Shown: positions 1 through 64,000 of the stretch, one piece after another
Layout of the letters: each line of letters opens with the position of its first letter
How positions within the stretch are numbered: position 1 is the stretch's first letter
Source of the DNA: Prevotella communis
Lineage (GTDB): Bacteria > Bacteroidota > Bacteroidia > Bacteroidales > Bacteroidaceae
NCBI RefSeq assembly: GCF_022024175.1
Contig: NZ_CP091794.1
Coordinates: 2,480,001 to 2,544,000, forward strand
Direction: 5' to 3'
DNA: 64,000 nucleotides
Made by a program: the position numbers and the translations under genes
Notes under the pieces: model-generated
Told to the model about the DNA's origin: nothing
Databases searched by the model: none
Seen by the model: only the letters and a program-made list of their open reading frames with translations

Positions 1-1253
1 AAGAAAGGCTGTTCTGCCGTTGTTTCCACCTGTGATGCCATTTGGAATATTTGCTCGTCGTTCAAATCTTCGTAACCAGTCATATCCTTGTCATAGTCGA
101 ACTTCGAGTACATCTTTTCAATTCCATAACGCAAGTTCATCTTGTCCTGTTCCCAAAACGTCGGCGACGTGGGTACAATAACGTGCGAATGTTTTAGTCG
201 GCCAGCATTTATCAAAGCTGCCGGCAAACCATAGAGCATCTTGTCCTTAACAATATTGACAGTTATCTCCGACTTCAGCGGCAACAGGCCCGTCATATAG
301 ATAAATTGCCCATCAGACGACTCGCCCATCTCAATATTAGGACACATATGTCCATTATAAAACACCATACTATCGCGTTTCAAGCTATTCAGGAAGGGTG
401 TAATTTCCTTGCCATCCACTTTCAGGTCTGACGTTACCGACAGGTACGATTCAACAATAATGAATATCAAATTCTTGGTCCCCATGACAGTGGGTTTTGT
501 CGTTCGTTGCCCATAGTCAGTAAATTCCTGTTCAATATCCGCCTTCTGACTTTCGTCCAACTCCCAATCCCTCTGTATAAAATCATCGTTACACACCAAC
601 GCACGCCTCAGGAAACCGCTGCGATACAGCATATTGTTGGGTGCCTGCGCATATTGCTGCTTGGTTGGCGAGAAACGAATAAAAGATGTTTTCAAGTCAT
701 GATCATGTAGCAAGTCCAACATCAGGATGGAGATCAAGACACCTGCCAGCATCGTACCCCACAACAATCCTATCGTCTTCAGCCACAGCCTCTTCAAGTC
801 CTCCTTATTGTAGCGTTTATACAACCAACCGAAGAGGATAGCCCAAAGGATATAGAATAAGTCATGCCAACGAAAGCCTGTCAGTGTGCTATCTATTACG
901 TCGCTGTCATTCAAGTTGCCCACCTGTAGAATTACCAGATTGGGCAGATAGTAGCCAAAAAAGCGCGAATAGAGCACGTTGCAGAAGGAGAGCAATGCCG
1001 TTAAAATGAATGTCATCAACAATGCCCTCTTTACCCTACCCCTCATCAGTAGCATACTCAGCAGGAAGAAGGACGTTGCATCAATCAGACACGAAAAAAC
1101 ATTGCTCATTATAGCATCCACCTTAAACGGATACTCATATTCCACCGTCAATACCATCTGTCCATGCATAGACAAGAGATTGACCACCGACAAACCAAAC
1201 AACAATAAAAACTTCCTATTCCAGGTTACTTTTTGTAAATATGTTGACAACAT
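1..1253 (-). CDS. LtaS-like membrane sulfatase-fold phosphotransferase (3' end cut by window edge)
   Basis: I translated this from the reverse strand; it runs off the left edge, so about 417 N-terminal residues are present. The first ~170 residues form several hydrophobic segments (for example NRKFLLLFGLSVVNLL), as in lipoteichoic-acid-synthase-like alkaline-phosphatase-superfamily enzymes. The periplasmic domain then shows LIFIIVESY (metal-binding Glu region), GESSDGQFIYMTGLLPL and PTSPTFWEQDKMNLRYG, all familiar from this family in Bacteroidetes. Such enzymes move phosphoglycerol or phosphoethanolamine-type groups onto glycans or lipids; the substrate here is unknown. The ATG at 1253 is 15 bp after the stop of the upstream acyltransferase gene, so the two are probably one minus-strand operon of surface-glycan modifiers next to the polysaccharide cluster. 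Family is fairly certain; substrate is not. Confidence 0.8.
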   Translation of the reverse strand, partial: MLSTYLQKVTWNRKFLLLFGLSVVNLLSMHGQMVLTVEYEYPFKVDAIMSNVFSCLIDATSFFLLSMLLMRGRVKRALLMTFILTALLSFCNVLYSRFFGYYLPNLVILQVGNLNDSDVIDSTLTGFRWHDLFYILWAILFGWLYKRYNKEDLKRLWLKTIGLLWGTMLAGVLISILMLDLLHDHDLKTSFIRFSPTKQQYAQAPNNMLYRSGFLRRALVCNDDFIQRDWELDESQKADIEQEFTDYGQRTTKPTVMGTKNLIFIIVESYLSVTSDLKVDGKEITPFLNSLKRDSMVFYNGHMCPNIEMGESSDGQFIYMTGLLPLKSEITVNIVKDKMLYGLPAALINAGRLKHSHVIVPTSPTFWEQDKMNLRYGIEKMYSKFDYDKDMTGYEDLNDEQIFQMASQVETTAEQPF

Positions 1254-1268
1254 ATCAATCCGTTATAA

Positions 1269-2330
1269 TCATTTTTTGATACCTTTACACAAACTGTGCT
1301 TTAATCCCGAACCAATAACAGGAACAGCAACACCAACAACCAGGTAGCCAATCCACCAACCTTGAGTATTATAAGGCCTCAATACCGGGAATTCTGCCAA
1401 TTGCTCAATCGGGAGACCATAATAGGCAATTATGATCAAACTAACTATTTTGAAGGACAAGAAATGCCATGTCAATATTTCTATCGTCTTATTACCGATA
1501 TTTGAAATAAAGCTAGAAAGACGGTGTGTTTTTCCAGTCAGATATTTGGAAACCATCATCACAACGATAGAGCCAGCTATTGCTGAGATAAAATAGGGAA
1601 TGGTATGAGTCCATATCATATCTAGCATATCGCCACGCCAGTACACACTTCCCAACAGCAATAATAAAGCACAGCCAAGGAGAACAAGCCTACTGTACTT
1701 GTCAACGATTTCTTCTATCGAATATGACTTATAGAGGTAACCTGCCATCATACATGATACAGCAAAGAGCTCCTTCGGACCACAGTAGATATTGACAACA
1801 GGAATCCCCTTAAAATATAGCAAGACACTTAGCAGCAAGGTAACGACTCCTCCGATAATGGGAATTTTCAGTTTTAGTAGTCCATAGAAAATGAAAGAGG
1901 CAAAAAACATCGTATGCAAGAACCAGTAGCCGCCCAACAATTGTTCGTTACCACTGAGGCAAAAGAATATAAAGAATGTCTTTTTCAGATAATCAGACAC
2001 ACTATATAACTGAGAGACTTCTCCCTCGAAACCAAAAGTATCATTATAGATATTTAAATGAAAAAAGATGTTATGCAATAAAAGGAATATCAAGCTCCAC
2101 TTAACAAATGGGACATATATTCTACTGACACGTTTTTGGGCATAATTCCTAAAATTCTCCAAATGACTCACTCTGAAACAATAGCCAGAGAGAAAGAAAA
2201 ACAAAGGCATATGGAACATATAGATTACTGTATAGCCATAAACGGAAAAGAATGTATGTCCCAAAACCATCAACATAATGCCGATGCCTTTAGCAAAAGA
2301 CACAGAATTATAAAATTGTATATTATTCAT
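1269..2330 (-). CDS. acyltransferase family 3 membrane protein
   Basis: This 353-residue integral membrane protein belongs to the acyltransferase-3 (OafA/NodX-like) family. The signature lies at the N-terminus: SFAKGIGIMLMVLGHTFF, with the conserved His, then FHMPLFFFLSGYCFR. About ten hydrophobic segments follow. These enzymes O-acylate (usually acetylate) extracytoplasmic sugars. I start the gene at the ATG at 2330 rather than the upstream ATG at 2384, because a TACCTTTG promoter box at 2356-2349 lies between them. It is followed by the LtaS-like gene after 15 bp and is divergent from the glycosyltransferase cluster. A role in decorating the locally made polysaccharide is inference from position. 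Confidence 0.85.
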   Translation of the reverse strand: MNNIQFYNSVSFAKGIGIMLMVLGHTFFSVYGYTVIYMFHMPLFFFLSGYCFRVSHLENFRNYAQKRVSRIYVPFVKWSLIFLLLHNIFFHLNIYNDTFGFEGEVSQLYSVSDYLKKTFFIFFCLSGNEQLLGGYWFLHTMFFASFIFYGLLKLKIPIIGGVVTLLLSVLLYFKGIPVVNIYCGPKELFAVSCMMAGYLYKSYSIEEIVDKYSRLVLLGCALLLLLGSVYWRGDMLDMIWTHTIPYFISAIAGSIVVMMVSKYLTGKTHRLSSFISNIGNKTIEILTWHFLSFKIVSLIIIAYYGLPIEQLAEFPVLRPYNTQGWWIGYLVVGVAVPVIGSGLKHSLCKGIKK

Positions 2331-2348
2331 CGAATTTACATTATTATG

Positions 2349-2356
2349 CAAAGGTA
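2349..2356 (-). promoter_or_regulatory. -7 promoter box for acyltransferase/LtaS-like operon
   Basis: The minus strand reads TACCTTTG, matching the Bacteroidetes -7 consensus TAnnTTTG, 18 bp before the ATG at 2330. No well-spaced -33 TTTG was seen. It rules out the upstream in-frame ATG at 2384 as the start. Confidence 0.6.
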
Positions 2357-2428
2357 CGAAGTATTTCTGTACAATCTGTTGCACCCACGTTAATTATATT
2401 TAAATTCTTATCTGCAATGAGCATATTC

Positions 2429-2460
2429 TTTGCTGCAATAAAGAGAATTTTATACTTTTG
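2429..2460 (+). promoter_or_regulatory. promoter of the polysaccharide cluster (TTTG-N20-TACTTTTG)
   Basis: TTTG at 2429-2432 and TACTTTTG at 2453-2460 are separated by exactly 20 bp, a full match to the Bacteroidetes housekeeping promoter. The ATG of the first glycosyltransferase is at 2468, only 7 bp after the -7 box, so the transcript would be almost leaderless. An in-frame ATG at 2417 lies upstream of the promoter and is not the start. Confidence 0.75.
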
Positions 2461-2467
2461 CATAACT

Positions 2468-3364
2468 ATGACTGTATCTATCATCATTGTCAATTACAAT
2501 ACGCTGCATGTTCTAAAACCGTGTCTGGATAGCATTATAGAACATACCATCGGTATCGATTACGAGATTATTGTCGTTGACAATGGTTCCACTGATGGCT
2601 CTATCGAGGTCTTATCTCAAGATAATCGCATAACCCTTATTCAAACAGGCGAAAATCTAGGTTTTGGCAAAGCCAACAACAAGGGACTAGAACAAGCGAA
2701 AGGAAAATATATCCTCTTTCTCAACTCTGACACACTGCTCAGAAACAATGCCATTAAGATATTCTATGATTTCGCCGAACAGTTTCAGGGCAAGCTTGGT
2801 GCATTAGGATGTATATTAGAAGACAGACAGGGAAATTGGATCCATTCCTATGGACAGTTTCCGAAAATGAAAGACGATTTCCAAAAATTCCTTTGGATTC
2901 CCATTCTAAAAGGATTGCATCTGTATAATTCTCCAGTTATTAAGTATCCCAAGCAATGGCTGATTGTTGACTACGTAACAGGTGCTGACCTATTTGTCCG
3001 TCGAGAGGTTTTGGATGAGTGTGGTGCTTTTCATCCAGCTTTTTTCATGTATTGCGAGGAGTCCGAGATGGAGCATCGATTCAATCTACATGACTACGAT
3101 AATGTACTACTCAATGGCCCTAGAATCATCCACCTCGAAGGCGAAGGCGGCAAAGACGGAAAGAGTAGCAGATTTATACGAGATACCTATAGACAACAAA
3201 AAAGTGAATACATTTATTTCAAGCTTACAGAGCCTCGTTGGAAATACTTTCTCTATCGTACTATCCACCCGGTGTTAAGACTAACTGTATGGCTCAATCC
3301 TAATGTATCATTTGCAGACAAATGGAAATTCACTAAGCAATTATACGTTTCGATAAAACTTTAA
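2468..3364 (+). CDS. glycosyltransferase family 2 (rhamnosyltransferase-like)
   Basis: This 298-residue GT-A fold enzyme opens with TVSIIIVNYNTLHVLKPCL and has DNGSTDGS, the acidic FLNSDTLL in the DXD position, and a C-terminal GADLFVRREVLDECGAF...EESEMEHRF block. That arrangement is typical of WbbL-like rhamnosyl/galactofuranosyl transferases that build surface glycans from nucleotide sugars at the cytoplasmic face. It is the first gene of the plus-strand cluster, with 4 bp to the next gene. A protein that begins at the consensus core plus a promoter immediately upstream supports the 2468 start. Donor and acceptor sugars cannot be told from sequence. Confidence 0.88.
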   Translation: MTVSIIIVNYNTLHVLKPCLDSIIEHTIGIDYEIIVVDNGSTDGSIEVLSQDNRITLIQTGENLGFGKANNKGLEQAKGKYILFLNSDTLLRNNAIKIFYDFAEQFQGKLGALGCILEDRQGNWIHSYGQFPKMKDDFQKFLWIPILKGLHLYNSPVIKYPKQWLIVDYVTGADLFVRREVLDECGAFHPAFFMYCEESEMEHRFNLHDYDNVLLNGPRIIHLEGEGGKDGKSSRFIRDTYRQQKSEYIYFKLTEPRWKYFLYRTIHPVLRLTVWLNPNVSFADKWKFTKQLYVSIKL

Positions 3365-3368
3365 TAAT

Positions 3369-4505
3369 ATGAGCATTCTCATTGACGGTCGAATATGGTC
3401 CCTTTTCTCTGCTGGTGTTGGGACGTTCTTTACCTGTGCCATCATGGAATGGGCGAAGCAGAGAAAAAACGACATATTTTATATTATACTACCCAAAGGA
3501 CTTGATACAAGATACGAGCTATCATCAATCCCAGACAATATAAAACTGCTTGATTATTCAAAGCAGTTTCCCAAAAGACTGCCGAACATCATCATTCTGC
3601 AACTATTAGTGCCCTACCTTTGTAGGAAACTACACATCAACATGTATTATTCACCAGTGCCTCACCTACCCTACTTCATTCCCTCAAAGGTAAAGACAAT
3701 GGTGACCATTCATGATGTTGTCAATATTGAGATGGCTCAGACTATGTCATGGACTAACCGACTGGCTACCAGTATCTTTTTCGGACAAGCAATCAAAAAA
3801 GCGAACTTCCTATGGACCAACTCCTATTATACGAAATCAAAAGTGGAAGCATATTACCCCTCACGCCACTGCAAGGAGATATTTACAGGCGATGCTGCCG
3901 ACAGGAATATATTTTTTCGCAGGACGCTGTCTGAAGACAAAAAGCTGCAAATAAAACAAGCATTCGGCATCAAGCATCCATTCATTCTATTTGTCGGCTC
4001 TCTGGAACCGAGAAAGAATCTTAAGTTCTTATTAAACATCATACCCAATCTCTACAAGGAGCATGGCATTCAATTGGTGGTGGTAGGCGGAAAAGGTTGG
4101 AAGAACACGGATCTTAAAGACATCATAGAATCACCGTCTTTTCCAAAAGAGTCAACCATTTTCTGTGGTTATGTTAGCAATGAAGACTTAGTTATGCTAT
4201 ATCATACTGCCGCTTGTTTTGTATCTTGTGCACTAATGGAAGGATTTGGAATGCCTCAATTGGAAGCTTTATTATGCGGATGCCCTGTTGTTACTGCTCA
4301 TAACACGGCCATGATAGAAGTGGCCAAAGGGAAAGACGGTGCTGTTACAGTAGAAGGATACGACAAAGAAAAATGGATACATGCAATCGTAAAGATGCTA
4401 CAAGAACGACCTAATGTCAATTTGCAGCAATTATCTGACTATCATTGGGGTAACATTATCGACAGATTAACTTCTTATCTTTCGCACACTACATCTCATA
4501 CATAG
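3369..4505 (+). CDS. glycosyltransferase family 4 (GT-B)
   Basis: This 378-residue GT-B enzyme has the GT4 C-terminal domain: FVGSLEPRKNLKFLL near residue 215, the family's phosphate-binding loop, and EGFGMPQLEALLCGCPVV near 290-307, the E-x7-E nucleotide-sugar motif. The N-terminal half carries VTIHDVVNIE, typical of mannosyltransferase-like GT4 proteins. It probably adds one sugar to the lipid-linked repeat unit of the capsule or exopolysaccharide. It lies 4 bp after the GT2 gene and 89 bp before the next one. That 89-bp AT-rich gap shows no convincing promoter or terminator. Confidence 0.88.
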   Translation: MSILIDGRIWSLFSAGVGTFFTCAIMEWAKQRKNDIFYIILPKGLDTRYELSSIPDNIKLLDYSKQFPKRLPNIIILQLLVPYLCRKLHINMYYSPVPHLPYFIPSKVKTMVTIHDVVNIEMAQTMSWTNRLATSIFFGQAIKKANFLWTNSYYTKSKVEAYYPSRHCKEIFTGDAADRNIFFRRTLSEDKKLQIKQAFGIKHPFILFVGSLEPRKNLKFLLNIIPNLYKEHGIQLVVVGGKGWKNTDLKDIIESPSFPKESTIFCGYVSNEDLVMLYHTAACFVSCALMEGFGMPQLEALLCGCPVVTAHNTAMIEVAKGKDGAVTVEGYDKEKWIHAIVKMLQERPNVNLQQLSDYHWGNIIDRLTSYLSHTTSHT

Positions 4506-4594
4506 GTTCAATTTCTACAAACTACTTAATACAAAAATAACACAATAAAAAAAACATTGTAACGTTATATCATTATAAAACAACTCAGCTGCAC

Positions 4595-5713
4595 ATGCAA
4601 AAAACCATACTCCATATTTCCAAATATTACCATCCCTATATTGGGGGCATCGAAACCTTGGTCAAGTCTATGGCCGAGGGGTTAACGGAATATCGTAATA
4701 TTGTCATCTGCTTTGCCACTGACGGAAAAGATACCGTAGATATCATTAATGGTGTCACAGTATATCGTGTCAAAGTCAATTTCTCCATAATGAGTCAAGA
4801 CGTAGCCATAGGGTATTACCGGACATTAAAGAAATTGATAGCAGAATACAAGCCGCAATATGCTCATGTCCACTGCCCTAACCCCTACGTCTACCCATTA
4901 GTGCTCAAAGCCATCCACCCTGATACAAAACTAATTCTGCATTGGCATTCGGATATTCTATCTAAAGGCATTGTTTATAGACTTGTCAAACCGTTCGAGA
5001 GTGCTATATTGAAACGTGCTGATCTCATCGTCACCACCAGTCCGAACTACATTCATCCATCAAGTCCCATCTATCAATACAAAGGAAAGACGAGCGTAGT
5101 TCAAAGCGGTATTGTATTGGACAATTTCAATTTAAAAGATGGGGATGAAAGACGCATAACTGAGATAAAAACACAATACGGGAACAAACCAATTGTGTTT
5201 CTCTTTGGCCGCCACATTCCTTATAAAGGCATCGACTGGTTAATGAAGATTGAAAAGCAGGTCAAAAGCGACTGTCAGTTTATCATTGCCGGTAGCGGTC
5301 CGCTAACCAAAGAGTTAATGAAAAAAAACACATCGTCCCGTATCACCTTTACAGGTAAACTAAGTACGGATGACCTACGCTGTTATATCCATGCAGCGGA
5401 TATCTTTTCCTTCACCTCTAACACTAAAGCAGAAGCATTAGGATTGGCGTTGGCTGAAGCAATGTACTGCCGTTGTACCCCTATTGTTTTCCATCTAGAA
5501 GGTTCTGGTGTGAATTGGGTCTCCATCAAAGATCAAACAGGACTGGAAATACCTTTAGGCGACATTTCTGGTTATGCTAAGGCTATCGACAATCTATTAA
5601 ATAACCATTCATTAAGAGAAAGACTTGCCGAGGCTGCGCATCAACGTGTCATAGATATGTTCACAGAGCAGAAATCTGTTAGCATCATGAAAGCCATTTA
5701 CGAACAATTGTAA
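4595..5713 (+). CDS. glycosyltransferase family 4 (GT-B)
   Basis: This 372-residue GT4 protein has an N-terminal domain (HISKYYHPYIGGIETLVKS, the Gly-rich acceptor-side loop) and a C-terminal domain (FLFGRHIPYKGIDWLMK, then TKAEALGLALAEAMYCRC near residues 276-294 as the E-x7-E motif). It most resembles enzymes transferring mannose or N-acetylglucosamine onto lipid-linked glycans. It is 13 bp upstream of a further GT4 gene and is presumably in the same operon. The sugar specificity is unknown. Confidence 0.87.
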   Translation: MQKTILHISKYYHPYIGGIETLVKSMAEGLTEYRNIVICFATDGKDTVDIINGVTVYRVKVNFSIMSQDVAIGYYRTLKKLIAEYKPQYAHVHCPNPYVYPLVLKAIHPDTKLILHWHSDILSKGIVYRLVKPFESAILKRADLIVTTSPNYIHPSSPIYQYKGKTSVVQSGIVLDNFNLKDGDERRITEIKTQYGNKPIVFLFGRHIPYKGIDWLMKIEKQVKSDCQFIIAGSGPLTKELMKKNTSSRITFTGKLSTDDLRCYIHAADIFSFTSNTKAEALGLALAEAMYCRCTPIVFHLEGSGVNWVSIKDQTGLEIPLGDISGYAKAIDNLLNNHSLRERLAEAAHQRVIDMFTEQKSVSIMKAIYEQL

Positions 5714-5726
5714 GAAGCGAAAGACT

Positions 5727-6785
5727 ATGAGTCGGATTTATGTCAACGGACGATTTCTCACACGACCCATAACAGGAGTGGAGCGTTATGCATATATGAT
5801 ATGTAAAACGCTGGTAGAGATGGGCACAGATTTCACGATTATTTGTCCTAACTCTCCCCTTATGTCATGCTATGATGTCGGCAATCTTCCTATCGTTCAT
5901 TACGGATTCGGCCGGTCTCATTTATGGGAGCAATTTGTACTACCCTTCTATTTCATCGGAAAGAAAGACTACTTCATGTTTTCTTTTACGGGATTAGGGA
6001 GTATTCTCCTCCGTAACAAGATAATGACTATACACGACCTTTCGTTCCTTGATAATCCCCAATGGTTTTCCAAAGGTTATTATTGGTGGTACAAACTGAT
6101 GACCCCCTTGGCTGTCAGAACTTCAAAACATATCATCACGGTTAGTGAGTTCTCAAAAAAAGAGATTCTTCGTTTCTATCCTTTTATCAAGGAAGAGAAC
6201 ATCAGTATCGCCTATAATGCTGCTGATGAGAAGTTCTTTCACTTTCAGTTACAAGATAGCGTTCCCACCAAACCTTTTGCCCTGACCGTTTCATCTCTCG
6301 ACCCTCGCAAGAACTTTGGCCGTCTTATTGAAGCATTCAAAGATATCAAGGGATGTTCTCTGTTTATAGTTGGTTCTCACAATCGAATTTTCACACAGGA
6401 AGGCAGTATGACTGCCATAAAAGACACCATCCATTTTCTTGGCAGGGTCTCTGATGAAGAATTAGTCCGACTTTATAATCAGGCAATCTGTTTCATTTTT
6501 CCTTCCTTATATGAGGGATTTGGTCTACCTGTCATTGAGGCTATGAAGTGCGGTTGTCCTGTACTCGTATCTGATATTCCCGTATTGAGAGAGGTCTGTG
6601 GAGAAGCTGCTATATATTTTAACCCACACCATATTGAAGATATAAGGAATACAATAGAGCAGTTTCTGAAAAAGAATGACACTCTTCGCCCCACCGTCAT
6701 TGCAAAAGGATATGAAAATGCCAATAGATTTTCATGGGAGAAAACCGCAAAAAAAATCATTCTATTGGCTCAACATTATAAATAA
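5727..6785 (+). CDS. glycosyltransferase family 4 (GT-B)
   Basis: This 352-residue GT4 enzyme begins with RIYVNGRFLTRPITGVERYA, a start shared by many Bacteroidetes capsule mannosyl/rhamnosyl transferases. It carries TVSSLDPRKNFGRLIEAF near residue 187 and EGFGLPVIEAMKCGCPVLVS near 262 (E-x7-E). TIHDLSFLDNPQWFS in the N-terminal half is also family-typical. It is the last of four consecutive glycosyltransferases and is 6 bp upstream of the heptose kinase. One hypothesis is that it, or a neighbour, uses the GDP-heptose made by the following three genes. That is inferred from order only. Confidence 0.88.
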   Translation: MSRIYVNGRFLTRPITGVERYAYMICKTLVEMGTDFTIICPNSPLMSCYDVGNLPIVHYGFGRSHLWEQFVLPFYFIGKKDYFMFSFTGLGSILLRNKIMTIHDLSFLDNPQWFSKGYYWWYKLMTPLAVRTSKHIITVSEFSKKEILRFYPFIKEENISIAYNAADEKFFHFQLQDSVPTKPFALTVSSLDPRKNFGRLIEAFKDIKGCSLFIVGSHNRIFTQEGSMTAIKDTIHFLGRVSDEELVRLYNQAICFIFPSLYEGFGLPVIEAMKCGCPVLVSDIPVLREVCGEAAIYFNPHHIEDIRNTIEQFLKKNDTLRPTVIAKGYENANRFSWEKTAKKIILLAQHYK

Positions 6786-6791
6786 CGAACT

Positions 6792-7841
6792 ATGATTATA
6801 CGCAGTAAAGCACCATTAAGATTAGGACTTGCAGGAGGAGGATCAGATGTAGCCCCCTATTGTGATATCTATGGAGGTTTAGTACTCAATGCCACCATCA
6901 ATCTCTATGCCTATTGTACCATAGAAGAGACAAATGACGCACAGATTACCATCCATTCCTTTGATGCAGATGTCCACAAGTCATATCCATTATCCAACTC
7001 ATTAGAGATTGATGGACAAGCCAGCCTCATCAAGGGGGTATACAACAGGGTTTACCGTGATTTCCATCTACAACCGCAAGCATTCAAGATCACCACCTAC
7101 AATGATGCACCAGCAGGCTCTGGATTAGGAACCTCATCAACTATGGTTGTTTGCATTCTAAAAGCTTTTGTGGAATGGAAAGGATTGCCGTTGGGTGATT
7201 ATGAGATAGCCAAGTTGGCATACGAAATAGAACGGAAAGACCTAATGCTGAGTGGTGGGAAACAAGATCAATATGCCGCCTCCTTCGGAGGATTCAATTA
7301 TATTGAGTTTATGAAGGATGATATCGCCATCGTCAATCCACTGAAAATCAAGCGTTGGATAATTGATGAGTTGGAAGCCTCCATGCTTCTTTACTTCACA
7401 GGACGCTCTCGTTCATCAGCTGCCATTATCGACGAACAGAAGAAAAACACTGAGGGAGGTAATAGCAATGCCATTGAAGCAATGCACCGTATCAAACAGA
7501 GTGCCATTGACACCAAGCTTGCTCTTTTGAAAGGTGATATTGATGCTTTTGCCGATATTCTGCGTGAGGCATGGGAAAACAAGAAGAAGATGGCAAACAA
7601 CATTTCGAACCCCATCATTCAAGAAGCGATGGATGTTGCCCTTCAGGCTGGTGCCAAAGCAGGAAAGGTATCTGGAGCCGGTGGCGGTGGATTCATCATG
7701 TTCGTAGTAGAGCCTACGCGAAAGAAGGAAGTAGAACAGGCCCTATCAAAATTGGATGGATTTGTCATGCCTTTTAACTTCAGCGATGGTGGTGCACACG
7801 GCTGGAAGATTTACGATACAGACAATGTTAAAGCATTCTAA
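6792..7841 (+). CDS. hddA: D-glycero-D-manno-heptose 7-phosphate kinase (GHMP family)
   Basis: This 349-residue GHMP-superfamily kinase shows RSKAPLRLGLAGGGSDV at the start, the ATP loop PAGSGLGTSSTM near residue 105, and the C-terminal KVSGAGGGGFIMF near 290. HddA phosphorylates sedoheptulose-derived D,D-heptose 7-phosphate at C1 to give the alpha 1,7-bisphosphate on the GDP-heptose route. The assignment is strengthened by the next two genes, GmhA and a fused HddC-GmhB, which complete the pathway. Genes are 6 bp apart on each side. A related fucokinase-type GHMP kinase is the alternative, but the context argues for heptose. Confidence 0.88.
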   Translation: MIIRSKAPLRLGLAGGGSDVAPYCDIYGGLVLNATINLYAYCTIEETNDAQITIHSFDADVHKSYPLSNSLEIDGQASLIKGVYNRVYRDFHLQPQAFKITTYNDAPAGSGLGTSSTMVVCILKAFVEWKGLPLGDYEIAKLAYEIERKDLMLSGGKQDQYAASFGGFNYIEFMKDDIAIVNPLKIKRWIIDELEASMLLYFTGRSRSSAAIIDEQKKNTEGGNSNAIEAMHRIKQSAIDTKLALLKGDIDAFADILREAWENKKKMANNISNPIIQEAMDVALQAGAKAGKVSGAGGGGFIMFVVEPTRKKEVEQALSKLDGFVMPFNFSDGGAHGWKIYDTDNVKAF

Positions 7842-7847
7842 ATATAT

Positions 7848-8495
7848 ATGGAGGAAAATATCAACAAACATATTGACAATCTGATAGACCGTTATCCAAA
7901 ACTGATAGTCTGTCGCAATTCTATTCAAGAAGCTTACAACACCCTGAAGCAAGCCTACACAGATGGTCGCAAGCTATTGGTCTGTGGCAATGGGGGTTCA
8001 GCATCTGATAGCGAGCATATTGTTGGTGAATTGATGAAAGAGTTCAAGCTCAAGAGGGAAGTGTTCAAAGACCAAGCTGAAGCCCTGAGAACTATCGACC
8101 CTGAGTTGGGCGAAATTCTGGCTAAACACCTGCAGGGAGCGCTTCCTGCCATAGCTTTAACTGGTCATTCTTCGCTGACCACAGCATTTATGAACGATAG
8201 TAATCCTGAACTCATCTTTGCACAGCAAGTCAATGGCTATGGCAAACCCCACGATGTATTCTTAGGCATATCTACATCAGGAAATAGCCGTAACGTGCTC
8301 TTTGCTGCTGTAGCTGCAAAATCAAAAGGGTTACACGTTATCGGACTGACTGGCCAGCGTGACAGCAAGCTGAAAGAGCTGGCAGACATCTGCATCCAGG
8401 TGCCGGAGACTGAAACCTATAAAATACAGGAACTGCACCTTCCTGTCTATCATTGTCTCTGCTTAATGTTAGAAGAGCATTTCTTCGGTAAATAA
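7848..8495 (+). CDS. gmhA: phosphoheptose isomerase (SIS domain)
   Basis: This 215-residue SIS-domain protein converts sedoheptulose 7-phosphate to D,D-heptose 7-phosphate, the first step of heptose nucleotide synthesis. The core CGNGGSASDSEHIVGELM near residues 43-61 carries the sugar-phosphate-binding Ser residues and the acidic/His residues of GmhA; FLGISTSGNSRNVLFA is the second SIS loop. It is slightly longer than the usual ~195 residues because of an insert after KEFKLKREVF. The gene is 6 bp after hddA and 18 bp before the fused hddC-gmhB, so all three are co-transcribed. Confidence 0.9.
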   Translation: MEENINKHIDNLIDRYPKLIVCRNSIQEAYNTLKQAYTDGRKLLVCGNGGSASDSEHIVGELMKEFKLKREVFKDQAEALRTIDPELGEILAKHLQGALPAIALTGHSSLTTAFMNDSNPELIFAQQVNGYGKPHDVFLGISTSGNSRNVLFAAVAAKSKGLHVIGLTGQRDSKLKELADICIQVPETETYKIQELHLPVYHCLCLMLEEHFFGK

Positions 8496-8513
8496 CAAAT
8501 AAAGGAAGGAATT

Positions 8514-9815
8514 ATGAAAGTCGTCATTATGGCCGGTGGCAAGGGAACGCGCATTGCTTCTATCAAAAGCGATGTGCCTAAGCCCATGATTGAAATTTGC
8601 GGAAAACCGATATTGCTATGGCAGATTGAGAATTTAAAAGCCTGTGGACTGACGGACATTACTTTGGTAACAGGTTATCTGGGCGAGGTCATTCGCAACT
8701 ATTTCATGGATGGCAGCAATTTTGACGTTCATATCAGCTATTATGAGGAAGACCATCCGTTGGGAACAGCAGGAGCTTTATTCAAGCTGAATCTTCAGGA
8801 CGACTTTTTGCTGATGTGCGGTGACGTCATTGTGGATGTAGATTTCAACCGTTTCATCCAATTTCATCACGAACATCATGCCTGGGCCAGTTTGATGTCT
8901 CATCCCAACGGACATCCTTACGACAGTTCATTGCTGGTGACAGAGATACTTCCTCCACAAGAAAAAGGCGGATTACCTATCGACACCCATCGGGTAATGA
9001 AATGGATGAATAAGGAAGATGAACGACTCTATTACAAGAACAGGGTGAATGCTGGCATTGAAATCATATCACCAGAACTGCTACATGAAACCATGAAGTC
9101 TTATATTCCTCGTCATCCTGAGACTCCAGACAAAATTGATTTGGATCGTGACGTACTGAAACCCAATATCGCATCAGGAAGAATCTTTGCTTATGATACC
9201 TCTGAGTATATCAAGGATATGGGAACACCAGACCGTTACCATGAGGCTGAAAAGGACATCCTTTCTGGAAAGGTGAAGGCCAGGAATCTCTCACAGAAAC
9301 AAAAAGCCATATTCCTGGACAGGGATGGCACAATCAACAAATACGTTGGTTTCCTGACCAAACCAGAAGAGTTCGATTTACTACCAGGAGTTGCTGAAGC
9401 TATTAGGCAGATTAACCACTCTGGATATCTTTGCATCGTTGTCAGCAACCAACCTGTCATTGCACGTGGCGACTGTACCTTCGAGCAGTTGCAAGAAATT
9501 CACGACAAGATGGAGACGTTGCTTGGACAGGAGGGTGCTTTCGTTGACGCTATCTATTATTGTCCTCACCACCCCGACAAAGGTTTTGAGGGTGAACGCC
9601 CAGCATATAAAATTGACTGCAATTGTCGAAAGCCAAAGCCTGGTTTGCTACTACAAGCCGCCAAAGACTGGAACATCGACTTATCGCAATCGTATATGAT
9701 TGGCGACAGTGAAAGGGATGTTGAGGCTGGGAATGCCGCTGGCTGTAAACAATCTTTTTTCATTAAGACAAATGAGCCAGATGCGTTACTCTCTATTGTC
9801 AACAAAATAATATGA
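8514..9815 (+). CDS. fused heptose-1-P guanylyltransferase / heptose bisphosphate phosphatase (HddC-GmhB)
   Basis: This 433-residue protein has two domains. Residues 1 to ~245 are a nucleotidyltransferase: VVIMAGGKGTR, KPMIEICGKPIL, CGDVIVDVD and DMGTPDRY, as in HddC, which makes GDP-D-glycero-alpha-D-manno-heptose. Residues ~263-433 are a HAD-III phosphatase like GmhB: FLDRDGTINKYVGFL near 266, SNQPVIARG, a Cys/His zinc loop (CPHHP ... CNCRKPKPG) and MIGDSERDVEAGNAAGC. GmhB removes the 7-phosphate just before HddC acts, so the fusion joins consecutive steps. The frame is continuous with no break. The start of the next gene overlaps its stop by 4 bp (ATGA). Confidence 0.9.
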   Translation: MKVVIMAGGKGTRIASIKSDVPKPMIEICGKPILLWQIENLKACGLTDITLVTGYLGEVIRNYFMDGSNFDVHISYYEEDHPLGTAGALFKLNLQDDFLLMCGDVIVDVDFNRFIQFHHEHHAWASLMSHPNGHPYDSSLLVTEILPPQEKGGLPIDTHRVMKWMNKEDERLYYKNRVNAGIEIISPELLHETMKSYIPRHPETPDKIDLDRDVLKPNIASGRIFAYDTSEYIKDMGTPDRYHEAEKDILSGKVKARNLSQKQKAIFLDRDGTINKYVGFLTKPEEFDLLPGVAEAIRQINHSGYLCIVVSNQPVIARGDCTFEQLQEIHDKMETLLGQEGAFVDAIYYCPHHPDKGFEGERPAYKIDCNCRKPKPGLLLQAAKDWNIDLSQSYMIGDSERDVEAGNAAGCKQSFFIKTNEPDALLSIVNKII

Positions 9816-10984
9816 GAAGGCTACATCTATTATTCCTGAATATAGTCATATTCTCCATTCTCCCAGTTCAGGCCAAGATACCCATCGTGGCCTATTATGG
9901 TATTCCTTTGGAATATTCTAACGCTAGTCGTTTCAAGGAATTCAAGGAGGCAGGATTTGATGTGTCAATCTGTTTCTACGACGATACGCCCGTTGACACC
10001 CTTCTCAGAATATTGGACGATGCCCAAGAGAGTGGCATCCAATTGTTGATTAGCAGCGGATGGATATCTGTTCAGCCCCATGTCGGGATTCCAAGACTCA
10101 AGAATCATCCAGCGCTCTACGGGTACTTTCTGCAAGACGAGCCTTGGCCAAAGGATATCCAGGAGACTATACGACGCTATCGGGCAATGGCGAAACAGGA
10201 CACAAAAAAACCTACATACGTTAATCTATTGCCAGACTATGGTGATGGATTACCTAGAGAAATCCAGATGCCACCATACAAGCAATATCTCAAACAGGCA
10301 TCAGCCATCGGACTGCCGTTTATCTCCTTTGATTTCTATCCTATTAGGGATTTTGGTATTCGCGAAACATGGTATTCTTGTTTGGAGGATGTTCGCCATG
10401 AAAGCCTACGTACGGGTAAGCCTTTCTGGGCTTTTGCCCTTTGCACGCCCCATTGTGACTACCCACAGCCCACAATAGAGTCACTACGGCTGCAAATATA
10501 CTCCAATCTGGCATACGGTGCTCAAGCCATAGAATATTTCACCTACTGGACCCCCAAGCCTACGGATGAATGGAATTTCCACGATGCCCCCATTAGTATT
10601 GACGGACGTCGCACCAAGAACTATCCATTGGTAAAACGAATGAATCAGGAACTGCGTGGCCTGCTTCCCTTGTTTGACAAGGCAGAGATCCAAACAGTAA
10701 ACCACATGGTGAAAATACCGGAGGGCACCACGAAATTAAAACGCATTCCGACAAACATCAAGAAACTGAAGATTACAGGTCGTCAAGGGGCCATCATCTC
10801 AACCTTCAAGAAAAACGGACATCTGTACATGGCAGTGGTCAACAAAGATTATCAAAGCGATATGGAACTCTATATTTCTGCCAAAAGAAATGTGACAATG
10901 CTGACTAAGCAACTGAAAGAGACCACAATCAGGACCAATTACAAGATAGGAGGCGGAGATATGCTCATATTTAAGCTGAAATAA
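9812..10984 (+). CDS. secreted glycosidase-like TIM-barrel protein
   Basis: This 390-residue protein has a signal peptide (LLFLNIVIFSILPVQA then K). The mature part reads like a TIM barrel of the beta-galactosidase/cellulase-like superfamily: YFLQDEPWP near residue 108 has the Asp-Glu expected on strand 4, ISFDFYPI marks another strand, and AYGAQAIEYFTYWTPK resembles the strand-7/8 region. A short beta domain follows. I cannot name a GH family. It is translationally coupled (4-bp overlap) to the heptose gene, unusual for a glycosidase, so it may trim or release the polysaccharide made by this cluster. 93 bp of AT-rich sequence follow without a clear terminator. Confidence 0.65.
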   Translation: MRRLHLLFLNIVIFSILPVQAKIPIVAYYGIPLEYSNASRFKEFKEAGFDVSICFYDDTPVDTLLRILDDAQESGIQLLISSGWISVQPHVGIPRLKNHPALYGYFLQDEPWPKDIQETIRRYRAMAKQDTKKPTYVNLLPDYGDGLPREIQMPPYKQYLKQASAIGLPFISFDFYPIRDFGIRETWYSCLEDVRHESLRTGKPFWAFALCTPHCDYPQPTIESLRLQIYSNLAYGAQAIEYFTYWTPKPTDEWNFHDAPISIDGRRTKNYPLVKRMNQELRGLLPLFDKAEIQTVNHMVKIPEGTTKLKRIPTNIKKLKITGRQGAIISTFKKNGHLYMAVVNKDYQSDMELYISAKRNVTMLTKQLKETTIRTNYKIGGGDMLIFKLK

Positions 10985-11077
10985 AACACAAAAGGCATAG
11001 AATAAAATTTCCTGAATAGCATACAATAATAGCAAAAATTCTTAGTTATTATAATAAATAATAATGAAGAATTGTTT

Positions 11078-12196
11078 ATGATCATATATATACTAAGCGC
11101 TTTTTTATTGAGTTTAATATGCGGGGTGGTTATTACACCTCTCATTCTTGATTTCTGTAAGCGCAAAAGGCTTTACGATATTCCGAATGAGCGTAAGGTA
11201 CACAAGAACGCAACACCAAGACTGGGTGGCATTAGTTTCCTGCCCAGTATGTTGCTGGCATCTCTTGTTACCATTATAGCCTATAACCACAACATTCATG
11301 AACAGCAAGTACAAGTCAGTACATGGACATTAGGATTCTTTTTTAGCTTACTTCTGATTTATGGAGTTGGACTCATTGACGATCTAGTGGGGTTGGGCGC
11401 AAAGACAAAATTCACAGTTCAGATTGTGGCTGCAACGATATTACCTATATGCGGACTATACATTAACAACTTGTATGGTTTCTGTGGTATCCACGAGATT
11501 CCTTTTAGTATAGGAAGCGTGCTCACGGTTTTCGTCATCGTGTTTGTTAGCAATGCACTCAATCTGATAGACGGTATTGACGGACTTTCTGCAGGTATAT
11601 CATTGATTGCGTTATTAGGGTTCCTTGTATGTTTTATACGTGAGGACATCATCGCATATTGCATTCTCATATCTGGACTGATTGGCATCTTGATTCCCTT
11701 CCTATATTATAATATACTGGGGAAAGCAGAGGATAACCGCAAGATATTCATGGGAGATTCGGGATCACTCACCTTAGGTTTCATCCTAGGCTTCCTGTTT
11801 GTGAAATTCACGATGGATAATCCCAATGTAAAGCACTTCAGACTGGAATCAATGATGCTGGCTTACTCTCTATTGATAGTCCCCTCATTCGACGTCGTGC
11901 GTGTTTCGCTGGTAAGACTATTCCACAAAGCCCATATTTTCCAGGCTGACAAGAATCATATCCATCATAAACTGATGCGCACAGGCATGAATCAGCATCA
12001 GGCATTAATTACAATATTAGCAATTACATTAGTATTCATCTTAATCAACTTAACTCTATGGTACCTGATAAAAATCAATATGAGTTGTGTAGTAATAATA
12101 GATATTGTTATATGGATGCTTCTACACTGGTGTATCAACAAAGCCATTACGAAGAAGAATTTACCTGTCTATATGCCAAATCAGGAGGTAGCATGA
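11078..12196 (+). CDS. polytopic phosphoglycosyl transferase (WecA/MraY family)
   Basis: This 372-residue protein with ~10-11 membrane segments belongs to the WecA/TagO/RfbA-type UDP-HexNAc:polyprenol-phosphate transferases. Hallmarks are HKNATPRLGG, LIDDLVGLGAKTKF, SNALNLIDGIDGL, FMGDSGSLTLGF and the cytoplasmic AGIN/H-type loop DKNHIHHKLM. It starts glycan synthesis by loading a sugar phosphate onto undecaprenyl phosphate. I use the ATG at 11078; a TTG two codons upstream is possible. The stop overlaps the next gene by 4 bp (ATGA). That next gene is an unrelated second initiating transferase, so which one primes this polysaccharide is open. Confidence 0.88.
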   Translation: MIIYILSAFLLSLICGVVITPLILDFCKRKRLYDIPNERKVHKNATPRLGGISFLPSMLLASLVTIIAYNHNIHEQQVQVSTWTLGFFFSLLLIYGVGLIDDLVGLGAKTKFTVQIVAATILPICGLYINNLYGFCGIHEIPFSIGSVLTVFVIVFVSNALNLIDGIDGLSAGISLIALLGFLVCFIREDIIAYCILISGLIGILIPFLYYNILGKAEDNRKIFMGDSGSLTLGFILGFLFVKFTMDNPNVKHFRLESMMLAYSLLIVPSFDVVRVSLVRLFHKAHIFQADKNHIHHKLMRTGMNQHQALITILAITLVFILINLTLWYLIKINMSCVVIIDIVIWMLLHWCINKAITKKNLPVYMPNQEVA

Positions 12197-12768
12197 ATAA
12201 GCGTTTGTTCGATATCGCACTCTCGTTGGTTGGACTCATTCTTGGTTCGCCATTGTTCCTCATTATATATATAGGTATAAAATGTAGCTGCAAGGGGTCT
12301 ATCATTTTCAAGCAGGAACGTATTGGCTTGCATGGTAAGCCCTTTAATATCTATAAGTTCCGCACTATGGTTGTCAACAACGAGCAGAACGGCTTGCCAA
12401 TGTTAGCTGAGCCAGACGACCAGCGCCTCACTAAGATAGGTAAGTTCCTAAGAGCTCATCATCTGGATGAACTGCCACAGTTATGGAATGTTCTGAAAGG
12501 TGACATGTCTTTCATTGGTTATCGCCCTGAACGTAAATACTTTATCGACCAGATTATGGAGCATGACCCCCGTTATGAACAGCTCTACTGCATGCGACCA
12601 GGCATCACCTCGTATGCCACGCTTTACAACGGCTATACAGACACCATGGAAAAAATGCTCAGAAGACTTGAATTGGATCTGTATTATATGGAGCACCAGT
12701 CCTGTATGCTAGATTTAAGCATCATCTATAAGACTTTTACAAAAATAGCATTTGGGAAAATATTCTAA
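12193..12768 (+). CDS. monotopic phosphoglycosyl transferase (bacterial sugar transferase)
   Basis: This 191-residue enzyme has one N-terminal hydrophobic re-entrant helix (RLFDIALSLVGLILGSPLFL), then FKQERIGLHGKPFNIYKFRTM and the catalytic Asp-Glu in HHLDELPQLWNVLKGDMSFIG, followed by YRPERKYF. It is the minimal PglC/WcaJ-core type of polyprenol-phosphate hexose-1-phosphate transferase, which starts O-antigen or capsule units. The usual PRPE is YRPE here. The ATG at 12193 overlaps the upstream stop; an in-frame upstream ATG at 12058 lies deep inside the previous gene and is unlikely. Coupling to a WecA-type enzyme is unusual. Confidence 0.88.
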   Translation: MNKRLFDIALSLVGLILGSPLFLIIYIGIKCSCKGSIIFKQERIGLHGKPFNIYKFRTMVVNNEQNGLPMLAEPDDQRLTKIGKFLRAHHLDELPQLWNVLKGDMSFIGYRPERKYFIDQIMEHDPRYEQLYCMRPGITSYATLYNGYTDTMEKMLRRLELDLYYMEHQSCMLDLSIIYKTFTKIAFGKIF

Positions 12769-12780
12769 ACCATCTGCACA

Positions 12781-14301
12781 ATGAATTACAAGCCAATATT
12801 ACTACTTATCGGATGCTGCATATATCCTGCACTAGGACATGCGCAAGACTCTCTAAAAACAACTATCTCTTACGATATCACGTCAGAGGCAGCTGTCGGA
12901 ACAGGCGACTTCACAGCCTATCAGTTAGCAACTAATCGCCATCACGTTTTGGGCACGCGCTCTAACACCGCCTACATACGCGGAGCCGTGCAGATTAGCC
13001 ATGACCTGTCACGTGACTGGAAATTATCGGGCGGTATTGATGCCATTGGCTCTGTCCATGCCGACCATCAGGCATATCTGCAGCAATGCTATGCAAACCT
13101 GTCTTATCAGAAATTCTTCTTGGAGGTTGGAGAGCGAGAGCAGCACCAAGTTCTTCGCGATGAGGACTTATCTATCGGATCATTTATCAAGGGAACCAAT
13201 GCCAAACCTATGGTTCAGGTTCATATCGGAACCGACGGTTTCTGGAGTGTTCCCTTCACGAAAGGAATACTGGAACTGAACTTTGACGGAGGATACGGCA
13301 CTTACCTGGACGGTAACTATCGCGAAAGGAAATTTAATGAGGCACCTATTGTTAATGGACAAAACATCAACAGATGCTATGCCACAGATATATTATACCA
13401 CCAGAAACATTTCTATTTCCGCCTTAATTTCAATGAACATCTATTCTTCATTGGAGGTATGGAACATATAGTACAGTTTGGCGGAACCACACACGCCTAT
13501 AATAGGAATGGTGAATTTGTAACGAAAAAGAGTTCGACAAACCTAAAATCATTATTAGAGGTTGTACTGCCATTTGGTGATAGCAACTATGCAGAACACG
13601 ATGCCATGGAAGACTGGATATTTGGCAACCACTTAGGTGAGATGACAGTACAACTGGGATGGAATATCAACAAGAATCATACCGTCCAGGCCTATCTGGA
13701 TGATATATTCGAAGATGGTTCTGGAATGAGAAAAAGCAATGGAGCTGACGGAACATGGGGACTGCAATATAACAATAAGACCCCTGGCACACAGTATATC
13801 AGAGGGGCAGTGCTAGAATACTTTCAAAGTACCAACCAGTCGGGACCATTACATTGGGATCCCAATGACTACGCCGAACCTATACGGAGCCAGATAACAG
13901 ACTATGTTGTTGGCAGCGACAACTATTATAATCACTTCACCTATAATAGTTATTCCGTCTATGGCATGACACCCGGCATTGCTTTGATAACCTCGCCTAT
14001 TTACAATAAGGATGGCTACACAGCTTTTAAAGATAACCGTGTCAAAGCCTGGCACGTAGGTGTCAATGGCGAAATCAGCAATCATTTGAGCTATCTCGTA
14101 AAAGGTTCCTATCGTGAGGGATGGGGTACATACAGCAGACCTTTAGCAAACAAGCACCACTCTTTCGATGCGATGATCCAAGGCAAGTATCACAAAGGGC
14201 CTTGGCAGTTCAGCGCATCATATGCCTTTGACAAAGGAAACATCTATGGCGACAATTCTACGTTTGACATAAAAATTGGATATCATGGCAAGATTCTGTA
14301 A
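12781..14301 (+). CDS. Wzi-like capsule assembly outer-membrane protein
   Basis: This 506-residue exported protein has a signal peptide (LLLIGCCIYPALGHA then QDS). The rest alternates aromatic/polar beta strands, consistent with an outer-membrane beta barrel; LEVGEREQHQVLRDEDLS and GGMEHIVQFGG recall the capsule-assembly Wzi family found in Bacteroidetes polysaccharide loci. Wzi helps anchor or order surface polysaccharide at the outer membrane. The gene is 12 bp after the sugar transferase, so it belongs to the cluster. A small lipoprotein gene starts inside its last codons. Assignment rests on overall pattern, context and length (~480-510 is usual). Confidence 0.78.
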   Translation: MNYKPILLLIGCCIYPALGHAQDSLKTTISYDITSEAAVGTGDFTAYQLATNRHHVLGTRSNTAYIRGAVQISHDLSRDWKLSGGIDAIGSVHADHQAYLQQCYANLSYQKFFLEVGEREQHQVLRDEDLSIGSFIKGTNAKPMVQVHIGTDGFWSVPFTKGILELNFDGGYGTYLDGNYRERKFNEAPIVNGQNINRCYATDILYHQKHFYFRLNFNEHLFFIGGMEHIVQFGGTTHAYNRNGEFVTKKSSTNLKSLLEVVLPFGDSNYAEHDAMEDWIFGNHLGEMTVQLGWNINKNHTVQAYLDDIFEDGSGMRKSNGADGTWGLQYNNKTPGTQYIRGAVLEYFQSTNQSGPLHWDPNDYAEPIRSQITDYVVGSDNYYNHFTYNSYSVYGMTPGIALITSPIYNKDGYTAFKDNRVKAWHVGVNGEISNHLSYLVKGSYREGWGTYSRPLANKHHSFDAMIQGKYHKGPWQFSASYAFDKGNIYGDNSTFDIKIGYHGKIL

Positions 14302-14668
14302 ATACATCATCCTACTGTTTGCTTTAATCTGCCCTATCTGCTCTTGTCAGGAAGGCAGGGAGGCAGGCGACTTGCTTGGACAGTGGCGTCTAAAAGGATC
14401 AGACACACAATATGTCAGTTTCTCTGGTTCTGTAGCTCTCTTTAGAATGACTGACGATACAGAGATATATGCAAACTTCCAACACAATGGTGACAGTCTG
14501 TTCATACAATGCATCTCCATCAACGCATCTGCAGCCGACACTGCTATTATAGAAAACAGCTTTGGTTTCAAGCCCTTCAACGACATTCGTCTGAAAATCA
14601 ACGCACTCAACGATGATGATTTAGTGCTCAGCAAAGATGGCCAGACCTGGAGTTTCTATAAGTATTGA
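14285..14668 (+). CDS. small lipoprotein, lipocalin-like
   Basis: This 127-residue protein has a lipoprotein signal (FALICPICSC, Cys at residue 21). The mature part contains LLGQWRLKGSDTQYVSF, FRMTDDTEIYANF, and a final DLVLSKDGQTWSFYKY, a pattern of short beta strands seen in lipocalin-like lipoproteins of Bacteroidetes. Function is unknown. It overlaps the Wzi-like gene by 17 bp, so it is translationally linked to the polysaccharide cluster and is followed by a terminator. I prefer the ATG at 14285; a TTG at 14276 is also in frame. Confidence 0.7.
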   Translation: MARFCKYIILLFALICPICSCQEGREAGDLLGQWRLKGSDTQYVSFSGSVALFRMTDDTEIYANFQHNGDSLFIQCISINASAADTAIIENSFGFKPFNDIRLKINALNDDDLVLSKDGQTWSFYKY

Positions 14669-14692
14669 AATGATCCACTACTTATCAAGCAT

Positions 14693-14731
14693 AGGGATTT
14701 TCCTCTAACCATTTAGGGAAAATCCCTTTTT
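14693..14731 (+). terminator. terminator of the polysaccharide cluster
   Basis: An 11-bp perfect stem (14693-14703 with 14717-14727, AGGGATTTTCC) with a 13-nt loop is followed by a T-run. It lies 25 bp after the last gene of the cluster. Confidence 0.85.
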
Positions 14732-14749
14732 TTGTCCATATTTTCGCCT

Positions 14750-14757
14750 TATCTTTG
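14750..14757 (+). promoter_or_regulatory. -7 promoter box (TATCTTTG)
   Basis: TATCTTTG matches TAnnTTTG and lies 47 bp before the ATG at 14805. A TTTG at 14731-14734 is 15 bp upstream, shorter than the usual 19-20 bp. Confidence 0.6.
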
Positions 14758-14804
14758 CACCAAGAAAAAGAAATTGATTGTAGAACGATTAAAAAGATAC
14801 GATT

Positions 14805-15755
14805 ATGAAAAAGATGTTGTTTACCCTGGTTTCCATGCTGACGATAGCAGCAGCGGCAAACGCCATGTCATACGAGCAGGCTCGCAACGAGGCTCTATTC
14901 CTGACGGACAAGATGGCCTACGAACTGAATCTGAATGACGCGCAGTATGAGGCAGCCTACGAGATTAACCTCGACTACCTGATGGGGGTTACTTCATATG
15001 ATAATGTATACGGTCCCTACTGGGAGCGACGCAACCTTGATCTGAGTTATATCCTCTATTCATGGCAGTGGGATTTGTTCCGTGCAGCCACTTATTTCTA
15101 CCGTCCGCTTTATTGGGAGGCAGGTCACTGGCACTTCGGAGTTTACATTCACTACCCACGTCGTGACTACTTCTACTTCGGTCGTCCTCACTTCTATGCT
15201 ACCTATCGCGGTGGACACAGCTGGCGCCATAATGGAGGCAGAAGCTGGTACGAAGGACGCCATAGCCATTATCGTCCAGTAACTCACCGGGATCATCACG
15301 TAGGAATGCGAAACAGTTGGGATCGCGGTGACTACCGAAACAACGGAGGACGCAGTTCAACACGTGTTACCGAGAGAAACGGCCGTACACCAGACGTAAA
15401 TCGTAGAGTTGACGGGAACAGGAGTACGAATGACAATCGTGACCTGAACAACAATCGCAGTATCGATAACAACCGCGAATTCGGAGGCCATCGCAGCACT
15501 GGCGGTAACCGTGACCTCAATCGTACCAACACGACCATCGGCACCCGTGAGTCCGGCAATAGCAGAACAAGCGTTGGTAATCGTGACTTTGACCGCAGCA
15601 GATCAACCTCAGGCAGCAATCACAACATTGGCAGCAGTAGCAGCAACAGAAGTCATAGCAGCGGAAGCTTCAGTGGCAGCATGTCAAGAGGTTCATCTGA
15701 TCGCGGCACCAGAGGTACCAGCAGCGGTAGCAGCCCCCGTGGAGGAAGAAGATAA
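14805..15755 (+). CDS. exported protein with Arg/Asn/Ser/Gly-rich repetitive tail
   Basis: This 316-residue protein has a signal peptide (LVSMLTIAAAANA then MSYEQ). Residues ~22-110 form a helical/aromatic region (TDKMAYELNLNDAQYEAAY) followed by a Tyr/His-rich stretch with GHWHFGVYIHYP. From ~130 onward it is low complexity: repeated NR(S/D/E)-type units such as DNRDLNNNRSIDNNREFGG, then a Ser/Gly/Arg tail. The tail is very basic. No enzyme motif was found. The repeats and charge suggest binding of an anionic polymer (surface glycan or nucleic acid), which is inference. It is a single-gene transcript; the phosphatase gene downstream is convergent. Confidence 0.75.
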   Translation: MKKMLFTLVSMLTIAAAANAMSYEQARNEALFLTDKMAYELNLNDAQYEAAYEINLDYLMGVTSYDNVYGPYWERRNLDLSYILYSWQWDLFRAATYFYRPLYWEAGHWHFGVYIHYPRRDYFYFGRPHFYATYRGGHSWRHNGGRSWYEGRHSHYRPVTHRDHHVGMRNSWDRGDYRNNGGRSSTRVTERNGRTPDVNRRVDGNRSTNDNRDLNNNRSIDNNREFGGHRSTGGNRDLNRTNTTIGTRESGNSRTSVGNRDFDRSRSTSGSNHNIGSSSSNRSHSSGSFSGSMSRGSSDRGTRGTSSGSSPRGGRR

Positions 15756-15787
15756 ATTAAGGTAAAAGGAAAAGTGAAGGATAATTG

Positions 15788-16297
15788 TTAAATGTCGAGG
15801 ATTCGCACCTCGGCATTTTTCATTTTCTCTATCTCGTGCATTTCCTTTCCCCAGTACACAGATTGGATAGCCTTATTAATAATACCATGTCCCACTGCCA
15901 ATACCTGAGACTCAGGATAATTCTTACGGATAAAATCAAGGAAACGCCCTGCCCTATCCTTCATTGCAGGGAGAGATTCTATATCATCAGGCCATGGTTT
16001 TATGTCTTTTAAATCCGGGATAAAACGCCCTGTAAAACTACCCCAGTCACGTTCCCGGAACAGGGGCGTGGTAACAACAGACAGTTGATGAGGCTCTGCC
16101 AGGATTTGTGCCGTCTGAATAGCTCGCCATAAATCACTGGCTACAATAGCATCAAAATGAACATCCGCCAACTGAAGACTTAAAGCCTCTGCCTGACGGA
16201 TGCCTGTTGCATTCAGTTCGCCCGGCGTCTGTCCTTGCATAATCTGACGTTCATTATCGAACGTCTCGCCATGGCGAACAAGATATAACTTTGTCAT
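15788..16297 (-). CDS. histidine phosphatase family protein
   Basis: This 169-residue member of the phosphoglycerate-mutase-like superfamily has the catalytic LVRHGETFDNE at residues 5-15, RERDWGSFTGR in the middle and the second His in VLAVGHGIINKA near the C-terminus. Small members of this family are broad phosphatases or alpha-ribazole phosphatases; no cobalamin gene is nearby. Its start overlaps the stop of the uridine kinase gene by 4 bp, so it is the last gene of a three-gene minus-strand operon with that kinase and a secreted nuclease. A role in nucleotide dephosphorylation is inferred from this context. Confidence 0.82.
   Translation of the reverse strand: MTKLYLVRHGETFDNERQIMQGQTPGELNATGIRQAEALSLQLADVHFDAIVASDLWRAIQTAQILAEPHQLSVVTTPLFRERDWGSFTGRFIPDLKDIKPWPDDIESLPAMKDRAGRFLDFIRKNYPESQVLAVGHGIINKAIQSVYWGKEMHEIEKMKNAEVRILDI
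15790..15821 (+). terminator. terminator embedded in the 3' end of the convergent phosphatase gene
   Basis: An 11-bp stem with one G-T pair (15790-15800 with 15808-15818) and a 7-nt loop precedes TTTTTCATTTT. It would end transcription of the upstream plus-strand gene while also encoding the last residues (NAEVRILDI) of the convergent histidine phosphatase. Confidence 0.65.
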
Positions 16298-16911
16298 ACC
16301 CCTGGAACTACAATACCTTCAATATAAGTTTTCAGGATATGAATACCCGTACGGTTCTCGCCACCCCAGGGAATAATCAAATCAGCAAATTTCTTAGTGG
16401 GCTCGATAAACTGCTCGTGCATAGGTTTAAGCACCTTCTCGTAACGATCAAGCACCATCTCAACCGTACGGCCACGCTCAACGACGTCACGACGGATATT
16501 TCTAATCAGGCGTACGTCATTATCTGTATCGACAAAGATCTTCAAATCCATAGCATCACGCAGTTTCTTATTATGAAGAGCCATGATGCCCTCAATAATA
16601 ATCACAGGTTTTGGTTCCACATGAATGGTTTCCTTCTGACGATTGCTCTCGATGTAGGAATACGTGGGTTGTTCCACAGCCTCTCCATTCTTCAGCTTTT
16701 TCACATGCTCCGTCAGCAGTTTCCAGTCGAAAGCATCAGGATGGTCGAAATTGATAGCCTTGCGTTCCTCTGGCGTCATACCCGTAGTATCGTTATAATA
16801 CGAGTCAATAGGTACTACAGCCACACAATGAGGAGGCAGCGACTGGGCAATTTTTCTTACTACGGTGGTCTTGCCTGAACCTGTACCGCCTGCTATTCCG
16901 ATAATTGTCAT
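16294..16911 (-). CDS. udk: uridine/cytidine kinase
   Basis: This 205-residue P-loop kinase has GIAGGTGSGKTTVVRKI at residues 5-21, VVPIDSYYNDTT (substrate Asp), NFDHPDAFDW, IIEGIMAL and DVRLIRNIRRDVVERGR, all canonical for Udk. It phosphorylates uridine and cytidine for pyrimidine salvage in the cytoplasm. It lies 5 bp after the secreted EEP nuclease gene and overlaps the phosphatase gene by 4 bp. That places nucleoside salvage in the same transcript as an exported nuclease, an informative link for the adjacent receptor locus. Confidence 0.93.
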   Translation of the reverse strand: MTIIGIAGGTGSGKTTVVRKIAQSLPPHCVAVVPIDSYYNDTTGMTPEERKAINFDHPDAFDWKLLTEHVKKLKNGEAVEQPTYSYIESNRQKETIHVEPKPVIIIEGIMALHNKKLRDAMDLKIFVDTDNDVRLIRNIRRDVVERGRTVEMVLDRYEKVLKPMHEQFIEPTKKFADLIIPWGGENRTGIHILKTYIEGIVVPGV

Positions 16912-16916
16912 ACCTG

Positions 16917-17966
16917 TTACTTTACTTCTTTTACGACATACACCACTGTGGGCAGGTGATCACTATAACCGTTGAGCCACACACCGCCGGCATGAGTACG
17001 TAGGGTATTTCCCTTATATTTGCCCTCTTTCTGGAACAGATAGTCACGACGGAAAATCTGGTGAGCAAAATATTTCAGGGTACGATAGTCTTTTTTCTTA
17101 TTCTGGTCGAGTAATGACTGAGACAGGATAATCTGATCAAACAGGTTCCACTTTCCATCATACATCAGCGTACCTGTGCCATTGGCCAGAGTATCCCACC
17201 AAGGATTCCAAAGGCCGCCCTTCTCTACATCCTTCATCTTACGCTGTGCACCCAAGGACACTGCCATAGACTTATCCTGAGGATCATCATTCATATCGCC
17301 CATGATAATAATCTTGAAATCAGGATCAACACGAAGCAGGGAATCCTTCACCAAACGAATCTGTCGGCCACCCTCCTCACGATAGAAAGAACCTGCACCA
17401 CGAGAAGGCAAGTGGTTGACAATAACTGCCACATGCTCACCAGCCAACTTACCACTCACCGTGAGGAATCCACGGGTATGGCGCATACTGTCTTCAGGCA
17501 AGATATAGGTATAGGGCATCAATGTCACGTTCTCAACAGAAAAAAGACGAGGATTGTAAATCATGGCACAGTCAACACCACGATAGTCAGGTCCCTCAAC
17601 ATGTACGAACTTGTAGCCACGCTTCTTCAAGGGTTCCTGATTACACAAGTCTTCCATACATTTGGCATTCTCAACCTCAGAGACACCAATGATGGCACAA
17701 CCTATACCAGGCAACTTGTCTGTGCCGAGCTCTGCAAGCACACGGGCCATATTCTTCAGTTTATTAGAGTACTTCAGTCCCGTCCACTTATATTGTCCAT
17801 CGGGCAAGAACTGATAGTCGTTATGACCTTCATCATGACACGTATCAAACAGATTCTCCAAATTATAGAATCCGATGCCATACAACGAGAACTTTTTCTC
17901 TTGAGCAAACGTGGTACCAGTTCCCATCAGGAAAAGCAGTGCCAATAAAAACATTGTCTTTTTCAT
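16917..17966 (-). CDS. secreted endonuclease/exonuclease/phosphatase (EEP) family protein
   Basis: This 349-residue exported protein (signal LLFLMGTGTTFA then QEKK) has the EEP/DNase I-type catalytic set: FYNLENLFDT (Asn-Glu-Asn), IIGVSEVEN (metal Glu), VNHLPSRG (His), IIMGDMNDDP (Asp-x-Asn) and YSDHLPTVVY (Ser-Asp-His) at the C-terminus. All catalytic residues look intact. Members cleave nucleic acids or phosphodiesters; periplasmic or extracellular nuclease activity is the most likely role. It is the first gene of the operon with udk. It is divergent from the TonB-type receptor across 189 bp holding both promoters. Confidence 0.85.
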   Translation of the reverse strand: MKKTMFLLALLFLMGTGTTFAQEKKFSLYGIGFYNLENLFDTCHDEGHNDYQFLPDGQYKWTGLKYSNKLKNMARVLAELGTDKLPGIGCAIIGVSEVENAKCMEDLCNQEPLKKRGYKFVHVEGPDYRGVDCAMIYNPRLFSVENVTLMPYTYILPEDSMRHTRGFLTVSGKLAGEHVAVIVNHLPSRGAGSFYREEGGRQIRLVKDSLLRVDPDFKIIIMGDMNDDPQDKSMAVSLGAQRKMKDVEKGGLWNPWWDTLANGTGTLMYDGKWNLFDQIILSQSLLDQNKKKDYRTLKYFAHQIFRRDYLFQKEGKYKGNTLRTHAGGVWLNGYSDHLPTVVYVVKEVK

Positions 17967-18010
17967 ATTCAGATCAGTCTAATTAGGCTTAATAAATAGT
18001 TCTTGTGTGC

Positions 18011-18018
18011 AAAGTTAC
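18011..18018 (-). promoter_or_regulatory. -7 promoter box for EEP nuclease-udk operon
   Basis: The minus strand reads TAACTTTG, 44 bp before the ATG at 17966. A possible TTG is 22 bp upstream. It is divergent from the receptor promoter at 18088-18118, so both transcription units share one ~190-bp control region. Confidence 0.6.
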
Positions 18019-18087
18019 AAAAAATTCTGATAAACAATACAATTTCACCACATATTTTGTAATTGAGAAAACTTTTTTATAAAATAC

Positions 18088-18118
18088 TTTGTTGTTACAT
18101 AATTTTAATGTATCTTTG
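18088..18118 (+). promoter_or_regulatory. receptor promoter (TTTG-N19-TATCTTTG)
   Basis: TTTG at 18088-18091 and TATCTTTG at 18111-18118 are separated by 19 bp. The ATG of the receptor follows 37 bp later. Confidence 0.75.
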
Positions 18119-18155
18119 CACACAACTATAATTAATTTAATCTTAAAAAAGTTCT

Positions 18156-20726
18156 ATGAATAAAAAGCTGAAATTCGTGATGATGGCGCTTTGTGTCGCT
18201 CCCGTTGCAATGGCTCAGACAGAGATTGACTCTCTGGGCGTGCAGGACGAGCAAGCATTCACCTTCACGGAAGCACAGTTGGGCGAGGACGACGATATGT
18301 CGCAGAACGTGACTATCACAGGTTCAAACTCAAACATTTACGCCTCACAAGTAGGCTATCTGTTCAGCCCTATGCGCTTCCGCTACCGTGCTTTGAACCA
18401 AAAGTACAATGACATCTACATCAATGGTGTGCAGATGAATGACATGGAGACAGGTCAGTTCCGTTATTCTATCGTTGGTGGTCTGAACCAGCAGACACGT
18501 GGCGTGGAAAACTCACTGCCCTTCGAAGACAACAACTTCTCTATGAGTGGCATGGCCGGTTCTAACAACTACAACTTCCGTCCCTCTGCCTTTGCTACAG
18601 GGCACCGTTTCACGCTGTCAGGTGCTAACCGCAACTACACCCTTCGTGGCATGTACACCTACAACAGCGGCGTCAAGGAAAACGGCTGGGCTTACTCTGC
18701 CAACCTGACTTACCGTTGGGCAAACATGAGCACGTCTTATGTTGAAGGAACATTCTACAACGCACTGAGCTACTTCTTCGGCGCAGAGAAATTCATCAAC
18801 GACCAGCACCACATTTCACTGGTAACTTGGGGCAACCCCACAGAGCGTGCCTCTCAGGGTGCAGCCACTGACGAAATGTATTGGTTGGCTAACAACCGTT
18901 TTTACAACCCTAACTGGGGTTTCCAGAACGGCAAGAAGCGCAACTCCCGTGTAGTTAATGATTTCGCTCCCACAGCCATGTTTACTTGGGACTGGCAGAT
19001 CAACGACCAGATGAAATTGGTGACCACATTGACCGGACGCTATTCTATGTACAAGAGCACCAAGCTCAACTACAACAATTCAGACAACCCACACCCCAAC
19101 TACTGGAAGAACCTGCCAAGTAGTTATTTCGACGTATGGGATGAGAGCGATGTCAACAACCGTACAGAGCAGTGTGCCAGCGACTGGCTGCGTGCCAAGA
19201 ACCTGATGTCAGGTTACCAGCGCGACCGTCAGATTGACTTCGACAAGTTGTACCTGGCCAACCGCAACGCTGCCTTGCAGGGTGCAGACGCCATGTACTT
19301 CATTCAGGCTAAGCACAATGACAACCTGAATGTTGCCCTTGCATCAAACCTGAACTTTGACTTGAACAAAGACCAGCGTCTGAACATGGGATTCCAGCTG
19401 GCTACCAACAAGGGTATGCACTACCAGACAATGGACGACCTGCTGGGTGCCAGTGTTTATCACAACATCAACACCTACGCTATCGGCAACTATTCAGCAC
19501 TGGATCCTGAGGTTCAGTATGACGCAAACCATCCTAATGCCGTTGTTCGCGAAGGCGACAGATTTGGCTACGACTACAATATCTTTGTCAACAAGGCCAA
19601 CGTTTGGATGACCTATGCCGCTGACATTGCAGGCAACACCCACGCTTTCGTTAGCGGTCGCATTGGCGGTGTCGAGATGCAGCGTGAAGGCAAGATGCGC
19701 AACGGTATGTTCCTCAACAACTCTTACGGCAAGAGCAAGACTGCCCACTTCCTAGAAGGTGGCGGTAAGGCAGGCGCCGTTATCAATCTCGGACATGGTC
19801 ACTCTATCAATGGTGGTGTCGGCGTAGAGGTTCGTGCTCCACAGGCACAGTCTGCCTTCGTTTCACCTGAGATGAACAATGACTTCGTGGTTGACCTGAA
19901 GAACGAGAAGAACTACTCTGCCGAGATTGGCTACCAGATGCAGAACTCATGGTTGAAAGCTAACATCATGGCATATGGTGCTATCGTTGAAGACGCTACT
20001 GAGTGGCAGAACTTCTACTTTGACGATATCAACTCATTCTCTTATGTTTCAATGACAGGCATCTCAAAAGAGTACTACGGCGTAGAATGGGGTCTGAACT
20101 TCAAGCTCACCGACGCTATCAACCTGAAGACGCTCGGTACTATCAGCGAGGCTCGCAACACTAACAATGCCCAGGTTTGGTACATGAGCAGCACAAAGGG
20201 TACCTTCAATGATGCTAACGACAACAAGCCAGAGGTAGTATATAATAAAAACATGCGCGAATCTGGTACTCCCCTCACAGCACTGAGTCTGGTTCTGAGC
20301 TACCACAAAGGCGGTTGGTTCATTGACCTGAACGGTAATTACTACGATCGTATTTACCTTGGCTACTCACCCTCTTACCGTTACTCTTCAACATTGGCAG
20401 CTCGCGAGAAGATTGAGCACAATGTGTACGATGCTAATGGCAACGTGATGGAGAGCGCCGTAGAACAGGCCAAGGGTCACGGTGGTTTCATGCTTGACGC
20501 CTCTATCGGCAAGAGCATCAACCTGAAGAGAGGTCGCTCTATGAGCATCAACCTGTCGGTTACTAACCTGCTGAACAACCAGAACATTGTAACTGGCGGT
20601 TACGAGCAGAGCCGTTCCGACTACACTGCTAGCGGAAACGTACGTGCCTATAAGTTCTCAAAGAACCCCATGAAGTTCTATGCTTACGGCATCAACGGTA
20701 TGCTCAACATTGCATATAAGTTCTAA
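18156..20726 (+). CDS. TonB-dependent receptor-like outer-membrane protein
   Basis: This 856-residue protein has a signal peptide (MALCVAPVAMA then QTE). A short acidic N-terminus is followed by a plug-like region (DIYINGVQMNDMETG, then NNFSMSGMAGSNNYNF) and a long beta barrel rich in aromatic-polar alternation. It ends in a C-terminal strand with final Phe (GINGMLNIAYKF), as expected for a BamA-inserted barrel. The carboxypeptidase-regulatory-like domain that usually precedes the plug in SusC proteins is absent, and the plug motifs are atypical. It is followed 31 bp later by a DUF5689-type lipoprotein and then an OB-fold-repeat lipoprotein. I infer a transporter for whatever those bind; nucleic-acid fragments fit the neighbours. 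Confidence 0.8.
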   Translation: MNKKLKFVMMALCVAPVAMAQTEIDSLGVQDEQAFTFTEAQLGEDDDMSQNVTITGSNSNIYASQVGYLFSPMRFRYRALNQKYNDIYINGVQMNDMETGQFRYSIVGGLNQQTRGVENSLPFEDNNFSMSGMAGSNNYNFRPSAFATGHRFTLSGANRNYTLRGMYTYNSGVKENGWAYSANLTYRWANMSTSYVEGTFYNALSYFFGAEKFINDQHHISLVTWGNPTERASQGAATDEMYWLANNRFYNPNWGFQNGKKRNSRVVNDFAPTAMFTWDWQINDQMKLVTTLTGRYSMYKSTKLNYNNSDNPHPNYWKNLPSSYFDVWDESDVNNRTEQCASDWLRAKNLMSGYQRDRQIDFDKLYLANRNAALQGADAMYFIQAKHNDNLNVALASNLNFDLNKDQRLNMGFQLATNKGMHYQTMDDLLGASVYHNINTYAIGNYSALDPEVQYDANHPNAVVREGDRFGYDYNIFVNKANVWMTYAADIAGNTHAFVSGRIGGVEMQREGKMRNGMFLNNSYGKSKTAHFLEGGGKAGAVINLGHGHSINGGVGVEVRAPQAQSAFVSPEMNNDFVVDLKNEKNYSAEIGYQMQNSWLKANIMAYGAIVEDATEWQNFYFDDINSFSYVSMTGISKEYYGVEWGLNFKLTDAINLKTLGTISEARNTNNAQVWYMSSTKGTFNDANDNKPEVVYNKNMRESGTPLTALSLVLSYHKGGWFIDLNGNYYDRIYLGYSPSYRYSSTLAAREKIEHNVYDANGNVMESAVEQAKGHGGFMLDASIGKSINLKRGRSMSINLSVTNLLNNQNIVTGGYEQSRSDYTASGNVRAYKFSKNPMKFYAYGINGMLNIAYKF

Positions 20727-20757
20727 TAGATAGTCACGATTTAAGCATTAAGAAAGT

Positions 20758-21681
20758 ATGAAAAAGATACATTATTTATTATTAGCACTTGTATGCGGTG
20801 TGTTTACAGGATGTATGGACGGCGATTGGGACGAGCCTGCAGCCAAGGACACCATTTACGGTAATTCCGACATCAAGGAGGCTAATGTCATCACCGTCAA
20901 GGATCTGAAGACAAAATACAAGAACGAGATATCAACACTGGGTGTCTACAAGCAGATTGATGAAGACCTGCAGCTCAAGGTTGTAGTAACAGCCAATGAT
21001 ATCGAGGGAAATATGTACAATGAAATCTGCGTGCAGGATAAAACCGGTGGTATTTTCATCGGCATCTCTCAGGGCGGCATCTTTGGTTACCTCCCCGTGG
21101 GTACCGAGATTCTGATTGACCTGAAAGGACTCTGCATTGGTAACTACCGTCGCTCTGCTACAATTGGTACACCTTACACAAGTAAGGATGGCGAAGTTAG
21201 CGTCAGCCGTATGCCCCGTGCATTGTGGCAGCAGCACTTCACCTACACTGGCTATCGTGAGCACGTAACTCCAGAACTTTTTGCCGATGGTAGCACTCCT
21301 ACCACTTGGGACTTGACGATGGATGCAGGCAAACTGGGTACCATCAAGAATGTCACCATTAAGCAGGCAGGTTACTTCAATTCTGAAGAAGGAGAAAACG
21401 GCACTTATCACGACGGTATCAAGTTTGTTCCTGGTGAATCAGCTTTTGTTATCCCAGGTTTCTCAACCTCTTGGTATTTCAATGAGCAGATCTCTGACAC
21501 AAATGATGGTGTTGCTGTACAGATCTACACCAGCAGCTACGCAGATTTCGCAGCAATGAAGCTGCCTACTGGTAAAGTCAATGTTACTGGTGTCTTGAAG
21601 CACTATTGCAACAAGAAAGGCCAGCGCGACCAGTGGGAGCTCATCATGCGTTCGCTGAGCGACATTGAAGAAGTGAAGTAA
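20758..21681 (+). CDS. DUF5689-like lipoprotein
   Basis: This 307-residue lipoprotein (ALVCGVFTGC, Cys at residue 19, followed by acidic MDGDWDEP that may favour surface export) resembles DUF5689 proteins of Bacteroidetes. The core includes VITVKDLKTKYK, LQLKVVVTANDIEGNMYNE, VQDKTGGIFIGI and LPVGTEILIDLKGL. That strand pattern is reminiscent of an OB-fold domain, which often accompanies secreted nucleases. It sits between the receptor gene and the OB-repeat lipoprotein, with 31 and 35 bp gaps and no terminator, so it is probably the receptor's surface partner. The bound ligand is unknown. Confidence 0.78.
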   Translation: MKKIHYLLLALVCGVFTGCMDGDWDEPAAKDTIYGNSDIKEANVITVKDLKTKYKNEISTLGVYKQIDEDLQLKVVVTANDIEGNMYNEICVQDKTGGIFIGISQGGIFGYLPVGTEILIDLKGLCIGNYRRSATIGTPYTSKDGEVSVSRMPRALWQQHFTYTGYREHVTPELFADGSTPTTWDLTMDAGKLGTIKNVTIKQAGYFNSEEGENGTYHDGIKFVPGESAFVIPGFSTSWYFNEQISDTNDGVAVQIYTSSYADFAAMKLPTGKVNVTGVLKHYCNKKGQRDQWELIMRSLSDIEEVK

Positions 21682-21716
21682 AACCTATTTTGTTAACAGA
21701 AAAAAAGAATAAAACT

Positions 21717-23399
21717 ATGAATAAGATTTTCAAATCAATGATGGCTATGACCATCGCAGCATTCACCTTCACTGCATGTGAAGATGTGCCCGAGCCATAC
21801 AACAATCCGTATGACTCATTCAACTCAGGAGAAGAGGTTACCATCGACCCCGCAGGTAGTGGTACCGTTGAGGACCCATACAATGTGGCAGCCGCGTTGA
21901 AACTTATCAACGAACTTGGCGCAGACGTCAACTCTGACAAGATTTACGTAAAAGGATATATTTCTGACCTCGGCAAAGGAATTGACGCAACTTATCTGAA
22001 TGCACAATTTACTATTGCTGATGACAAAAACGGAACCAACTCACTTTTGGTTTACCGTTCAAATTATCTGAACGATCAGAAGTTCACCTCTACAGACCAG
22101 CTCAAGGCAGGTGACGAAGTGATTATGTGTGGTTCAGTTGTAAATTACAAAGGAGATACTCCTGAGTTTACCACTGGCACATACATTTATTCACATAATG
22201 GAACCACAAGTGATAGCGGCAACACATCCGGTGACAATGGCGACGGTAAGGGTACTATCGATTCTCCATATAATGTAACAGCAGCTCTTGCAGCTGGCAG
22301 TGGCACTGGCGTGTTCGTGAAAGGATACATCGTTGGTAGTATTGATGGTAAGGCAACAACAGACGCTAAGTTTAGTGCAGAAACCGCTACTGTATCAAAC
22401 ATTCTGGTTGCTGCTTCTGCTGATGAGACCGACATTACCAAGTGTATGCCTGTACAACTGCCTACTGGCGATGTACGCAGCTCACTTAACCTCGTGGATA
22501 ATGCAGGAAACTACAAAAAGGAAGTAACCCTCTACGGTAACATTGAAAAGTATTTCAGCGTGACTGGTATCAAGAGTGTGACTTACGCAATTCTTAATGG
22601 CACTGAGATTGGCACTAAGCCAGAAAGCGGAAACACCCCAAGCGGAGAAGCAAAGGGTAGCGGTACACAAGCTGACCCCTGGAATGTTGTTGCAGCCATC
22701 AACGCCATCAATTCAGGAGCACTGCCAGACGAGGCTTTCGTTAAGGGTATTATTGTTCAGCTGGACAAATTCAATAGCACTTATGGCTCTATCACATACT
22801 GGATTTCTGACAGCAAGGATGGTAGCACCAAATTGCAGGTATACAGCGGACTTAACCTTAACAAGGAGCAGTTTACTGCACTTGAAAATCTTGCCATAGG
22901 CGACGAAGTTGTCGTTGCAGGAAAACTGAAGGACTACAACGGAACACCTGAGTTCGACAAGAACAACTACCTTGTATCTCATAGCAATGGTAGCAATAGT
23001 GGTAACACAAATACCACAGGAACACTCGATAATCCTCTGACTGCATCTCAGGCATACGACGCCGTAGCAGCCATGGAAAAAGGAGTGACATCTGAAGCCG
23101 ACTACTATGTTAAGGGAAAAATTTCCAGCATCAAATTCACTTTCAGTGCTCAGTATGGAACTGCTACCTTTAACATCTCTGACGATGGTGCTACGGGTGG
23201 CAAGGAGTTTATCGCATACAGCTGCTATTACTTCGGCAATCAACCCTGGGTTGAAGGCAACACACAGGTTCAAGTAGGCGACGAAGTAATTGTTTGCGGC
23301 AAGGTAGTGAACTACAATGGTAACACTCCCGAATTTGCCAGCAAGAAGAACTACTTAGTGAAGCTCAACTCTCAGACAGCTGCCAGCCGTCGCAAATAA
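21717..23399 (+). CDS. lipoprotein with four tandem OB-fold-like repeats
   Basis: This 560-residue lipoprotein (TIAAFTFTAC then EDVPEP) contains four ~105-125-residue repeats, each opening with a G-(S/K)-G-T-x-(E/D)-(D/S)-P-(Y/W)-N-V-like segment: GSGTVEDPYNVAAAL, GKGTIDSPYNVTAAL, GSGTQADPWNVVAAI and TGTLDNPLTASQAY. Each continues with a (Y/F)VKG-(Y/I/K)-I strand; repeats 1, 3 and 4 also share GDEV(I/V)-x-(C/A)-G...YNG-TPEF. Repeat 2 is the most divergent. The domains resemble DUF6359/YhcR-type OB folds. I start at the ATG at 21717; a TTG at 21690 would add an unlikely lysine-rich leader. It ends the receptor operon before a strong terminator. Nucleic-acid binding is a hypothesis. Confidence 0.75.
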   Translation: MNKIFKSMMAMTIAAFTFTACEDVPEPYNNPYDSFNSGEEVTIDPAGSGTVEDPYNVAAALKLINELGADVNSDKIYVKGYISDLGKGIDATYLNAQFTIADDKNGTNSLLVYRSNYLNDQKFTSTDQLKAGDEVIMCGSVVNYKGDTPEFTTGTYIYSHNGTTSDSGNTSGDNGDGKGTIDSPYNVTAALAAGSGTGVFVKGYIVGSIDGKATTDAKFSAETATVSNILVAASADETDITKCMPVQLPTGDVRSSLNLVDNAGNYKKEVTLYGNIEKYFSVTGIKSVTYAILNGTEIGTKPESGNTPSGEAKGSGTQADPWNVVAAINAINSGALPDEAFVKGIIVQLDKFNSTYGSITYWISDSKDGSTKLQVYSGLNLNKEQFTALENLAIGDEVVVAGKLKDYNGTPEFDKNNYLVSHSNGSNSGNTNTTGTLDNPLTASQAYDAVAAMEKGVTSEADYYVKGKISSIKFTFSAQYGTATFNISDDGATGGKEFIAYSCYYFGNQPWVEGNTQVQVGDEVIVCGKVVNYNGNTPEFASKKNYLVKLNSQTAASRRK

Positions 23400-23418
23400 G
23401 AGTTTCTCTATTTATCAT

Positions 23419-23456
23419 ACGGGCTGTATCCACAACGGATGCAGCCCGTTTATTTT
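23419..23456 (+). terminator. terminator of the receptor operon
   Basis: A 13-bp stem with one G-T pair (23419-23431 with 23437-23449) and a 5-nt loop is followed by TTTATTTTT. Confidence 0.88.
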
Positions 23457-23484
23457 TCCTTAACATAGAAAAAGAAGCCAAAAG

Positions 23485-23516
23485 TTTGCAGGAATCAAAA
23501 AAAGTTCGTACCTTTG
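23485..23516 (+). promoter_or_regulatory. rpmE2 promoter (TTTG-N20-TACCTTTG)
   Basis: TTTG at 23485-23488 and TACCTTTG at 23509-23516 are 20 bp apart. The 61-bp stretch to the ATG at 23578 contains a small hairpin, GCGCA-TTG-TGCGC at 23528-23540, near the predicted transcript start. Confidence 0.8.
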
Positions 23517-23577
23517 CACCCTGATTGGCGCATTGTGCGCACAGAATTATTATTTATCATCAATTATACAAAAAGAA

Positions 23578-23832
23578 ATGAAACAAGGAATTCATCCCGA
23601 AAACTATCGCCCCGTCGTGTTCAAGGACATGTCCAACGGCGATATGTTCCTTACGAAGTCTACTGCTAAGACTAACGACACTGTAGAGTTCGAAGGCGAA
23701 ACTTACCCCGTGGTAAAAGTTGAAATCTCAAGCAGCTCTCACCCCTTCTACACTGGTAAGAGCAAGCTCGTCGACACCGCTGGTCGCGTCGATAAGTTCA
23801 TGAGCCGCTACGGTAAGGCTTCGAAGAAGTAA
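23578..23832 (+). CDS. rpmE2: 50S ribosomal protein L31 type B
   Basis: This 84-residue protein with [19 protein letters not shown], the [10 protein letters not shown] segment and [15 protein letters not shown] is a clear L31. It has no cysteines, so it is the zinc-free C-minus form (type B) usual in Bacteroidetes. It forms part of the large-subunit central protuberance and bridges the two subunits. The ATG at 23578 is chosen over an upstream in-frame start because the family begins at MKQGIHP. It has its own promoter and a downstream inverted repeat, so it is probably a separate unit between the receptor operon and the nuclease gene. Confidence 0.95.
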
Positions 23833-23859
23833 GATATTTCTAGGAAATGACACTTACGC

Positions 23860-23903
23860 GAAGGTGCGTCCAGGGTAGTTGCATATGCCTTGTACGCACC
23901 TTC
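23860..23903 (+). terminator. inverted repeat after rpmE2, possible weak terminator or processing site
   Basis: A perfect 10-bp inverted repeat (GAAGGTGCGT at 23860-23869, ACGCACCTTC at 23894-23903) flanks a 24-nt loop. There is no T-run, so it may be a read-through attenuator or processing signal rather than a terminator. Confidence 0.4.
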
Positions 23904-23928
23904 ATTGACTAATCACAAAAACGAAAAG

Positions 23929-24840
23929 ATGACGACTCTCAAGACCCTTAGTCTGAAACTAACCTTATTCCTATCGGTATGCCTGATAGCAACATCGTGT
24001 AGTGATGATGACGACTCCAAGGTTTACGACTTAACAAACAGCAACCAAAACGCCACAAACATTGTCAAGGAAGCATCTCGTTTGGAGATGCCTCACCTAA
24101 AGAATGGCTGTATCGTATTGGTTCATTCTACCACACACAAAGAAGGCGTGAACTTCATCGTTGAATGGGATGCAGACAAAAAAGCCCAGCGATGGACAGC
24201 CTATCGTATCCATAAAGGCCAGACGGGCTCTGCAGGATATGATGGCAGATTTGAAGAAGATCCAGACCTGCCCACATCTTACAGAGTTTCAGACACATAT
24301 AGTTACTATAAAGGTTCTGGCTTTACTCGTGGACACATTTGTGCATCGGCTGACAGACAATATTCAAAGACTGCCAATCACCAGACGTTCTACTACACGA
24401 ATATGCAGCCCCAGTATTACATGTTTAATGCTGGCAATGAAGACAAATACGACAGTCCTTGGTGCAGATTGGAAAGCAAAGTACGCAACTGGGGACGCAG
24501 TAGCGGATGCGACACATTATATATTGTAAAAGGTGGAACCATCGAAGAAGATATGCTACTAAAGAATAGTCGTTATCCACAAGGTAAGATTAAGGGACAA
24601 CTACCTATTCCTAAGTATTTCTTCGTTGCTCTGCTGATGAAAACCAAGACCACCTATCAGGCCATTGGCTTCTGGCTTGAGCACGACAACATAGACCATT
24701 CAGGTGACGAGCTCAGCAAATATGCCATGAGCATAGATAACCTGGAGGCACTTACCGGCATTGACTTCTTCTGTAACCTGCCCGACGCCACAGAGAACGA
24801 GGTCGAGAAGTCGTTTGCCACAATCAAATGGGGACTATAA
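23929..24840 (+). CDS. DNA/RNA non-specific endonuclease lipoprotein (NUC1/EndoG-like)
   Basis: This 303-residue lipoprotein has the signal CLIATSC (Cys24) directly followed by SDDDD, which matches the acidic lipoprotein surface-export signal described for Bacteroidetes. The nuclease domain carries RGHICASADRQYSK (a version of the DRGH box with the catalytic His), NHQTFYYTNMQPQ (metal-binding Asn) and WCRLESKVRNW. Enzymes of this family cut DNA and RNA without sequence specificity. Its predicted location outside the cell, close to an EEP nuclease, uridine kinase and a TonB-type receptor operon, suggests breakdown of environmental nucleic acids. The ATG at 23929 follows the inverted repeat; an upstream in-frame ATG would begin inside that repeat. 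Confidence 0.88.
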   Translation: MTTLKTLSLKLTLFLSVCLIATSCSDDDDSKVYDLTNSNQNATNIVKEASRLEMPHLKNGCIVLVHSTTHKEGVNFIVEWDADKKAQRWTAYRIHKGQTGSAGYDGRFEEDPDLPTSYRVSDTYSYYKGSGFTRGHICASADRQYSKTANHQTFYYTNMQPQYYMFNAGNEDKYDSPWCRLESKVRNWGRSSGCDTLYIVKGGTIEEDMLLKNSRYPQGKIKGQLPIPKYFFVALLMKTKTTYQAIGFWLEHDNIDHSGDELSKYAMSIDNLEALTGIDFFCNLPDATENEVEKSFATIKWGL

Positions 24841-24873
24841 ACAATCATTTAAATTAATACAACTCACAAAACA

Positions 24874-25425
24874 ATGAAAACTGTTTATGATTTTACTGTC
24901 AAAGACAGAAAAGGCAAGGACGTTTCGCTGAAAGAGTACGCCAACGAAGTGCTGCTCATCGTAAACACTGCCACAAAGTGCGGTTTTACACCTCAGTATG
25001 AAGAACTGGAGAAACTGTACGAACAGTACCATAGTCAGGGCTTCGAGATCCTGGACTTTCCCTGCAACCAGTTTGGCCAGCAGGCTCCCGGAACCGACGA
25101 GAGCATTCACGAGTTCTGCAAGCTGAACTTCGGAACAGAATTTCCACGCTTTAAGAAAGTTAAAGTAAACGGCGACGATGCCGAACCACTGTATAAGTTC
25201 CTGCAAGAACAAAAGGGTTTTGCCGGTTGGGATATGACCCACCCCATTGCCCATATTCTCGACGATATGTTGTCAAAGGCAGATCCCAACTACAAAGAAT
25301 CTGCCGACATCAAATGGAATTTCACTAAATTCCTTATCAACAAGAAAGGTCAGGTTATCGCCCGCTTCGAGCCAACTGAGAAAATTGAAAACATTGCCAA
25401 GCAGATTGAAGAACTGCTGAAATAA
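24874..25425 (+). CDS. glutathione-peroxidase-fold thiol peroxidase
   Basis: This 183-residue protein has the GPx signatures NTATKCGFTPQYEELEKLY (peroxidatic Cys36, not selenocysteine), LDFPCNQFGQQAPG (catalytic Gln and second Cys) and WNFTKFLINKKG (catalytic Trp/Asn). Cysteine-type bacterial members usually take electrons from thioredoxin rather than glutathione. That fits thioredoxin reductase as the next gene, only 16 bp downstream. The pair would reduce hydroperoxides in the cytoplasm. It has no signal peptide, and the gap of 33 bp from the nuclease gene shows no promoter. Confidence 0.92.
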   Translation: MKTVYDFTVKDRKGKDVSLKEYANEVLLIVNTATKCGFTPQYEELEKLYEQYHSQGFEILDFPCNQFGQQAPGTDESIHEFCKLNFGTEFPRFKKVKVNGDDAEPLYKFLQEQKGFAGWDMTHPIAHILDDMLSKADPNYKESADIKWNFTKFLINKKGQVIARFEPTEKIENIAKQIEELLK

Positions 25426-25439
25426 TTCATAGTTCATAG
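25426..25439 (+). repeat. junction repeat, two copies of TTCATAG
   Basis: Two exact 7-bp copies (25426-25432, 25433-25439) fill the gap between the peroxidase stop and the trxB ATG, followed by TT before the ATG. It is one of several short-period AT-rich repeats at gene junctions in this window. Confidence 0.55.
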
Positions 25440-25441
25440 TT

Positions 25442-26368
25442 ATGAAGACGAAATGCTTGATTATTGGTAGCGGTCCTGCAGGCTATACAGCAGCAATCTA
25501 TGCATCCAGAGCCAATCTGAATCCCATAGAATATAGCGGTATGCAGCCTGGCGGTCAGCTCACACAGACTACCGAGGTAGAGAATTTCCCTGGCTATCCC
25601 AACGGCGTGGATGGCAATCAGATGATGATGGACCTGCGCGAACAGGCAGAACGCTTTGGCACAGATATCCGTGATGGTGTAATCACAAAGGTTGATTTCT
25701 CTAAGGCTCCCTATAAAGCATGGGACGACTCTAACAACGAGATTGAAGCCGACACAGTGATTATCGCCACTGGAGCATCAGCCAAATACCTGGGACTCGA
25801 CGATGAGCGCAAATACAACGGCATGGGTGTAAGCGCTTGCGCCACCTGCGACGGATTCTTCTATCGCAAGAAGACCGTAGCAGTAGTAGGTGGTGGCGAC
25901 ACCGCATGTGAAGACTCCCTCTATCTGAGCGGTCTATGCAAAAAAGTATACCTGATTGTACGCAAGAACTATCTGCGCGCTTCAAAAGTCATGCAGCAAC
26001 GCGTTATGGAACGCGAGAACATTGAGATCCTGTTCGAGCATAACACTATCGGACTCTTTGGAGAAGACGGTGTAGAAGGTGCCCATCTGGTAAAGCGCAA
26101 GGGCGAGCCCGACGAACAATTTGTAGACATTGCCATTGACGGATTCTTCCTGGCTATCGGACACAAACCCAATACAGACATATTCAAGGAATGGCTTGAA
26201 ACCGACGAGGTAGGCTACCTGAAAAAGATAGACGGTACACCCAAAACAAAGATTCCTGGAATATTCGTAGCAGGCGATTGCGCTGACCCCACCTATCGCC
26301 AGGCAATCAGTGCGGCAGGTACAGGTTGTCAGGCTGCAATAGAAGCAGAAAGATACTTATTAGCATAA
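25442..26368 (+). CDS. trxB: thioredoxin reductase
   Basis: This 308-residue flavoprotein has FAD-binding GSGPAGYTAAIYASRA at the start, the redox-active CATC (in VSACATCDGFFY) near residues 134-137, NADPH-binding VVGGGDTACEDSLYL and the C-terminal FVAGDCADPTYRQ. Length and motifs are standard for low-molecular-weight TrxB. It transfers electrons from NADPH to thioredoxin and, here, probably on to the adjacent thiol peroxidase. It ends the operon and is followed by a strong terminator. Confidence 0.96.
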   Translation: MKTKCLIIGSGPAGYTAAIYASRANLNPIEYSGMQPGGQLTQTTEVENFPGYPNGVDGNQMMMDLREQAERFGTDIRDGVITKVDFSKAPYKAWDDSNNEIEADTVIIATGASAKYLGLDDERKYNGMGVSACATCDGFFYRKKTVAVVGGGDTACEDSLYLSGLCKKVYLIVRKNYLRASKVMQQRVMERENIEILFEHNTIGLFGEDGVEGAHLVKRKGEPDEQFVDIAIDGFFLAIGHKPNTDIFKEWLETDEVGYLKKIDGTPKTKIPGIFVAGDCADPTYRQAISAAGTGCQAAIEAERYLLA

Positions 26369-26374
26369 AACGCA

Positions 26375-26404
26375 AAAAAGCCTCGTTTCACAACGAGGCT
26401 TTTT
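26375..26404 (+). terminator. trxB terminator
   Basis: A 13-bp stem (26375-26387 with 26392-26404, AAAAAGCCTCGTT) with a 4-nt loop, ending in a T-run. Confidence 0.9.
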
Positions 26405-26569
26405 CATAACTAAATTAATCAACCATAAACCTTAACCATTAAAAATCTTTTTACGTTGCAAAGATAACAATTTCATTGGAAAGATAGGTTGAAGTTTTGT
26501 TAATTATAGTTTAAAAATTACTTTTTATCGATTTTTCCACCCAAATTAACGAAAAATAAACCTTAATAA

Positions 26570-26605
26570 GCACTTTTTGAAAAGAAAACTTGCACTTTTT
26601 GAAAA
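26570..26605 (+). repeat. 14-bp direct repeat at the hybrid-regulator promoter
   Basis: GCACTTTTTGAAAA occurs at 26570-26583 and again at 26592-26605, 22 bp (about two helical turns) apart. The second copy overlaps the -33 region. Same-face direct repeats at a promoter are typical operator sites; the binding protein is unknown and could be the regulator itself. Confidence 0.6.
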
Positions 26606-26620
26606 ATATTCGTAATTTCG
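26590..26620 (+). promoter_or_regulatory. probable promoter of the hybrid regulator (TTG-N20-TAATTTCG)
   Basis: TTG at 26590-26592 and TAATTTCG at 26613-26620 (one mismatch to TAnnTTTG) are 20 bp apart and 32 bp upstream of the ATG. Confidence 0.5.
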
Positions 26621-26652
26621 CTGTCGAAATTTAAACTTAAAACTACCAACCC

Positions 26653-28335
26653 ATGAACAACGAAATTATTATGGTCATCATTATTATGACGATTCTACTA
26701 GTCGTCATCGGTTGGCTCGTATATAGAAGAAGTGTCAAGATACATCATCGGCTACAGATGAACGAGGTATTTACCAACATTTCCCATGAATTACTGACAC
26801 CACTCACCGTGATTTCTGCATCCATAGAAAAATTACGCGCTCAGGAACCTCAACACACAAAGGACTATGCTTTGATGGAACTCAATATTGAACGTATGAC
26901 GCGCCTGCTCCAGGAGATTCTTGAAACGAGCAAGTCGCAAGCGGGAGAGCTAAGACTTCGCGTATCACAAGGAGATGTCATAGCCTATATTCGTGAGACA
27001 GCCCTAAGCATTGAACCATTGATGTATAAAAAAGGACTTACTTTCGATATACAATGCAACCCACAGTCCATGATGGGATGGATTGATACCGACAAAGTAG
27101 ACAAGATTATCTATAACCTCCTGTCAAACGCCGCAAAATTCACAAATGCCCAAGGCATTGTAACCCTCAAGGTATGGACCAACAAAGACTTCAATCAAGT
27201 CACCATTGAGGTGAGCGATAATGGAATCGGCATCCCAGCTAACAGGCTCAAACATCTGTTTCATCGCTTCTATGATGGCGATTACCGTTGGATGAGAGTC
27301 AACGGCACTGGTCTCGGACTGGCACTCACACGCGAGTTGGTCTTTCTGCACAATGGCACCATCCATTGCAAGAGCGAAGAAGGCAAGGGCACCACTTTCA
27401 CAGTAACTCTTCCTATCGGCAAAGATGCATTTACGCCCTCACAGATTGACGAACAACACGACTTCGATCCTACCAAACCACGCAAAACCATTATCGATAT
27501 TCGTGCACTGGAAGACATACCAGAGCAACTTGTGACACCTACTGCCTACGAAGAAAAAGAAGAATTCTATAATATCCTGCTCGTAGAGGACAACGAGGAA
27601 CTGCTTATGCTGATGAAAACACTCATGAGCAGCAAATATAATATCCAAACAGCCACAAACGGTCAACAGGCTCTGGAGATTATAAAGACCCGGGATCTCG
27701 ACATGATTATTTCTGACGTGACAATGCCAGAAATGGATGGTAACGAACTGACTCGACTCATCAAGAGTAATGAAGATATGCATCACTTGCCCGTCATCCT
27801 TATATCAGCTAAGACCAGTGATGAAGCACGCAAGGAATCAATGCTCATAGGTGCCGATGACTTTATCACCAAACCATTCCGTTTGGGCGACCTCGAACTA
27901 CGTATCAACAACATTATCGAGAACCGCAAGCGAATTGTAGGAGAAAGAGCTGCTACTGAAGAGGAAAACAAAGACCGTCCACTTACCGCTGACGAGGAAT
28001 TCATTCTGAAAGCCAAGGAATGCGTGATGAAACATCTGGACGACAGTGAATTCGACCGTGACACCTTTGCTGCAGAAATGGGAGCCTCAGGTTCTACGCT
28101 CTATAATAAACTTCGTGCACTGACGGGCATGAATATCAATAACTATATTCGCACCATACGCATGAACGAAGCCAAGCGATTAGCAGAGAGCCAACCCGAT
28201 ATCCGGGTGAGCGACCTCGCCTACATGGTGGGGTTCAAGGATCCCAAATACTTTGCCACCTGCTTCAAGAAGGACTTTGGCATTCAGCCGAGCGAGATAA
28301 TAGCCAAAGCCCAAGAAAAGTCAGCAGCCCGTTGA
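26653..28335 (+). CDS. hybrid two-component regulator without periplasmic sensor (kinase, receiver, AraC)
   Basis: This 560-residue protein has one N-terminal membrane helix (IMVIIIMTILLVVIGWLVY). A histidine kinase follows, with phospho-acceptor His45 in FTNISHELLTPL, an N-box YNLLSNAAKFT, DNGIGIP and GTGLGLALTRELV. Next is a receiver domain (LLVEDNEELL, phospho-acceptor Asp355 in SDVTMPEMDG, Lys in FITKPF), then an AraC-type DNA-binding domain (~445-555). Bacteroidetes hybrid regulators usually carry a large periplasmic beta-propeller sensor; here only about 20 residues precede the kinase. The signal must be cytoplasmic, membrane-borne or supplied by a partner. The neighbouring symporter, whose 3' end overlaps by 71 bp in the opposite direction, is a candidate target. 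Confidence 0.9.
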   Translation: MNNEIIMVIIIMTILLVVIGWLVYRRSVKIHHRLQMNEVFTNISHELLTPLTVISASIEKLRAQEPQHTKDYALMELNIERMTRLLQEILETSKSQAGELRLRVSQGDVIAYIRETALSIEPLMYKKGLTFDIQCNPQSMMGWIDTDKVDKIIYNLLSNAAKFTNAQGIVTLKVWTNKDFNQVTIEVSDNGIGIPANRLKHLFHRFYDGDYRWMRVNGTGLGLALTRELVFLHNGTIHCKSEEGKGTTFTVTLPIGKDAFTPSQIDEQHDFDPTKPRKTIIDIRALEDIPEQLVTPTAYEEKEEFYNILLVEDNEELLMLMKTLMSSKYNIQTATNGQQALEIIKTRDLDMIISDVTMPEMDGNELTRLIKSNEDMHHLPVILISAKTSDEARKESMLIGADDFITKPFRLGDLELRINNIIENRKRIVGERAATEEENKDRPLTADEEFILKAKECVMKHLDDSEFDRDTFAAEMGASGSTLYNKLRALTGMNINNYIRTIRMNEAKRLAESQPDIRVSDLAYMVGFKDPKYFATCFKKDFGIQPSEIIAKAQEKSAAR

Positions 28336-29704
28336 CCATCAGTAATTCGTATCCGAAATGGTATCCCCAAAGTATCTGTGCCATACTGTCGATAGCATAA
28401 CAGAAGCATGGTGATATTACACAGACAACGGGCGTCCACCTATCGTTTACCAAGCGTTTTGTAAAGAGTCCAAAGACAAAGAGTCCCAACAAAGGACCAT
28501 AAGTATACGATACGATCGTATAAATTGCATCTATCAGCGACTTATTGTTCAGCAAATGAAACACGATAATCATTACTGCAAACAACAAGCAAATTATCAA
28601 ATGCGACCGTTTTCTGAGCTGCTCATCATGAGCCCTTCCCTTGATATCCACGCAATAGCTGGTCGTGAGCGATGTCAGCGCCGAGTCGGCACTGGAGAAG
28701 GAAGCCGACACGATGCCGAGCACAAAGAGGTAGGAGGTTATATGGAAGAAAGAAGAAGTATGCTCAACATATAGAGGAAGTAATTCATCTCCCTTTGCAG
28801 GTAACGCTACGTCCTGACTCTCAAAGAGCTGTGCCAGTAATACGCCCAATGTCAGGAAGAGCAGGTTTACAGGCACAAAGGCAACACCGTAGGAACACAT
28901 ATCCTTCTGCGCTTCACGCAATGACCGGCAAGTCAGGTTTTTCTGCATCATATCCTGATCCAGTCCAGTCATCACAACCACGATAAAAGCACCACTCAGG
29001 AACTGTTTCCAGAAATAGCGCGGGGATGTCCAGTCATCAAACTCAAACACTCTACTGCGTTCATCCGTGTATAACGCTCCCAACACATCAGTGAGCGAGA
29101 AATCCATCTGAAGCATCACCATATATATAATAAGGAGTAAGGCAACAAAAAGACACGATGTCTGAAACACGTCTGTAAACACAAGCGTACGCACCCCACC
29201 CTTTCGTGTATACAGCCAAATCAACAGTACAAGAACCAATACGCTCACCATAAAAGGCACGCCCAATGCTTCAAAGACGAACTGCTGCAATACCATGCAT
29301 ACCACATAGAATTTGATGGTCGCTCCCACCATCTTCGACAATAAAAAGAACCATGCGCCTGTTTGATAGGATTGCCGGCCAAGCCGTTGTCCCAGATACA
29401 TATAGATAGACGTCAGATTCAATTTATAATAGACAGGCAACAGCACAAACGCCACAACGAGATAGCCTACGATAAAACCCAGGCACACTTGCAGATATGT
29501 CATCTGCGACGAGAGCACCATACCAGGAACACTGACAAACGTTACACCTGATATCGACGCCCCTACCATGCCAAAAGCCACCATGTACCATGGCGAACGA
29601 CGCTCAGCCCGGAAAAAAGTCTGATTATCTGCACGTCTCTGAGTCAACCTGCTGATGAACATCAAAGCAGCAAAATAGATGCATATAATTACAATTATCC
29701 ACAT
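28265..29704 (-). CDS. sodium:solute symporter (SSS family)
   Basis: This 479-residue membrane protein has about 13 hydrophobic segments. FRAERRSPWYMVAFGMVGAS followed by SGVTFVSVPGMV is the conserved start of SSS transporters, with the sodium-site region in TM1; TGLDQDMMQKNLTCRSLREA and ASFSSADSALTSLTTSY (TM8 Ser/Thr sodium ligands) also match. Substrate is not predictable; sialic acid, sugars and organic acids occur in this family. I start at the ATG at 29704 because a TAACTTTG box lies just upstream and the in-frame extension to 29776 is encoded by an AT-rich repeat. Its 3' end overlaps the convergent regulator gene by 71 bp. Confidence 0.9.
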   Translation of the reverse strand: MWIIVIICIYFAALMFISRLTQRRADNQTFFRAERRSPWYMVAFGMVGASISGVTFVSVPGMVLSSQMTYLQVCLGFIVGYLVVAFVLLPVYYKLNLTSIYMYLGQRLGRQSYQTGAWFFLLSKMVGATIKFYVVCMVLQQFVFEALGVPFMVSVLVLVLLIWLYTRKGGVRTLVFTDVFQTSCLFVALLLIIYMVMLQMDFSLTDVLGALYTDERSRVFEFDDWTSPRYFWKQFLSGAFIVVVMTGLDQDMMQKNLTCRSLREAQKDMCSYGVAFVPVNLLFLTLGVLLAQLFESQDVALPAKGDELLPLYVEHTSSFFHITSYLFVLGIVSASFSSADSALTSLTTSYCVDIKGRAHDEQLRKRSHLIICLLFAVMIIVFHLLNNKSLIDAIYTIVSYTYGPLLGLFVFGLFTKRLVNDRWTPVVCVISPCFCYAIDSMAQILWGYHFGYELLMVNGLLTFLGLWLLSRSAECQSPS

Positions 29705-29713
29705 AACAGTCGG

Positions 29714-29721
29714 CAAAGTTA
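29714..29721 (-). promoter_or_regulatory. -7 promoter box of the symporter gene
   Basis: The minus strand reads TAACTTTG, 9 bp before the ATG at 29704, leaving a very short leader. No clear -33 box. Confidence 0.55.
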
Positions 29722-29764
29722 CAAAATAATTGATAATTGTTAATTGATAATTGATAATTATTTT
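29722..29764. repeat. AT-rich junction repeat (TTGATAATT units)
   Basis: Several near-copies of TTGATAATT with short spacers lie between the two divergent promoters. The sequence is similar to the stretch at 52974-53003. It supplies the -33 TTG of the trpB2 promoter. Confidence 0.55.
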
Positions 29765-29773
29765 ATAACTTTG
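29744..29773 (+). promoter_or_regulatory. trpB2 promoter (TTG-N19-TAACTTTG)
   Basis: TTG at 29744-29746, inside the AT-rich repeat, and TAACTTTG at 29766-29773 are separated by 19 bp. The ATG follows 33 bp later. Confidence 0.7.
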
Positions 29774-29806
29774 CATCGCAAAATACTAAACCAATAATAA
29801 AAACGT

Positions 29807-31171
29807 ATGAGCAAACAAAAGAAATTTATCCTTCAGGAAAGTGAGATTCCCACACAGTGGTATAACATCCAGGCCGACATGCCCAACAAGCCTCTGCCTC
29901 CTATCCATCCTGCTACCAAGCAGCCCCTTGGCGTTGACGACTTAGCACACATCTTCCCCCGTGAGTGCTGTGTGCAGGAACTCGATACCGAACATCGCTG
30001 GATAGATATTCCTGAAGACGTACTGGAGAAGTACAAGTATTACCGCTCTACCCCGCTGGTTCGTGCCTATGCACTTGAAGAGGCACTTGGCACACCCGCC
30101 CACATATATTTTAAGAATGAATCTACCAACCCTCTGGGTTCGCACAAAATCAATTCAGCCCTTCCCCAGTGCTACTACGCCAAGCAGGAAGGTACCACAA
30201 ACGTTACCACAGAGACTGGTGCCGGTCAGTGGGGAGCAGCCTTAAGCTATGCCGCTAAGATCTACGGTTTGGATTGCGCTGTCTATCAGGTAAAGATTAC
30301 CATGCAGCAGAAGCCATATCGCTCAAGCATCATGCGTACATTTGGTGCTGTTGTCGAGGGTTCACCCTCTATGTCAACCCGTGCTGGTAAGGATATCCTG
30401 ACCAAGGATCCTACCCACAGCGGATCTTTGGGTACTGCTATCTCTGAAGCCGTGGAACTGGCAACAACAACTCCCAATTGCAAATATACACTCGGTTCTG
30501 TGCTCAATCATGTTGGTCTGCACCAGACCATCATCGGTTTGGAGGCCGAGAAGCAGATGCAGATGGCAGGAGAATATCCTGATATCGTGATTGGCTGCTT
30601 CGGTGGCGGTAGTAACTTCGGTGGTATCTCTTTCCCCTTTATGCGCCACAACCTGAGCGGTGAGCGTCACACAGAATTCATTGCCGCCGAGCCCGACAGC
30701 TGTCCTAAGTTGACCCGCGGTCAGTTCCGCTACGACTTTGGCGACGAGGCAGGCTACACACCTCTGCTCCCCATGTTCACACTGGGTCATAACTTCAAGC
30801 CAAGCAACATCCACGCTGGCGGTCTGCGCTATCATGGTGCCGGCATGATTATCTCGCAGTTGATTAAGGACGGTCTAATGCACGGTGTAGATATTCCTCA
30901 GCTCGAGACCTTCGAGGCAGGTATGCTCTTTGCCCGCACGGAGGGTATTATCCCTGCTCCCGAGAGCACTCATGCCATCGCCGCAACCATCCGCGAGGCC
31001 AAGAAGTGCATTGAGACCGGCGAAGAGAAGGTTATCCTGTTCAACCTCTCTGGTCACGGACTCATCGATATGCCCAGCTACGAGGCCTATATCAAGGGTG
31101 ATTTGCAGAACTACACTGTAACCGACGAGATGATTGCCGAAAACCTGGCAGAACTTGACAACCAGAAATAA
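29807..31171 (+). CDS. trpB2: TrpB2-type tryptophan synthase beta chain
   Basis: This 454-residue PLP enzyme has the cofactor lysine (Lys114) in NPLGSHKINSA, the phosphate-binding CFGGGSNFGG, the catalytic-glutamate region TETGAGQWGAALS and a long N-terminal extension (PTQWYNIQADMP). These mark the TrpB2 subgroup rather than TrpB1. TrpB2 makes tryptophan from indole and serine and often works without TrpA. No trpA or other trp gene is near it here, so an indole-salvage role is plausible. It is monocistronic between its own promoter and a terminator. Confidence 0.92.
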   Translation: MSKQKKFILQESEIPTQWYNIQADMPNKPLPPIHPATKQPLGVDDLAHIFPRECCVQELDTEHRWIDIPEDVLEKYKYYRSTPLVRAYALEEALGTPAHIYFKNESTNPLGSHKINSALPQCYYAKQEGTTNVTTETGAGQWGAALSYAAKIYGLDCAVYQVKITMQQKPYRSSIMRTFGAVVEGSPSMSTRAGKDILTKDPTHSGSLGTAISEAVELATTTPNCKYTLGSVLNHVGLHQTIIGLEAEKQMQMAGEYPDIVIGCFGGGSNFGGISFPFMRHNLSGERHTEFIAAEPDSCPKLTRGQFRYDFGDEAGYTPLLPMFTLGHNFKPSNIHAGGLRYHGAGMIISQLIKDGLMHGVDIPQLETFEAGMLFARTEGIIPAPESTHAIAATIREAKKCIETGEEKVILFNLSGHGLIDMPSYEAYIKGDLQNYTVTDEMIAENLAELDNQK

Positions 31172-31192
31172 GACAACTGATATAAATAAAAG

Positions 31193-31227
31193 AAAGTTTC
31201 GTTCCAATTCTGAAACGAAACTTTTTT
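31193..31227. terminator. bidirectional terminator between trpB2 and the alarmone synthetase
   Basis: An 11-bp perfect stem (31193-31203 with 31214-31224, AAAGTTTCGTT), 10-nt loop, with a T-run on the plus strand. The convergent minus-strand gene stops at its edge. Confidence 0.85.
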
Positions 31228-32286
31228 TTATTTTTTTACGAAGGGCAGTGAAGCCACTTGTTCGTACAACATATCCGCTAGCATCTCATTGCTATCATGT
31301 GTGCCGTTAATCGTGTCATAGAACCATCTCAGACCTACACGACCACGCCCGGTCTTCAGGATATGAACAAGACAGAGGTTCTGTAATCCGATACTCTCAG
31401 CCAGGATATCCAAATCTGTGATAGCCAGTTGCGACACAGCCAACTGATAAGCCTCCTCACCATTACTATCTATAAAGCGCTGCAAATCACCCAGGGTCTC
31501 TAATCCAAAGCCCTCGAGTATGGGCAGATACGGCATCAAAGACGCTGGAAATATCTCAGCCTGATTCACAGCTGCAATACGCTGGTTCAGCTTATTGAAA
31601 GGATGCATCTGCAGATAGCTACTAAAGGAATCAGTGCTTAGCAACACCTCATCCAACTTACCCGATTTCACCAAAGCCTGCACCTGTCGGCGGTAGTCAG
31701 TCATGGTGGTACGCAACCTGCTGAACTCATCATCTGCCAGTTCCAGCATACCTGCCAATCTACTGAACTGACGACGGTATTCCGGTGGCAGCTTCACAGC
31801 ACCCTTGTATCCTATATCATGTTCAATCGCTGACCACACATGCTGTAAGGCTGTACGCATCTGAATCTCGAAAGGAGCACTCCCCTCTTTTAGTCGACAG
31901 ATATAATGCAATGAGTTATAACCGAAACTCGTCAGTTCATGTGCCTTACGCTTATCAATAGAGTTGGACCAGTCTACATCATACAACTGCTGTACGATAG
32001 CAGCCACCTTGTCAACATCATCCGTATAGAAAGTGATGATGCGTAATCCCACCAAATCGGTGATATCCTCTAAAGACGCATATTTGTCGCCTTTACGCTC
32101 CAGTTTCCCAGCCAACGACTGTTCCGTCTTCACACGATATTCTATGGCACTCAGTTCCACAGACTGCTCATGCAACACCTGTCTCAACTGGTCGTAGACC
32201 GTTTTTGACAACTGTTCCAAAGCAGGCACCTGTTCCCTGAACTGTTGCAGGAGTGCCTCTCCGTGAGGATTCAGCTTAGGTATCAT
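31228..32286 (-). CDS. RelA/SpoT-domain alarmone synthetase-like protein
   Basis: This 352-residue protein has a (p)ppGpp synthetase domain at ~35-190: IEYRVKTEQSLAGKLERKG (ATP-side basic residues), YASLEDITDLVGLRIITFYTDD, TSFGYNSLHYI and FEIQMRTALQHVWSAIEHD. There is no HD hydrolase, TGS or ACT domain, so it is a small-alarmone-synthetase type, but with a ~150-residue helical C-terminal domain of its own (GFGLETLGDLQRFIDSNG). Its start overlaps the stop of the STAS gene by 4 bp, and it is the last gene of a four-gene operon with an RsbW-like kinase and a TPR signal protein. Control of alarmone output by this partner-switching pair is my main hypothesis. Confidence 0.85.
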   Translation of the reverse strand: MIPKLNPHGEALLQQFREQVPALEQLSKTVYDQLRQVLHEQSVELSAIEYRVKTEQSLAGKLERKGDKYASLEDITDLVGLRIITFYTDDVDKVAAIVQQLYDVDWSNSIDKRKAHELTSFGYNSLHYICRLKEGSAPFEIQMRTALQHVWSAIEHDIGYKGAVKLPPEYRRQFSRLAGMLELADDEFSRLRTTMTDYRRQVQALVKSGKLDEVLLSTDSFSSYLQMHPFNKLNQRIAAVNQAEIFPASLMPYLPILEGFGLETLGDLQRFIDSNGEEAYQLAVSQLAITDLDILAESIGLQNLCLVHILKTGRGRVGLRWFYDTINGTHDSNEMLADMLYEQVASLPFVKK

Positions 32287-32585
32287 TTAAACTCAAACAG
32301 ATTGGTAAAGCCTGTCATGGCAAATACCGTACGCAAATCATCATTGATACCAGTGATAAACACACGGCTACCCTTAGGTTTGGCATTCTTCAGTACGCCA
32401 AGCAGCAAACGCAAGCCACTTGAAGAGATATACTCCAGTTTATTACAATCGAACACGATGTTATGGCCTGTGCAATCATACAGAGGCTTCAGAGCCTGCT
32501 CAGTCTCTACTGCTGCTGCAGTGTCCAAACGTCCCTCAAACACAGCGACCAACTCGCCATCCTTCTCCAAAATTGTAGTTTTCAT
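32283..32585 (-). CDS. STAS-domain anti-sigma-factor antagonist-like protein
   Basis: This 100-residue protein is a single STAS domain: LVAVFEGRLDTAAAVETEQAL, NIVFDCNKLEYISSSGLRLLL and a final helix. The Ser in YISSSGLR occupies the site phosphorylated by RsbW/SpoIIAB-type kinases. The preceding gene encodes such a kinase (37 bp gap), and the following gene, overlapping by 4 bp, is an alarmone synthetase. In classical systems the unphosphorylated STAS protein binds the kinase and frees a sigma factor; no sigma factor gene is nearby here, so its partner is probably different. Confidence 0.9.
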   Translation of the reverse strand: MKTTILEKDGELVAVFEGRLDTAAAVETEQALKPLYDCTGHNIVFDCNKLEYISSSGLRLLLGVLKNAKPKGSRVFITGINDDLRTVFAMTGFTNLFEFK

Positions 32586-32622
32586 AATTTTAAGTCGTTT
32601 TATGATTATTCGAATTTATTTT

Positions 32623-33048
32623 CTATTTTATCTTCACGAGTGTCAGTCTGTTCTTACCATCTTTATATTCATAACTGACGGTATCCATCAACTGGCGCAC
32701 CAGGAAGATACCCAGTCCACCAATAGGACGTTCCTCTGCCGATAGCGTCGTATCAGCGTCAGCCTCAGCTGTTGGATCAAATGGCGTGCCACCATCAATA
32801 ATAACAAATCGCACACGATCACCCATCTCCTCTGCTTCAATGACTATATCACCCTGCACACCTTTTGGATAAGCATAGTTCATCACGTTGACCACAGCCT
32901 CTTCCATAGCCAGGTTCATCTGCATGGTAACTGAGGCATTAAAGCCTGCGGTCTCGCAGACCTCATCTATGAATGCAGCCAGCAGCGGCACATCCTGAAT
33001 ATCATTTCTTAGAGTTAAAGTCATATCGTCAGGTTTTATGGTTATCAT
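32623..33048 (-). CDS. RsbW/SpoIIAB-like ATP-binding kinase
   Basis: This 141-residue GHKL-fold protein has the N-box MNLAMEEAVVNVMNYAYP, the G1 box VIIDGGTPFDP and the G2 box PIGGLGIFLVRQLMD, the pattern of anti-sigma-factor serine kinases (HATPase_c_2). It probably phosphorylates the STAS protein encoded next. Two starts are possible: the ATG at 33048, directly abutting the upstream stop, or the one at 33024 (MTLTLRN), which fits the usual family start slightly better. In either case it is tightly coupled to the TPR kinase-like gene. Confidence 0.88.
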   Translation of the reverse strand: MITIKPDDMTLTLRNDIQDVPLLAAFIDEVCETAGFNASVTMQMNLAMEEAVVNVMNYAYPKGVQGDIVIEAEEMGDRVRFVIIDGGTPFDPTAEADADTTLSAEERPIGGLGIFLVRQLMDTVSYEYKDGKNRLTLVKIK

Positions 33049-34548
33049 TTACACATGTAGATTCAGTACGAAGCGCGTACCCTTGGTAAATGCGGGATCA
33101 ATATCCAGATCGGCATTCATCTTCAAAGCCATCTGTTTACAGATAGGCAATCCAAGTCCGTCACCTTCAGTCAGGTCCTTTATCTCAAGGAAAGGCTTGA
33201 ACACGTCTTCACGTTTCTCCTGAGGAATCACAGAACCCGTATTCGTAATCAGGAACTGATAGGTATGAGGACTGCGCTTTTTGAACTCCAATGTGATTTT
33301 TCCCTCTGCTGGCGTATATACTGCCGCATTTTTCAGCAAATGACGTAAGACATAAGTGATATACTCTTTGTGGAGTTTCACCTCCATCTTGGGCACCGTC
33401 ATAGTCAGTGACACGTTATCCTTCACCTTTGGCTGTATCTCCTCTATCAGGCTCTCGCACAGAGGCTGTACCTGCGTATCCTGGAAATCATCCGTATCGG
33501 CCGACTTATTCTCAACGTCCGATAACGTCTGGATATGTTCTGAGAATCTCAGCAGTGCCTTCACCTCTGGTTTCGAATCATCCAGTTTATTCAGCGTAGG
33601 CTCCAGCTGCGATGAGATATTGCTGATAAACTTCGCCTTCAGGGCATTGCTCTCGTTAGCCAGTTCTATGGTTTTCTTCTGCTTACGGGTGGTCACCATA
33701 TAGCGCATCAGCACCATAGCTCCCAATACCAGCACTACCGCCAGCACCACAGCCAGCACAATAAGTCCTGAGATGGTCAACTGACGTGCCGACAACGAAT
33801 CGTCCTTATCAGCTATAATCTGCTCATTGTTAGCAATCACCTGTTTCAGGCTATCGCGTTCTGCTGCCGTCTTAATCGCTGTCACAGAGTCTTTCCATAC
33901 CATATAACTGCTATATGCCTGATTCAGCATACCAGCGTTATTACTCTGACGTCCGCTGGCCAACAAAGTCTGATAAACCTTATCTACCTTGTCGTAATCA
34001 CCTTCAGCGGTCAGTTTTGCAGCCATTTCCTTAAATACAGCATTACCCTGTGACGTCTGTCCGAAGGTATAGTAATAAATGGCCTTATGATAAAGCAGGT
34101 CGTTTTTCAGGCTCTCATCATTCGCCTGGTTCACGTTTGCCTCCATCGCAGCCAACTGTTCCTTCACACGATCACTCTTGCGCATCTTCATATACATCTG
34201 CATGCGCTCTTTAGAAGTCTGATAACGCAAGGCTGCCTTACTGCTGGCCATGCCATGACCTGCAGCAATAGACTGATCGACACGACGTAGCAAGTCAAAA
34301 GCCTCTTTCCAGAAATTTTCCTGATAATATAGCACCGTAGCTTTCACGCCACATGTCACACCATCCTCCATCTGACCTTTAGCCACATAACCTTCAAAAG
34401 CACGGATATACAAAGAACGGGCGCTGGCAACATGATGACTGGCAGCTTCAGCCTCTGCACGCTGATGCAGTTCGCTTTTCTCAGCCATCAGGCTCACACA
34501 ACCAAAGAATACACTTATGAATAATACAAATAATCTTCTGTTTTCCAT
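33049..34548 (-). CDS. TPR membrane protein with His-less histidine kinase-like domain
   Basis: This 499-residue protein has a signal peptide (VFFGCVSLMA then EKS), a TPR-like helical periplasmic region (~25-250), one membrane helix (LIVLAVVLAVVLVLGAMVL) and a cytoplasmic kinase-like region. The dimerisation box reads FISNISSQLEPTL: where functional kinases have His (NISHELRTPL), Ser313 stands here. The ATP domain keeps an N-box (HLLKNAAVYT) and a G2 box (GDGLGLPICKQM), while G1 is ITNTGSVIP with Asn instead of Asp. So it may bind ATP but cannot autophosphorylate on the usual His. It heads an operon with RsbW-like, STAS and alarmone-synthetase genes and could be the sensor that controls them. 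Confidence 0.85.
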   Translation of the reverse strand: MENRRLFVLFISVFFGCVSLMAEKSELHQRAEAEAASHHVASARSLYIRAFEGYVAKGQMEDGVTCGVKATVLYYQENFWKEAFDLLRRVDQSIAAGHGMASSKAALRYQTSKERMQMYMKMRKSDRVKEQLAAMEANVNQANDESLKNDLLYHKAIYYYTFGQTSQGNAVFKEMAAKLTAEGDYDKVDKVYQTLLASGRQSNNAGMLNQAYSSYMVWKDSVTAIKTAAERDSLKQVIANNEQIIADKDDSLSARQLTISGLIVLAVVLAVVLVLGAMVLMRYMVTTRKQKKTIELANESNALKAKFISNISSQLEPTLNKLDDSKPEVKALLRFSEHIQTLSDVENKSADTDDFQDTQVQPLCESLIEEIQPKVKDNVSLTMTVPKMEVKLHKEYITYVLRHLLKNAAVYTPAEGKITLEFKKRSPHTYQFLITNTGSVIPQEKREDVFKPFLEIKDLTEGDGLGLPICKQMALKMNADLDIDPAFTKGTRFVLNLHV

Positions 34549-34580
34549 CCTTCAAATTTTTAGTCACGATAATTCACTTG

Positions 34581-34611
34581 CAAAAGTAACAATAAATTCC
34601 TTTTCAACCAA
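34581..34611 (-). promoter_or_regulatory. promoter of the TPR/RsbW/STAS/alarmone operon (TTG-N20-TACTTTTG)
   Basis: The minus strand has TTG at 34611-34609 and TACTTTTG at 34588-34581, 20 bp apart, 32 bp before the ATG at 34548. Confidence 0.65.
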
Positions 34612-34643
34612 GAAAAACGACAAAAAAAGCAGAAAAAACGTAA

Positions 34644-34675
34644 AAAGGCAGCTGCATTTATTTGCAGCTGCCTTT
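34644..34675 (-). terminator. hsp20 terminator
   Basis: A 13-bp perfect stem (AAAGGCAGCTGCA, 34644-34656 with 34663-34675) with a 6-nt loop, followed on the minus strand by a T-run. It ends the minus-strand hsp20 transcript. Confidence 0.85.
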
Positions 34676-34705
34676 CATCCTTCATTCAGACAAGTACGTG
34701 TCCGC

Positions 34706-35131
34706 TTATCCTATCTCAATCTGGCGGCTCAGTTTCACCTTTTCCTCCACCTGCTTTGGCAATTCTACCGTCAGCACGCCGTTTTCCACATGAGCCTTGA
34801 TATCCTCTCGTTTCACATCGTCTGGCAACAACAGTGTCTGTTCAAACTTTGAATATGAAAACTCGCGGCGCAGATAGCGGGCACTCTTGTCTTCCTCCTT
34901 ATTTTCGTTTTTCTTTTCCATCTTAACGATCAGGTTGCCCTCATCATTGATATGCACGTTGAAATCCTCTTTCTTCATACCCGGAGCAGCCAGTTCTACA
35001 ACGTAGGCCTTGTCAGTCTCTTTTACGTTAATGGCCGGGGCTGTGCAGTTTGCACGCGGCATAAAGTCGGTATCAAAGAAATCATTGAATACTGTTGGAA
35101 TCCAATTGTTTGTTCTCATCATTGGTGTCAT
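34706..35131 (-). CDS. Hsp20/alpha-crystallin small heat-shock protein
   Basis: This 141-residue protein has a short N-terminal arm (NNWIPTVFNDFF), an alpha-crystallin domain with VVELAAPGMKKEDFNVHI, RREFSYSKFEQTLLLPDDV and the conserved HVENGVLTVELPK. It lacks only the terminal I-x-I in strict form (RQIEIG is close). It acts as an ATP-independent holdase in the cytoplasm. Unlike almost all other genes here, it has a strong Shine-Dalgarno sequence (AGGAGGAC, 7 bp before the ATG). It is monocistronic, with a terminator downstream. Confidence 0.95.
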   Translation of the reverse strand: MTPMMRTNNWIPTVFNDFFDTDFMPRANCTAPAINVKETDKAYVVELAAPGMKKEDFNVHINDEGNLIVKMEKKNENKEEDKSARYLRREFSYSKFEQTLLLPDDVKREDIKAHVENGVLTVELPKQVEEKVKLSRQIEIG

Positions 35132-35138
35132 AATTTTG

Positions 35139-35146
35139 TCCTCCTA
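35139..35146 (-). promoter_or_regulatory. strong Shine-Dalgarno site of hsp20
   Basis: The minus strand reads AGGAGGAC with 7 bp to the ATG at 35131. This is near-perfect anti-16S complementarity and is unusual in a genome where most genes lack one. It also supports the 35131 start over the downstream Mets. Confidence 0.7.
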
Positions 35147-35185
35147 ATGTTTTTTTATTGGTTTTACAATGTTGTTTCTATTGTT

Positions 35186-35202
35186 TTGAGCATCTTGCTC
35201 GA
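35186..35202. promoter_or_regulatory. imperfect palindrome upstream of hsp20
   Basis: TTGAGCA-TCT-TGCTCGA at 35186-35202 is a short inverted repeat ~60 bp upstream of the hsp20 start. It does not match CIRCE. It may be an operator, but no promoter box could be aligned with it. Confidence 0.3.
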
Positions 35203-35280
35203 TTACAATAAGGCAACATCAATGCCAACGCAAAAAGTTAAGTCAAAATGACACATAACACAGACAAAATGTCGCACCAA

Positions 35281-36669
35281 TTATTCTCCATCCAACGGCC
35301 AGCACTCGGAAGGCTGATGCATACGACGCATCTCCTCGTCGAAACGCTTCACCATCTCAGGGTATTCATCAGCCAGGTTATGCCGTTCCTCAGGATCATC
35401 CTTCAGGTTATAGAGCTCCAACGGTGCATTCTTCTTAATGGTAACGCATTTCCAGTCGCCCAGACGGGCTGCACGTTGTTTACCCGTGAACTCCCAATAG
35501 AGCATACGGTGGTCGGTATCTACGGGTTGTCCGTAGAAAAGCGGCAAGATATTGATGCCGTTGATTCCCTGAGGTAAACTATTTTCCGAACCCGTGAGGG
35601 CAGCCAACGTTGGCATCACATCAGGGAAATAAATGAGGTTCTGCAGTTTCTGTACAGGCACACGACCAGGCTGATTCACAATCATAGGCACACGGATACC
35701 ACCCTCATAGAGTTGTCCCTTACGTCCATGAAAGCCTGCATTGCAATTAAGTTCTGCAATCGGAGCCTGTACGGCAGCACCATTGTCAGAGGCAAAGATC
35801 ACAAGCGTGTTCTCACGTAACCCCTCCCGGTCAAGATAAGCCAGCAACCGTCCGATGGCACGATCCATATGAGTAATCAGCGAAGCATAGCGTTTGGTAT
35901 TCATTGACCAGTCCTGCTGTCCGTCATACCATGAAGTCTCATCGATGATATAAGGTTCGTGAGGCGCATCATAAGCCAGATAAAGGAAAAACGGGCGTTC
36001 TTTGTTACGTCCGATGAAAGCAATCGCATCATCAGTAGAGATATCAGTATTATGACGCACATGAGCATCATGAGCATTCTCCTCGATGGTAGTCAGCGAA
36101 TCTCCAACAAAGCGATAGTAGGGGTAATAATATGGAGAATTTGAGTGGACCGTAGAAATGGTCCAGCCATAGAACTCATCGAAACCCCTATGATTGGGCG
36201 AAGCCGTAGGGTCGTAACCATCAAGATGCCATTTATTCACCAAACAGGTACGATAGCCTGCCGTACCCAGGACGGTAGCAATGGTCGTATCTGAAGGCAT
36301 CAGATTGGTACGACGGATATAGGTCGTATCACCATTCGCATTAATCTTCACACCCTGAATACCACCAACAGGACATTGGTTATCCCGGATACGGGTGTTA
36401 CCAGTATGCTTGCCTGTCATCAGTGAACAGCGCGAAGGACTCGATATGCCACTACCTGCATAACACTGCGTAAAAGTAGTACCTGTCTCTGAAAGGCGGT
36501 CGATATTTGGCGTCTTCACATGCTTCGAACCAAAGCACGACAAATCACCATAGCCCATATCGTCGGCCAGGATAAAGATAATGTTCGGACGCTCGGGAGT
36601 TGCTTTCTGTGCCTCAGCCTCAGCAGCCGCCACAGCACCCGTCAAGGCCAGGAATAATCGATAGTTCAT
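35281..36669 (-). CDS. Ser-type sulfatase (arylsulfatase-like)
   Basis: This 462-residue exported sulfatase has a signal peptide (LFLALTGAVAAAEAEA). Metal-binding ADDMGYGDLS lies at residues 35-44, and the formylglycine signature is ISSPSRCSLMTGKHTG, with Ser76 as the residue converted to formylglycine. That is the Ser-type, which in anaerobes needs the radical-SAM maturase anSME. PFFLYLAYDAPHEP and VIFASDNGAAVQAP are further conserved sulfatase segments. The start is the ATG at 36669, 8 bp after the mfd stop; a TTG at 36681 also exists. Target sulfated glycan (mucin, algal or host glycosaminoglycan) is unknown. Confidence 0.92.
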   Translation of the reverse strand: MNYRLFLALTGAVAAAEAEAQKATPERPNIIFILADDMGYGDLSCFGSKHVKTPNIDRLSETGTTFTQCYAGSGISSPSRCSLMTGKHTGNTRIRDNQCPVGGIQGVKINANGDTTYIRRTNLMPSDTTIATVLGTAGYRTCLVNKWHLDGYDPTASPNHRGFDEFYGWTISTVHSNSPYYYPYYRFVGDSLTTIEENAHDAHVRHNTDISTDDAIAFIGRNKERPFFLYLAYDAPHEPYIIDETSWYDGQQDWSMNTKRYASLITHMDRAIGRLLAYLDREGLRENTLVIFASDNGAAVQAPIAELNCNAGFHGRKGQLYEGGIRVPMIVNQPGRVPVQKLQNLIYFPDVMPTLAALTGSENSLPQGINGINILPLFYGQPVDTDHRMLYWEFTGKQRAARLGDWKCVTIKKNAPLELYNLKDDPEERHNLADEYPEMVKRFDEEMRRMHQPSECWPLDGE

Positions 36670-36677
36670 GGGCACAT

Positions 36678-39600
36678 TCAAATTTGTTTCAATACTTTCA
36701 CAGCCTCACCTACAGTAGGCACATCGGTAATCACCATAGAGCGTTTTCCATTTTGCTCACGCAGATTACAGCGACGCACATTCGTGGTGGCATAGGTTAT
36801 GATACGTCCGAAAGCCTCACTCTGATAGAACGGACTGCGGGCATTACTTACGAAATAAAGGAACATACGTCCCTGTTTAAGCATAATCTTCTCACATCCC
36901 AGGGCCTTGCCGTACCGGCGCAAAGCAACCACATGCAGCAGTTCCTCTGCCTGTGGGGGCAAAGGACCGAAACGGTCTATGAGGCGTTTGCAATAAGCCT
37001 CAACCTCCTCATCATTACGTGTATTGTCCAGTTCACGATAGAGCAGCATACGTTCAGAGTCAGAAGGCACATACTGGTCGGGGAAATACATCTCAAGATC
37101 AGTCTCAAGGTTACAGTCGGAGACAAAAGGCCCATCTCCCGGCAGCCCCTCCCCAGTCCCCTCCCTGCGAGGGAGGGACGAAGGCAGTCCCTGCTCTTGA
37201 GCCTGACTTCCCCCTTCCATCTCTGAGAGGGGTTGGGGATTAGTCTGCTCCTCATTCCTCAATTCCACCATAGCCTCATTCAGAATCTTCTGATAGGTCT
37301 CATAACCCAAATCAGAGATAAAACCACTCTGTTCAGCACCCAGCAGGTTACCTGCGCCACGGATATCAAGGTCCTGCATGGCGATATTGATGCCACTGCC
37401 TAAGTCAGAGAAATTCTCCAGAGCTTCCAGTCGGCGACGACTATCTACAGGCAGAGCCGACAATGGCGGTGCCAACAAGTAGCAGAAAGCCTTACGATTT
37501 CCACGACCTACACGACCACGCATCTGGTGCAGGTCGCTAAGACCAAAGTACTGTGCACTATTGATAATAATAGTATTGGCATTGGGGATATCGATACCAT
37601 TCTCCACGATGGTGGTAGACAGAAGCACATCGTAGTCGTAGTTAGAGAAGTCGAGAATAATCTTCTCCAGTTCCTCGGGTTTCATCTGACCATGACCGAT
37701 GGCCACACGACAATCGGGGATATACTTATGAATCATCTCCTCAATATGCGTCAGGTCACTGATACGGTTATTCACGAAATAGACCTGTCCATTACGACTC
37801 ATCTCAAAGTTGATGGCATCGGTGATAATCTCGGCAGAGAAAGTGTGTATCTCCGTCTGAATAGGATAACGATTAGGAGGAGGCGTCTGGATGACGCTGA
37901 GGTCACGGGCCCCGACAAGTGAGAACTGTAAGGTACGCGGAATTGGCGTAGCACTCATTGTGAGGGTATCCACATTCGTCTTCATCTGACGCAGTTTTTC
38001 CTTTGTGGACACGCCGAATTTCTGTTCCTCATCGATAATCAGAAGTCCCAGATCCTTGAACTTCACGCTCTTACTAATAAGTTTATGCGTACCGATAAGG
38101 ATATCCACCTTACCCTCTTCCAGGTCTTTCAGCAGCGCGGTGGTCTGTTTCGCAGTACGAGCACGGGTAAGATAATCCACCCGGACAGGCATATCCTTCA
38201 GTCGGCCCTGGAAGGTACGGTAATGCTGATAGGCCAACACCGTGGTAGGCACCATCACAGCCACCTGTTTTCCATCAACAGCAGCCTTGAAGGCAGCACG
38301 TACGGCCACCTCAGTCTTACCAAAGCCCACATCGCCGCAAACCAGTCGGTCCATCGGCTTCTGCATCTCCATATCAGCCTTTACGTCCTGTGTAGCCTTG
38401 AGCTGGTCGGGGGTATCCTCGTAGAGGAACGAAGCCTCGAGTTCATGCTGTAAGTAGGTATCGTGACTGAAGGCGAATCCCTTCTGATGACGACGGGCTG
38501 CATAGAGTTTGATAAGGTCGCGGGCAATATCCTTGATATGTTTCTTGGTACGTTCCTTAAGACGTTCCCACTGACCAGTACCCAATGTCGACATGCGGGG
38601 CTGCTGACCATCTTCTTGCGACTTGTATTTCGATACCTTGTATAAAGAATGAATACTGACATAGATCGCATCACCACGCTGATAGATAATTTTAATCATC
38701 TCCTGAAAACCGCCGTTCTGCAAAGGCATTCTGACCAGTCCGCCGAATTTTCCGATACCATGGTCCACATGTACCACATAGTCACCAATCTCGAATTGCT
38801 GAATCTCTTTCAGTGTAAGTGCCACCTTACCACTACGGGCCTTGTCACTCTTAAGGTTATATTTATGGAAGCGGTCGAATATCTGGTGGTCGGTGAACAG
38901 GCACAGGCGTCCGTCAGCATCAACAAATCCCTCGTGCAGGGTCTTATCCACGGGAATAAACTCTACACCTTGTTTCATCTCTGCAAAGATATCTTTCAGA
39001 CGTTCCTGCTGCTTGGCACTGTCAGCCAGGATATAGAGCTTGAAACCCTGCAGCAGATAGTCCTCCAAAGTCTGCGTCAACAGTTCAAAGTTCTTATGGA
39101 AAAGCGGTTGGGGCTTGATATTGAAGCGTATAACGGCAGAACTTTTCTCATCTTTCAACAGAATCTTGCGGAACGGCTCAGCATCCAGAGCGAACTGCGA
39201 GCCGGTAATAATCTGACTGTCACGCCGCATCTCTTTTTCAATCTGGCGCTGTTCCATCTCCGTTGCCTCTGCCATACGTTCCTGCATGGCCTGTTGCGAG
39301 AAGCCCTCCTGATAGGTGCGTTCTATGGACTCACGGACAAACTGCAGGTCTTTCGTAACCAGCAAAGTATCATCTGGAAGGAACTTCAAGATTGACTCTT
39401 TCTCCTCCTCAGCTGTCAGTTCTGGTACAATATCCACATGATCACATCGCTCTTTCGACAATTGGTTTTCTACCTCGAAGGTACGGATCGAGTCAATATC
39501 ATCGCCAAAGAAATCGATACGGAAAGGGAACTCATGACTATACGAATAAACGTCAAGGATAGAACCACGCAGGGCAAACTGTCCCGGCTCATAGACATAG

Positions 39601-40106
39601 TCAACCTCACGGAAGCCGAACTCACGCAATGTCTTACAGATAACATCCACACTCATCGACTGATCCTGTTCCAGGGTCAACCGGCGGGCGTCCAACTGTT
39701 TTCGCGTCACCACCATCTCGGCAAGTGCCTCGGGATAAGTCACGATATACAACAGGTTATGATGCGTCGCCTGGGAGAGCACCTCCGTGCGAAGAATCTC
39801 GCTGGCAGGGTCTTTCTGACCGTATTTAATGGCACGCTTATAACTGGAAGGAAAGAAGAGTACTTGCTTGTCGCCCATCACCTGACAAAGGTCGTGATAG
39901 AAATAACCGGCCTCCTCGGCGTCCTGCATAACAAAAAGCAGGCGTGACTCTATCTTCAGCGACAGGGCACTAAAGGCCAACGGCGCGGAAGAAGCCAGGA
40001 GGCCATCAAGGGAAATCGACTTTAACGAAGATTTTCCTATGGCTTTTGACAAGGCTACCACCTGAGGATGATTGGCGTATAGTTTTTGTAGTTCCTGAAT
40101 ATTCAT
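36678..40106 (-). CDS. mfd: transcription-repair coupling factor Mfd
   Basis: This 1142-residue protein removes stalled RNA polymerase and recruits UvrA. It has the UvrB-like N-terminal module, the RNA-polymerase-interacting domain (IGDYVVHVDHGIGKFGG), a RecG-like motor (GDVGFGKTEVAVRAAF Walker A, IIDEEQKFGV, MSATPIPRT, GRVGRGNRKAFCYLL) and a C-terminal regulatory domain. Between the motor and the C-terminal domain it carries a Pro/Gly-rich in-frame insertion at ~950-993 encoded by a GC-rich repeat (see repeat at 37131-37245). Start at the ATG at 40106: the upstream ATG at 40124 overlaps the promoter. It lies upstream of the sulfatase gene, possibly co-transcribed. Confidence 0.96.
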   Translation of the reverse strand: MNIQELQKLYANHPQVVALSKAIGKSSLKSISLDGLLASSAPLAFSALSLKIESRLLFVMQDAEEAGYFYHDLCQVMGDKQVLFFPSSYKRAIKYGQKDPASEILRTEVLSQATHHNLLYIVTYPEALAEMVVTRKQLDARRLTLEQDQSMSVDVICKTLREFGFREVDYVYEPGQFALRGSILDVYSYSHEFPFRIDFFGDDIDSIRTFEVENQLSKERCDHVDIVPELTAEEEKESILKFLPDDTLLVTKDLQFVRESIERTYQEGFSQQAMQERMAEATEMEQRQIEKEMRRDSQIITGSQFALDAEPFRKILLKDEKSSAVIRFNIKPQPLFHKNFELLTQTLEDYLLQGFKLYILADSAKQQERLKDIFAEMKQGVEFIPVDKTLHEGFVDADGRLCLFTDHQIFDRFHKYNLKSDKARSGKVALTLKEIQQFEIGDYVVHVDHGIGKFGGLVRMPLQNGGFQEMIKIIYQRGDAIYVSIHSLYKVSKYKSQEDGQQPRMSTLGTGQWERLKERTKKHIKDIARDLIKLYAARRHQKGFAFSHDTYLQHELEASFLYEDTPDQLKATQDVKADMEMQKPMDRLVCGDVGFGKTEVAVRAAFKAAVDGKQVAVMVPTTVLAYQHYRTFQGRLKDMPVRVDYLTRARTAKQTTALLKDLEEGKVDILIGTHKLISKSVKFKDLGLLIIDEEQKFGVSTKEKLRQMKTNVDTLTMSATPIPRTLQFSLVGARDLSVIQTPPPNRYPIQTEIHTFSAEIITDAINFEMSRNGQVYFVNNRISDLTHIEEMIHKYIPDCRVAIGHGQMKPEELEKIILDFSNYDYDVLLSTTIVENGIDIPNANTIIINSAQYFGLSDLHQMRGRVGRGNRKAFCYLLAPPLSALPVDSRRRLEALENFSDLGSGINIAMQDLDIRGAGNLLGAEQSGFISDLGYETYQKILNEAMVELRNEEQTNPQPLSEMEGGSQAQEQGLPSSLPRREGTGEGLPGDGPFVSDCNLETDLEMYFPDQYVPSDSERMLLYRELDNTRNDEEVEAYCKRLIDRFGPLPPQAEELLHVVALRRYGKALGCEKIMLKQGRMFLYFVSNARSPFYQSEAFGRIITYATTNVRRCNLREQNGKRSMVITDVPTVGEAVKVLKQI
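37131..37245 (-). repeat. GC-rich palindromic repeat inserted in frame within mfd
   Basis: This ~115-bp stretch is much more C/G-rich than its surroundings. It contains two hairpin-forming parts (CCTCCCTGCGAGGGAGGG; and CCCCCTTCCATCTCTGAGAG with a downstream GGGG). It encodes Pro/Gly/Arg/Glu-rich peptide pieces (PLSEMEGGSQAQ, LPSSLPRREGTGEGLPG) in the linker before the Mfd C-terminal domain. Exact ends are estimated. It looks like an insertion of a dispersed palindromic element that kept the frame open. Confidence 0.65.
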
Positions 40107-40121
40107 TTTCGATATTTTCTG

Positions 40122-40129
40122 CAAAATTA
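40122..40129 (-). promoter_or_regulatory. -7 promoter box of mfd
   Basis: The minus strand reads TAATTTTG, 15 bp before the ATG at 40106. It overlaps the upstream ATG at 40124, excluding that start. Confidence 0.55.
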
Positions 40130-40138
40130 GGAAAAAAA

Positions 40139-40170
40139 TTTGGGATTCTCGAATATTCTACGTATTTTTG
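40139..40170 (+). promoter_or_regulatory. promoter of the hexapeptide acyltransferase (TTTG-N20-TATTTTTG)
   Basis: TTTG at 40139-40142 and TATTTTTG at 40163-40170 are 20 bp apart; the ATG at 40185 follows 14 bp later. It is back-to-back with the mfd promoter. Confidence 0.72.
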
Positions 40171-40184
40171 CATCAAATCATCCT

Positions 40185-40799
40185 ATGGTTACGAAGAAGA
40201 AAGAGGACATCAGACAGAATCTGAAAGCCAATCCGCGACTGAAGCGATGGATTGACTATCTGATAATGAACCAGCGTGACGCAAGACCACGATGGTACAT
40301 CCGCCTGTTGGCTCCTCTCTATCAAGAACGTGGACGCGGTTCAAAAATATACTGGTCCGTACGGATGGACACCCCACCCTACAGACTTTTTTCACTTGGT
40401 CAGAACAGCGTGGTTGAGTCGTATTCATGCATCAACAACGCCGTAGGTGATGTCATCATTGGCGACCATACCCGTATAGGTATCCACAACACGATTATCG
40501 GTCCCGTGACTATTGGCAGTCACGTTAACCTGGCACAAGGTATCACGGTGACAGCACTGAACCATAATTTCAGTGACACGACAAGACGTATCGACGAGCA
40601 AGGCATCTCAACAAATCCTGTCACGATAGAGGATGATGTTTGGATTGGCGCCAACGCCGTTATCCTGCCAGGTGTCACGATAGGTCAACACGCAGTAGTT
40701 GCAGCAGGTGCCGTGGTAACGGCAGACGTTCCAACGAACACCGTTGTGGGTGGTGTTCCAGCAAGAATCATCAAGAAAATAAATACGGGAGACGACTAA
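40185..40799 (+). CDS. left-handed beta-helix acyltransferase
   Basis: This 204-residue protein has an N-terminal helical region and then hexapeptide repeats ([40 protein letters not shown]). Catalytic His is likely in ALNHNF, and the C-terminus is [13 protein letters not shown]. The family includes maltose, chloramphenicol and WbbJ-type O-acetyltransferases that form trimers and use acetyl-CoA. N-terminal [18 protein letters not shown] is typical of surface-sugar acetyltransferases in Bacteroidetes. I start at 40185 because the in-frame upstream ATG at 40140 lies inside the promoter. It ends 2 bp from a convergent gene. Confidence 0.87.
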
Positions 40800-40801
40800 T
40801 C

Positions 40802-41146
40802 CTAGTCAAACAGACTGAGTGAGAGATCCTGTTTGGGCTTCTCTTCCTCAACTTCCTCCATTTCTATCTCTTCCTCACGAAATTCAAGCATCAGCTGACG
40901 GGCATCGGCATTATTCTGGGTATTCAGCCGGTAATAGCCACGACGGCCGGTACTTTCAATCAATGAGAGGGAAGATTTTGAATTTTTCAACAGGTATTGC
41001 TGCACAAACTGCTTTACCTCCTGAAGGTCGGGCTGGGAAAACAAAGTGCAGTTAAGGTTATACACATGTTTTGCCAGCAATGACACACTGATGCCACGCT
41101 CACCTACTTCTGACAATATATGCAATATCTGTTGTTCGTATGTCAT
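40802..41146 (-). CDS. small winged-helix-like protein of unknown function
   Basis: This 114-residue protein has an N-terminal ~75-residue helical domain (YEQQILHILSEVGERGISVS, then LLAKHVYNL, and KSSLSLIESTGRRGYYRL) with the spacing of a winged helix. An acidic tail follows (REEEIEMEEVEEEKPKQ). I do not recognise a named family. DNA binding is plausible from the fold pattern. The ATG at 41146 is preferred to a GTG two codons upstream. It lies 2 bp from the convergent acyltransferase and follows the other small winged-helix gene on the same strand, separated by a terminator. Confidence 0.6.
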   Translation of the reverse strand: MTYEQQILHILSEVGERGISVSLLAKHVYNLNCTLFSQPDLQEVKQFVQQYLLKNSKSSLSLIESTGRRGYYRLNTQNNADARQLMLEFREEEIEMEEVEEEKPKQDLSLSLFD

Positions 41147-41155
41147 TTTCACTAA

Positions 41156-41189
41156 AAAAGGTCGGTAATACAGTGCTTACCGACCTTTT
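41156..41189 (-). terminator. terminator of the histone-tail winged-helix gene
   Basis: A 13-bp stem (AAAAGGTCGGTAA, 41156-41168 with 41177-41189) with an 8-nt loop and a T-run on the minus strand. Confidence 0.88.
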
Positions 41190-41213
41190 CTTATTGTTTC
41201 GTTTGCCCGTCTC

Positions 41214-41525
41214 TTAGGCCAGAACAATCTTGTTGTCATCTGTGCTCAGGAGCTTACCCTCCTTGAACAACCAACCGAGACCGAGCAGAGTCTCTTCTTC
41301 TGTAATCTTTGCAGCCTTGGCAATCTCCTTTACATTGAGTGCCTTCTGCGCTGCTGCCAGAGCCTGATAAACATCTCCTGCCTTGAAACCAATGTTCTCA
41401 GCGTTAACAGCTGTAACTTCAGCCTTTACTGCGGCCTTCTTTGTTGCAGTTGCCTTCTTAGCTGCGGGAGCCTTAGCTTCCTTCGTTTCAGCAGCCTTCT
41501 TTGTAGTAGCTTTTTTTTCTGCCAT
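41214..41525 (-). CDS. winged-helix protein with Lys/Ala histone-like tail
   Basis: This 103-residue protein has a 40-residue Lys/Ala/Thr-rich N-terminus (KKATTKKAAETKEAKAPAAK), like bacterial H1-type histones. A compact winged-helix domain follows: IGFKAGDVYQALAAAQKALN, VKEIAKAAKITEEETLLGLG, then WLFKEGKLL. Similar small proteins are widespread in Bacteroidetes and annotated only as winged-helix. The basic tail would bind DNA or RNA non-specifically. It has its own putative -7 box (TAATTTTG on the minus strand, 41582-41575) and terminator. A nucleoid-associated role is inference. Confidence 0.8.
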   Translation of the reverse strand: MAEKKATTKKAAETKEAKAPAAKKATATKKAAVKAEVTAVNAENIGFKAGDVYQALAAAQKALNVKEIAKAAKITEEETLLGLGWLFKEGKLLSTDDNKIVLA

Positions 41526-41637
41526 AATAGTTATAAAATTAAGTCTTTGTGAATTTGATTTGTCAATTCGACAGCAAAATTAAGCCTTTTTGTTAAGAAA
41601 ACTAACTAAAACACCGAAGTTTCTAGCAATATGTTAA

Positions 41638-43398
41638 CTATTCTTGACTCAGGTCAACTTTAAGCTGAAGTTCCTCCAACTGTTTGGGGTCGAGTTCGCC
41701 TGGAGCATCAAGCATCACGTCGCGTCCGGAATTATTCTTCGGGAAGGCAATACAGTCACGAATACTATCGAGGCCAGCCATCAACGACACGAAGCGATCA
41801 AGACCGAAGGCCAGACCTGCATGAGGAGGTGCACCGTACTTAAAGGCATTAATGAGGAAGCCGAACTGAGCCATGGCACGCTCAGGCGTGAAGCCCAGAA
41901 TCTGGAACATTTTCTCCTGCAGCTTGCCATCATGGATACGCAGTGAGCCACCGCCTACCTCTACGCCATTACATACGAAGTCGTAAGCCACGGCACGCAC
42001 CTTGGCAGGATCGGTATCGAGCAAGGGGATATCATCGGGGTTAGGCATCGTAAACGGATGGTGGGTAGCCATCAGGCGCTGCTCCTCGTCACTCCACTCG
42101 AACAGGGGGAAGTCAACAATCCACAAGCACACAAACTTATCCTTGTCACGCAGCCCCAGACGATCACCCATCTCCAGACGCAGTGTGCAGAGCTGTACGC
42201 GAGTCTTGTTGGCATTATCGCCAGAGAGAATCAGCACGAGGTCGCCATCCTTGGCGCCCATAGCCTCTTTCACCTTCTGCCATACCTCAGGCTCATAGAA
42301 CTTATCTATAGATGACTTCACAGTGCCATCAGCATTGAACTTCACATAAACCAAGCCCTTTGCACCTACCTGAGGACGCTTCACGAACTCAGTCAGTTGG
42401 TCGAGCTGCTTACGGGTATAATCAGCAGCACCAGGTACACAGATACCACCGATATAGTTAGCTTCGTTGAACACGGGGAAAGAACCTGTACCCTTCAGAA
42501 CGTCCATCAACTCCACGAACTCCATACCGAAACGGAGGTCGGGCTTGTCAGAACCGAAACGACGCATTGCCTCATGCCAGGTCATGCGCTGCAGGGCAGG
42601 CAACTCGATGCCACGAATCTCCTTGAAGAGATGACGGGCCAAATCCTCGAAAATCTGAAGCACATCCTCCTGCTCTACGAAAGACATCTCACAGTCAATC
42701 TGCGTAAACTCAGGCTGACGGTCAGCACGTAAATCCTCATCACGGAAACACTTGGCAATCTGGAAATAACGGTCGAAGCCGGAAACCATCAGCAACTGCT
42801 TCAAGGTCTGAGGACTCTGAGGCAATGCATAGAACTGACCAGGATTCATACGACTGGGCACCACGAAGTCGCGGGCACCTTCAGGAGTAGAACCAATCAG
42901 GATAGGTGTCTCAACCTCAATGAAGTTCTGTGCATCAAGGAAGTTACGGATCAGGATGGTCATCTTGTGACGCAATTCCAAGTTCTTACGTACAGCAGAA
43001 CGACGCAAGTCCAGATAGCGGTACTTCATGCGGATATCATCACCACCATCGGTCTGGTCTTCAATCGTAAACGGAGGTGTCAGGCTCTCGCTCAACACGT
43101 TCAACTCAGAAGCCAGTATCTCAATATCACCCGTAGGCATCTTGGGGTTCTTTGACTGACGCTCGCTCACGACACCAACCACCTGGATACAGAATTCACG
43201 ACCCAGTTTATTGGCACGCTCACAAAGAGCTGCATCCTTTGACTCGTCAAACACCAACTGTGTGATTCCATAACGGTCGCGCAGGTCAACGAAGGTCATA
43301 CCACCCATCTTACGTGTGCGCTGAACCCATCCGGCGAGCTTCACCTCATTGCCGGCATCGGTGAGTCTTAACTCACCACAAGTCTTAGTCCTATACAT
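41638..43398 (-). CDS. aspS: aspartyl-tRNA synthetase
   Basis: This 586-residue class II synthetase has an N-terminal OB anticodon-binding domain ([27 protein letters not shown]), motif 2 ([18 protein letters not shown]), the bacterial GAD insertion domain and motif 3 ([17 protein letters not shown]). It charges tRNA-Asp with aspartate. The length (~585-590) is that of the bacterial type. I start at 43398 because an upstream in-frame ATG at 43458 lies beyond the TACCTTTG promoter. That promoter is a diverged copy of the repeat found twice upstream of menB. Confidence 0.97.
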
Positions 43399-43428
43399 CT
43401 TATATATTATGTTTTTACTTTCGGGATG

Positions 43429-43464
43429 CAAAGGTACGAATAAGATAGCGAAATGCAAAAAGAA
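43429..43464 (-). promoter_or_regulatory. aspS promoter, third copy of the 36-bp promoter repeat
   Basis: The minus strand has TTTG (43459-43456), 19 bp, then TACCTTTG (43436-43429). The whole 36-bp stretch matches the copies at 59970-60005 and 60100-60135 at 33 of 36 positions by my count. Confidence 0.75.
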
Positions 43465-43487
43465 ATTTGTTTTCTTTTCATAATTTA

Positions 43488-43519
43488 TTTGTTTTTTCTC
43501 ACACTTATTCGTATCTTTG
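43488..43519 (+). promoter_or_regulatory. GH105-type gene promoter (TTTG-N20-TATCTTTG)
   Basis: TTTG at 43488-43491 and TATCTTTG at 43512-43519 are 20 bp apart and lie 28 bp before the ATG at 43548, divergent from aspS. Confidence 0.78.
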
Positions 43520-43547
43520 CACCCAAAAACGAGACAAAAAGACTACA

Positions 43548-44699
43548 ATGAAAAGACTATCTACAATGATGCTGGCTACCATTATGACACTGGGAGCCAT
43601 GGCACAAACAACAGCCAACGACGTGCTGAGCGTAGCACGTAAGGCCAATGACTACTTCATGGCAAAGTATGCCGACCCGACATTGCCCACCAACGTCAAG
43701 AAGGTAAGACCGTCTAATCTGTGGACGCGTGCCGTCTATTACGAAGGACTCATGGCCTTGCAACAGATAGACCCACAGCAGCGTTACATAGACTATGCAA
43801 TGACATGGGCCGATTTCCACAAATGGAGCCCCAGAAACGGCATGAATACATGTGATGCCGACGACCAATGCTGTGGACAGACCTACATAGAGCTGTTGCC
43901 CTACAGCAATAAGGACAAGGAAGAGCAGATAAGGAATATCCGCGAGAACCTTGACTACCAGATGCATACGGCCAACAAGAAGAATCAGAGTCTCTATGGC
44001 TGGTGGACATGGATTGACGCCATCCAGATGGCAATGCCACTGTATGTGCAGATGTATAAAGAGACCGGCTACAAGAAATACCTGGACCACGGTATGAAGA
44101 TGTACCGCTGGAGCAGGAATGAATGTGGCGGTGGACTGTTTAATGTGAAAGACGGACTGTGGTGGCGTGATGCCGACTACGTACCTCCCTACAAGGAGCC
44201 CGACGACAAGGACTGCTACTGGAGCCGTGGTAACGGTTGGGTATATGCCGCGCTGGTGCGTTGCATGAACCTGCTGCCCGAGAAGTCAAAAGAATACAAA
44301 GAACTGAAGAAGGACTTTCTCCTGATGAGTGAGGGTCTGCGCAAATGTCAGCGTGAGGATGGTTTCTGGAATCCCAGTTTGGTATCAACCAACTACGAGA
44401 TGCCTGAGACAAGTGGTACGGCCCTGTTCCTCTATGGCATGGCATGGGGCATTCAGAAAGGCTACCTGAAAGCAAAGGTCTATAGTCCTGTGTGCGACAA
44501 AGCCTGGACGGCTATGGTACGCGATGCAGTTCATCAGGACGGTTTCCTGGGCTGGATGCAGGGCACAGGCAAAGACCCCTCTGCCGGTCAGCCCCTGAGT
44601 TACACCAAGGTTCCCGACTTCGAGGATTACGGCACTGGCTGTTTCCTGTTGGGCGCTACGGAATATTTTAAACTATTACAGAAGAACAACGTCAAATAA
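43548..44699 (+). CDS. GH105/GH88-like unsaturated glycuronyl hydrolase
   Basis: This 383-residue exported protein (signal TIMTLGAMA then QTT) has an (alpha/alpha)6 toroid pattern: ARKANDYFMAKYADPT, WTRAVYYEGLMALQQI, WWTWIDAIQMAMPLYVQ (the Asp is the likely catalytic residue), YWSRGNGWVYAALVRC and DYGTGCFLLGATEYFKLL. These match GH105/GH88 enzymes that open unsaturated uronic acid ends left by polysaccharide lyases, for example on rhamnogalacturonan. The start at 43548 follows the promoter; an in-frame ATG at 43467 precedes it. No lyase is adjacent. 21 bp separate it from the DUF1573 gene. Confidence 0.87.
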   Translation: MKRLSTMMLATIMTLGAMAQTTANDVLSVARKANDYFMAKYADPTLPTNVKKVRPSNLWTRAVYYEGLMALQQIDPQQRYIDYAMTWADFHKWSPRNGMNTCDADDQCCGQTYIELLPYSNKDKEEQIRNIRENLDYQMHTANKKNQSLYGWWTWIDAIQMAMPLYVQMYKETGYKKYLDHGMKMYRWSRNECGGGLFNVKDGLWWRDADYVPPYKEPDDKDCYWSRGNGWVYAALVRCMNLLPEKSKEYKELKKDFLLMSEGLRKCQREDGFWNPSLVSTNYEMPETSGTALFLYGMAWGIQKGYLKAKVYSPVCDKAWTAMVRDAVHQDGFLGWMQGTGKDPSAGQPLSYTKVPDFEDYGTGCFLLGATEYFKLLQKNNVK

Positions 44700-44720
44700 A
44701 TAACTAAAGACGATCGACTT

Positions 44721-45110
44721 ATGAAAAAAGTATTGCTTATCACGATGATGCTCATTTGCGGAATGACTTTCGCAATGGCACAGAAGAAGGCTGAGATCAA
44801 GTTTGACAAGCTAACCCACAACTTCGGAAAATTCTCGGAGAAGGATCCTATCGTCACTTGCACCTTTGCCTTCCAGAACATCGGCGAGACGCCGTTAGTA
44901 ATTAACCAAGCTATTGCTTCTTGCGGATGCACGGTGCCCGAATACACCAAGAAACCCATCCAGCCAGGTGAAAAGGGTGAGATTACAGTAACCTACAATG
45001 GCACAGGTAAGTTCCCCGGACACTTCAAGAAGTCTATCACCGTACGCACCAACGGCGTCACAGAAATGACCCGACTCTATATCGAAGGTGATATGGAAGA
45101 AGCGAAATAA
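44721..45110 (+). CDS. DUF1573 domain exported protein
   Basis: This 129-residue protein has a signal peptide (MLICGMTFAMA then QKK) and one DUF1573 domain: KFDKLTHNFGKFSEKDPIVT, FAFQNIGETPLVINQ, the conserved ASCGCTVPEY and ITVTYNGTGKFPGHFKKSI. This immunoglobulin-like domain (ASH-type) is abundant in Bacteroidetes envelopes. Function is unknown, with structural or binding roles suggested. It is 21 bp after the GH105-type gene and followed by a large terminator. Confidence 0.9.
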   Translation: MKKVLLITMMLICGMTFAMAQKKAEIKFDKLTHNFGKFSEKDPIVTCTFAFQNIGETPLVINQAIASCGCTVPEYTKKPIQPGEKGEITVTYNGTGKFPGHFKKSITVRTNGVTEMTRLYIEGDMEEAK

Positions 45111-45135
45111 AGGTAAAAAGTAAAAGTGAAAAGTA

Positions 45136-45185
45136 AAAAATTTGCTACCGCTGTCCTGAAAGCAGGCGCGCGGTAGCAAATTTTT
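45136..45185. terminator. bidirectional terminator between DUF1573 and rny genes
   Basis: A 16-bp stem (45136-45151 with 45170-45185, including TTTGCTACCGC) with an 18-nt loop and A/T-runs on both sides. Flanking AAAAGTGAAAA / TTTTCACTTTT continue the symmetry, so the AT-rich junction repeat here is part of the hairpin. Confidence 0.85.
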
Positions 45186-45209
45186 CACTTTTAGTTTATC
45201 CCTATTCCC

Positions 45210-46754
45210 TTACTTAGCGTAAGCTACAGATCTTGTCTCGCGAATCACGGTAATCTTCACCTGACCGGGATAGGTCATCTCATTCTGAATCTTTGTAGCA
45301 ATCTCGCCGCTCAGTGCCTCTGTCTCGGCATCATCCATCTTGTCTGCACCGACAATCACACGAAGCTCACGACCAGCCTGAATAGCGTAGGTCTTGGTAA
45401 CGCCAGGATAGCTCATGGCAATAGCCTCAAGATCATTCAGACGCTTGATGTAAGCCTCTACGATCTCACGACGTGCACCAGGACGAGCACCACTGATAGC
45501 ATCGCAAACCTGAACGATAGGAGCCAGCAGTGTCTGCATCTCCATCTCATCGTGGTGAGCACCAATAGCATTGCAGATATCGGGTTTCTCCTTGTATTTC
45601 TCGGCAATCTTAGCGCCATACAGTGCGTGAGGCATCTCACTCTCCTCATCGGGCACCTTACCAATATCGTGGAGCAAACCGGCACGCTTTGCCTTCTTGG
45701 GATTCAAGCCAAGCTCTGAAGCCATCACAGCACAGAGGTTTGCGGTCTCACGTGCATGCTGCAACAGGTTCTGTCCATAACTTGAGCGATACTTCATCTT
45801 ACCGATGATACGTACCAGTTCAGGATGCAGGCCGTGGATACCCAAGTCGATAGCTGTACGCTTACCAGTCTCAATAATCTCGTTGTCAAGCTGTTTCTTA
45901 ACCTTTGCCACAACCTCTTCAATACGAGCGGGGTGGATACGGCCATCGCTAACCAACTGATGGAGAGCCAGACGACATACCTCACGACGAACGGGGTCAA
46001 AACCACTGATAACGATAGCCTCAGGTGTATCGTCAACAACGATTTCTACACCACAGGCGGCCTCCAGTGCACGGATATTTCTACCCTCACGACCAATCAC
46101 ACGGCCTTTTACGTCATCATTATCAATATGGAATACAGATACACTGTTCTCAATGGCGGTTTCAGTAGCTACTCGCTGGATGGTCTGAATCACAATTTTC
46201 TTTGCCTGTGCATTCGCATTCAGCTTGGCCTCGTCCATAATCTCATTCACATAAGCTGCAGCATCGGTACGGGCCTCGTCCTTCATGGCCTCTACCAGGC
46301 GGTTCTTAGCTTCCTCTGCGCTCAGTCCAGAGAGTTCCTCCAGCTTCTCGCGCTCTTTCTGCTGCATCTTACCCAGTTCATCCTGCTTCAATGCCAATGC
46401 CTTTTTCTCATTGTCAATGCGCTGCTGCTGGTTGTCAAGATCGTTCTTACGACGTCCCAGCTCCTCCTGGCGTTGGTTCAGTGAAATCTCACGTTGTTTC
46501 AGGCGATTCTCACTCTGCTGGATGTGCTGGTTACGCTGCTGTACCTCTTTCTCGAGCTCACTCTTTTTGTTGAGGAACTTCTCCTTAACTTCCAACAGCT
46601 TTTTCTCTTTGATGACCTCAGCCTCCTTATTAGCCGAATCGACCATCGTGTTGTATTTTCCCTTGAGGACCTTAAGGAAAACAAAATATCCGCACAATCC
46701 TCCAATAATGAAGGTTGCTACGGCTATTAATACCACAAAAATTAAATCCACCAT
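45210..46754 (-). CDS. rny: ribonuclease Y
   Basis: This 514-residue protein has an N-terminal membrane helix ([20 protein letters not shown]) and a long coiled coil (~30-200). A KH domain follows ([20 protein letters not shown]), then an HD domain with [10 protein letters not shown] (HD pair) and [10 protein letters not shown]. It is the membrane-anchored endoribonuclease that starts mRNA decay in many bacteria. Length and domain order are complete. It is the last gene of a minus-strand group after zapA (63 bp gap). Confidence 0.96.
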
Positions 46755-46817
46755 AGTTAATTATAATACATATATATTTAGATTGTTAATATTCTCTCTC
46801 CAAGCGAAAGCACATCA

Positions 46818-47123
46818 TTACTTTTCACTTTTCAACGCTTCTTCAACTTCCGAAGTCAACTGAGCGAGAATATTATCATAAGGTGCTGTATCATTTTTGC
46901 CCAACTCCTTTTCATAGCGCAATGCAATCTCGATGAGTGTCATCAACGCGATAGTATGATCACTCTTGCGCCCTTTGTAAACCTGTGCATAGGCTCCATA
47001 GCGCTCGGTGATGAGTTTGGCTGCTGCACGATAGTACTCCTCGTCTTCACGATTATGAAGTACCATTGGAATGTCTTCGTCATAGACGTGCAACGTTATA
47101 TTGAGTTTGTTTCCCTCTGCCAT
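46818..47123 (-). CDS. zapA: cell division protein ZapA
   Basis: This 101-residue protein starts with MAEGNKLNITLHVYDEDIPM and has YYRAAAKLITERYGAYAQVY and the helix HTIALMTLIEIALRYEKEL. That matches ZapA: an N-terminal beta/alpha head and a C-terminal coiled coil that cross-links FtsZ filaments. The ATG at 47123 is used rather than an upstream in-frame start in the preceding gene's region. It lies 14 bp after the coiled-coil gene, which is probably its partner. Confidence 0.88.
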   Translation of the reverse strand: MAEGNKLNITLHVYDEDIPMVLHNREDEEYYRAAAKLITERYGAYAQVYKGRKSDHTIALMTLIEIALRYEKELGKNDTAPYDNILAQLTSEVEEALKSEK

Positions 47124-47137
47124 TTTCTTCTCGTCAG

Positions 47138-47437
47138 TTACTCGTTCTCGTCGCTCAATACGGCAATACATTTATTCACATCCCTAATCAACTTGGCAAC
47201 ACGCTCCTTAGCGCCATCCAAGTCACCATCAGTGATTTCCATCATGCGGGCCATCTTCAGCGACTGGTAGTCACGCTCCTGCTGAGCCAGTTTCTCCTCG
47301 AGCTGCTTGACACGCTGCTCTCCATCCTCAACCATTGCATAAAGGTCGGCATTTTCCTTCTTCAGTTCCTGGAACCGAAGAATCATCTGCCGCATGCGGG
47401 TTTGGAAGTTGGCTAAAACTTTTTCATTCTGGGCCAT
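47138..47437 (-). CDS. ZapB-like coiled-coil protein
   Basis: This 99-residue protein is mostly coiled coil (RMRQMILRFQELKKENADLY, VKQLEEKLAQQERDYQ) with a C-terminal helix (AKERVAKLIRDVNKCIAVL). Similar small coiled-coil proteins sit next to zapA in Bacteroidetes. By analogy with ZapB it may link the division ring to other components, but sequence identity to ZapB itself was not judged. It has its own -7 box (TACTTTTG, minus strand 47463-47456), 18 bp before the ATG at 47437. 79 bp separate it from the upstream gene. Confidence 0.72.
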   Translation of the reverse strand: MAQNEKVLANFQTRMRQMILRFQELKKENADLYAMVEDGEQRVKQLEEKLAQQERDYQSLKMARMMEITDGDLDGAKERVAKLIRDVNKCIAVLSDENE

Positions 47438-47455
47438 AACTACTCTTTTATCCCA

Positions 47456-47463
47456 CAAAAGTA
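47456..47463 (-). promoter_or_regulatory. -7 promoter box of the coiled-coil/zapA operon
   Basis: The minus strand reads TACTTTTG, 18 bp before the ATG at 47437. No convincing -33 box. Confidence 0.5.
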
Positions 47464-47516
47464 GACAAAATTAGTTAATTTGCCTACCATTTTGAAAGAT
47501 ATTTAATATTTATTAA

Positions 47517-48146
47517 TTATTTAGCGTCAGTTTGAGGCTGCTTTTCCTTCTTTGCAAGCATCACTACACGATAAACGAAGTCGGTAGTCCATTTCTCAGA
47601 GAAACCGAGGCGCTTGTCGAGCTCACGTACAGAGACCACCGTTTTCAGTACGCTGGCATCCTTGTAGTCATTCTTCGTAAAGATGTCATGAACGGTCTTT
47701 TCCGTTGCAGTACGGATTGCACCCTTAAAGAAACTGGGAAGACGAAGCTTGAACTTCATCAGGTTACCAGACAGCATCATCACATCCTGTACATAAGTCT
47801 GGAACTGCAGCAGATAAGTCTGCACATCCTGAATCTTCTTACAGCGGTGACGGATACTCTGGTCAATCTCCTTAAAGAAGTCATCATCCATCTCATAGAG
47901 TTCCTTCAACATTTTCTTACAACGTGCCTTTTCACCAAGTCCAAGTTTTCCACCTTGTGTTGGTACACGCAAAGTCACTTTAAACACGCGCAAATCGGGC
48001 AGTGCATTCAGATTAGTGATACCAAGATCTGAGGCGATCACAGCCTGAAAATATACTCGGATAAGGGTCATAAAATCCTCCATGCCACCCACTTTTTGTT
48101 CGGTATCGGCCGACTTGCGACCGAAAAGATTTGAAAATATTCCCAT
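47517..48146 (-). CDS. conserved cytoplasmic protein of unknown function
   Basis: This 209-residue protein begins with MGIFSNLFGRKSADTEQK and is largely helical: FMTLIRVYFQAVIASDLGIT, YEMDDDFFKEIDQSIRHRC, LLQFQTYVQDVMMLSGNLM, TATEKTVHDIFTKND and LGFSEKWTTDFVYRVVMLA. It lacks a signal peptide and recognisable motif. I cannot assign a family. It precedes the zapB-like/zapA/rny group on the same strand but has its own promoter (TAACTTTG, minus strand 48175-48168). Confidence 0.6.
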   Translation of the reverse strand: MGIFSNLFGRKSADTEQKVGGMEDFMTLIRVYFQAVIASDLGITNLNALPDLRVFKVTLRVPTQGGKLGLGEKARCKKMLKELYEMDDDFFKEIDQSIRHRCKKIQDVQTYLLQFQTYVQDVMMLSGNLMKFKLRLPSFFKGAIRTATEKTVHDIFTKNDYKDASVLKTVVSVRELDKRLGFSEKWTTDFVYRVVMLAKKEKQPQTDAK

Positions 48147-48167
48147 AATTAAGTCTTAAATCGGCTG

Positions 48168-48175
48168 CAAAGTTA
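48168..48175 (-). promoter_or_regulatory. -7 promoter box of the 209-residue protein gene
   Basis: The minus strand reads TAACTTTG, 21 bp before the ATG at 48146. Confidence 0.5.
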
Positions 48176-48239
48176 CACTTTTTTATCGACAAAGTCGTAT
48201 TTTTCCTAGCAAAAAGATGCTTATGAAGAAAAAAATGCT

Positions 48240-48247
48240 TACCTTTG
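48240..48247 (+). promoter_or_regulatory. -7 promoter box of rmlA
   Basis: TACCTTTG, 21 bp before the ATG at 48269. No -33 TTTG at standard spacing was seen. Confidence 0.55.
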
Positions 48248-48268
48248 CAGCCGTATAACGTTATATTT

Positions 48269-49144
48269 ATGAAAGGAATTGTATTAGCAGGTGGAAGTGG
48301 AACACGCCTCTACCCCATCACAAAAGGCATCAGCAAACAACTGATTCCAATTTTTGACAAACCGATGATTTACTATCCCATATCAGCACTTATGCTAGCT
48401 GGGATACGCGATATTCTAATCATTTCGACACCGCACGACCTTCCCGGTTTCCGCCGGCTTCTTGGCGACGGCAGCGAGATTGGCGTACATTTCGAATATG
48501 CCGAGCAACCATCTCCCGACGGTTTGGCACAGGCTTTCATCATCGGTAAGGAGTTTATTGGAGACGACTGTGTCTGTCTTGTCCTCGGTGACAACATCTT
48601 CTATGGTTCAGGTTTCAGCGGTCTGCTTCGCCAGAGTGTTGAAAATGCAGAGAAGAACGGCCTCGCTACTGTCTTTGGCTACTATGTCAACGACCCCGAG
48701 CGCTATGGTGTTGCAGAATTCGACAAAGAAGGCAACTGCCTGAGCATTGAAGAGAAGCCTGAGCATCCTAAGTCAAACTACGCCGTTGTTGGTTTGTATT
48801 TCTACCCCAACAGCGTGGTTGATATTGCACAGAACATCAAGCCCAGCGCACGCGGAGAACTGGAAATCACCACAGTGAACCAGGAGTACCTGGCCCAGAA
48901 GAAACTGAAGGTACAGACACTGCAGCGCGGATTCGCATGGCTGGATACCGGTACACACGACTCCCTGGCTGAAGCCAGCACGTTTATCGAGGTCATCGAG
49001 AAGCGACAGGGACTGAAAGTTGCCTGTCTGGAAGAGATTGCCTACAAGCGCGGATGGATCAATAAGGAGCAGCTCAAGAAACTGGCCCAGCCTATGATAA
49101 AGAACGGCTATGGACAGTATTTGCTCCAATTGGCACAGAATTAA
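48269..49144 (+). CDS. rmlA: glucose-1-phosphate thymidylyltransferase
   Basis: This 291-residue nucleotidyltransferase has [52 protein letters not shown] and [13 protein letters not shown], the standard RmlA/RfbA signatures. It makes dTDP-glucose for dTDP-rhamnose and related sugars. No rmlBCD genes lie in the window. The ATG at 48269 follows a TACCTTTG box; an upstream in-frame ATG at 48245 overlaps it. The next gene, a Wzc-like kinase, begins 43 bp later, so it probably feeds surface-polysaccharide synthesis. Confidence 0.95.
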
Positions 49145-49187
49145 ATATCAATAACCTAGTATACATATAATATAATCGGTAAAAGAA

Positions 49188-51749
49188 ATGGAAGAAAATA
49201 AAACCATTGAATCACCTTTAGAAAACGGACTACAAGAAGAAGAGTCTTCATTTGACATTAAGACTATCTTTACCCTGCTGGTATTAAACTGGCAATGGTT
49301 TTTGGTGTCACTCATCATCTTTATTGCCGGCGCATACCTCTACCTGCGCTATCAGCCTGCTGTATATGAAGTATCCGCAAAAATGCTGATTAAGGATGAG
49401 ACAAACAACCGACGCAGCAACGGCCAGATGCTGGCCAACATGCAAGACCTCGGTTTCATCACCAACTCAGCAGGTATCGACAATGAGATTGAGATTCTGA
49501 AATCACGCATTCTGGCCCTTGAAGTCGTCAAGGACCTCCACCTTTATGTAGAATACCGCACTGAAGGCCGTATTACTAACCCATTGGTATATAAGAACCA
49601 GCCTATCAACGTGGACATGCCGACTGACGATTTGGATGATCTTGACAACACATTGAAGAGAGCATTCAGCTTCCGTCTTATCAAAGAAGGCAAGACCTAC
49701 AAGGTTCAGGGACTCAAGGAAGCCAAATTCGAAGGCTCGTTCAAGTCACTGCCCGCCAGCGTTGAGACACCTTACGGTACACTGACCTTTACAGAGAACC
49801 TGGAGTTGGAGCAGTTAAGCAAACGCGCCAAGAGAGCCATGAAGGGAGAAGCAAAAGAGGCTGAAGAAAAGACCACATCCTGGATTGTCACCGTGAGATC
49901 ACCCAAGAGCATGGCTGCTTCATACGCCAAGATCATCAACATTGCGCCTACCTCCAAGCAGACCTCTATAGCACAGTTGACCATCAGAGACCAAAGCGCA
50001 GAGCGTGCCCTGGACTACCTGAAGCACCTGGCTGTTGTCTATAACCGTCAGGCCAATGCCGACAAGAACGAGATTGCCTACAAGACTGAGGAATTCATCA
50101 ATTCCCGTCTTGAGAAGATTTCCGAGGAGTTGGGTACTACGGAAAGCAAACTGGAGGTCTACAAGCGCAACAACAATCTGGTGCAGATGAGACTGGATGC
50201 TACGCAGACCATGACACAGGTTAACCAGTATTATGGCGAACTGTCAAAGGCTAATACACAGATTATGATTCTGGACGATCTGAGCAAGTATGTCCAGAAC
50301 CCCAACAACAAATACCAGATCATCCCCTCTAATGTTGGTATGGAGGATGCGGCATCCAATGCGCTTATCTCACAGTACAACAAGACCGTATTAGACCGCA
50401 ACCATCTGCTGGCTTCTGCATCAGGGATTTCGCCAAAGGTAGAGCCCTTGACTAAATTACTGGATGAACTGGGTGAGAGTATCAAGGAAGCCCTCCGACA
50501 GGCACGTCGCACAGCCGACATTGCTCGTCAGGGCGTCGAGAAGCAATACAACGAATACCAGACGAAGATTGTCAATGCACCTGAGCAGGAGCGTATCCTG
50601 ACCGAGATTGGCCGTCAGCAGGATGTGATGTCAGGCCTTTACCTGATGTTGCTCCAGAAGCGTGAGGAGAATTCTATCTCACTGGCTGCTACTGCAGACA
50701 AAGGCCGCCTTATCGACGAACCCGCTTTCGGTGGCAAGGTAAGTCCTAAGGATGCCATCATTCTTCTTGTTGCAATCGTATTAGGCTTGGCCCTTCCTCT
50801 GCTCATCACCTACCTGTTGCAGTTCCTGCGCTATAAGATTGAAGGTCATGAGGACGTGATGCGCCTGACAGACATTCCCATCGTGGCCGACGTGGCTATT
50901 GCCAATGAGGATGCAAAGACAGCTGCAGGTATCGTGGTACACGAGAACAAGAACAACCAGACCGACGAGATATTCCGTAGCATGCGTACGAATATCCAGT
51001 TCCTGATGAAGGAGAACGACAAGGCTATCCTGTTCACCTCGTCAACCTCTGGTGAGGGTAAGACCTTCAACGCAGCCAACCTGGCCGTCAGTTTCGCACT
51101 GCTCGGAAAGAAGACCATTCTGCTTGGTCTCGATATCCGTAAGCCAGCCCTGGGCCGCCTGTTTGACATCAAGGACCGTACCATCGGTATCACCTCACTG
51201 CTTGTGAAGGACAAGATTGACGAAGAAGACCTGAAGTCACAGATCAGATCATCAGGCGTCAATGCCAACCTTGACCTGTTGCTGGCTGGTCCTACGCCTC
51301 CAAACCCCACAGAGTTGCTGGCACGCGACAACATGAGACAGATCATGGATATGCTCCGCAAACAGTACGACTATATCATCCTCGATACCGCACCTGTTGG
51401 TCTGGTAACCGATACCTTCCAGATTGGCCATTATGCAGACGTCACCGTATACGTTTGCCGTGCCGACTACACACCAAAGTCAAGCTTCGGCATGATCAAC
51501 ACCCTGAAGAAGGAAGAGAAGTTGCCTAACATGTGCCTTGTCATCAACGGTATCGACATGTCAAAGAAGAAGTACGGCTACTACTACGGCTATGGTAAGT
51601 ATGGTAAGTACGGACGCTATGCATACGGTTATGGCTATGGCCGCTACGGACGCTACGGCTACGGCAGTTCATACGGAAGCTATGGCAACTATGGCAACTA
51701 CAACGAGAGCCATTACGGCAACAAGGACGATAACTCTATCAAGAAATAA
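49188..51749 (+). CDS. polysaccharide co-polymerase / tyrosine autokinase (Wzc-like)
   Basis: This 853-residue protein has two membrane helices (WQWFLVSLIIFIAGAYLYLRY near the N-terminus; AIILLVAIVLGLALPLLITYLL near 525) flanking a periplasmic Wzz domain with coiled coil. A cytoplasmic BY-kinase follows: Walker A STSGEGKTFNAANL, Walker A' GLDIRKP, Walker B YDYIILDTAP. The C-terminal tail (51573-51720) is strikingly Tyr/Gly rich, with about 19 Tyr in ~52 residues (units such as YGKYGRY). Such tails are the autophosphorylation cluster that controls chain length and export. Substrate polysaccharide could be that of the 2.4-14.7 kb cluster, though it is 35 kb away. Confidence 0.93.
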   Translation: MEENKTIESPLENGLQEEESSFDIKTIFTLLVLNWQWFLVSLIIFIAGAYLYLRYQPAVYEVSAKMLIKDETNNRRSNGQMLANMQDLGFITNSAGIDNEIEILKSRILALEVVKDLHLYVEYRTEGRITNPLVYKNQPINVDMPTDDLDDLDNTLKRAFSFRLIKEGKTYKVQGLKEAKFEGSFKSLPASVETPYGTLTFTENLELEQLSKRAKRAMKGEAKEAEEKTTSWIVTVRSPKSMAASYAKIINIAPTSKQTSIAQLTIRDQSAERALDYLKHLAVVYNRQANADKNEIAYKTEEFINSRLEKISEELGTTESKLEVYKRNNNLVQMRLDATQTMTQVNQYYGELSKANTQIMILDDLSKYVQNPNNKYQIIPSNVGMEDAASNALISQYNKTVLDRNHLLASASGISPKVEPLTKLLDELGESIKEALRQARRTADIARQGVEKQYNEYQTKIVNAPEQERILTEIGRQQDVMSGLYLMLLQKREENSISLAATADKGRLIDEPAFGGKVSPKDAIILLVAIVLGLALPLLITYLLQFLRYKIEGHEDVMRLTDIPIVADVAIANEDAKTAAGIVVHENKNNQTDEIFRSMRTNIQFLMKENDKAILFTSSTSGEGKTFNAANLAVSFALLGKKTILLGLDIRKPALGRLFDIKDRTIGITSLLVKDKIDEEDLKSQIRSSGVNANLDLLLAGPTPPNPTELLARDNMRQIMDMLRKQYDYIILDTAPVGLVTDTFQIGHYADVTVYVCRADYTPKSSFGMINTLKKEEKLPNMCLVINGIDMSKKKYGYYYGYGKYGKYGRYAYGYGYGRYGRYGYGSSYGSYGNYGNYNESHYGNKDDNSIKK

Positions 51750-51762
51750 GTAAGAAGTAAAT

Positions 51763-52206
51763 ATGATTATTGCTGTTGATTTTGACGGTACCATCGTCGA
51801 GCACAGATATCCTGAGATTGGCAAGGAGATTCCCTTTGCCATTGACACACTGAAGATGCTCATCAAGGACCACCACAGAGTCATTCTGTGGTCGGTTCGC
51901 GAGGGCAAGCTATTGGAAGACGCTGTTAACTGGTGTAAGGAGCGTGGCGTGGAGTTCTACGCCGTCAATCGCGACTACCCTGAGGAAAGCACAGAAAACA
52001 ACCAGCATTTCTCACGTAAGCTGAAGGCCGACGTATGGATTGACGACCGCAATCTTGGCGGTCTCCCCGACTGGGGCACCATCTATCGTATGATATCCAG
52101 ACACAAGACGTGGAACGATATTATCGACGAGGAGGTAAGCCATTACAGGATGGACGCCTACGAAGACAGGCACTCCAAGAAAAAGAAGAGCTGGTGGCCG
52201 TTCTAA
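51763..52206 (+). CDS. small HAD-superfamily hydrolase (BT0820-like)
   Basis: This 147-residue protein has the HAD nucleophile motif IIAVDFDGTIVEHRYP (Asp6, Asp8), ILWSVREGKLLEDAV as motif II region, and DVWIDDRNLGG as motif IV with the Asp pair. It lacks a cap domain. The family, known in Bacteroides as BT0820-like, has no firmly assigned substrate to my knowledge. It follows the Wzc-like gene by 13 bp, so a role with sugar phosphates or in this polysaccharide pathway is likely. The basic tail ends in KKKKSWWPF. Confidence 0.82.
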   Translation: MIIAVDFDGTIVEHRYPEIGKEIPFAIDTLKMLIKDHHRVILWSVREGKLLEDAVNWCKERGVEFYAVNRDYPEESTENNQHFSRKLKADVWIDDRNLGGLPDWGTIYRMISRHKTWNDIIDEEVSHYRMDAYEDRHSKKKKSWWPF

Positions 52207-52269
52207 ACGGCCTCAGCGGTTTCTCTACCGCTTAAGACAGACAAGCCAATACACTTAGGAATAAAAAAA

Positions 52270-52296
52270 ATAACCGTCGGCAATGCCGGCGGTTAT
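52270..52296. terminator. bidirectional terminator between the HAD and rplT genes
   Basis: A 12-bp stem with one G-T pair (ATAACCGTCGGC at 52270-52281 with GCCGGCGGTTAT at 52285-52296), a 3-nt loop, an upstream A-run and a downstream T-run. Confidence 0.9.
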
Positions 52297-52320
52297 CTTT
52301 TTTCTTGCTTCAAATGCAAT

Positions 52321-52665
52321 TTACTTCACCTTTGCAACGATAGCCTTGAAAGCCTCGGGGTTGTTCAGGGCGAGGTCAGCGAGCACCTTACGGTTGATCT
52401 CGATACCAGCCTTTGACAGAGCACCCATCAGCTTAGAATAGCTCATACCCTCCAGGCGAGCGGCAGCGTTGATACGCTGGATCCACAGTGCGCGGAAGTT
52501 GCGCTTCTTATTACGACGATCGCGATAAGCGTAGGTCAGACCCTTCTCCCAGGTGTTCTTCGCTACTGTCCAAACATTCTTGCGGGCACCGAAGTAACCG
52601 CGAGTAAGTTTCAGGATTCTCTTACGTTTTGCACGTGATGCAACGTGATTTACTGATCTTGGCAT
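52321..52665 (-). CDS. rplT: 50S ribosomal protein L20
   Basis: This 114-residue protein starts [20 protein letters not shown] and has [36 protein letters not shown] and a C-terminal globular part; it is a clear L20. It binds 23S rRNA early in large-subunit assembly. It is the third gene of infC-rpmI-rplT, 36 bp after rpmI. Confidence 0.98.
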
Positions 52666-52701
52666 AGTTTCTTTACTTTAAATGTTAGACAATAGGGTTA
52701 A

Positions 52702-52899
52702 TTAGCGGAGACACAACAGGTCACGAACCTGCTTCATGTTGGTCTGATCAACGATTGTTGAACCTACCAAGTTACGCTTCTGTTTCTTGGTCTTCTTAGT
52801 CAGAATGTGACTGTGGTAAGCGTGATGTCTCTTAACCTTACCTGTACCAGTGAATGAGAATCTCTTCTTAGCACCGGAATTTGTCTTTACTTTTGGCAT
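52702..52899 (-). CDS. rpmI: 50S ribosomal protein L35
   Basis: This 65-residue basic protein reads [20 protein letters not shown], then [21 protein letters not shown], typical L35. It is in the middle of the infC-rpmI-rplT operon. The 103-bp gap upstream, to infC, contains an AT-rich junction repeat and a GC-rich stretch (ACCGGGCGCGCCACCC on the plus strand) that could fold in the mRNA. Confidence 0.97.
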
Positions 52900-52973
52900 T
52901 GTTTTTTAATTTTAAAATTGTTATTAATAATCGGCAGCTACGCATATACCGGGCGCGCCACCCTTTCTTTCTA

Positions 52974-53003
52974 ATTGATAATTGACAATTGAGAATGGAT
53001 AAT
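52974..53003. repeat. AT-rich junction repeat (TTGATAATT-like units)
   Basis: Units resembling TTGATAATTGACAATTGAGA lie between infC and rpmI, ending at the infC stop. They are close in sequence to the stretch at 29722-29764. Confidence 0.5.
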
Positions 53004-53701
53004 TAATCCTCTGTCTCTGTCAACTTCTTCAGCGCATCAGCACTGATTTTTGCGTTGGCAAACAGGCCTCCGTTTGCAGGAGCCTCTGCGTCAATCTCTG
53101 CAGCCTGCTGTCTCTGAGCCTCTTTCAGCTCAGCCTCAGCATTCTCACGGTCGCGAGCCTGCTGACTCTTCTTGGCTACGCCGGCTTTCTTAGGAGCCAG
53201 ATAGAGGAACATCTTCTTTCCTTCGAGGCTTGGCATTGACTCTACCTTACCTACTTCCTCCAGATCGTTGGCAAAACGCAGCAACAGCACCTCACCTTGC
53301 TCCTTGAACAGGATGCTTCGGCCGCGGAAGAATACGTATGCTCGTACCTTATTACCTTCCTCGAGGAATTCCCTGGCGTGCTTCAGCTTAAACTGATAGT
53401 CATGCTCATCGGTCTGAGGTCCGAAACGGATTTCCTTCACCTCCACCTTCACCTGCTTGGCTTTCATCTCCTTAGCACGCTTCTTCTGTTGGTAGAGGAA
53501 CTTAGAATAGTCAATGAGACGACACACAGGAGGATTAGCATTGGGCGAAATCTCAACAAGGTCTACACCCTGCTGACGTGCCATATCAAGCGCTTCTCTA
53601 GTAGGCATCACCGTGGATCCGCTCTCGCCTACTATGCGGACCTCTCGTACACGAATCTGTTCGTTGACGCGGTATTGGTTCTGTTTTTTGTCAGGTTTCA
53701 T
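53003..53701 (-). CDS. infC: translation initiation factor IF-3
   Basis: This 232-residue IF-3 has the N-domain [38 protein letters not shown] and [20 protein letters not shown], and the C-domain [20 protein letters not shown] and [15 protein letters not shown] ~45-residue C-terminal extension rich in Ala/Gln/Glu is common in Bacteroidetes. It begins with ATG rather than the rare AUU codon used in enterobacteria. It blocks premature subunit joining and checks start codons. A TTTG-N19-TACCTTTG promoter lies upstream. Confidence 0.97.
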
Positions 53702-53726
53702 TAAGCTATTTTAAGCAAATCGGCTG

Positions 53727-53757
53727 CAAAGGTACACAAATTCAGCGAATTAGCAAA
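53727..53757 (-). promoter_or_regulatory. infC operon promoter (TTTG-N19-TACCTTTG)
   Basis: The minus strand has TTTG at 53757-53754 and TACCTTTG at 53734-53727, 19 bp apart and 25 bp before the infC ATG. Confidence 0.78.
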
Positions 53758-53787
53758 ATATTTTCCCTTCTTTTTTCATTTTTCTAG

Positions 53788-55917
53788 TCATTCTTCCTCC
53801 CAACGCAACACAGAACCATTCCTTCGAGCCGGATCCGGACCTGCGAAGTCCATGCTGTAAGGACTGCCTGTTGTAGGACTTTTTCCCAGATATTTATGAT
53901 TCGTCAGCGACAGAAGCATGAAGTCATGATCCAGGTAATCCTGCCACAGGAACATCTCTGCCTCCTTCGGATCGGTAGTGAAACGCACATCGCCGGGCAG
54001 ACCGTCGCCATAGACCTTCACATAGCGTCCGTCAGCACACTGCAAGGCTACGCGACCCAGATTGCGGTCAATCACCTTAAACTTCGTCAAGTCGCTCTTA
54101 TCGCCCGCATGGGTATCATACAGCATACCGTGTTTCAAGGCAATAGCCGGACGGTTGGTAGCCTTGTTGATGATACGGATGGTCTTGCCATAGGGAATAT
54201 TCTTTGAGCGGTCGGCCATAGGCTCTTCCACGGTGAAGTTATCAAACTCGGCATAGCCACCCCTCTGTCCATTCACATTGAAAGAGAACAGTGCATGACG
54301 AGAGCCCTGGAACGTGATCAGCTGATAGGTCAGCGGCATCATGCGACCCAGCGTCTTAAACTCCTTGCCATCAGTAGAATAGGCATACTGCATCTGGTTG
54401 TTGTCATAGTCGCCGATGCAGCGAAGCCATATCTTACCGTCACGAGGAATGGCAGGCAGGATAATGTCGGGGGTAGAGGGAGAGTCTGAGGCTGTCTGGT
54501 CGAAGGCACGCAGCATGAGAGGCTGTCCCTGCTGCTTCATGACACCAATCCATGAGCAGGGGATATTGATATTACCCAGACCGGCCACGTCGCCATCCTT
54601 CATGCCCTTCACATAAAGCTCTACGGTAGCGATACTCTTAGGACCTATCACACGCTGTGTCAGCGTGTTGCGTGCCCACATCAGCTGTTCGGCAGGCTGC
54701 GACTGAATACGCAGTCGGCCACCCTTCAGGCTCCACATCTTGTCATCGGGATTATGGTTCCACTGCCACACGCGTCCCAACTGTTTTCCATTGAAGTTCT
54801 CATTCCTGTCATAGGGAGCACGGATAGGCTGAGCCTCCTCGCCGATACCATAGCATCCCTCCACAGTATCGGGCTTATACCATGTACGGGGAGCACGACC
54901 CAGATTACCCTTCAGACCAATCATAGGCCAGCCGTCTTCCCATGTTATCGGCATCAGACACACCGTACGACCGATAGAGTGGAAGTCCTGCATCAGCAGT
55001 GCCCACCACGAACCGTTCTTGGCCTGCACGATACCACCCTGATGGGCATTATCACAACCCGTGGCATCAGGACTGGCAGGACTCACGCCAAACTTCGTCC
55101 CGTCCTCACCGATACGGTATTTCGTACCACGGGGCACCACAGTACGGCCTACGCCACTGTAGCCATAAGTCTCATCGGCACTGATCACACGCGTCTCGTA
55201 CGGTCCCCAGATACTCTTAGAGCGTGAGCAGAGCGTGCGCCCGTTGGGTGAATAGTCGGTAGATATCAGGTAATACATACCGTTTATCTTATACATGTGA
55301 TGACCTTCACCCACGCCATTACCTTCAGGGATAATCACACGGTCAGAACCCTCCACGGGACCACTCATGTCAGGCTTCAGTTCCGTGCAGTGCACCTCAC
55401 CATACTTATGAATGGCATAAATCTTGCCGTCATCATCGAAGAGCACACTGAGGTCATAGATATTACCCTGCATATTATGGTGCGTCCAGGGACCGCGGAT
55501 ATCCTTTGCCGTGTAGCACTGCAGCCCCTTGCCGTTGATGTTCGAGAACACATAGAACTGTCCGTTGGCATAACGGATAGCAGGTGCCCAGATACCCTGC
55601 CCGTAAATCTCCTGATGATTCTTCAGCGAGAACTTATCATCGGTGAAGTCAAAACGGTCGAAGCAGTAGCTCACGTTCTCCCAGTTCACCAAGTCCTTGG
55701 AGTGCAGGATAACCAGGCCCGGCACCGTATGCATGGTGGTACCAGCCAGATAGTAGTCATCACCCACACGGATGATATCCGGGTCAGAAAACTCATCATA
55801 AAACAAAGGATTCGTAAATGTGCCGTTGCCATTATCGGCTGTCCACGACTGTTGGGCATTCGCATTCAGAGCCATGCAAGCCATCAGGCAAACGCCCCAT
55901 AATTTTGTCATTTTCAT
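53788..55917 (-). CDS. GH43-family beta-xylosidase/arabinofuranosidase-like enzyme
   Basis: This 709-residue exported protein (signal VCLMACMALNANA then QQS) has a five-bladed propeller of GH43 type. The catalytic base Asp is in YDEFSDPDIIRVGDDYYL, the pKa-modulating Asp is probably in GNIYDLSVLFDDDG, and the acid Glu is in NGVGEGHHMYKINGMYYL. A C-terminal beta-sandwich (~390-560) and a further ~100-residue domain follow. Substrates are usually xylan or arabinan side chains. I start at 55917 because the in-frame ATG at 55965 overlaps the TAACTTTG box at 55970-55963. It is divergent from aroB and not part of a visible utilisation locus. Confidence 0.9.
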   Translation of the reverse strand: MKMTKLWGVCLMACMALNANAQQSWTADNGNGTFTNPLFYDEFSDPDIIRVGDDYYLAGTTMHTVPGLVILHSKDLVNWENVSYCFDRFDFTDDKFSLKNHQEIYGQGIWAPAIRYANGQFYVFSNINGKGLQCYTAKDIRGPWTHHNMQGNIYDLSVLFDDDGKIYAIHKYGEVHCTELKPDMSGPVEGSDRVIIPEGNGVGEGHHMYKINGMYYLISTDYSPNGRTLCSRSKSIWGPYETRVISADETYGYSGVGRTVVPRGTKYRIGEDGTKFGVSPASPDATGCDNAHQGGIVQAKNGSWWALLMQDFHSIGRTVCLMPITWEDGWPMIGLKGNLGRAPRTWYKPDTVEGCYGIGEEAQPIRAPYDRNENFNGKQLGRVWQWNHNPDDKMWSLKGGRLRIQSQPAEQLMWARNTLTQRVIGPKSIATVELYVKGMKDGDVAGLGNINIPCSWIGVMKQQGQPLMLRAFDQTASDSPSTPDIILPAIPRDGKIWLRCIGDYDNNQMQYAYSTDGKEFKTLGRMMPLTYQLITFQGSRHALFSFNVNGQRGGYAEFDNFTVEEPMADRSKNIPYGKTIRIINKATNRPAIALKHGMLYDTHAGDKSDLTKFKVIDRNLGRVALQCADGRYVKVYGDGLPGDVRFTTDPKEAEMFLWQDYLDHDFMLLSLTNHKYLGKSPTTGSPYSMDFAGPDPARRNGSVLRWEEE

Positions 55918-55962
55918 TCTTTTTTCGTTATTGATATAGTAATAATTCGTAATATTTGCGTG

Positions 55963-55970
55963 CAAAGTTA
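55963..55970 (-). promoter_or_regulatory. -7 promoter box of the GH43-type gene
   Basis: The minus strand reads TAACTTTG, 45 bp before the ATG at 55917. It overlaps the upstream ATG at 55965, excluding it as the start. Confidence 0.58.
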
Positions 55971-56000
55971 CACTTTTTTTTCAAACAATCGGCAAAAAAT

Positions 56001-56031
56001 TTTGCAGATTAAACAATTTCCCTTACTTTTG
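56001..56031 (+). promoter_or_regulatory. aroB promoter (TTTG-N19-TACTTTTG)
   Basis: TTTG at 56001-56004 and TACTTTTG at 56024-56031 are 19 bp apart. The aroB ATG is only 7 bp downstream, so the transcript would be nearly leaderless. Confidence 0.75.
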
Positions 56032-56038
56032 CAACGAT

Positions 56039-57088
56039 ATGGAGAAGCAGAAAGTCATTATCAGCGAGCAATTGGAACAGGTGCTCGCCACAGAAATAGC
56101 AGAATGTAAGGCAGACCGTATATTTATACTCACCGACGAGACCACCCATCGGCTTTGCCTGCCCGTGGTCCAGGATTACGAATGTATCAGGGGAGCCCAG
56201 GAAATAACGATTCCTGCCGGCGACACCAACAAGACCCTGGAGTCTGTGACCCACGTATGGAGCGAGCTCCAGCGTATGGGAGCCACCCGCCATTCACTGC
56301 TCATCAACCTGGGTGGTGGCATGGTGACCGACCTGGGTGCTTTTGCTGCCTCGACTTTCAAGCGCGGCATTTCCATTATCAATATCCCCACCACCCTGCT
56401 CTCCATGGTCGATGCCTCTGTTGGCGGCAAGACGGGCTTTAATTTCGGTGGACTGAAAAACGAGATTGGCGTATTCAATAATGCCAACTGCGTGATATTG
56501 GATACGGCATTCCTCAAGACCATGGACGAGGAGAATATCCTTTCCGGCTATGCCGAGATGCTGAAACACGGTCTTATCTCCACGGAAGAGCACTGGGCCG
56601 AACTGATGAATTTCGACATCGACAAGCCCGACCTCAAGGCTTTGGGGTTGCTAGTGGCAAAGAGCGTCAAGGTGAAAGAGCGCATCGTGATGGAAGACCC
56701 CACGGAGAAGGGTATCCGCAAAGCCCTGAACCTGGGCCATACCGTAGGCCATGCCTTCGAGTCACTGGCACTCCAGCGCCAGCCCGTACTCCACGGCTAT
56801 GCCGTAGCATGGGGCCTGGTATGCGAACTGTACCTGAGCGTGGCCAAGACCGGTTTCCCTGTAGAGAAGATGCGCCAGATGACCCGTTTCATCTTCGAGC
56901 ACTACGGACGCATGCCTATCACCTGCGATGACTACCCCACCCTGCTGGAACTGATGACCCACGACAAGAAGAACACCGGTCGTGACATCAATTTCACCTT
57001 GCTGGGCGGCATCGGTGACATCCGCATCAATCAGACAGCCACAAAAGAAGAGATTGAGGAAGCCCTGGACTTCTACCGCGAAGGCTAA
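56039..57088 (+). CDS. aroB: 3-dehydroquinate synthase
   Basis: This 349-residue enzyme has NLGGGMVTDLGAFAASTFKRG (NAD-binding glycine-rich loop), PTTLLSMVDASVGGKTGFN, GYAEMLKHGLI and the zinc-binding LNLGHTVGHAFE with later His residues (VLHGYAVAWG). It converts DAHP to 3-dehydroquinate in the shikimate pathway. It is shorter at the N-terminus than some homologues but complete. It is divergent from the GH43-type gene and convergent with menE across 10 bp that hold a heptamer repeat. Confidence 0.95.
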   Translation: MEKQKVIISEQLEQVLATEIAECKADRIFILTDETTHRLCLPVVQDYECIRGAQEITIPAGDTNKTLESVTHVWSELQRMGATRHSLLINLGGGMVTDLGAFAASTFKRGISIINIPTTLLSMVDASVGGKTGFNFGGLKNEIGVFNNANCVILDTAFLKTMDEENILSGYAEMLKHGLISTEEHWAELMNFDIDKPDLKALGLLVAKSVKVKERIVMEDPTEKGIRKALNLGHTVGHAFESLALQRQPVLHGYAVAWGLVCELYLSVAKTGFPVEKMRQMTRFIFEHYGRMPITCDDYPTLLELMTHDKKNTGRDINFTLLGGIGDIRINQTATKEEIEEALDFYREG

Positions 57089-57090
57089 TC

Positions 57091-57118
57091 TTTAATGTTT
57101 AATCTTTAATGTTTAATG
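57091..57118. repeat. heptamer junction repeat, TTTAATG/TTTAATC x4
   Basis: Four 7-bp units (57091-57097, 57098-57104, 57105-57111, 57112-57118) lie between the aroB stop and menE. On the minus strand they encode the last residues of MenE (ALNIKD) and its stop, so the repeat has become coding sequence. Confidence 0.75.
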
Positions 57119-58070
57119 CATATCCCTCCGCCTCCTTGCGTGCCGGCTTTCCCGTCTCCGTCATCGGCAAGGCGTCAATATGCGCGTAGCTACGTGGTTG
57201 CCAGAATTTAGGCAGCACCTGCTGACAGATTTCCCTGACACGATCCATATCCGTTGATTCGGTGAGCAATACCACTTGTTCACCGAATTTCCTGTCAGGC
57301 CGTTTCGTAATCATAAACGGCGCCGGCAGATGTGGCTTCAGCATTCGCTCCACCTCCTCTGTCTGTATCTTGATACCGCCCGAACATATCACGTTATCCT
57401 TGCGTCCCAGGATACGGAAGCCCTTGTCCGACAGCTCCACGATATCGTTGGTCACCAGCGGACCGTCGTGCACGGCAGGCGCATCAATCACCAGGCAGCC
57501 CTCATCCGTCTGCGACAGACTGACGCCCTCGAAAGGTGTGTACCAGTCGCTGGCCTCAGCACCGTTCAATCGTCTCAGTGCAATATGCGACAGCGTCTCC
57601 GTCATCCCGTACGTGCTCCATACGTGGTTGGGGAAACCTGCCAGTTCCCTAGCCAGCGCATCGTCTACAGCACCGCCACCGATAATCAGGTGTTTCACGG
57701 CCATCAGCTTCTCCCGCTCCTCAGGCACCTGCAACGTGTTATACACCTGCATCGGCACCATCGCCGCAAAATCCACGGGTTCCGTCACCGCACTCAGCGG
57801 ATGGCCACTGGGCGCAACAGAGAGGAGCCTCAGCCCCCAGGTCTGCGCCCTCACCACCATCATCTTACCGGCGATATAGTCGAGCGACATACACAGCAGT
57901 GCCGTATCCCCCTGTTTCAGTCCCAGGAACTGACATGTGATACGAGCCGAAGCCTCCATACGTCGTTTCTCCACATACATCGGCTTTGGCTTACCCGTCG
58001 ACCCACTGGTATGTACCAGCACCGTTGGGCTCCCGCTGTGCCATTCGGCTAAGAATTCTTCGAGATCCAT
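57099..58070 (-). CDS. menE: o-succinylbenzoate-CoA ligase
   Basis: This 323-residue ANL-superfamily ligase has TVLVHTSGSTGKPKPMYVEK (P-loop), VWSTYGMTETLSHIAL (adenylation motif) and FRILGRKDNVICSGGIKI (hinge). It is short because it lacks the usual N-terminal portion, but this is common for Bacteroidetes MenE. It activates o-succinylbenzoate for menaquinone synthesis. Its start overlaps menC by 22 bp. Its last residues are encoded by a heptamer repeat. Confidence 0.92.
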   Translation of the reverse strand: MDLEEFLAEWHSGSPTVLVHTSGSTGKPKPMYVEKRRMEASARITCQFLGLKQGDTALLCMSLDYIAGKMMVVRAQTWGLRLLSVAPSGHPLSAVTEPVDFAAMVPMQVYNTLQVPEEREKLMAVKHLIIGGGAVDDALARELAGFPNHVWSTYGMTETLSHIALRRLNGAEASDWYTPFEGVSLSQTDEGCLVIDAPAVHDGPLVTNDIVELSDKGFRILGRKDNVICSGGIKIQTEEVERMLKPHLPAPFMITKRPDRKFGEQVVLLTESTDMDRVREICQQVLPKFWQPRSYAHIDALPMTETGKPARKEAEGYALNIKD

Positions 58071-59089
58071 AGTTTATCCCCACGTATTTCCAATGGCATC
58101 GGTATATTATCCGTGAAGAGCTGACCAGTACCCAGCCCCTGCGGCATCTTGATATTCTCGCCATACACCTCACTGCAGAACTGTGCGATAGCGTTCAACC
58201 CGATGTTACTCTCCAGTGCCGACGTGATCCATGAGCCGATGCCCTCGTCCTTGGCTATCTCTATCCATTCCCTGCACCCCATCATACCGCCGTGAAGCGA
58301 TGGCTTCAGGACAATATAGCGCGGTTTGATGATACGCAGCATCTGACGCTTCGCATCCGGGTCGCTGATACCTATCAGTTCCTCATCAAGGGCAATGGGA
58401 AGTGGCGACTCTCTGCAGAGCTCAGCCATCATCGCCCACTGCTTCTGCTTGATAGGCTGTTCGATGCTGTGGATGGCATATTGCGACAGCAGTTCCAGCT
58501 TATAGAGTGCCTCGTCAGGACGGAACCCGCCATTGGCATCCAGTCGCAGTTCCACCTCATGATACGAGAACCGCTCGCGGATACGCTTCACCAGATCCAG
58601 TTCCTGGTCAAAGTCGATAGCCCCCACTTTCAGTTTCACGCAACGGAAGCCCAGTTTCAGCTTCTCCTCCATGCGCTGCAACATCTCCTCGTGGTTTCCC
58701 ATCCACACCAGTCCGTTGATCGTGATGCCCTGTTCACCGCGGGCAAAAGGGGTATCGAAGAGCACACCTCTGCCGTCTGCCTTTCTACTTCTTACTTCTT
58801 TCATCGCCGTTTCCAGTCCGAAGAGCATTGATGGATAGTCGCGCATCTCCTCATAGGGTATCTCGCCCGTCTGCTCCACCTGGTCACAGAAGCCCCTCAG
58901 CACCTTATTATATACTGCAGGCTCCATGGCGTCGCAACTCAAATCGAGCAGCGGTGCACACTCACCGCGTCCGATGGTTCTTCCATCGGAAATAGACACC
59001 AACCATATCCGTCGCTCCGTATATACCCCGCGACTGGTTCCTGCCGGCTGCTTGAAATGGAGCACCCGCTCCTCAATATCTATTTTCAT
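58049..59089 (-). CDS. menC: o-succinylbenzoate synthase
   Basis: This 346-residue enolase-superfamily protein has an N-terminal cap ([20 protein letters not shown]), the catalytic lysines in [18 protein letters not shown], metal-binding Asp/Glu in [25 protein letters not shown] and IALDEELIG, and a later lysine in [11 protein letters not shown]. It dehydrates SHCHC to o-succinylbenzoate. It overlaps menB by 4 bp upstream and menE by 22 bp downstream. Confidence 0.94.
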
Positions 59090-59943
59090 GGTATCTTAGG
59101 ATATTTATCGAAATCAGGTTTACGTTTCTCCAGGAACGCTTTGCCGCCCTCCTGTGCCTCGTCCAGGAAGTAATACAGCATGGTGCAGTCGCCAGCCAAC
59201 TGCTGGATACCAGCCTGTCCGTCCAGCTCTGCATTCAGTCCGGCCTTAATCATTCGCAGGGCGATGGGCGAACGCTCCATCATCGTCTCGGCCCAACTAA
59301 CGCACTCATCTTCAAGTTGTTCGATGGGTACCACCTTGTTCACCATACCCATCTCCTCGGCCTCCTTAGCCGAATACTGACGACACATGAACCAAATTTC
59401 GCGCGCCTTCTTCTGCCCCACGATACGAGCCAAGTAAGAAGAGCCGAATCCAGCATCAAACGAGCCCACCTTCGGACCCGTCTGTCCGAAGATAGCATTC
59501 TCCGACGCTATTGTCAGGTCGCACACCAGATGCAGCACATGACCACCACCGATGGCATAACCATTCACCATGGCGATTACAGGCTTGGGCAGTCTGCGAA
59601 TCTGCATCTGCACATCCAGCACACTCAGGCGGGGCACACCCTCATCATCGATATAGCCACCACGACCCTTCACATGCATATCGCCACCACTGCAGAACGC
59701 GTGCTTCACGTCGCCCAGCGTCTTTCCCTCGGGCACCTCACTCATCGCACCCGTGAGCAACACCACGCGGATGCGCTGCAGCTCCCTGCACTGTGCGAAC
59801 GCCTGACTCAGCTCCAGCGTTGTCTTTGGTGTAAACGCATTACGGTAGCGCGGACGGTTTATCGTAATCTTCGCAATGCCGTTATACTCTTCGAAGAGAA
59901 TCTCCTCGAATTTCTTAATCTCTTTCCATTCTCTTTTTGCCAT
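59086..59943 (-). CDS. menB: 1,4-dihydroxy-2-naphthoyl-CoA synthase
   Basis: This 285-residue crotonase-fold enzyme has [52 protein letters not shown] and [20 protein letters not shown], diagnostic of MenB. It closes the second ring of naphthoquinone in menaquinone synthesis. It is the first gene of menB-menC-menE. Two copies of a promoter-bearing 36-bp repeat lie 27 and 157 bp upstream. Confidence 0.96.
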
Positions 59944-59969
59944 ATCTCGTTTCGTTAGTTATTTGCATG

Positions 59970-60005
59970 CAAAGGTACGAATAAGCGAGCGAAATGCAAA
60001 AGGAA
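59970..60005 (-). promoter_or_regulatory. 36-bp promoter repeat, copy proximal to menB
   Basis: The minus strand carries TTTG (60000-59997), 19 bp, then TACCTTTG (59977-59970), 26 bp before the menB ATG. All 36 bp recur at 60100-60135. Confidence 0.8.
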
Positions 60006-60099
60006 TGCCAGCATTTCTTTTCATTTCCGAGCGCAAGTACCTTCTTGCGTCCCGTTGGTAGCAAGCGTCACCCGTTGGGATGCCGAGCGCGACGTCAGT

Positions 60100-60135
60100 C
60101 AAAGGTACGAATAAGCGAGCGAAATGCAAAAGGAA
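60100..60135 (-). promoter_or_regulatory. 36-bp promoter repeat, distal copy
   Basis: This is identical over 36 bp to 59970-60005, with TTTG (60130-60127), 19 bp and TACCTTTG (60107-60100). It may act as a second, upstream menB promoter. The ~94 bp between the copies contain smaller repeats (CCGAGCGC twice; CCCGTTGG twice) and a hairpin CGCAAG-TACCTT-CTTGCG at 60032-60049. Confidence 0.75.
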
Positions 60136-60176
60136 AACGAAAAAAAATACGGGTCACTTATTTTTTTTATTGTCTT

Positions 60177-60356
60177 GCGTTACAGTTGTTACAGATTACA
60201 GTTAAATCTCAACTACATACACCCCCAAAAATGGTCAAAAAAAATGTAAATACTATTTACTATTATATAATATATATATATTATATATAATAGTACCTTC
60301 AATTTAGCCAAATTTATAGCTTTAAAACCTAACTGTAATCTGTAACACTGTAACGC
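60177..60356. repeat. 180-bp non-coding element with inverted terminal repeats
   Basis: The left arm 60177-60204 (28 nt, containing TTACAG three times) and right arm 60330-60356 (27 nt) are reverse complements with a single 1-nt gap. The middle is AT-rich and holds a second palindrome, about 60257-60294 (TACTATTATATA ... TATATAATAGTA). It has no open reading frame of note and resembles a MITE or a dispersed palindromic element. Confidence 0.7.
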
Positions 60357-60434
60357 GCTTAGTCATGATAAGCACACATATAACCTTTTCTTGTTTTTTG
60401 ACAAAGATTACTCTTCTATCTCATTTTTTATGAG

Positions 60435-60612
60435 TACCTTTGCATCGTCAATGAGGGATAAATATTGCGCCCTAACTAGCGAGAAAAATTTTCCTAGTGC
60501 ACGAGGAAGTTTGGAAGCACGAAGGCACTCTAGAGCCCCGAAATTGACAAGGGTAAAAAGATTAAACATAATACGTGACCAGGCACGCCACAAAGATACA
60601 ACTTATTTTTAA
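60435..60612 (+). ncRNA. candidate short transcript in the menB upstream gap
   Basis: TACCTTTG at 60435-60442 is a good -7 box without a standard -33. Downstream, the DNA can form stems such as ACTAGCGAGAAAA with TTTTCCTAGT (60475-60499) and AGTGC ... GCACT. A 51-codon frame starts at 60452, but its composition (RRHSRAPKLTRVKRL) is not protein-like to my eye. It could be a small RNA, a remnant gene or part of the repeat landscape; evidence is weak. Confidence 0.25.
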
Positions 60613-60626
60613 ATCGACAACAAAAA

Positions 60627-60658
60627 TTTGCGTAAATTACTCTTTTTCGTTATCTTTG
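60627..60658 (+). promoter_or_regulatory. promoter of the TGS-nucleoside kinase gene (TTTG-N20-TATCTTTG)
   Basis: TTTG at 60627-60630 and TATCTTTG at 60651-60658 are 20 bp apart; the ATG at 60680 is 21 bp further on. Confidence 0.8.
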
Positions 60659-60679
60659 CACCGAAATAACCAAAATACT

Positions 60680-62359
60680 ATGCTTCAAATCCGCTGCAAG
60701 AACAATAATGTAACGAAGAGTTTCCCAGAAGGAACATCCCTGCTCGACGTCTATCAGGAGTTTGCTGATGAAATTAAACTGCCCTACCCCGTGGTGTCGG
60801 CAAAAGTGAATAATGCCTCACAGGGACTGAAATTCCGTCTGTACCAGAATCGTGACGTGGAGTTTCTGGATGCTCGCGAGGGCAGCGGACACCGCGTGTA
60901 TGTGCGCTCGCTGAGTTTTGTGCTCTACAAAGCCACGCAGGACGTGTTTCCCGCCTCGAAACTATTCATTGAGCACTCGCTCTGCAGGGGCTACTACTGC
61001 AACTTCAAGAAGAAGGACGGCAGTGTGCTGACCGACGAGGACGTGGTGCAGATCAAGCAGCGGATGCAGGAAATCATCGACATGGACATGCCCTTCCGTC
61101 GCACGGAGGCCACCACCGAGGAGGCTATCCGCGTGTTCCAGGATCGCGGGTTCTCAGACAAGGTAAAGCTGCTGGAGACGAGCGGACAGATCTATTCAGA
61201 CTACTACACGCTGGGCGATACGGTGGATTACTACTACGGTCCGCTGGTGCCCTCGGCCGGATACCTGAAGGTGTGGGACCTGGAGCGATATGAGGAGGGA
61301 CTGCTGCTGCGCGTGCCCGACTGGAACAACCCCAACCAGGTGGCAGAGAAGGTGGCGCAGCCCAAGACCTTCGAGATGTTTGCCGAGAAGACCCGCTGGG
61401 ACATCATCATGCGACTAAGCAATGCGGGCGATGTGAACAAGGCAATTATGCGCGGACATGCCTCTGAACTGATCCAGGTCAGCGAGGCCTTGCAGGAGAA
61501 GAAGATTGTACAAATTGCAGAGGAGATAGAACGAAGGTTCCATCGCGAGAAAGACCCTGTAAAACTAGTGCTGATCACGGGTCCGTCGTCGTCAGGAAAG
61601 ACCACGTTCTGCAAGCGTCTGAGCGTACAACTGCTGGCCTGCGGACTGCGTCCTGTGTCGTTCTCGACCGACGATTATTTCGTGAACCGCGTAGACACAC
61701 CAAAGTTACCCAATGGCGACTATGACTTCGACAATATCGAGACGGTGGAGTATTCACTGCTGGAGGACCACCTGCTGCGACTGATGCAGGGCGAGCGCGT
61801 GGAGATACCGGAGTATAACTTCGTGACGGGTAAGCGCGAGTGGAACGGTAAGAAGCTGAAGCTGTCGAATGACACGGTGCTGATCATCGAGGGCATCCAC
61901 GCCCTGAACCCGCTGCTCACGAAGAAGATTCCCGACGCGCTGAAATACAAGATCTATATCTCGGCCCTGACGAGCATCTCGCTGGATGACCACAACTGGA
62001 TTCCGGTGCGCGACAACCGACTGCTGCGCCGCATCATACGCGACTACAACAAGGGGGCGTTCACGGCTCAGGAGACGATAGCACAGTGGAAGAACGTGTG
62101 CGAGGCTGAGGACAAATGGATATTCCCCTTCCAGGAGAGTGCCGACGTGATGTTTAACTCGGCGCTGAACATTGAGTTTGCCGTGCTGCGCATCCATGCC
62201 GAACTGATTTTAGCTTCCGTACCAAAGAACTGTCCTGAATATGCCGAGGCCCACCGCCTGATGAAATTCATCCACTTCTTCCTGCCAGTGAGCGACAAGG
62301 AAATACCACCCACAAGTATCATGCGAGAGTTCGTGGGTGGGTCAAGCTTCAAATACTAG
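60680..62359 (+). CDS. nucleoside kinase with N-terminal TGS-like domain
   Basis: This 559-residue protein begins with a TGS-like domain (KSFPEGTSLLDVYQEF, YPVVSAKVNNASQGL). A region like the threonyl-tRNA synthetase editing domain follows (LFIEHSLCRGYYCNF). The C-terminal half is a uridine-kinase-like P-loop kinase: ITGPSSSGKTTFCKRL near residues 299-314, FSTDDYFVNRVDTPK, YDFDNIETVEYSLL and LIIEGIHALNP. These fused proteins are common in Bacteroidetes and Firmicutes and are annotated as nucleoside kinase. The TGS domain suggests a regulatory nucleotide or RNA ligand. I start at 60680, since a longer upstream frame contains the promoter. menD follows by 5 bp. Confidence 0.9.
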   Translation: MLQIRCKNNNVTKSFPEGTSLLDVYQEFADEIKLPYPVVSAKVNNASQGLKFRLYQNRDVEFLDAREGSGHRVYVRSLSFVLYKATQDVFPASKLFIEHSLCRGYYCNFKKKDGSVLTDEDVVQIKQRMQEIIDMDMPFRRTEATTEEAIRVFQDRGFSDKVKLLETSGQIYSDYYTLGDTVDYYYGPLVPSAGYLKVWDLERYEEGLLLRVPDWNNPNQVAEKVAQPKTFEMFAEKTRWDIIMRLSNAGDVNKAIMRGHASELIQVSEALQEKKIVQIAEEIERRFHREKDPVKLVLITGPSSSGKTTFCKRLSVQLLACGLRPVSFSTDDYFVNRVDTPKLPNGDYDFDNIETVEYSLLEDHLLRLMQGERVEIPEYNFVTGKREWNGKKLKLSNDTVLIIEGIHALNPLLTKKIPDALKYKIYISALTSISLDDHNWIPVRDNRLLRRIIRDYNKGAFTAQETIAQWKNVCEAEDKWIFPFQESADVMFNSALNIEFAVLRIHAELILASVPKNCPEYAEAHRLMKFIHFFLPVSDKEIPPTSIMREFVGGSSFKY

Positions 62360-62364
62360 ACAAC

Positions 62365-63846
62365 ATGTATTCTAACAAGGAGAACGTTAATATACTGACG
62401 AGTTTACTGGTGGCTCACGGCATACATCATGCTGTGGTATGTCCAGGCAGTAGGAATGCGGCTATCGTACACAACCTGAACGAGTGCCCCGATATCCAGT
62501 GCTATCCTGTGACGGATGAGCGCTCGGCAGGCTTCTATGCGCTGGGCATGACGCAGGCATTAAAGGAGCCCGTGGTGGTATGCGTCACCAGTGGCACGGC
62601 ACTGCTCAACCTGGCACCTGCCGTAGCAGAAGCCTATTATCAGCATCAGCCAGTAGTGGTCATCAGTGCCGACCGTCCGCAGCAGTGGATAGACCAGCTC
62701 GACGGTCAGACCCTGCCTCAGCCTGATGCCTTGGGACGCTTCGTCAAGAAAGCCGTATCGCTGCCAGAACCTCACGACGAGGACACCCGCTGGTACTGCA
62801 ACCGACTGGTTAACGAGGCACTGATAGAGAAACATGCACCCGTACATATCAACGTGCCCATTACGGAACCTCTGTTCCGGTTTGACACGCCAGCACTCCC
62901 CCAGGAGCGTAAGATAGACTTCACCCCTGCCGATGCCACGAATATCACGCTGACACACGTCTGCAGGATGTTCCTGCAGGCCAAGCGTCCCATGCTGATT
63001 GCCGGTCAGCCGATGAACCCGCTGATGGACGAGGCCGTGATGCAGATAGGTGACAACGAGGAGTACGTGCCCGACTTCGTGGTTTACGCGGGCGGCTCTA
63101 TCGTGAGCAAACGTCTGAAGCATTTCCTGCGTAAGGCAAAGGAGACATGGGTGGTGAACCGCGAGGGCGAGGTGACGGATACGTTTATGAACCTGACGCA
63201 CGTCGTCCAGGCAGACCCTGAGGTGGTAGCCGACCTGATTCGTTTCAACCTGGAAGAGATGCCCCACCCCTTCGTACAGAAATGGGAGGCACTGCTGACA
63301 CAGATTCGTCAGCAGACAGAGGCCACCGAACCACCATACTCACAGGCGGCCGTCGTGAAATACTTTGAGCAACAGCGGGGAGGCAATATCGTGCATTATG
63401 CCAACAGCATGGCTATCCGACTGGCAAATACCTACGCCAAGACACGCGTCTATTGTAACCGTGGCGTGAATGGCATCGAGGGCTCACTGTCAACAGCGGC
63501 AGGTTTCTCTTGTGTCACGGATGGCAAGGTGTTCTGTGTAATAGGCGACCTGAGTTTCTTCTATGACCAGAATGCGCTGTGGAATCAGAACCTGCGAGGC
63601 AATCTGCGCATACTCCTGATGAACAATGGCAAGGGTGTCATCTTCAACATGCTGCCAGGGTTGGAACAGAGTCCTGCACGCGACAAATACGTGGCTGCGG
63701 AGCATCACGCCAACGCAGAAGGTATCTGCCAGCAGAACGCTGTCACCTATCGTCAGGCAAAGGATATGCAACAGATGCAGGAGGGCATCGACTGGCTCAC
63801 CGCAACAGAGAGCGAACGCCCATTGCTACTGGAGGTCTTTTTGTAG
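62365..63846 (+). CDS. menD: SEPHCHC synthase (MenD)
   Basis: This 493-residue ThDP enzyme has VVCPGSRNAAIVHNLN, TDERSAGFYALGMTQAL (catalytic Glu), VCVTSGTALLNLAPAV, VVISADRPQQW and the ThDP/Mg site FCVIGDLSFFYDQNALWNQ (Gly-Asp ... Asn). It is shorter than the ~560-residue enterobacterial enzyme but shows all the blocks. It adds 2-oxoglutarate to isochorismate. It is 5 bp after the nucleoside kinase gene and convergent with menF. Confidence 0.95.
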   Translation: MYSNKENVNILTSLLVAHGIHHAVVCPGSRNAAIVHNLNECPDIQCYPVTDERSAGFYALGMTQALKEPVVVCVTSGTALLNLAPAVAEAYYQHQPVVVISADRPQQWIDQLDGQTLPQPDALGRFVKKAVSLPEPHDEDTRWYCNRLVNEALIEKHAPVHINVPITEPLFRFDTPALPQERKIDFTPADATNITLTHVCRMFLQAKRPMLIAGQPMNPLMDEAVMQIGDNEEYVPDFVVYAGGSIVSKRLKHFLRKAKETWVVNREGEVTDTFMNLTHVVQADPEVVADLIRFNLEEMPHPFVQKWEALLTQIRQQTEATEPPYSQAAVVKYFEQQRGGNIVHYANSMAIRLANTYAKTRVYCNRGVNGIEGSLSTAAGFSCVTDGKVFCVIGDLSFFYDQNALWNQNLRGNLRILLMNNGKGVIFNMLPGLEQSPARDKYVAAEHHANAEGICQQNAVTYRQAKDMQQMQEGIDWLTATESERPLLLEVFL

Positions 63847-63852
63847 GACGCC

Positions 63853-64000
63853 CTACTGTGTCTTTAAAACACGGCGCATCGTTTCCATCTTTGCCTCTGT
63901 CTCCATCCATTCCTGTTCCTCGACACTGTCCTTCAGCAGTCCACCGCCGGCATACAGACGATACTGTGTGTCAGTGACTTGCATGCAGCGCAGGGATACG
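63853..64000 (-). CDS. menF: isochorismate synthase, C-terminal end only
   Basis: The reverse strand gives the final 48 residues of an open frame cut by the window edge: QVTDTQYRLYAGGGLLKDSV, then EEQEWMETEAKMETMRRVL and a TAG stop. YAGGGLLKDS followed by E-x-E-W-x-E-T-x-x-K is the chorismate-binding-enzyme C-terminus seen in MenF/EntC. Next to menD this is almost certainly isochorismate synthase. It ends 6 bp from the convergent menD stop. Confidence 0.85.
   Translation of the reverse strand, partial: VSLRCMQVTDTQYRLYAGGGLLKDSVEEQEWMETEAKMETMRRVLKTQ

Follow-up and report, generated by a model that had tools for sequence, protein, structure and literature searches.

Mobile promoters are homologous promoters that lie upstream of non-orthologous genes within one genome. 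Putative mobile promoters have been mentioned in prokaryotes (PMC8049555), and REP/REPIN elements are short intergenic palindromes mobilised by RAYT (TnpA_REP) (PMC6006769, PMC3733652, PMC8049555). In the Bacteroidetes, Y1 transposases of subclass 2.6 have been reported beside atypical hairpins (PMC6006769), and Porphyromonas gingivalis carries the BrickBuilt MITE (PMC4596501). The primary sigma factor of this group (sigma-ABfr) recognises a consensus of TTTG at -33 and TAnnTTTG at -7 (PMC7366714). We describe here a family of repeats from Prevotella in which a promoter of this type forms one arm of a hairpin. The repeats stand before dozens of unrelated genes in bacteria of the Prevotella group, which appear to rewire their gene starts with this small spreading element. 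The window, the whole 64,000-nucleotide stretch that was analysed, covers positions 2480001-2544000 of the source genome, a single contig of 3.55 Mb.

The fold-back unit and its copies

The first-pass annotation drew attention to two 36-mers, CAAAGGTACGAATAAGCGAGCGAAATGCAAAAGGAA, at 59970-60005 and 60100-60135, and to a related copy at 43429-43464 on the aspS side. The two are indeed identical (36/36) with a spacing of 130 bp, the aspS-side copy mismatches the menB 36-mer at 3/36 positions as noted, and the copies read TTTG-N19-TACCTTTG on the minus strand, directed toward menB and aspS. In gene orientation the 36-mer makes up the right arm of a unit ~84 bp long that folds back on itself. The features concerned, in window coordinates, are these:

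59086-59943, minus strand: menB-like enoyl-CoA hydratase family gene downstream of P1 and P2 (open reading frame; Pfam ECH_1, E 1e-76)
59968-60043, minus strand: big hairpin of the unit upstream of menB, with the left arm (AAGGTACTTGCGCTCGGAAATG..) from 60043 downwards, the loop, and the right arm with P1 (covariance model R1, 78 bits, E 6e-17)
59970-60000, minus strand: predicted promoter P1, a consensus match with -33 TTTG at 59997-60000, a 19-nt spacer and -7 TACCTTTG at 59970-59977
60045-60090, no strand assigned: 46-bp GC-rich insertion GCGCTCGGCATCCC..GGGTGACGCTTGCTACCAACGGGACGCAA between the small hairpin and the left arm
60091-60100, minus strand: small hairpin, GAC-GTCA-GTC on the plus strand, with a d(cGNNAg)-type loop
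60100-60135, minus strand: predicted promoter P2 (the upstream 36-mer), with -7 TACCTTTG at 60100-60107 and -33 TTTG at 60127-60130
43427-43521, no strand assigned: third copy, two divergent promoters as a near-perfect inverted repeat, one facing left to aspS and the other facing right to a GH88-family gene (fold, Pfam, and matches to R1 on both strands)

Across the family the unit measures about 73-90 bp (84 at the menB locus) and comprises, in gene orientation, the small hairpin, a left arm of the form GAAGGTACT-Y-N-CG-Y-TCG, a variable stem-loop and the right arm. The right arm, CTCRCTTAWTCGTACCTTTG, is a complete sigma-ABfr-type promoter by consensus match, with the pattern N-CTC-R-CTTA-W-TCGTACCTTTG followed usually by CA and then the gene; from this match and from its position it is predicted to be an active promoter. 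The left foot changes together with the -7 box and pairs as GGTAC/GTACC, GTTAC/GTAAC (L259, L372) or GGTAG/CTACC (L291, L294). As regards the terminal inverted repeats and target-site duplication of a MITE, an inverted foot, GGTAC/GTACC, is present and TACCTTTG is repeated on both sides, where it may be target or element; no parent IS was identified. A divergent promoter in the left arm was also considered and is not favoured, the -7 there reading TACCTT without the conserved TTTG.

At the menB locus the big hairpin folds with both RNA and DNA energies, the menB ATG lies 35 nt beyond the -7 box of P1, and the gene next to menB is MenC_N by Pfam. The spacing of the two 36-mers is 130 bp rather than 84 bp because the separate 46-bp insertion adds to the 84 bp of the unit. 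This insertion is a clean presence/absence difference between two loci of genome G289 (L325 and L329) and recurs at the same place in several units, that of L179 included; it has the appearance of another small dispersed element lodged inside the promoter unit. Related strings also occur within the big-hairpin loop of L411. The upstream 36-mer (P2) is, by its make-up, a half-unit, a putative older promoter without a left arm, and its counterpart in G290 is a full unit. The aspS copy is, as read from its repeats, an arrangement built differently from the menB unit; the inverted repeat between aspS and the GH88-family gene is 18 bp long and near-perfect, with the -33 boxes inside it.

Two other stretches of the window deserve mention. 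A ~398-bp dispersed repeat at 60177-60573 adjoins the menB repeats and shares 95% identity with a copy at ~3077900 of the genome (L032). Its 60386-60573 part is also found at ~1761000 and ~1316100, and it starts with a MITE-like 184-bp piece bearing 28-bp inverted repeats at its ends (60176-60204 / 60330-60357). At 52251-52338 there are sub-threshold Rfam matches (BSnc120, E 7e-5), far under the gathering score, which are probably due to chance.

The family is not confined to the three copies first noticed. For the 31-mer with <=3 mismatches the chance expectation is 0.00 per window. Genome-wide, five such copies were found, and the structure-plus-sequence model finds 14-18 units in the source genome (14 at E<=4e-8, 18 at E<1e-3). 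Four relatives have 31, 28, 66 and 33 units. Most copies from a looser search sit inside a longer imperfect palindrome. The palindrome pattern has five exact copies in the source genome and is present in 13/36 genomes of the same genus, the source genome counted, and in 0/24 genomes from other families of the same order; among 84,980 species genomes it matches at least 118 stretches. The relatives and database matches are Prevotella, Prevotellaceae and Bacteroidaceae records. All five 31-mer copies lie on one chromosomal strand, but this bias was gone with the fuller model search. Carriage by phages was likewise set aside, with only 2 exact matches among 2.9 million viral contigs.

Stem sequences vary from copy to copy while complementarity is kept, and compensating switches (for example A-T to C-G to G-C) are common. 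At the first eight stem positions, 85% of the pairs in 147 distinct hairpins are Watson-Crick, compared with 56% (maximum 59.5%) when arms are re-dealt among copies, and in a curated 22-sequence alignment 10/21 pairs changed on both sides, a score reached by 0/500 shuffles. Conservation at fixed positions is largely imposed by the search pattern; copies found without requiring a left arm show the left arm too. We regard the predicted covarying hairpin structure as real. This bears on the explanation that the copies only share a strong core promoter and that their similarity reflects sigma-factor and spacer constraint. TTATNNGTACCTTTGCA is common to many promoters of the genome that lack a hairpin, and the window holds more promoter-like sites than expected (12 vs 0.76), both as this explanation would have it. 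The left arm, however, lies far outside any promoter element, yet its sequence is conserved and changes in concert with the right arm, so promoter constraint alone is insufficient and the explanation is already refuted; the exchange of units as blocks (below) also speaks against it, and we give it almost no credence.

Placement, turnover and exchange of units

A same-strand ATG open reading frame begins within <=250 nt of 142/146 units (range 4-250 nt, median 27 nt). In the source genome the units stand before ten unrelated genes, namely menB, aspS, trpS, ychF and four-helix-bundle-type, MATE-type, purH-like, EamA-type, RluD-like and PASTA-type genes (menB and aspS were checked by Pfam; most other names come from reading the sequence). 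The small hairpin usually has a second -7 box immediately upstream, exact TAnnTTTG in 73/147 flanks and with one mismatch in 52/147. Units also form tandem arrays, with up to four in L324. Among loci found by the model, 44/45 of the -7 boxes nearest the gene read TACCTTTG, versus 7/13 of the internal ones, which marks the gene-proximal promoter as the one that is kept. Internal array promoters often carry TACCTCTG instead (L387, L389, L392, L395, L254), as though a single recurrent T-to-C change had silenced them.

The number of units differs between close relatives. The menB locus has one unit in the source genome and in G074, two in G290 and none in G289, while in the last the gene and its neighbour still align. 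Upstream of ychF the source genome has one unit, G141 and G302 have two or three, G112 and G347 have half-units, and G290 and G074 have plain promoters without a unit. Units also differ in kind. At the MATE locus the source genome and G136 are near-identical for ~100 bp upstream and across the gene start, and the block between TACCTTTG and CA differs in subtype between the two. G141 has near-identical two-unit arrays before ychF and before an unrelated gene 7 kb off; the flanks are unrelated and the identity spans AGGTACT to TTTGCA. Three G136 units (L369, L370, L372) have source-genome orthologues without a full unit, the source-genome allele of L372 being short by about one unit length with the right arm retained. 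The 88-bp indel of L372/L383, the cleanest one, might have arisen by deletion between repeats. A clean gain of a unit by an otherwise unchanged empty promoter was not seen in the compared loci, where the empty alleles have diverged intergenic DNA. The nearest-neighbour copy lies in the same genome at 0.52 versus 0.17 by permutation, and at the sequence level the subfamilies are shown to be lineage-specific.

Taken from such sequence comparisons, the apparent spread or exchange of units as cassettes is well supported. The first-pass proposal of a mobile or gene-converted promoter cassette therefore holds in that the units precede unrelated genes, vary in close relatives, are swapped within conserved flanks and are copied between loci; what has to be given up is the 36-mer as the natural unit, which is the right arm only. 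The same turnover might be achieved without any transposition if promoters already sharing 16-36 bp (CTTAWTCGTACCTTTGCA) underwent recombination, template switching or gene conversion with one another, together with tandem duplication and deletion. The half-units identical to the right arm of a full unit (L246, L248, L383), the shuffling and copy-number change of units inside arrays, and the failure to find an enzyme at the Y1_Tnp loci and genomes checked all agree with such a process. By itself, however, it does not account for the conservation and covariation across species of left arm, internal loop and small hairpin alike, nor for copying between unrelated flanks that stops at the unit boundary. 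We consider it rather unlikely.

The putative folded strand and the proposed mechanism

The sequences d(cGNAg) and d(cGNNAg) form unusually stable DNA loops, RNA prefers GNRA, and tandem G.A mismatches in a 5'-YGAR-3' context stabilise DNA. On the strand opposite the gene, small-hairpin triloops are GNA in 40/72 (binomial p about 3e-29) and tetraloops are GNNA in 15/30 (binomial p about 5e-11), with GNRA in only 2/15 of the latter; the loops are closed by C-G in 82/102. Where the gene strand has T.C and C.T mismatches, the opposite strand has tandem G.A in the 5'-YGAR-3' context. With DNA energies the big hairpin is stabler on the template strand in 120/144 copies. When the small hairpin is added both strands fold about equally well, and wobble pairs number 34 vs 37 between the strands, a comparison confounded by the promoter, which fixes one arm. 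From the loop chemistry we infer, short of proof, that the gene's template strand may fold as single-stranded DNA. An RNA element was rejected, as Rfam 15 holds no family matching the unit at gathering score and the small-hairpin loops are not RNA GNRA.

These loops also help in weighing a selected cis-regulatory structure, either a cruciform extruded from the duplex or a fold in the RNA transcribed from P2, that would tune the downstream gene with mobility being incidental. Nearly all units are promoter-proximal and co-oriented, TTTG is lost from internal promoters, and folding would sequester the -7 box, since this box is what the foot pairs with, all of which would suit a regulatory role. 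Against this, the downstream genes (menB, aspS, trpS, ychF, MATE, EamA) have no obvious common function, the same gene is found with or without a unit in close relatives, and both the DNA-type loops and the lack of an Rfam match count against RNA. We judge it improbable.

The search for a mobiliser centred on the Y1 transposases. No transposase gene flanked by units was found, the 18 Y1_Tnp loci yielding one clear nearby match, about the expectation from density, and the most unit-rich genomes of the panel (G032, G027, G035) have no Y1_Tnp match at E<=1e-3. An IS200/RAYT link was rejected on these grounds, that the Y1_Tnp loci checked lack flanking units and that the presence of Y1_Tnp does not track unit copy number. 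The source genome does encode a 269-aa Y1_Tnp/RAYT-like protein at 3295523-3296332 (L215:2024-2833), with NHFH and YIHQNP motifs and a C-terminal extension; apart from one weak match, no units flank its gene. Given this Y1-family open reading frame and the hairpins reported beside subclass 2.6, there may still be room for a mobiliser acting from a distance.

The account we prefer, and think rather more likely than not, is that the repeats are fold-back DNA cassettes, dispersed as a family and each carrying a promoter, with a single-stranded copying intermediate of the template strand. A unit lies immediately after the TTTG of a -7 box that was already in place, and the simplest reading of the tandem growth, the unit boundaries and the orientation is that it arrives there. 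Its right end would regenerate ...TACCTTTG, leaving the downstream gene with a promoter at nearly the same place; the regenerated TACCTTTG would let the site accept a further unit, giving rise to tandem arrays, and the older upstream promoter would then be free to decay. The copying intermediate would be the gene's template strand, single and folded into two hairpins, and candidate agents are a trans-acting single-strand nuclease or transposase, or host recombination on the repeated ends. A bolder version is held tentatively and with more doubt than belief: a self-spreading promoter, a minimal element mobilised as folded single-stranded DNA, would seek out active promoters by their -7 box, insert itself just behind this box and bring along a promoter of equal function. 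If true, a self-spreading promoter of this kind would keep the host gene on and so colonise essential genes without damage.

If true, a spreading element that repairs its own insertion damage would partly own the core-gene promoters of a genus that is dominant in gut and rumen. The units would also offer a tractable system for studying promoter movement, the formation of tandem promoter arrays and the persistence of structured DNA by genes. Conserved promoter flanks in Prevotella may then mean element ancestry and not regulation.

Comparison with known systems

A literature search limited to open-licence papers found no description of this unit family. A close likeness is to REP/REPIN, including the atypical structures of subclass 2.6: both are short imperfect intergenic palindromes in tens of copies, with covarying stems, tandem clusters, species-specific subfamilies and a probable single-strand fold (PMC6006769, PMC3733652, PMC8049555). 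The Prevotella units, at 14-66 copies per genome and with an internal loop in the hairpin, share this palindromic make-up and copy number. Unlike REP, they carry a full predicted promoter and lie upstream, not downstream, of genes in one orientation. The REP foot is GT[AG]G, whereas the foot of the unit is mostly GTAC...GTAC, with GTTAC/GTAAC in some, and only the minority GGTAG/CTACC fits; REP elements come with RAYT, whereas no linked RAYT gene was found at the Y1 loci checked. Because the foot differs and the Y1 loci checked lack flanking units, we do not class the unit as a REP.

BrickBuilt also belongs to the Bacteroidales, with about 19 intergenic copies per genome, a tandem structure and promoter activity of its own (PMC4596501). 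Compared by description only, it is a 23-nt minisatellite with a leader and a tail, it has no promoter-arm hairpin, and placement behind a -7 box is not described for it (PMC4596501). The sigma-ABfr promoter matches the right arm exactly, but is an ordinary promoter without the covarying left arm or the small hairpin (PMC7366714). With mobile promoters the unit shares homology upstream of unrelated genes, seen in the ten different genes of the source genome and in the G141 array before ychF and an unrelated gene, and adds to it a defined covarying hairpin architecture and unit boundaries. Overall, the unit family is real and not ordinary, and works like REP elements or mobile promoters.
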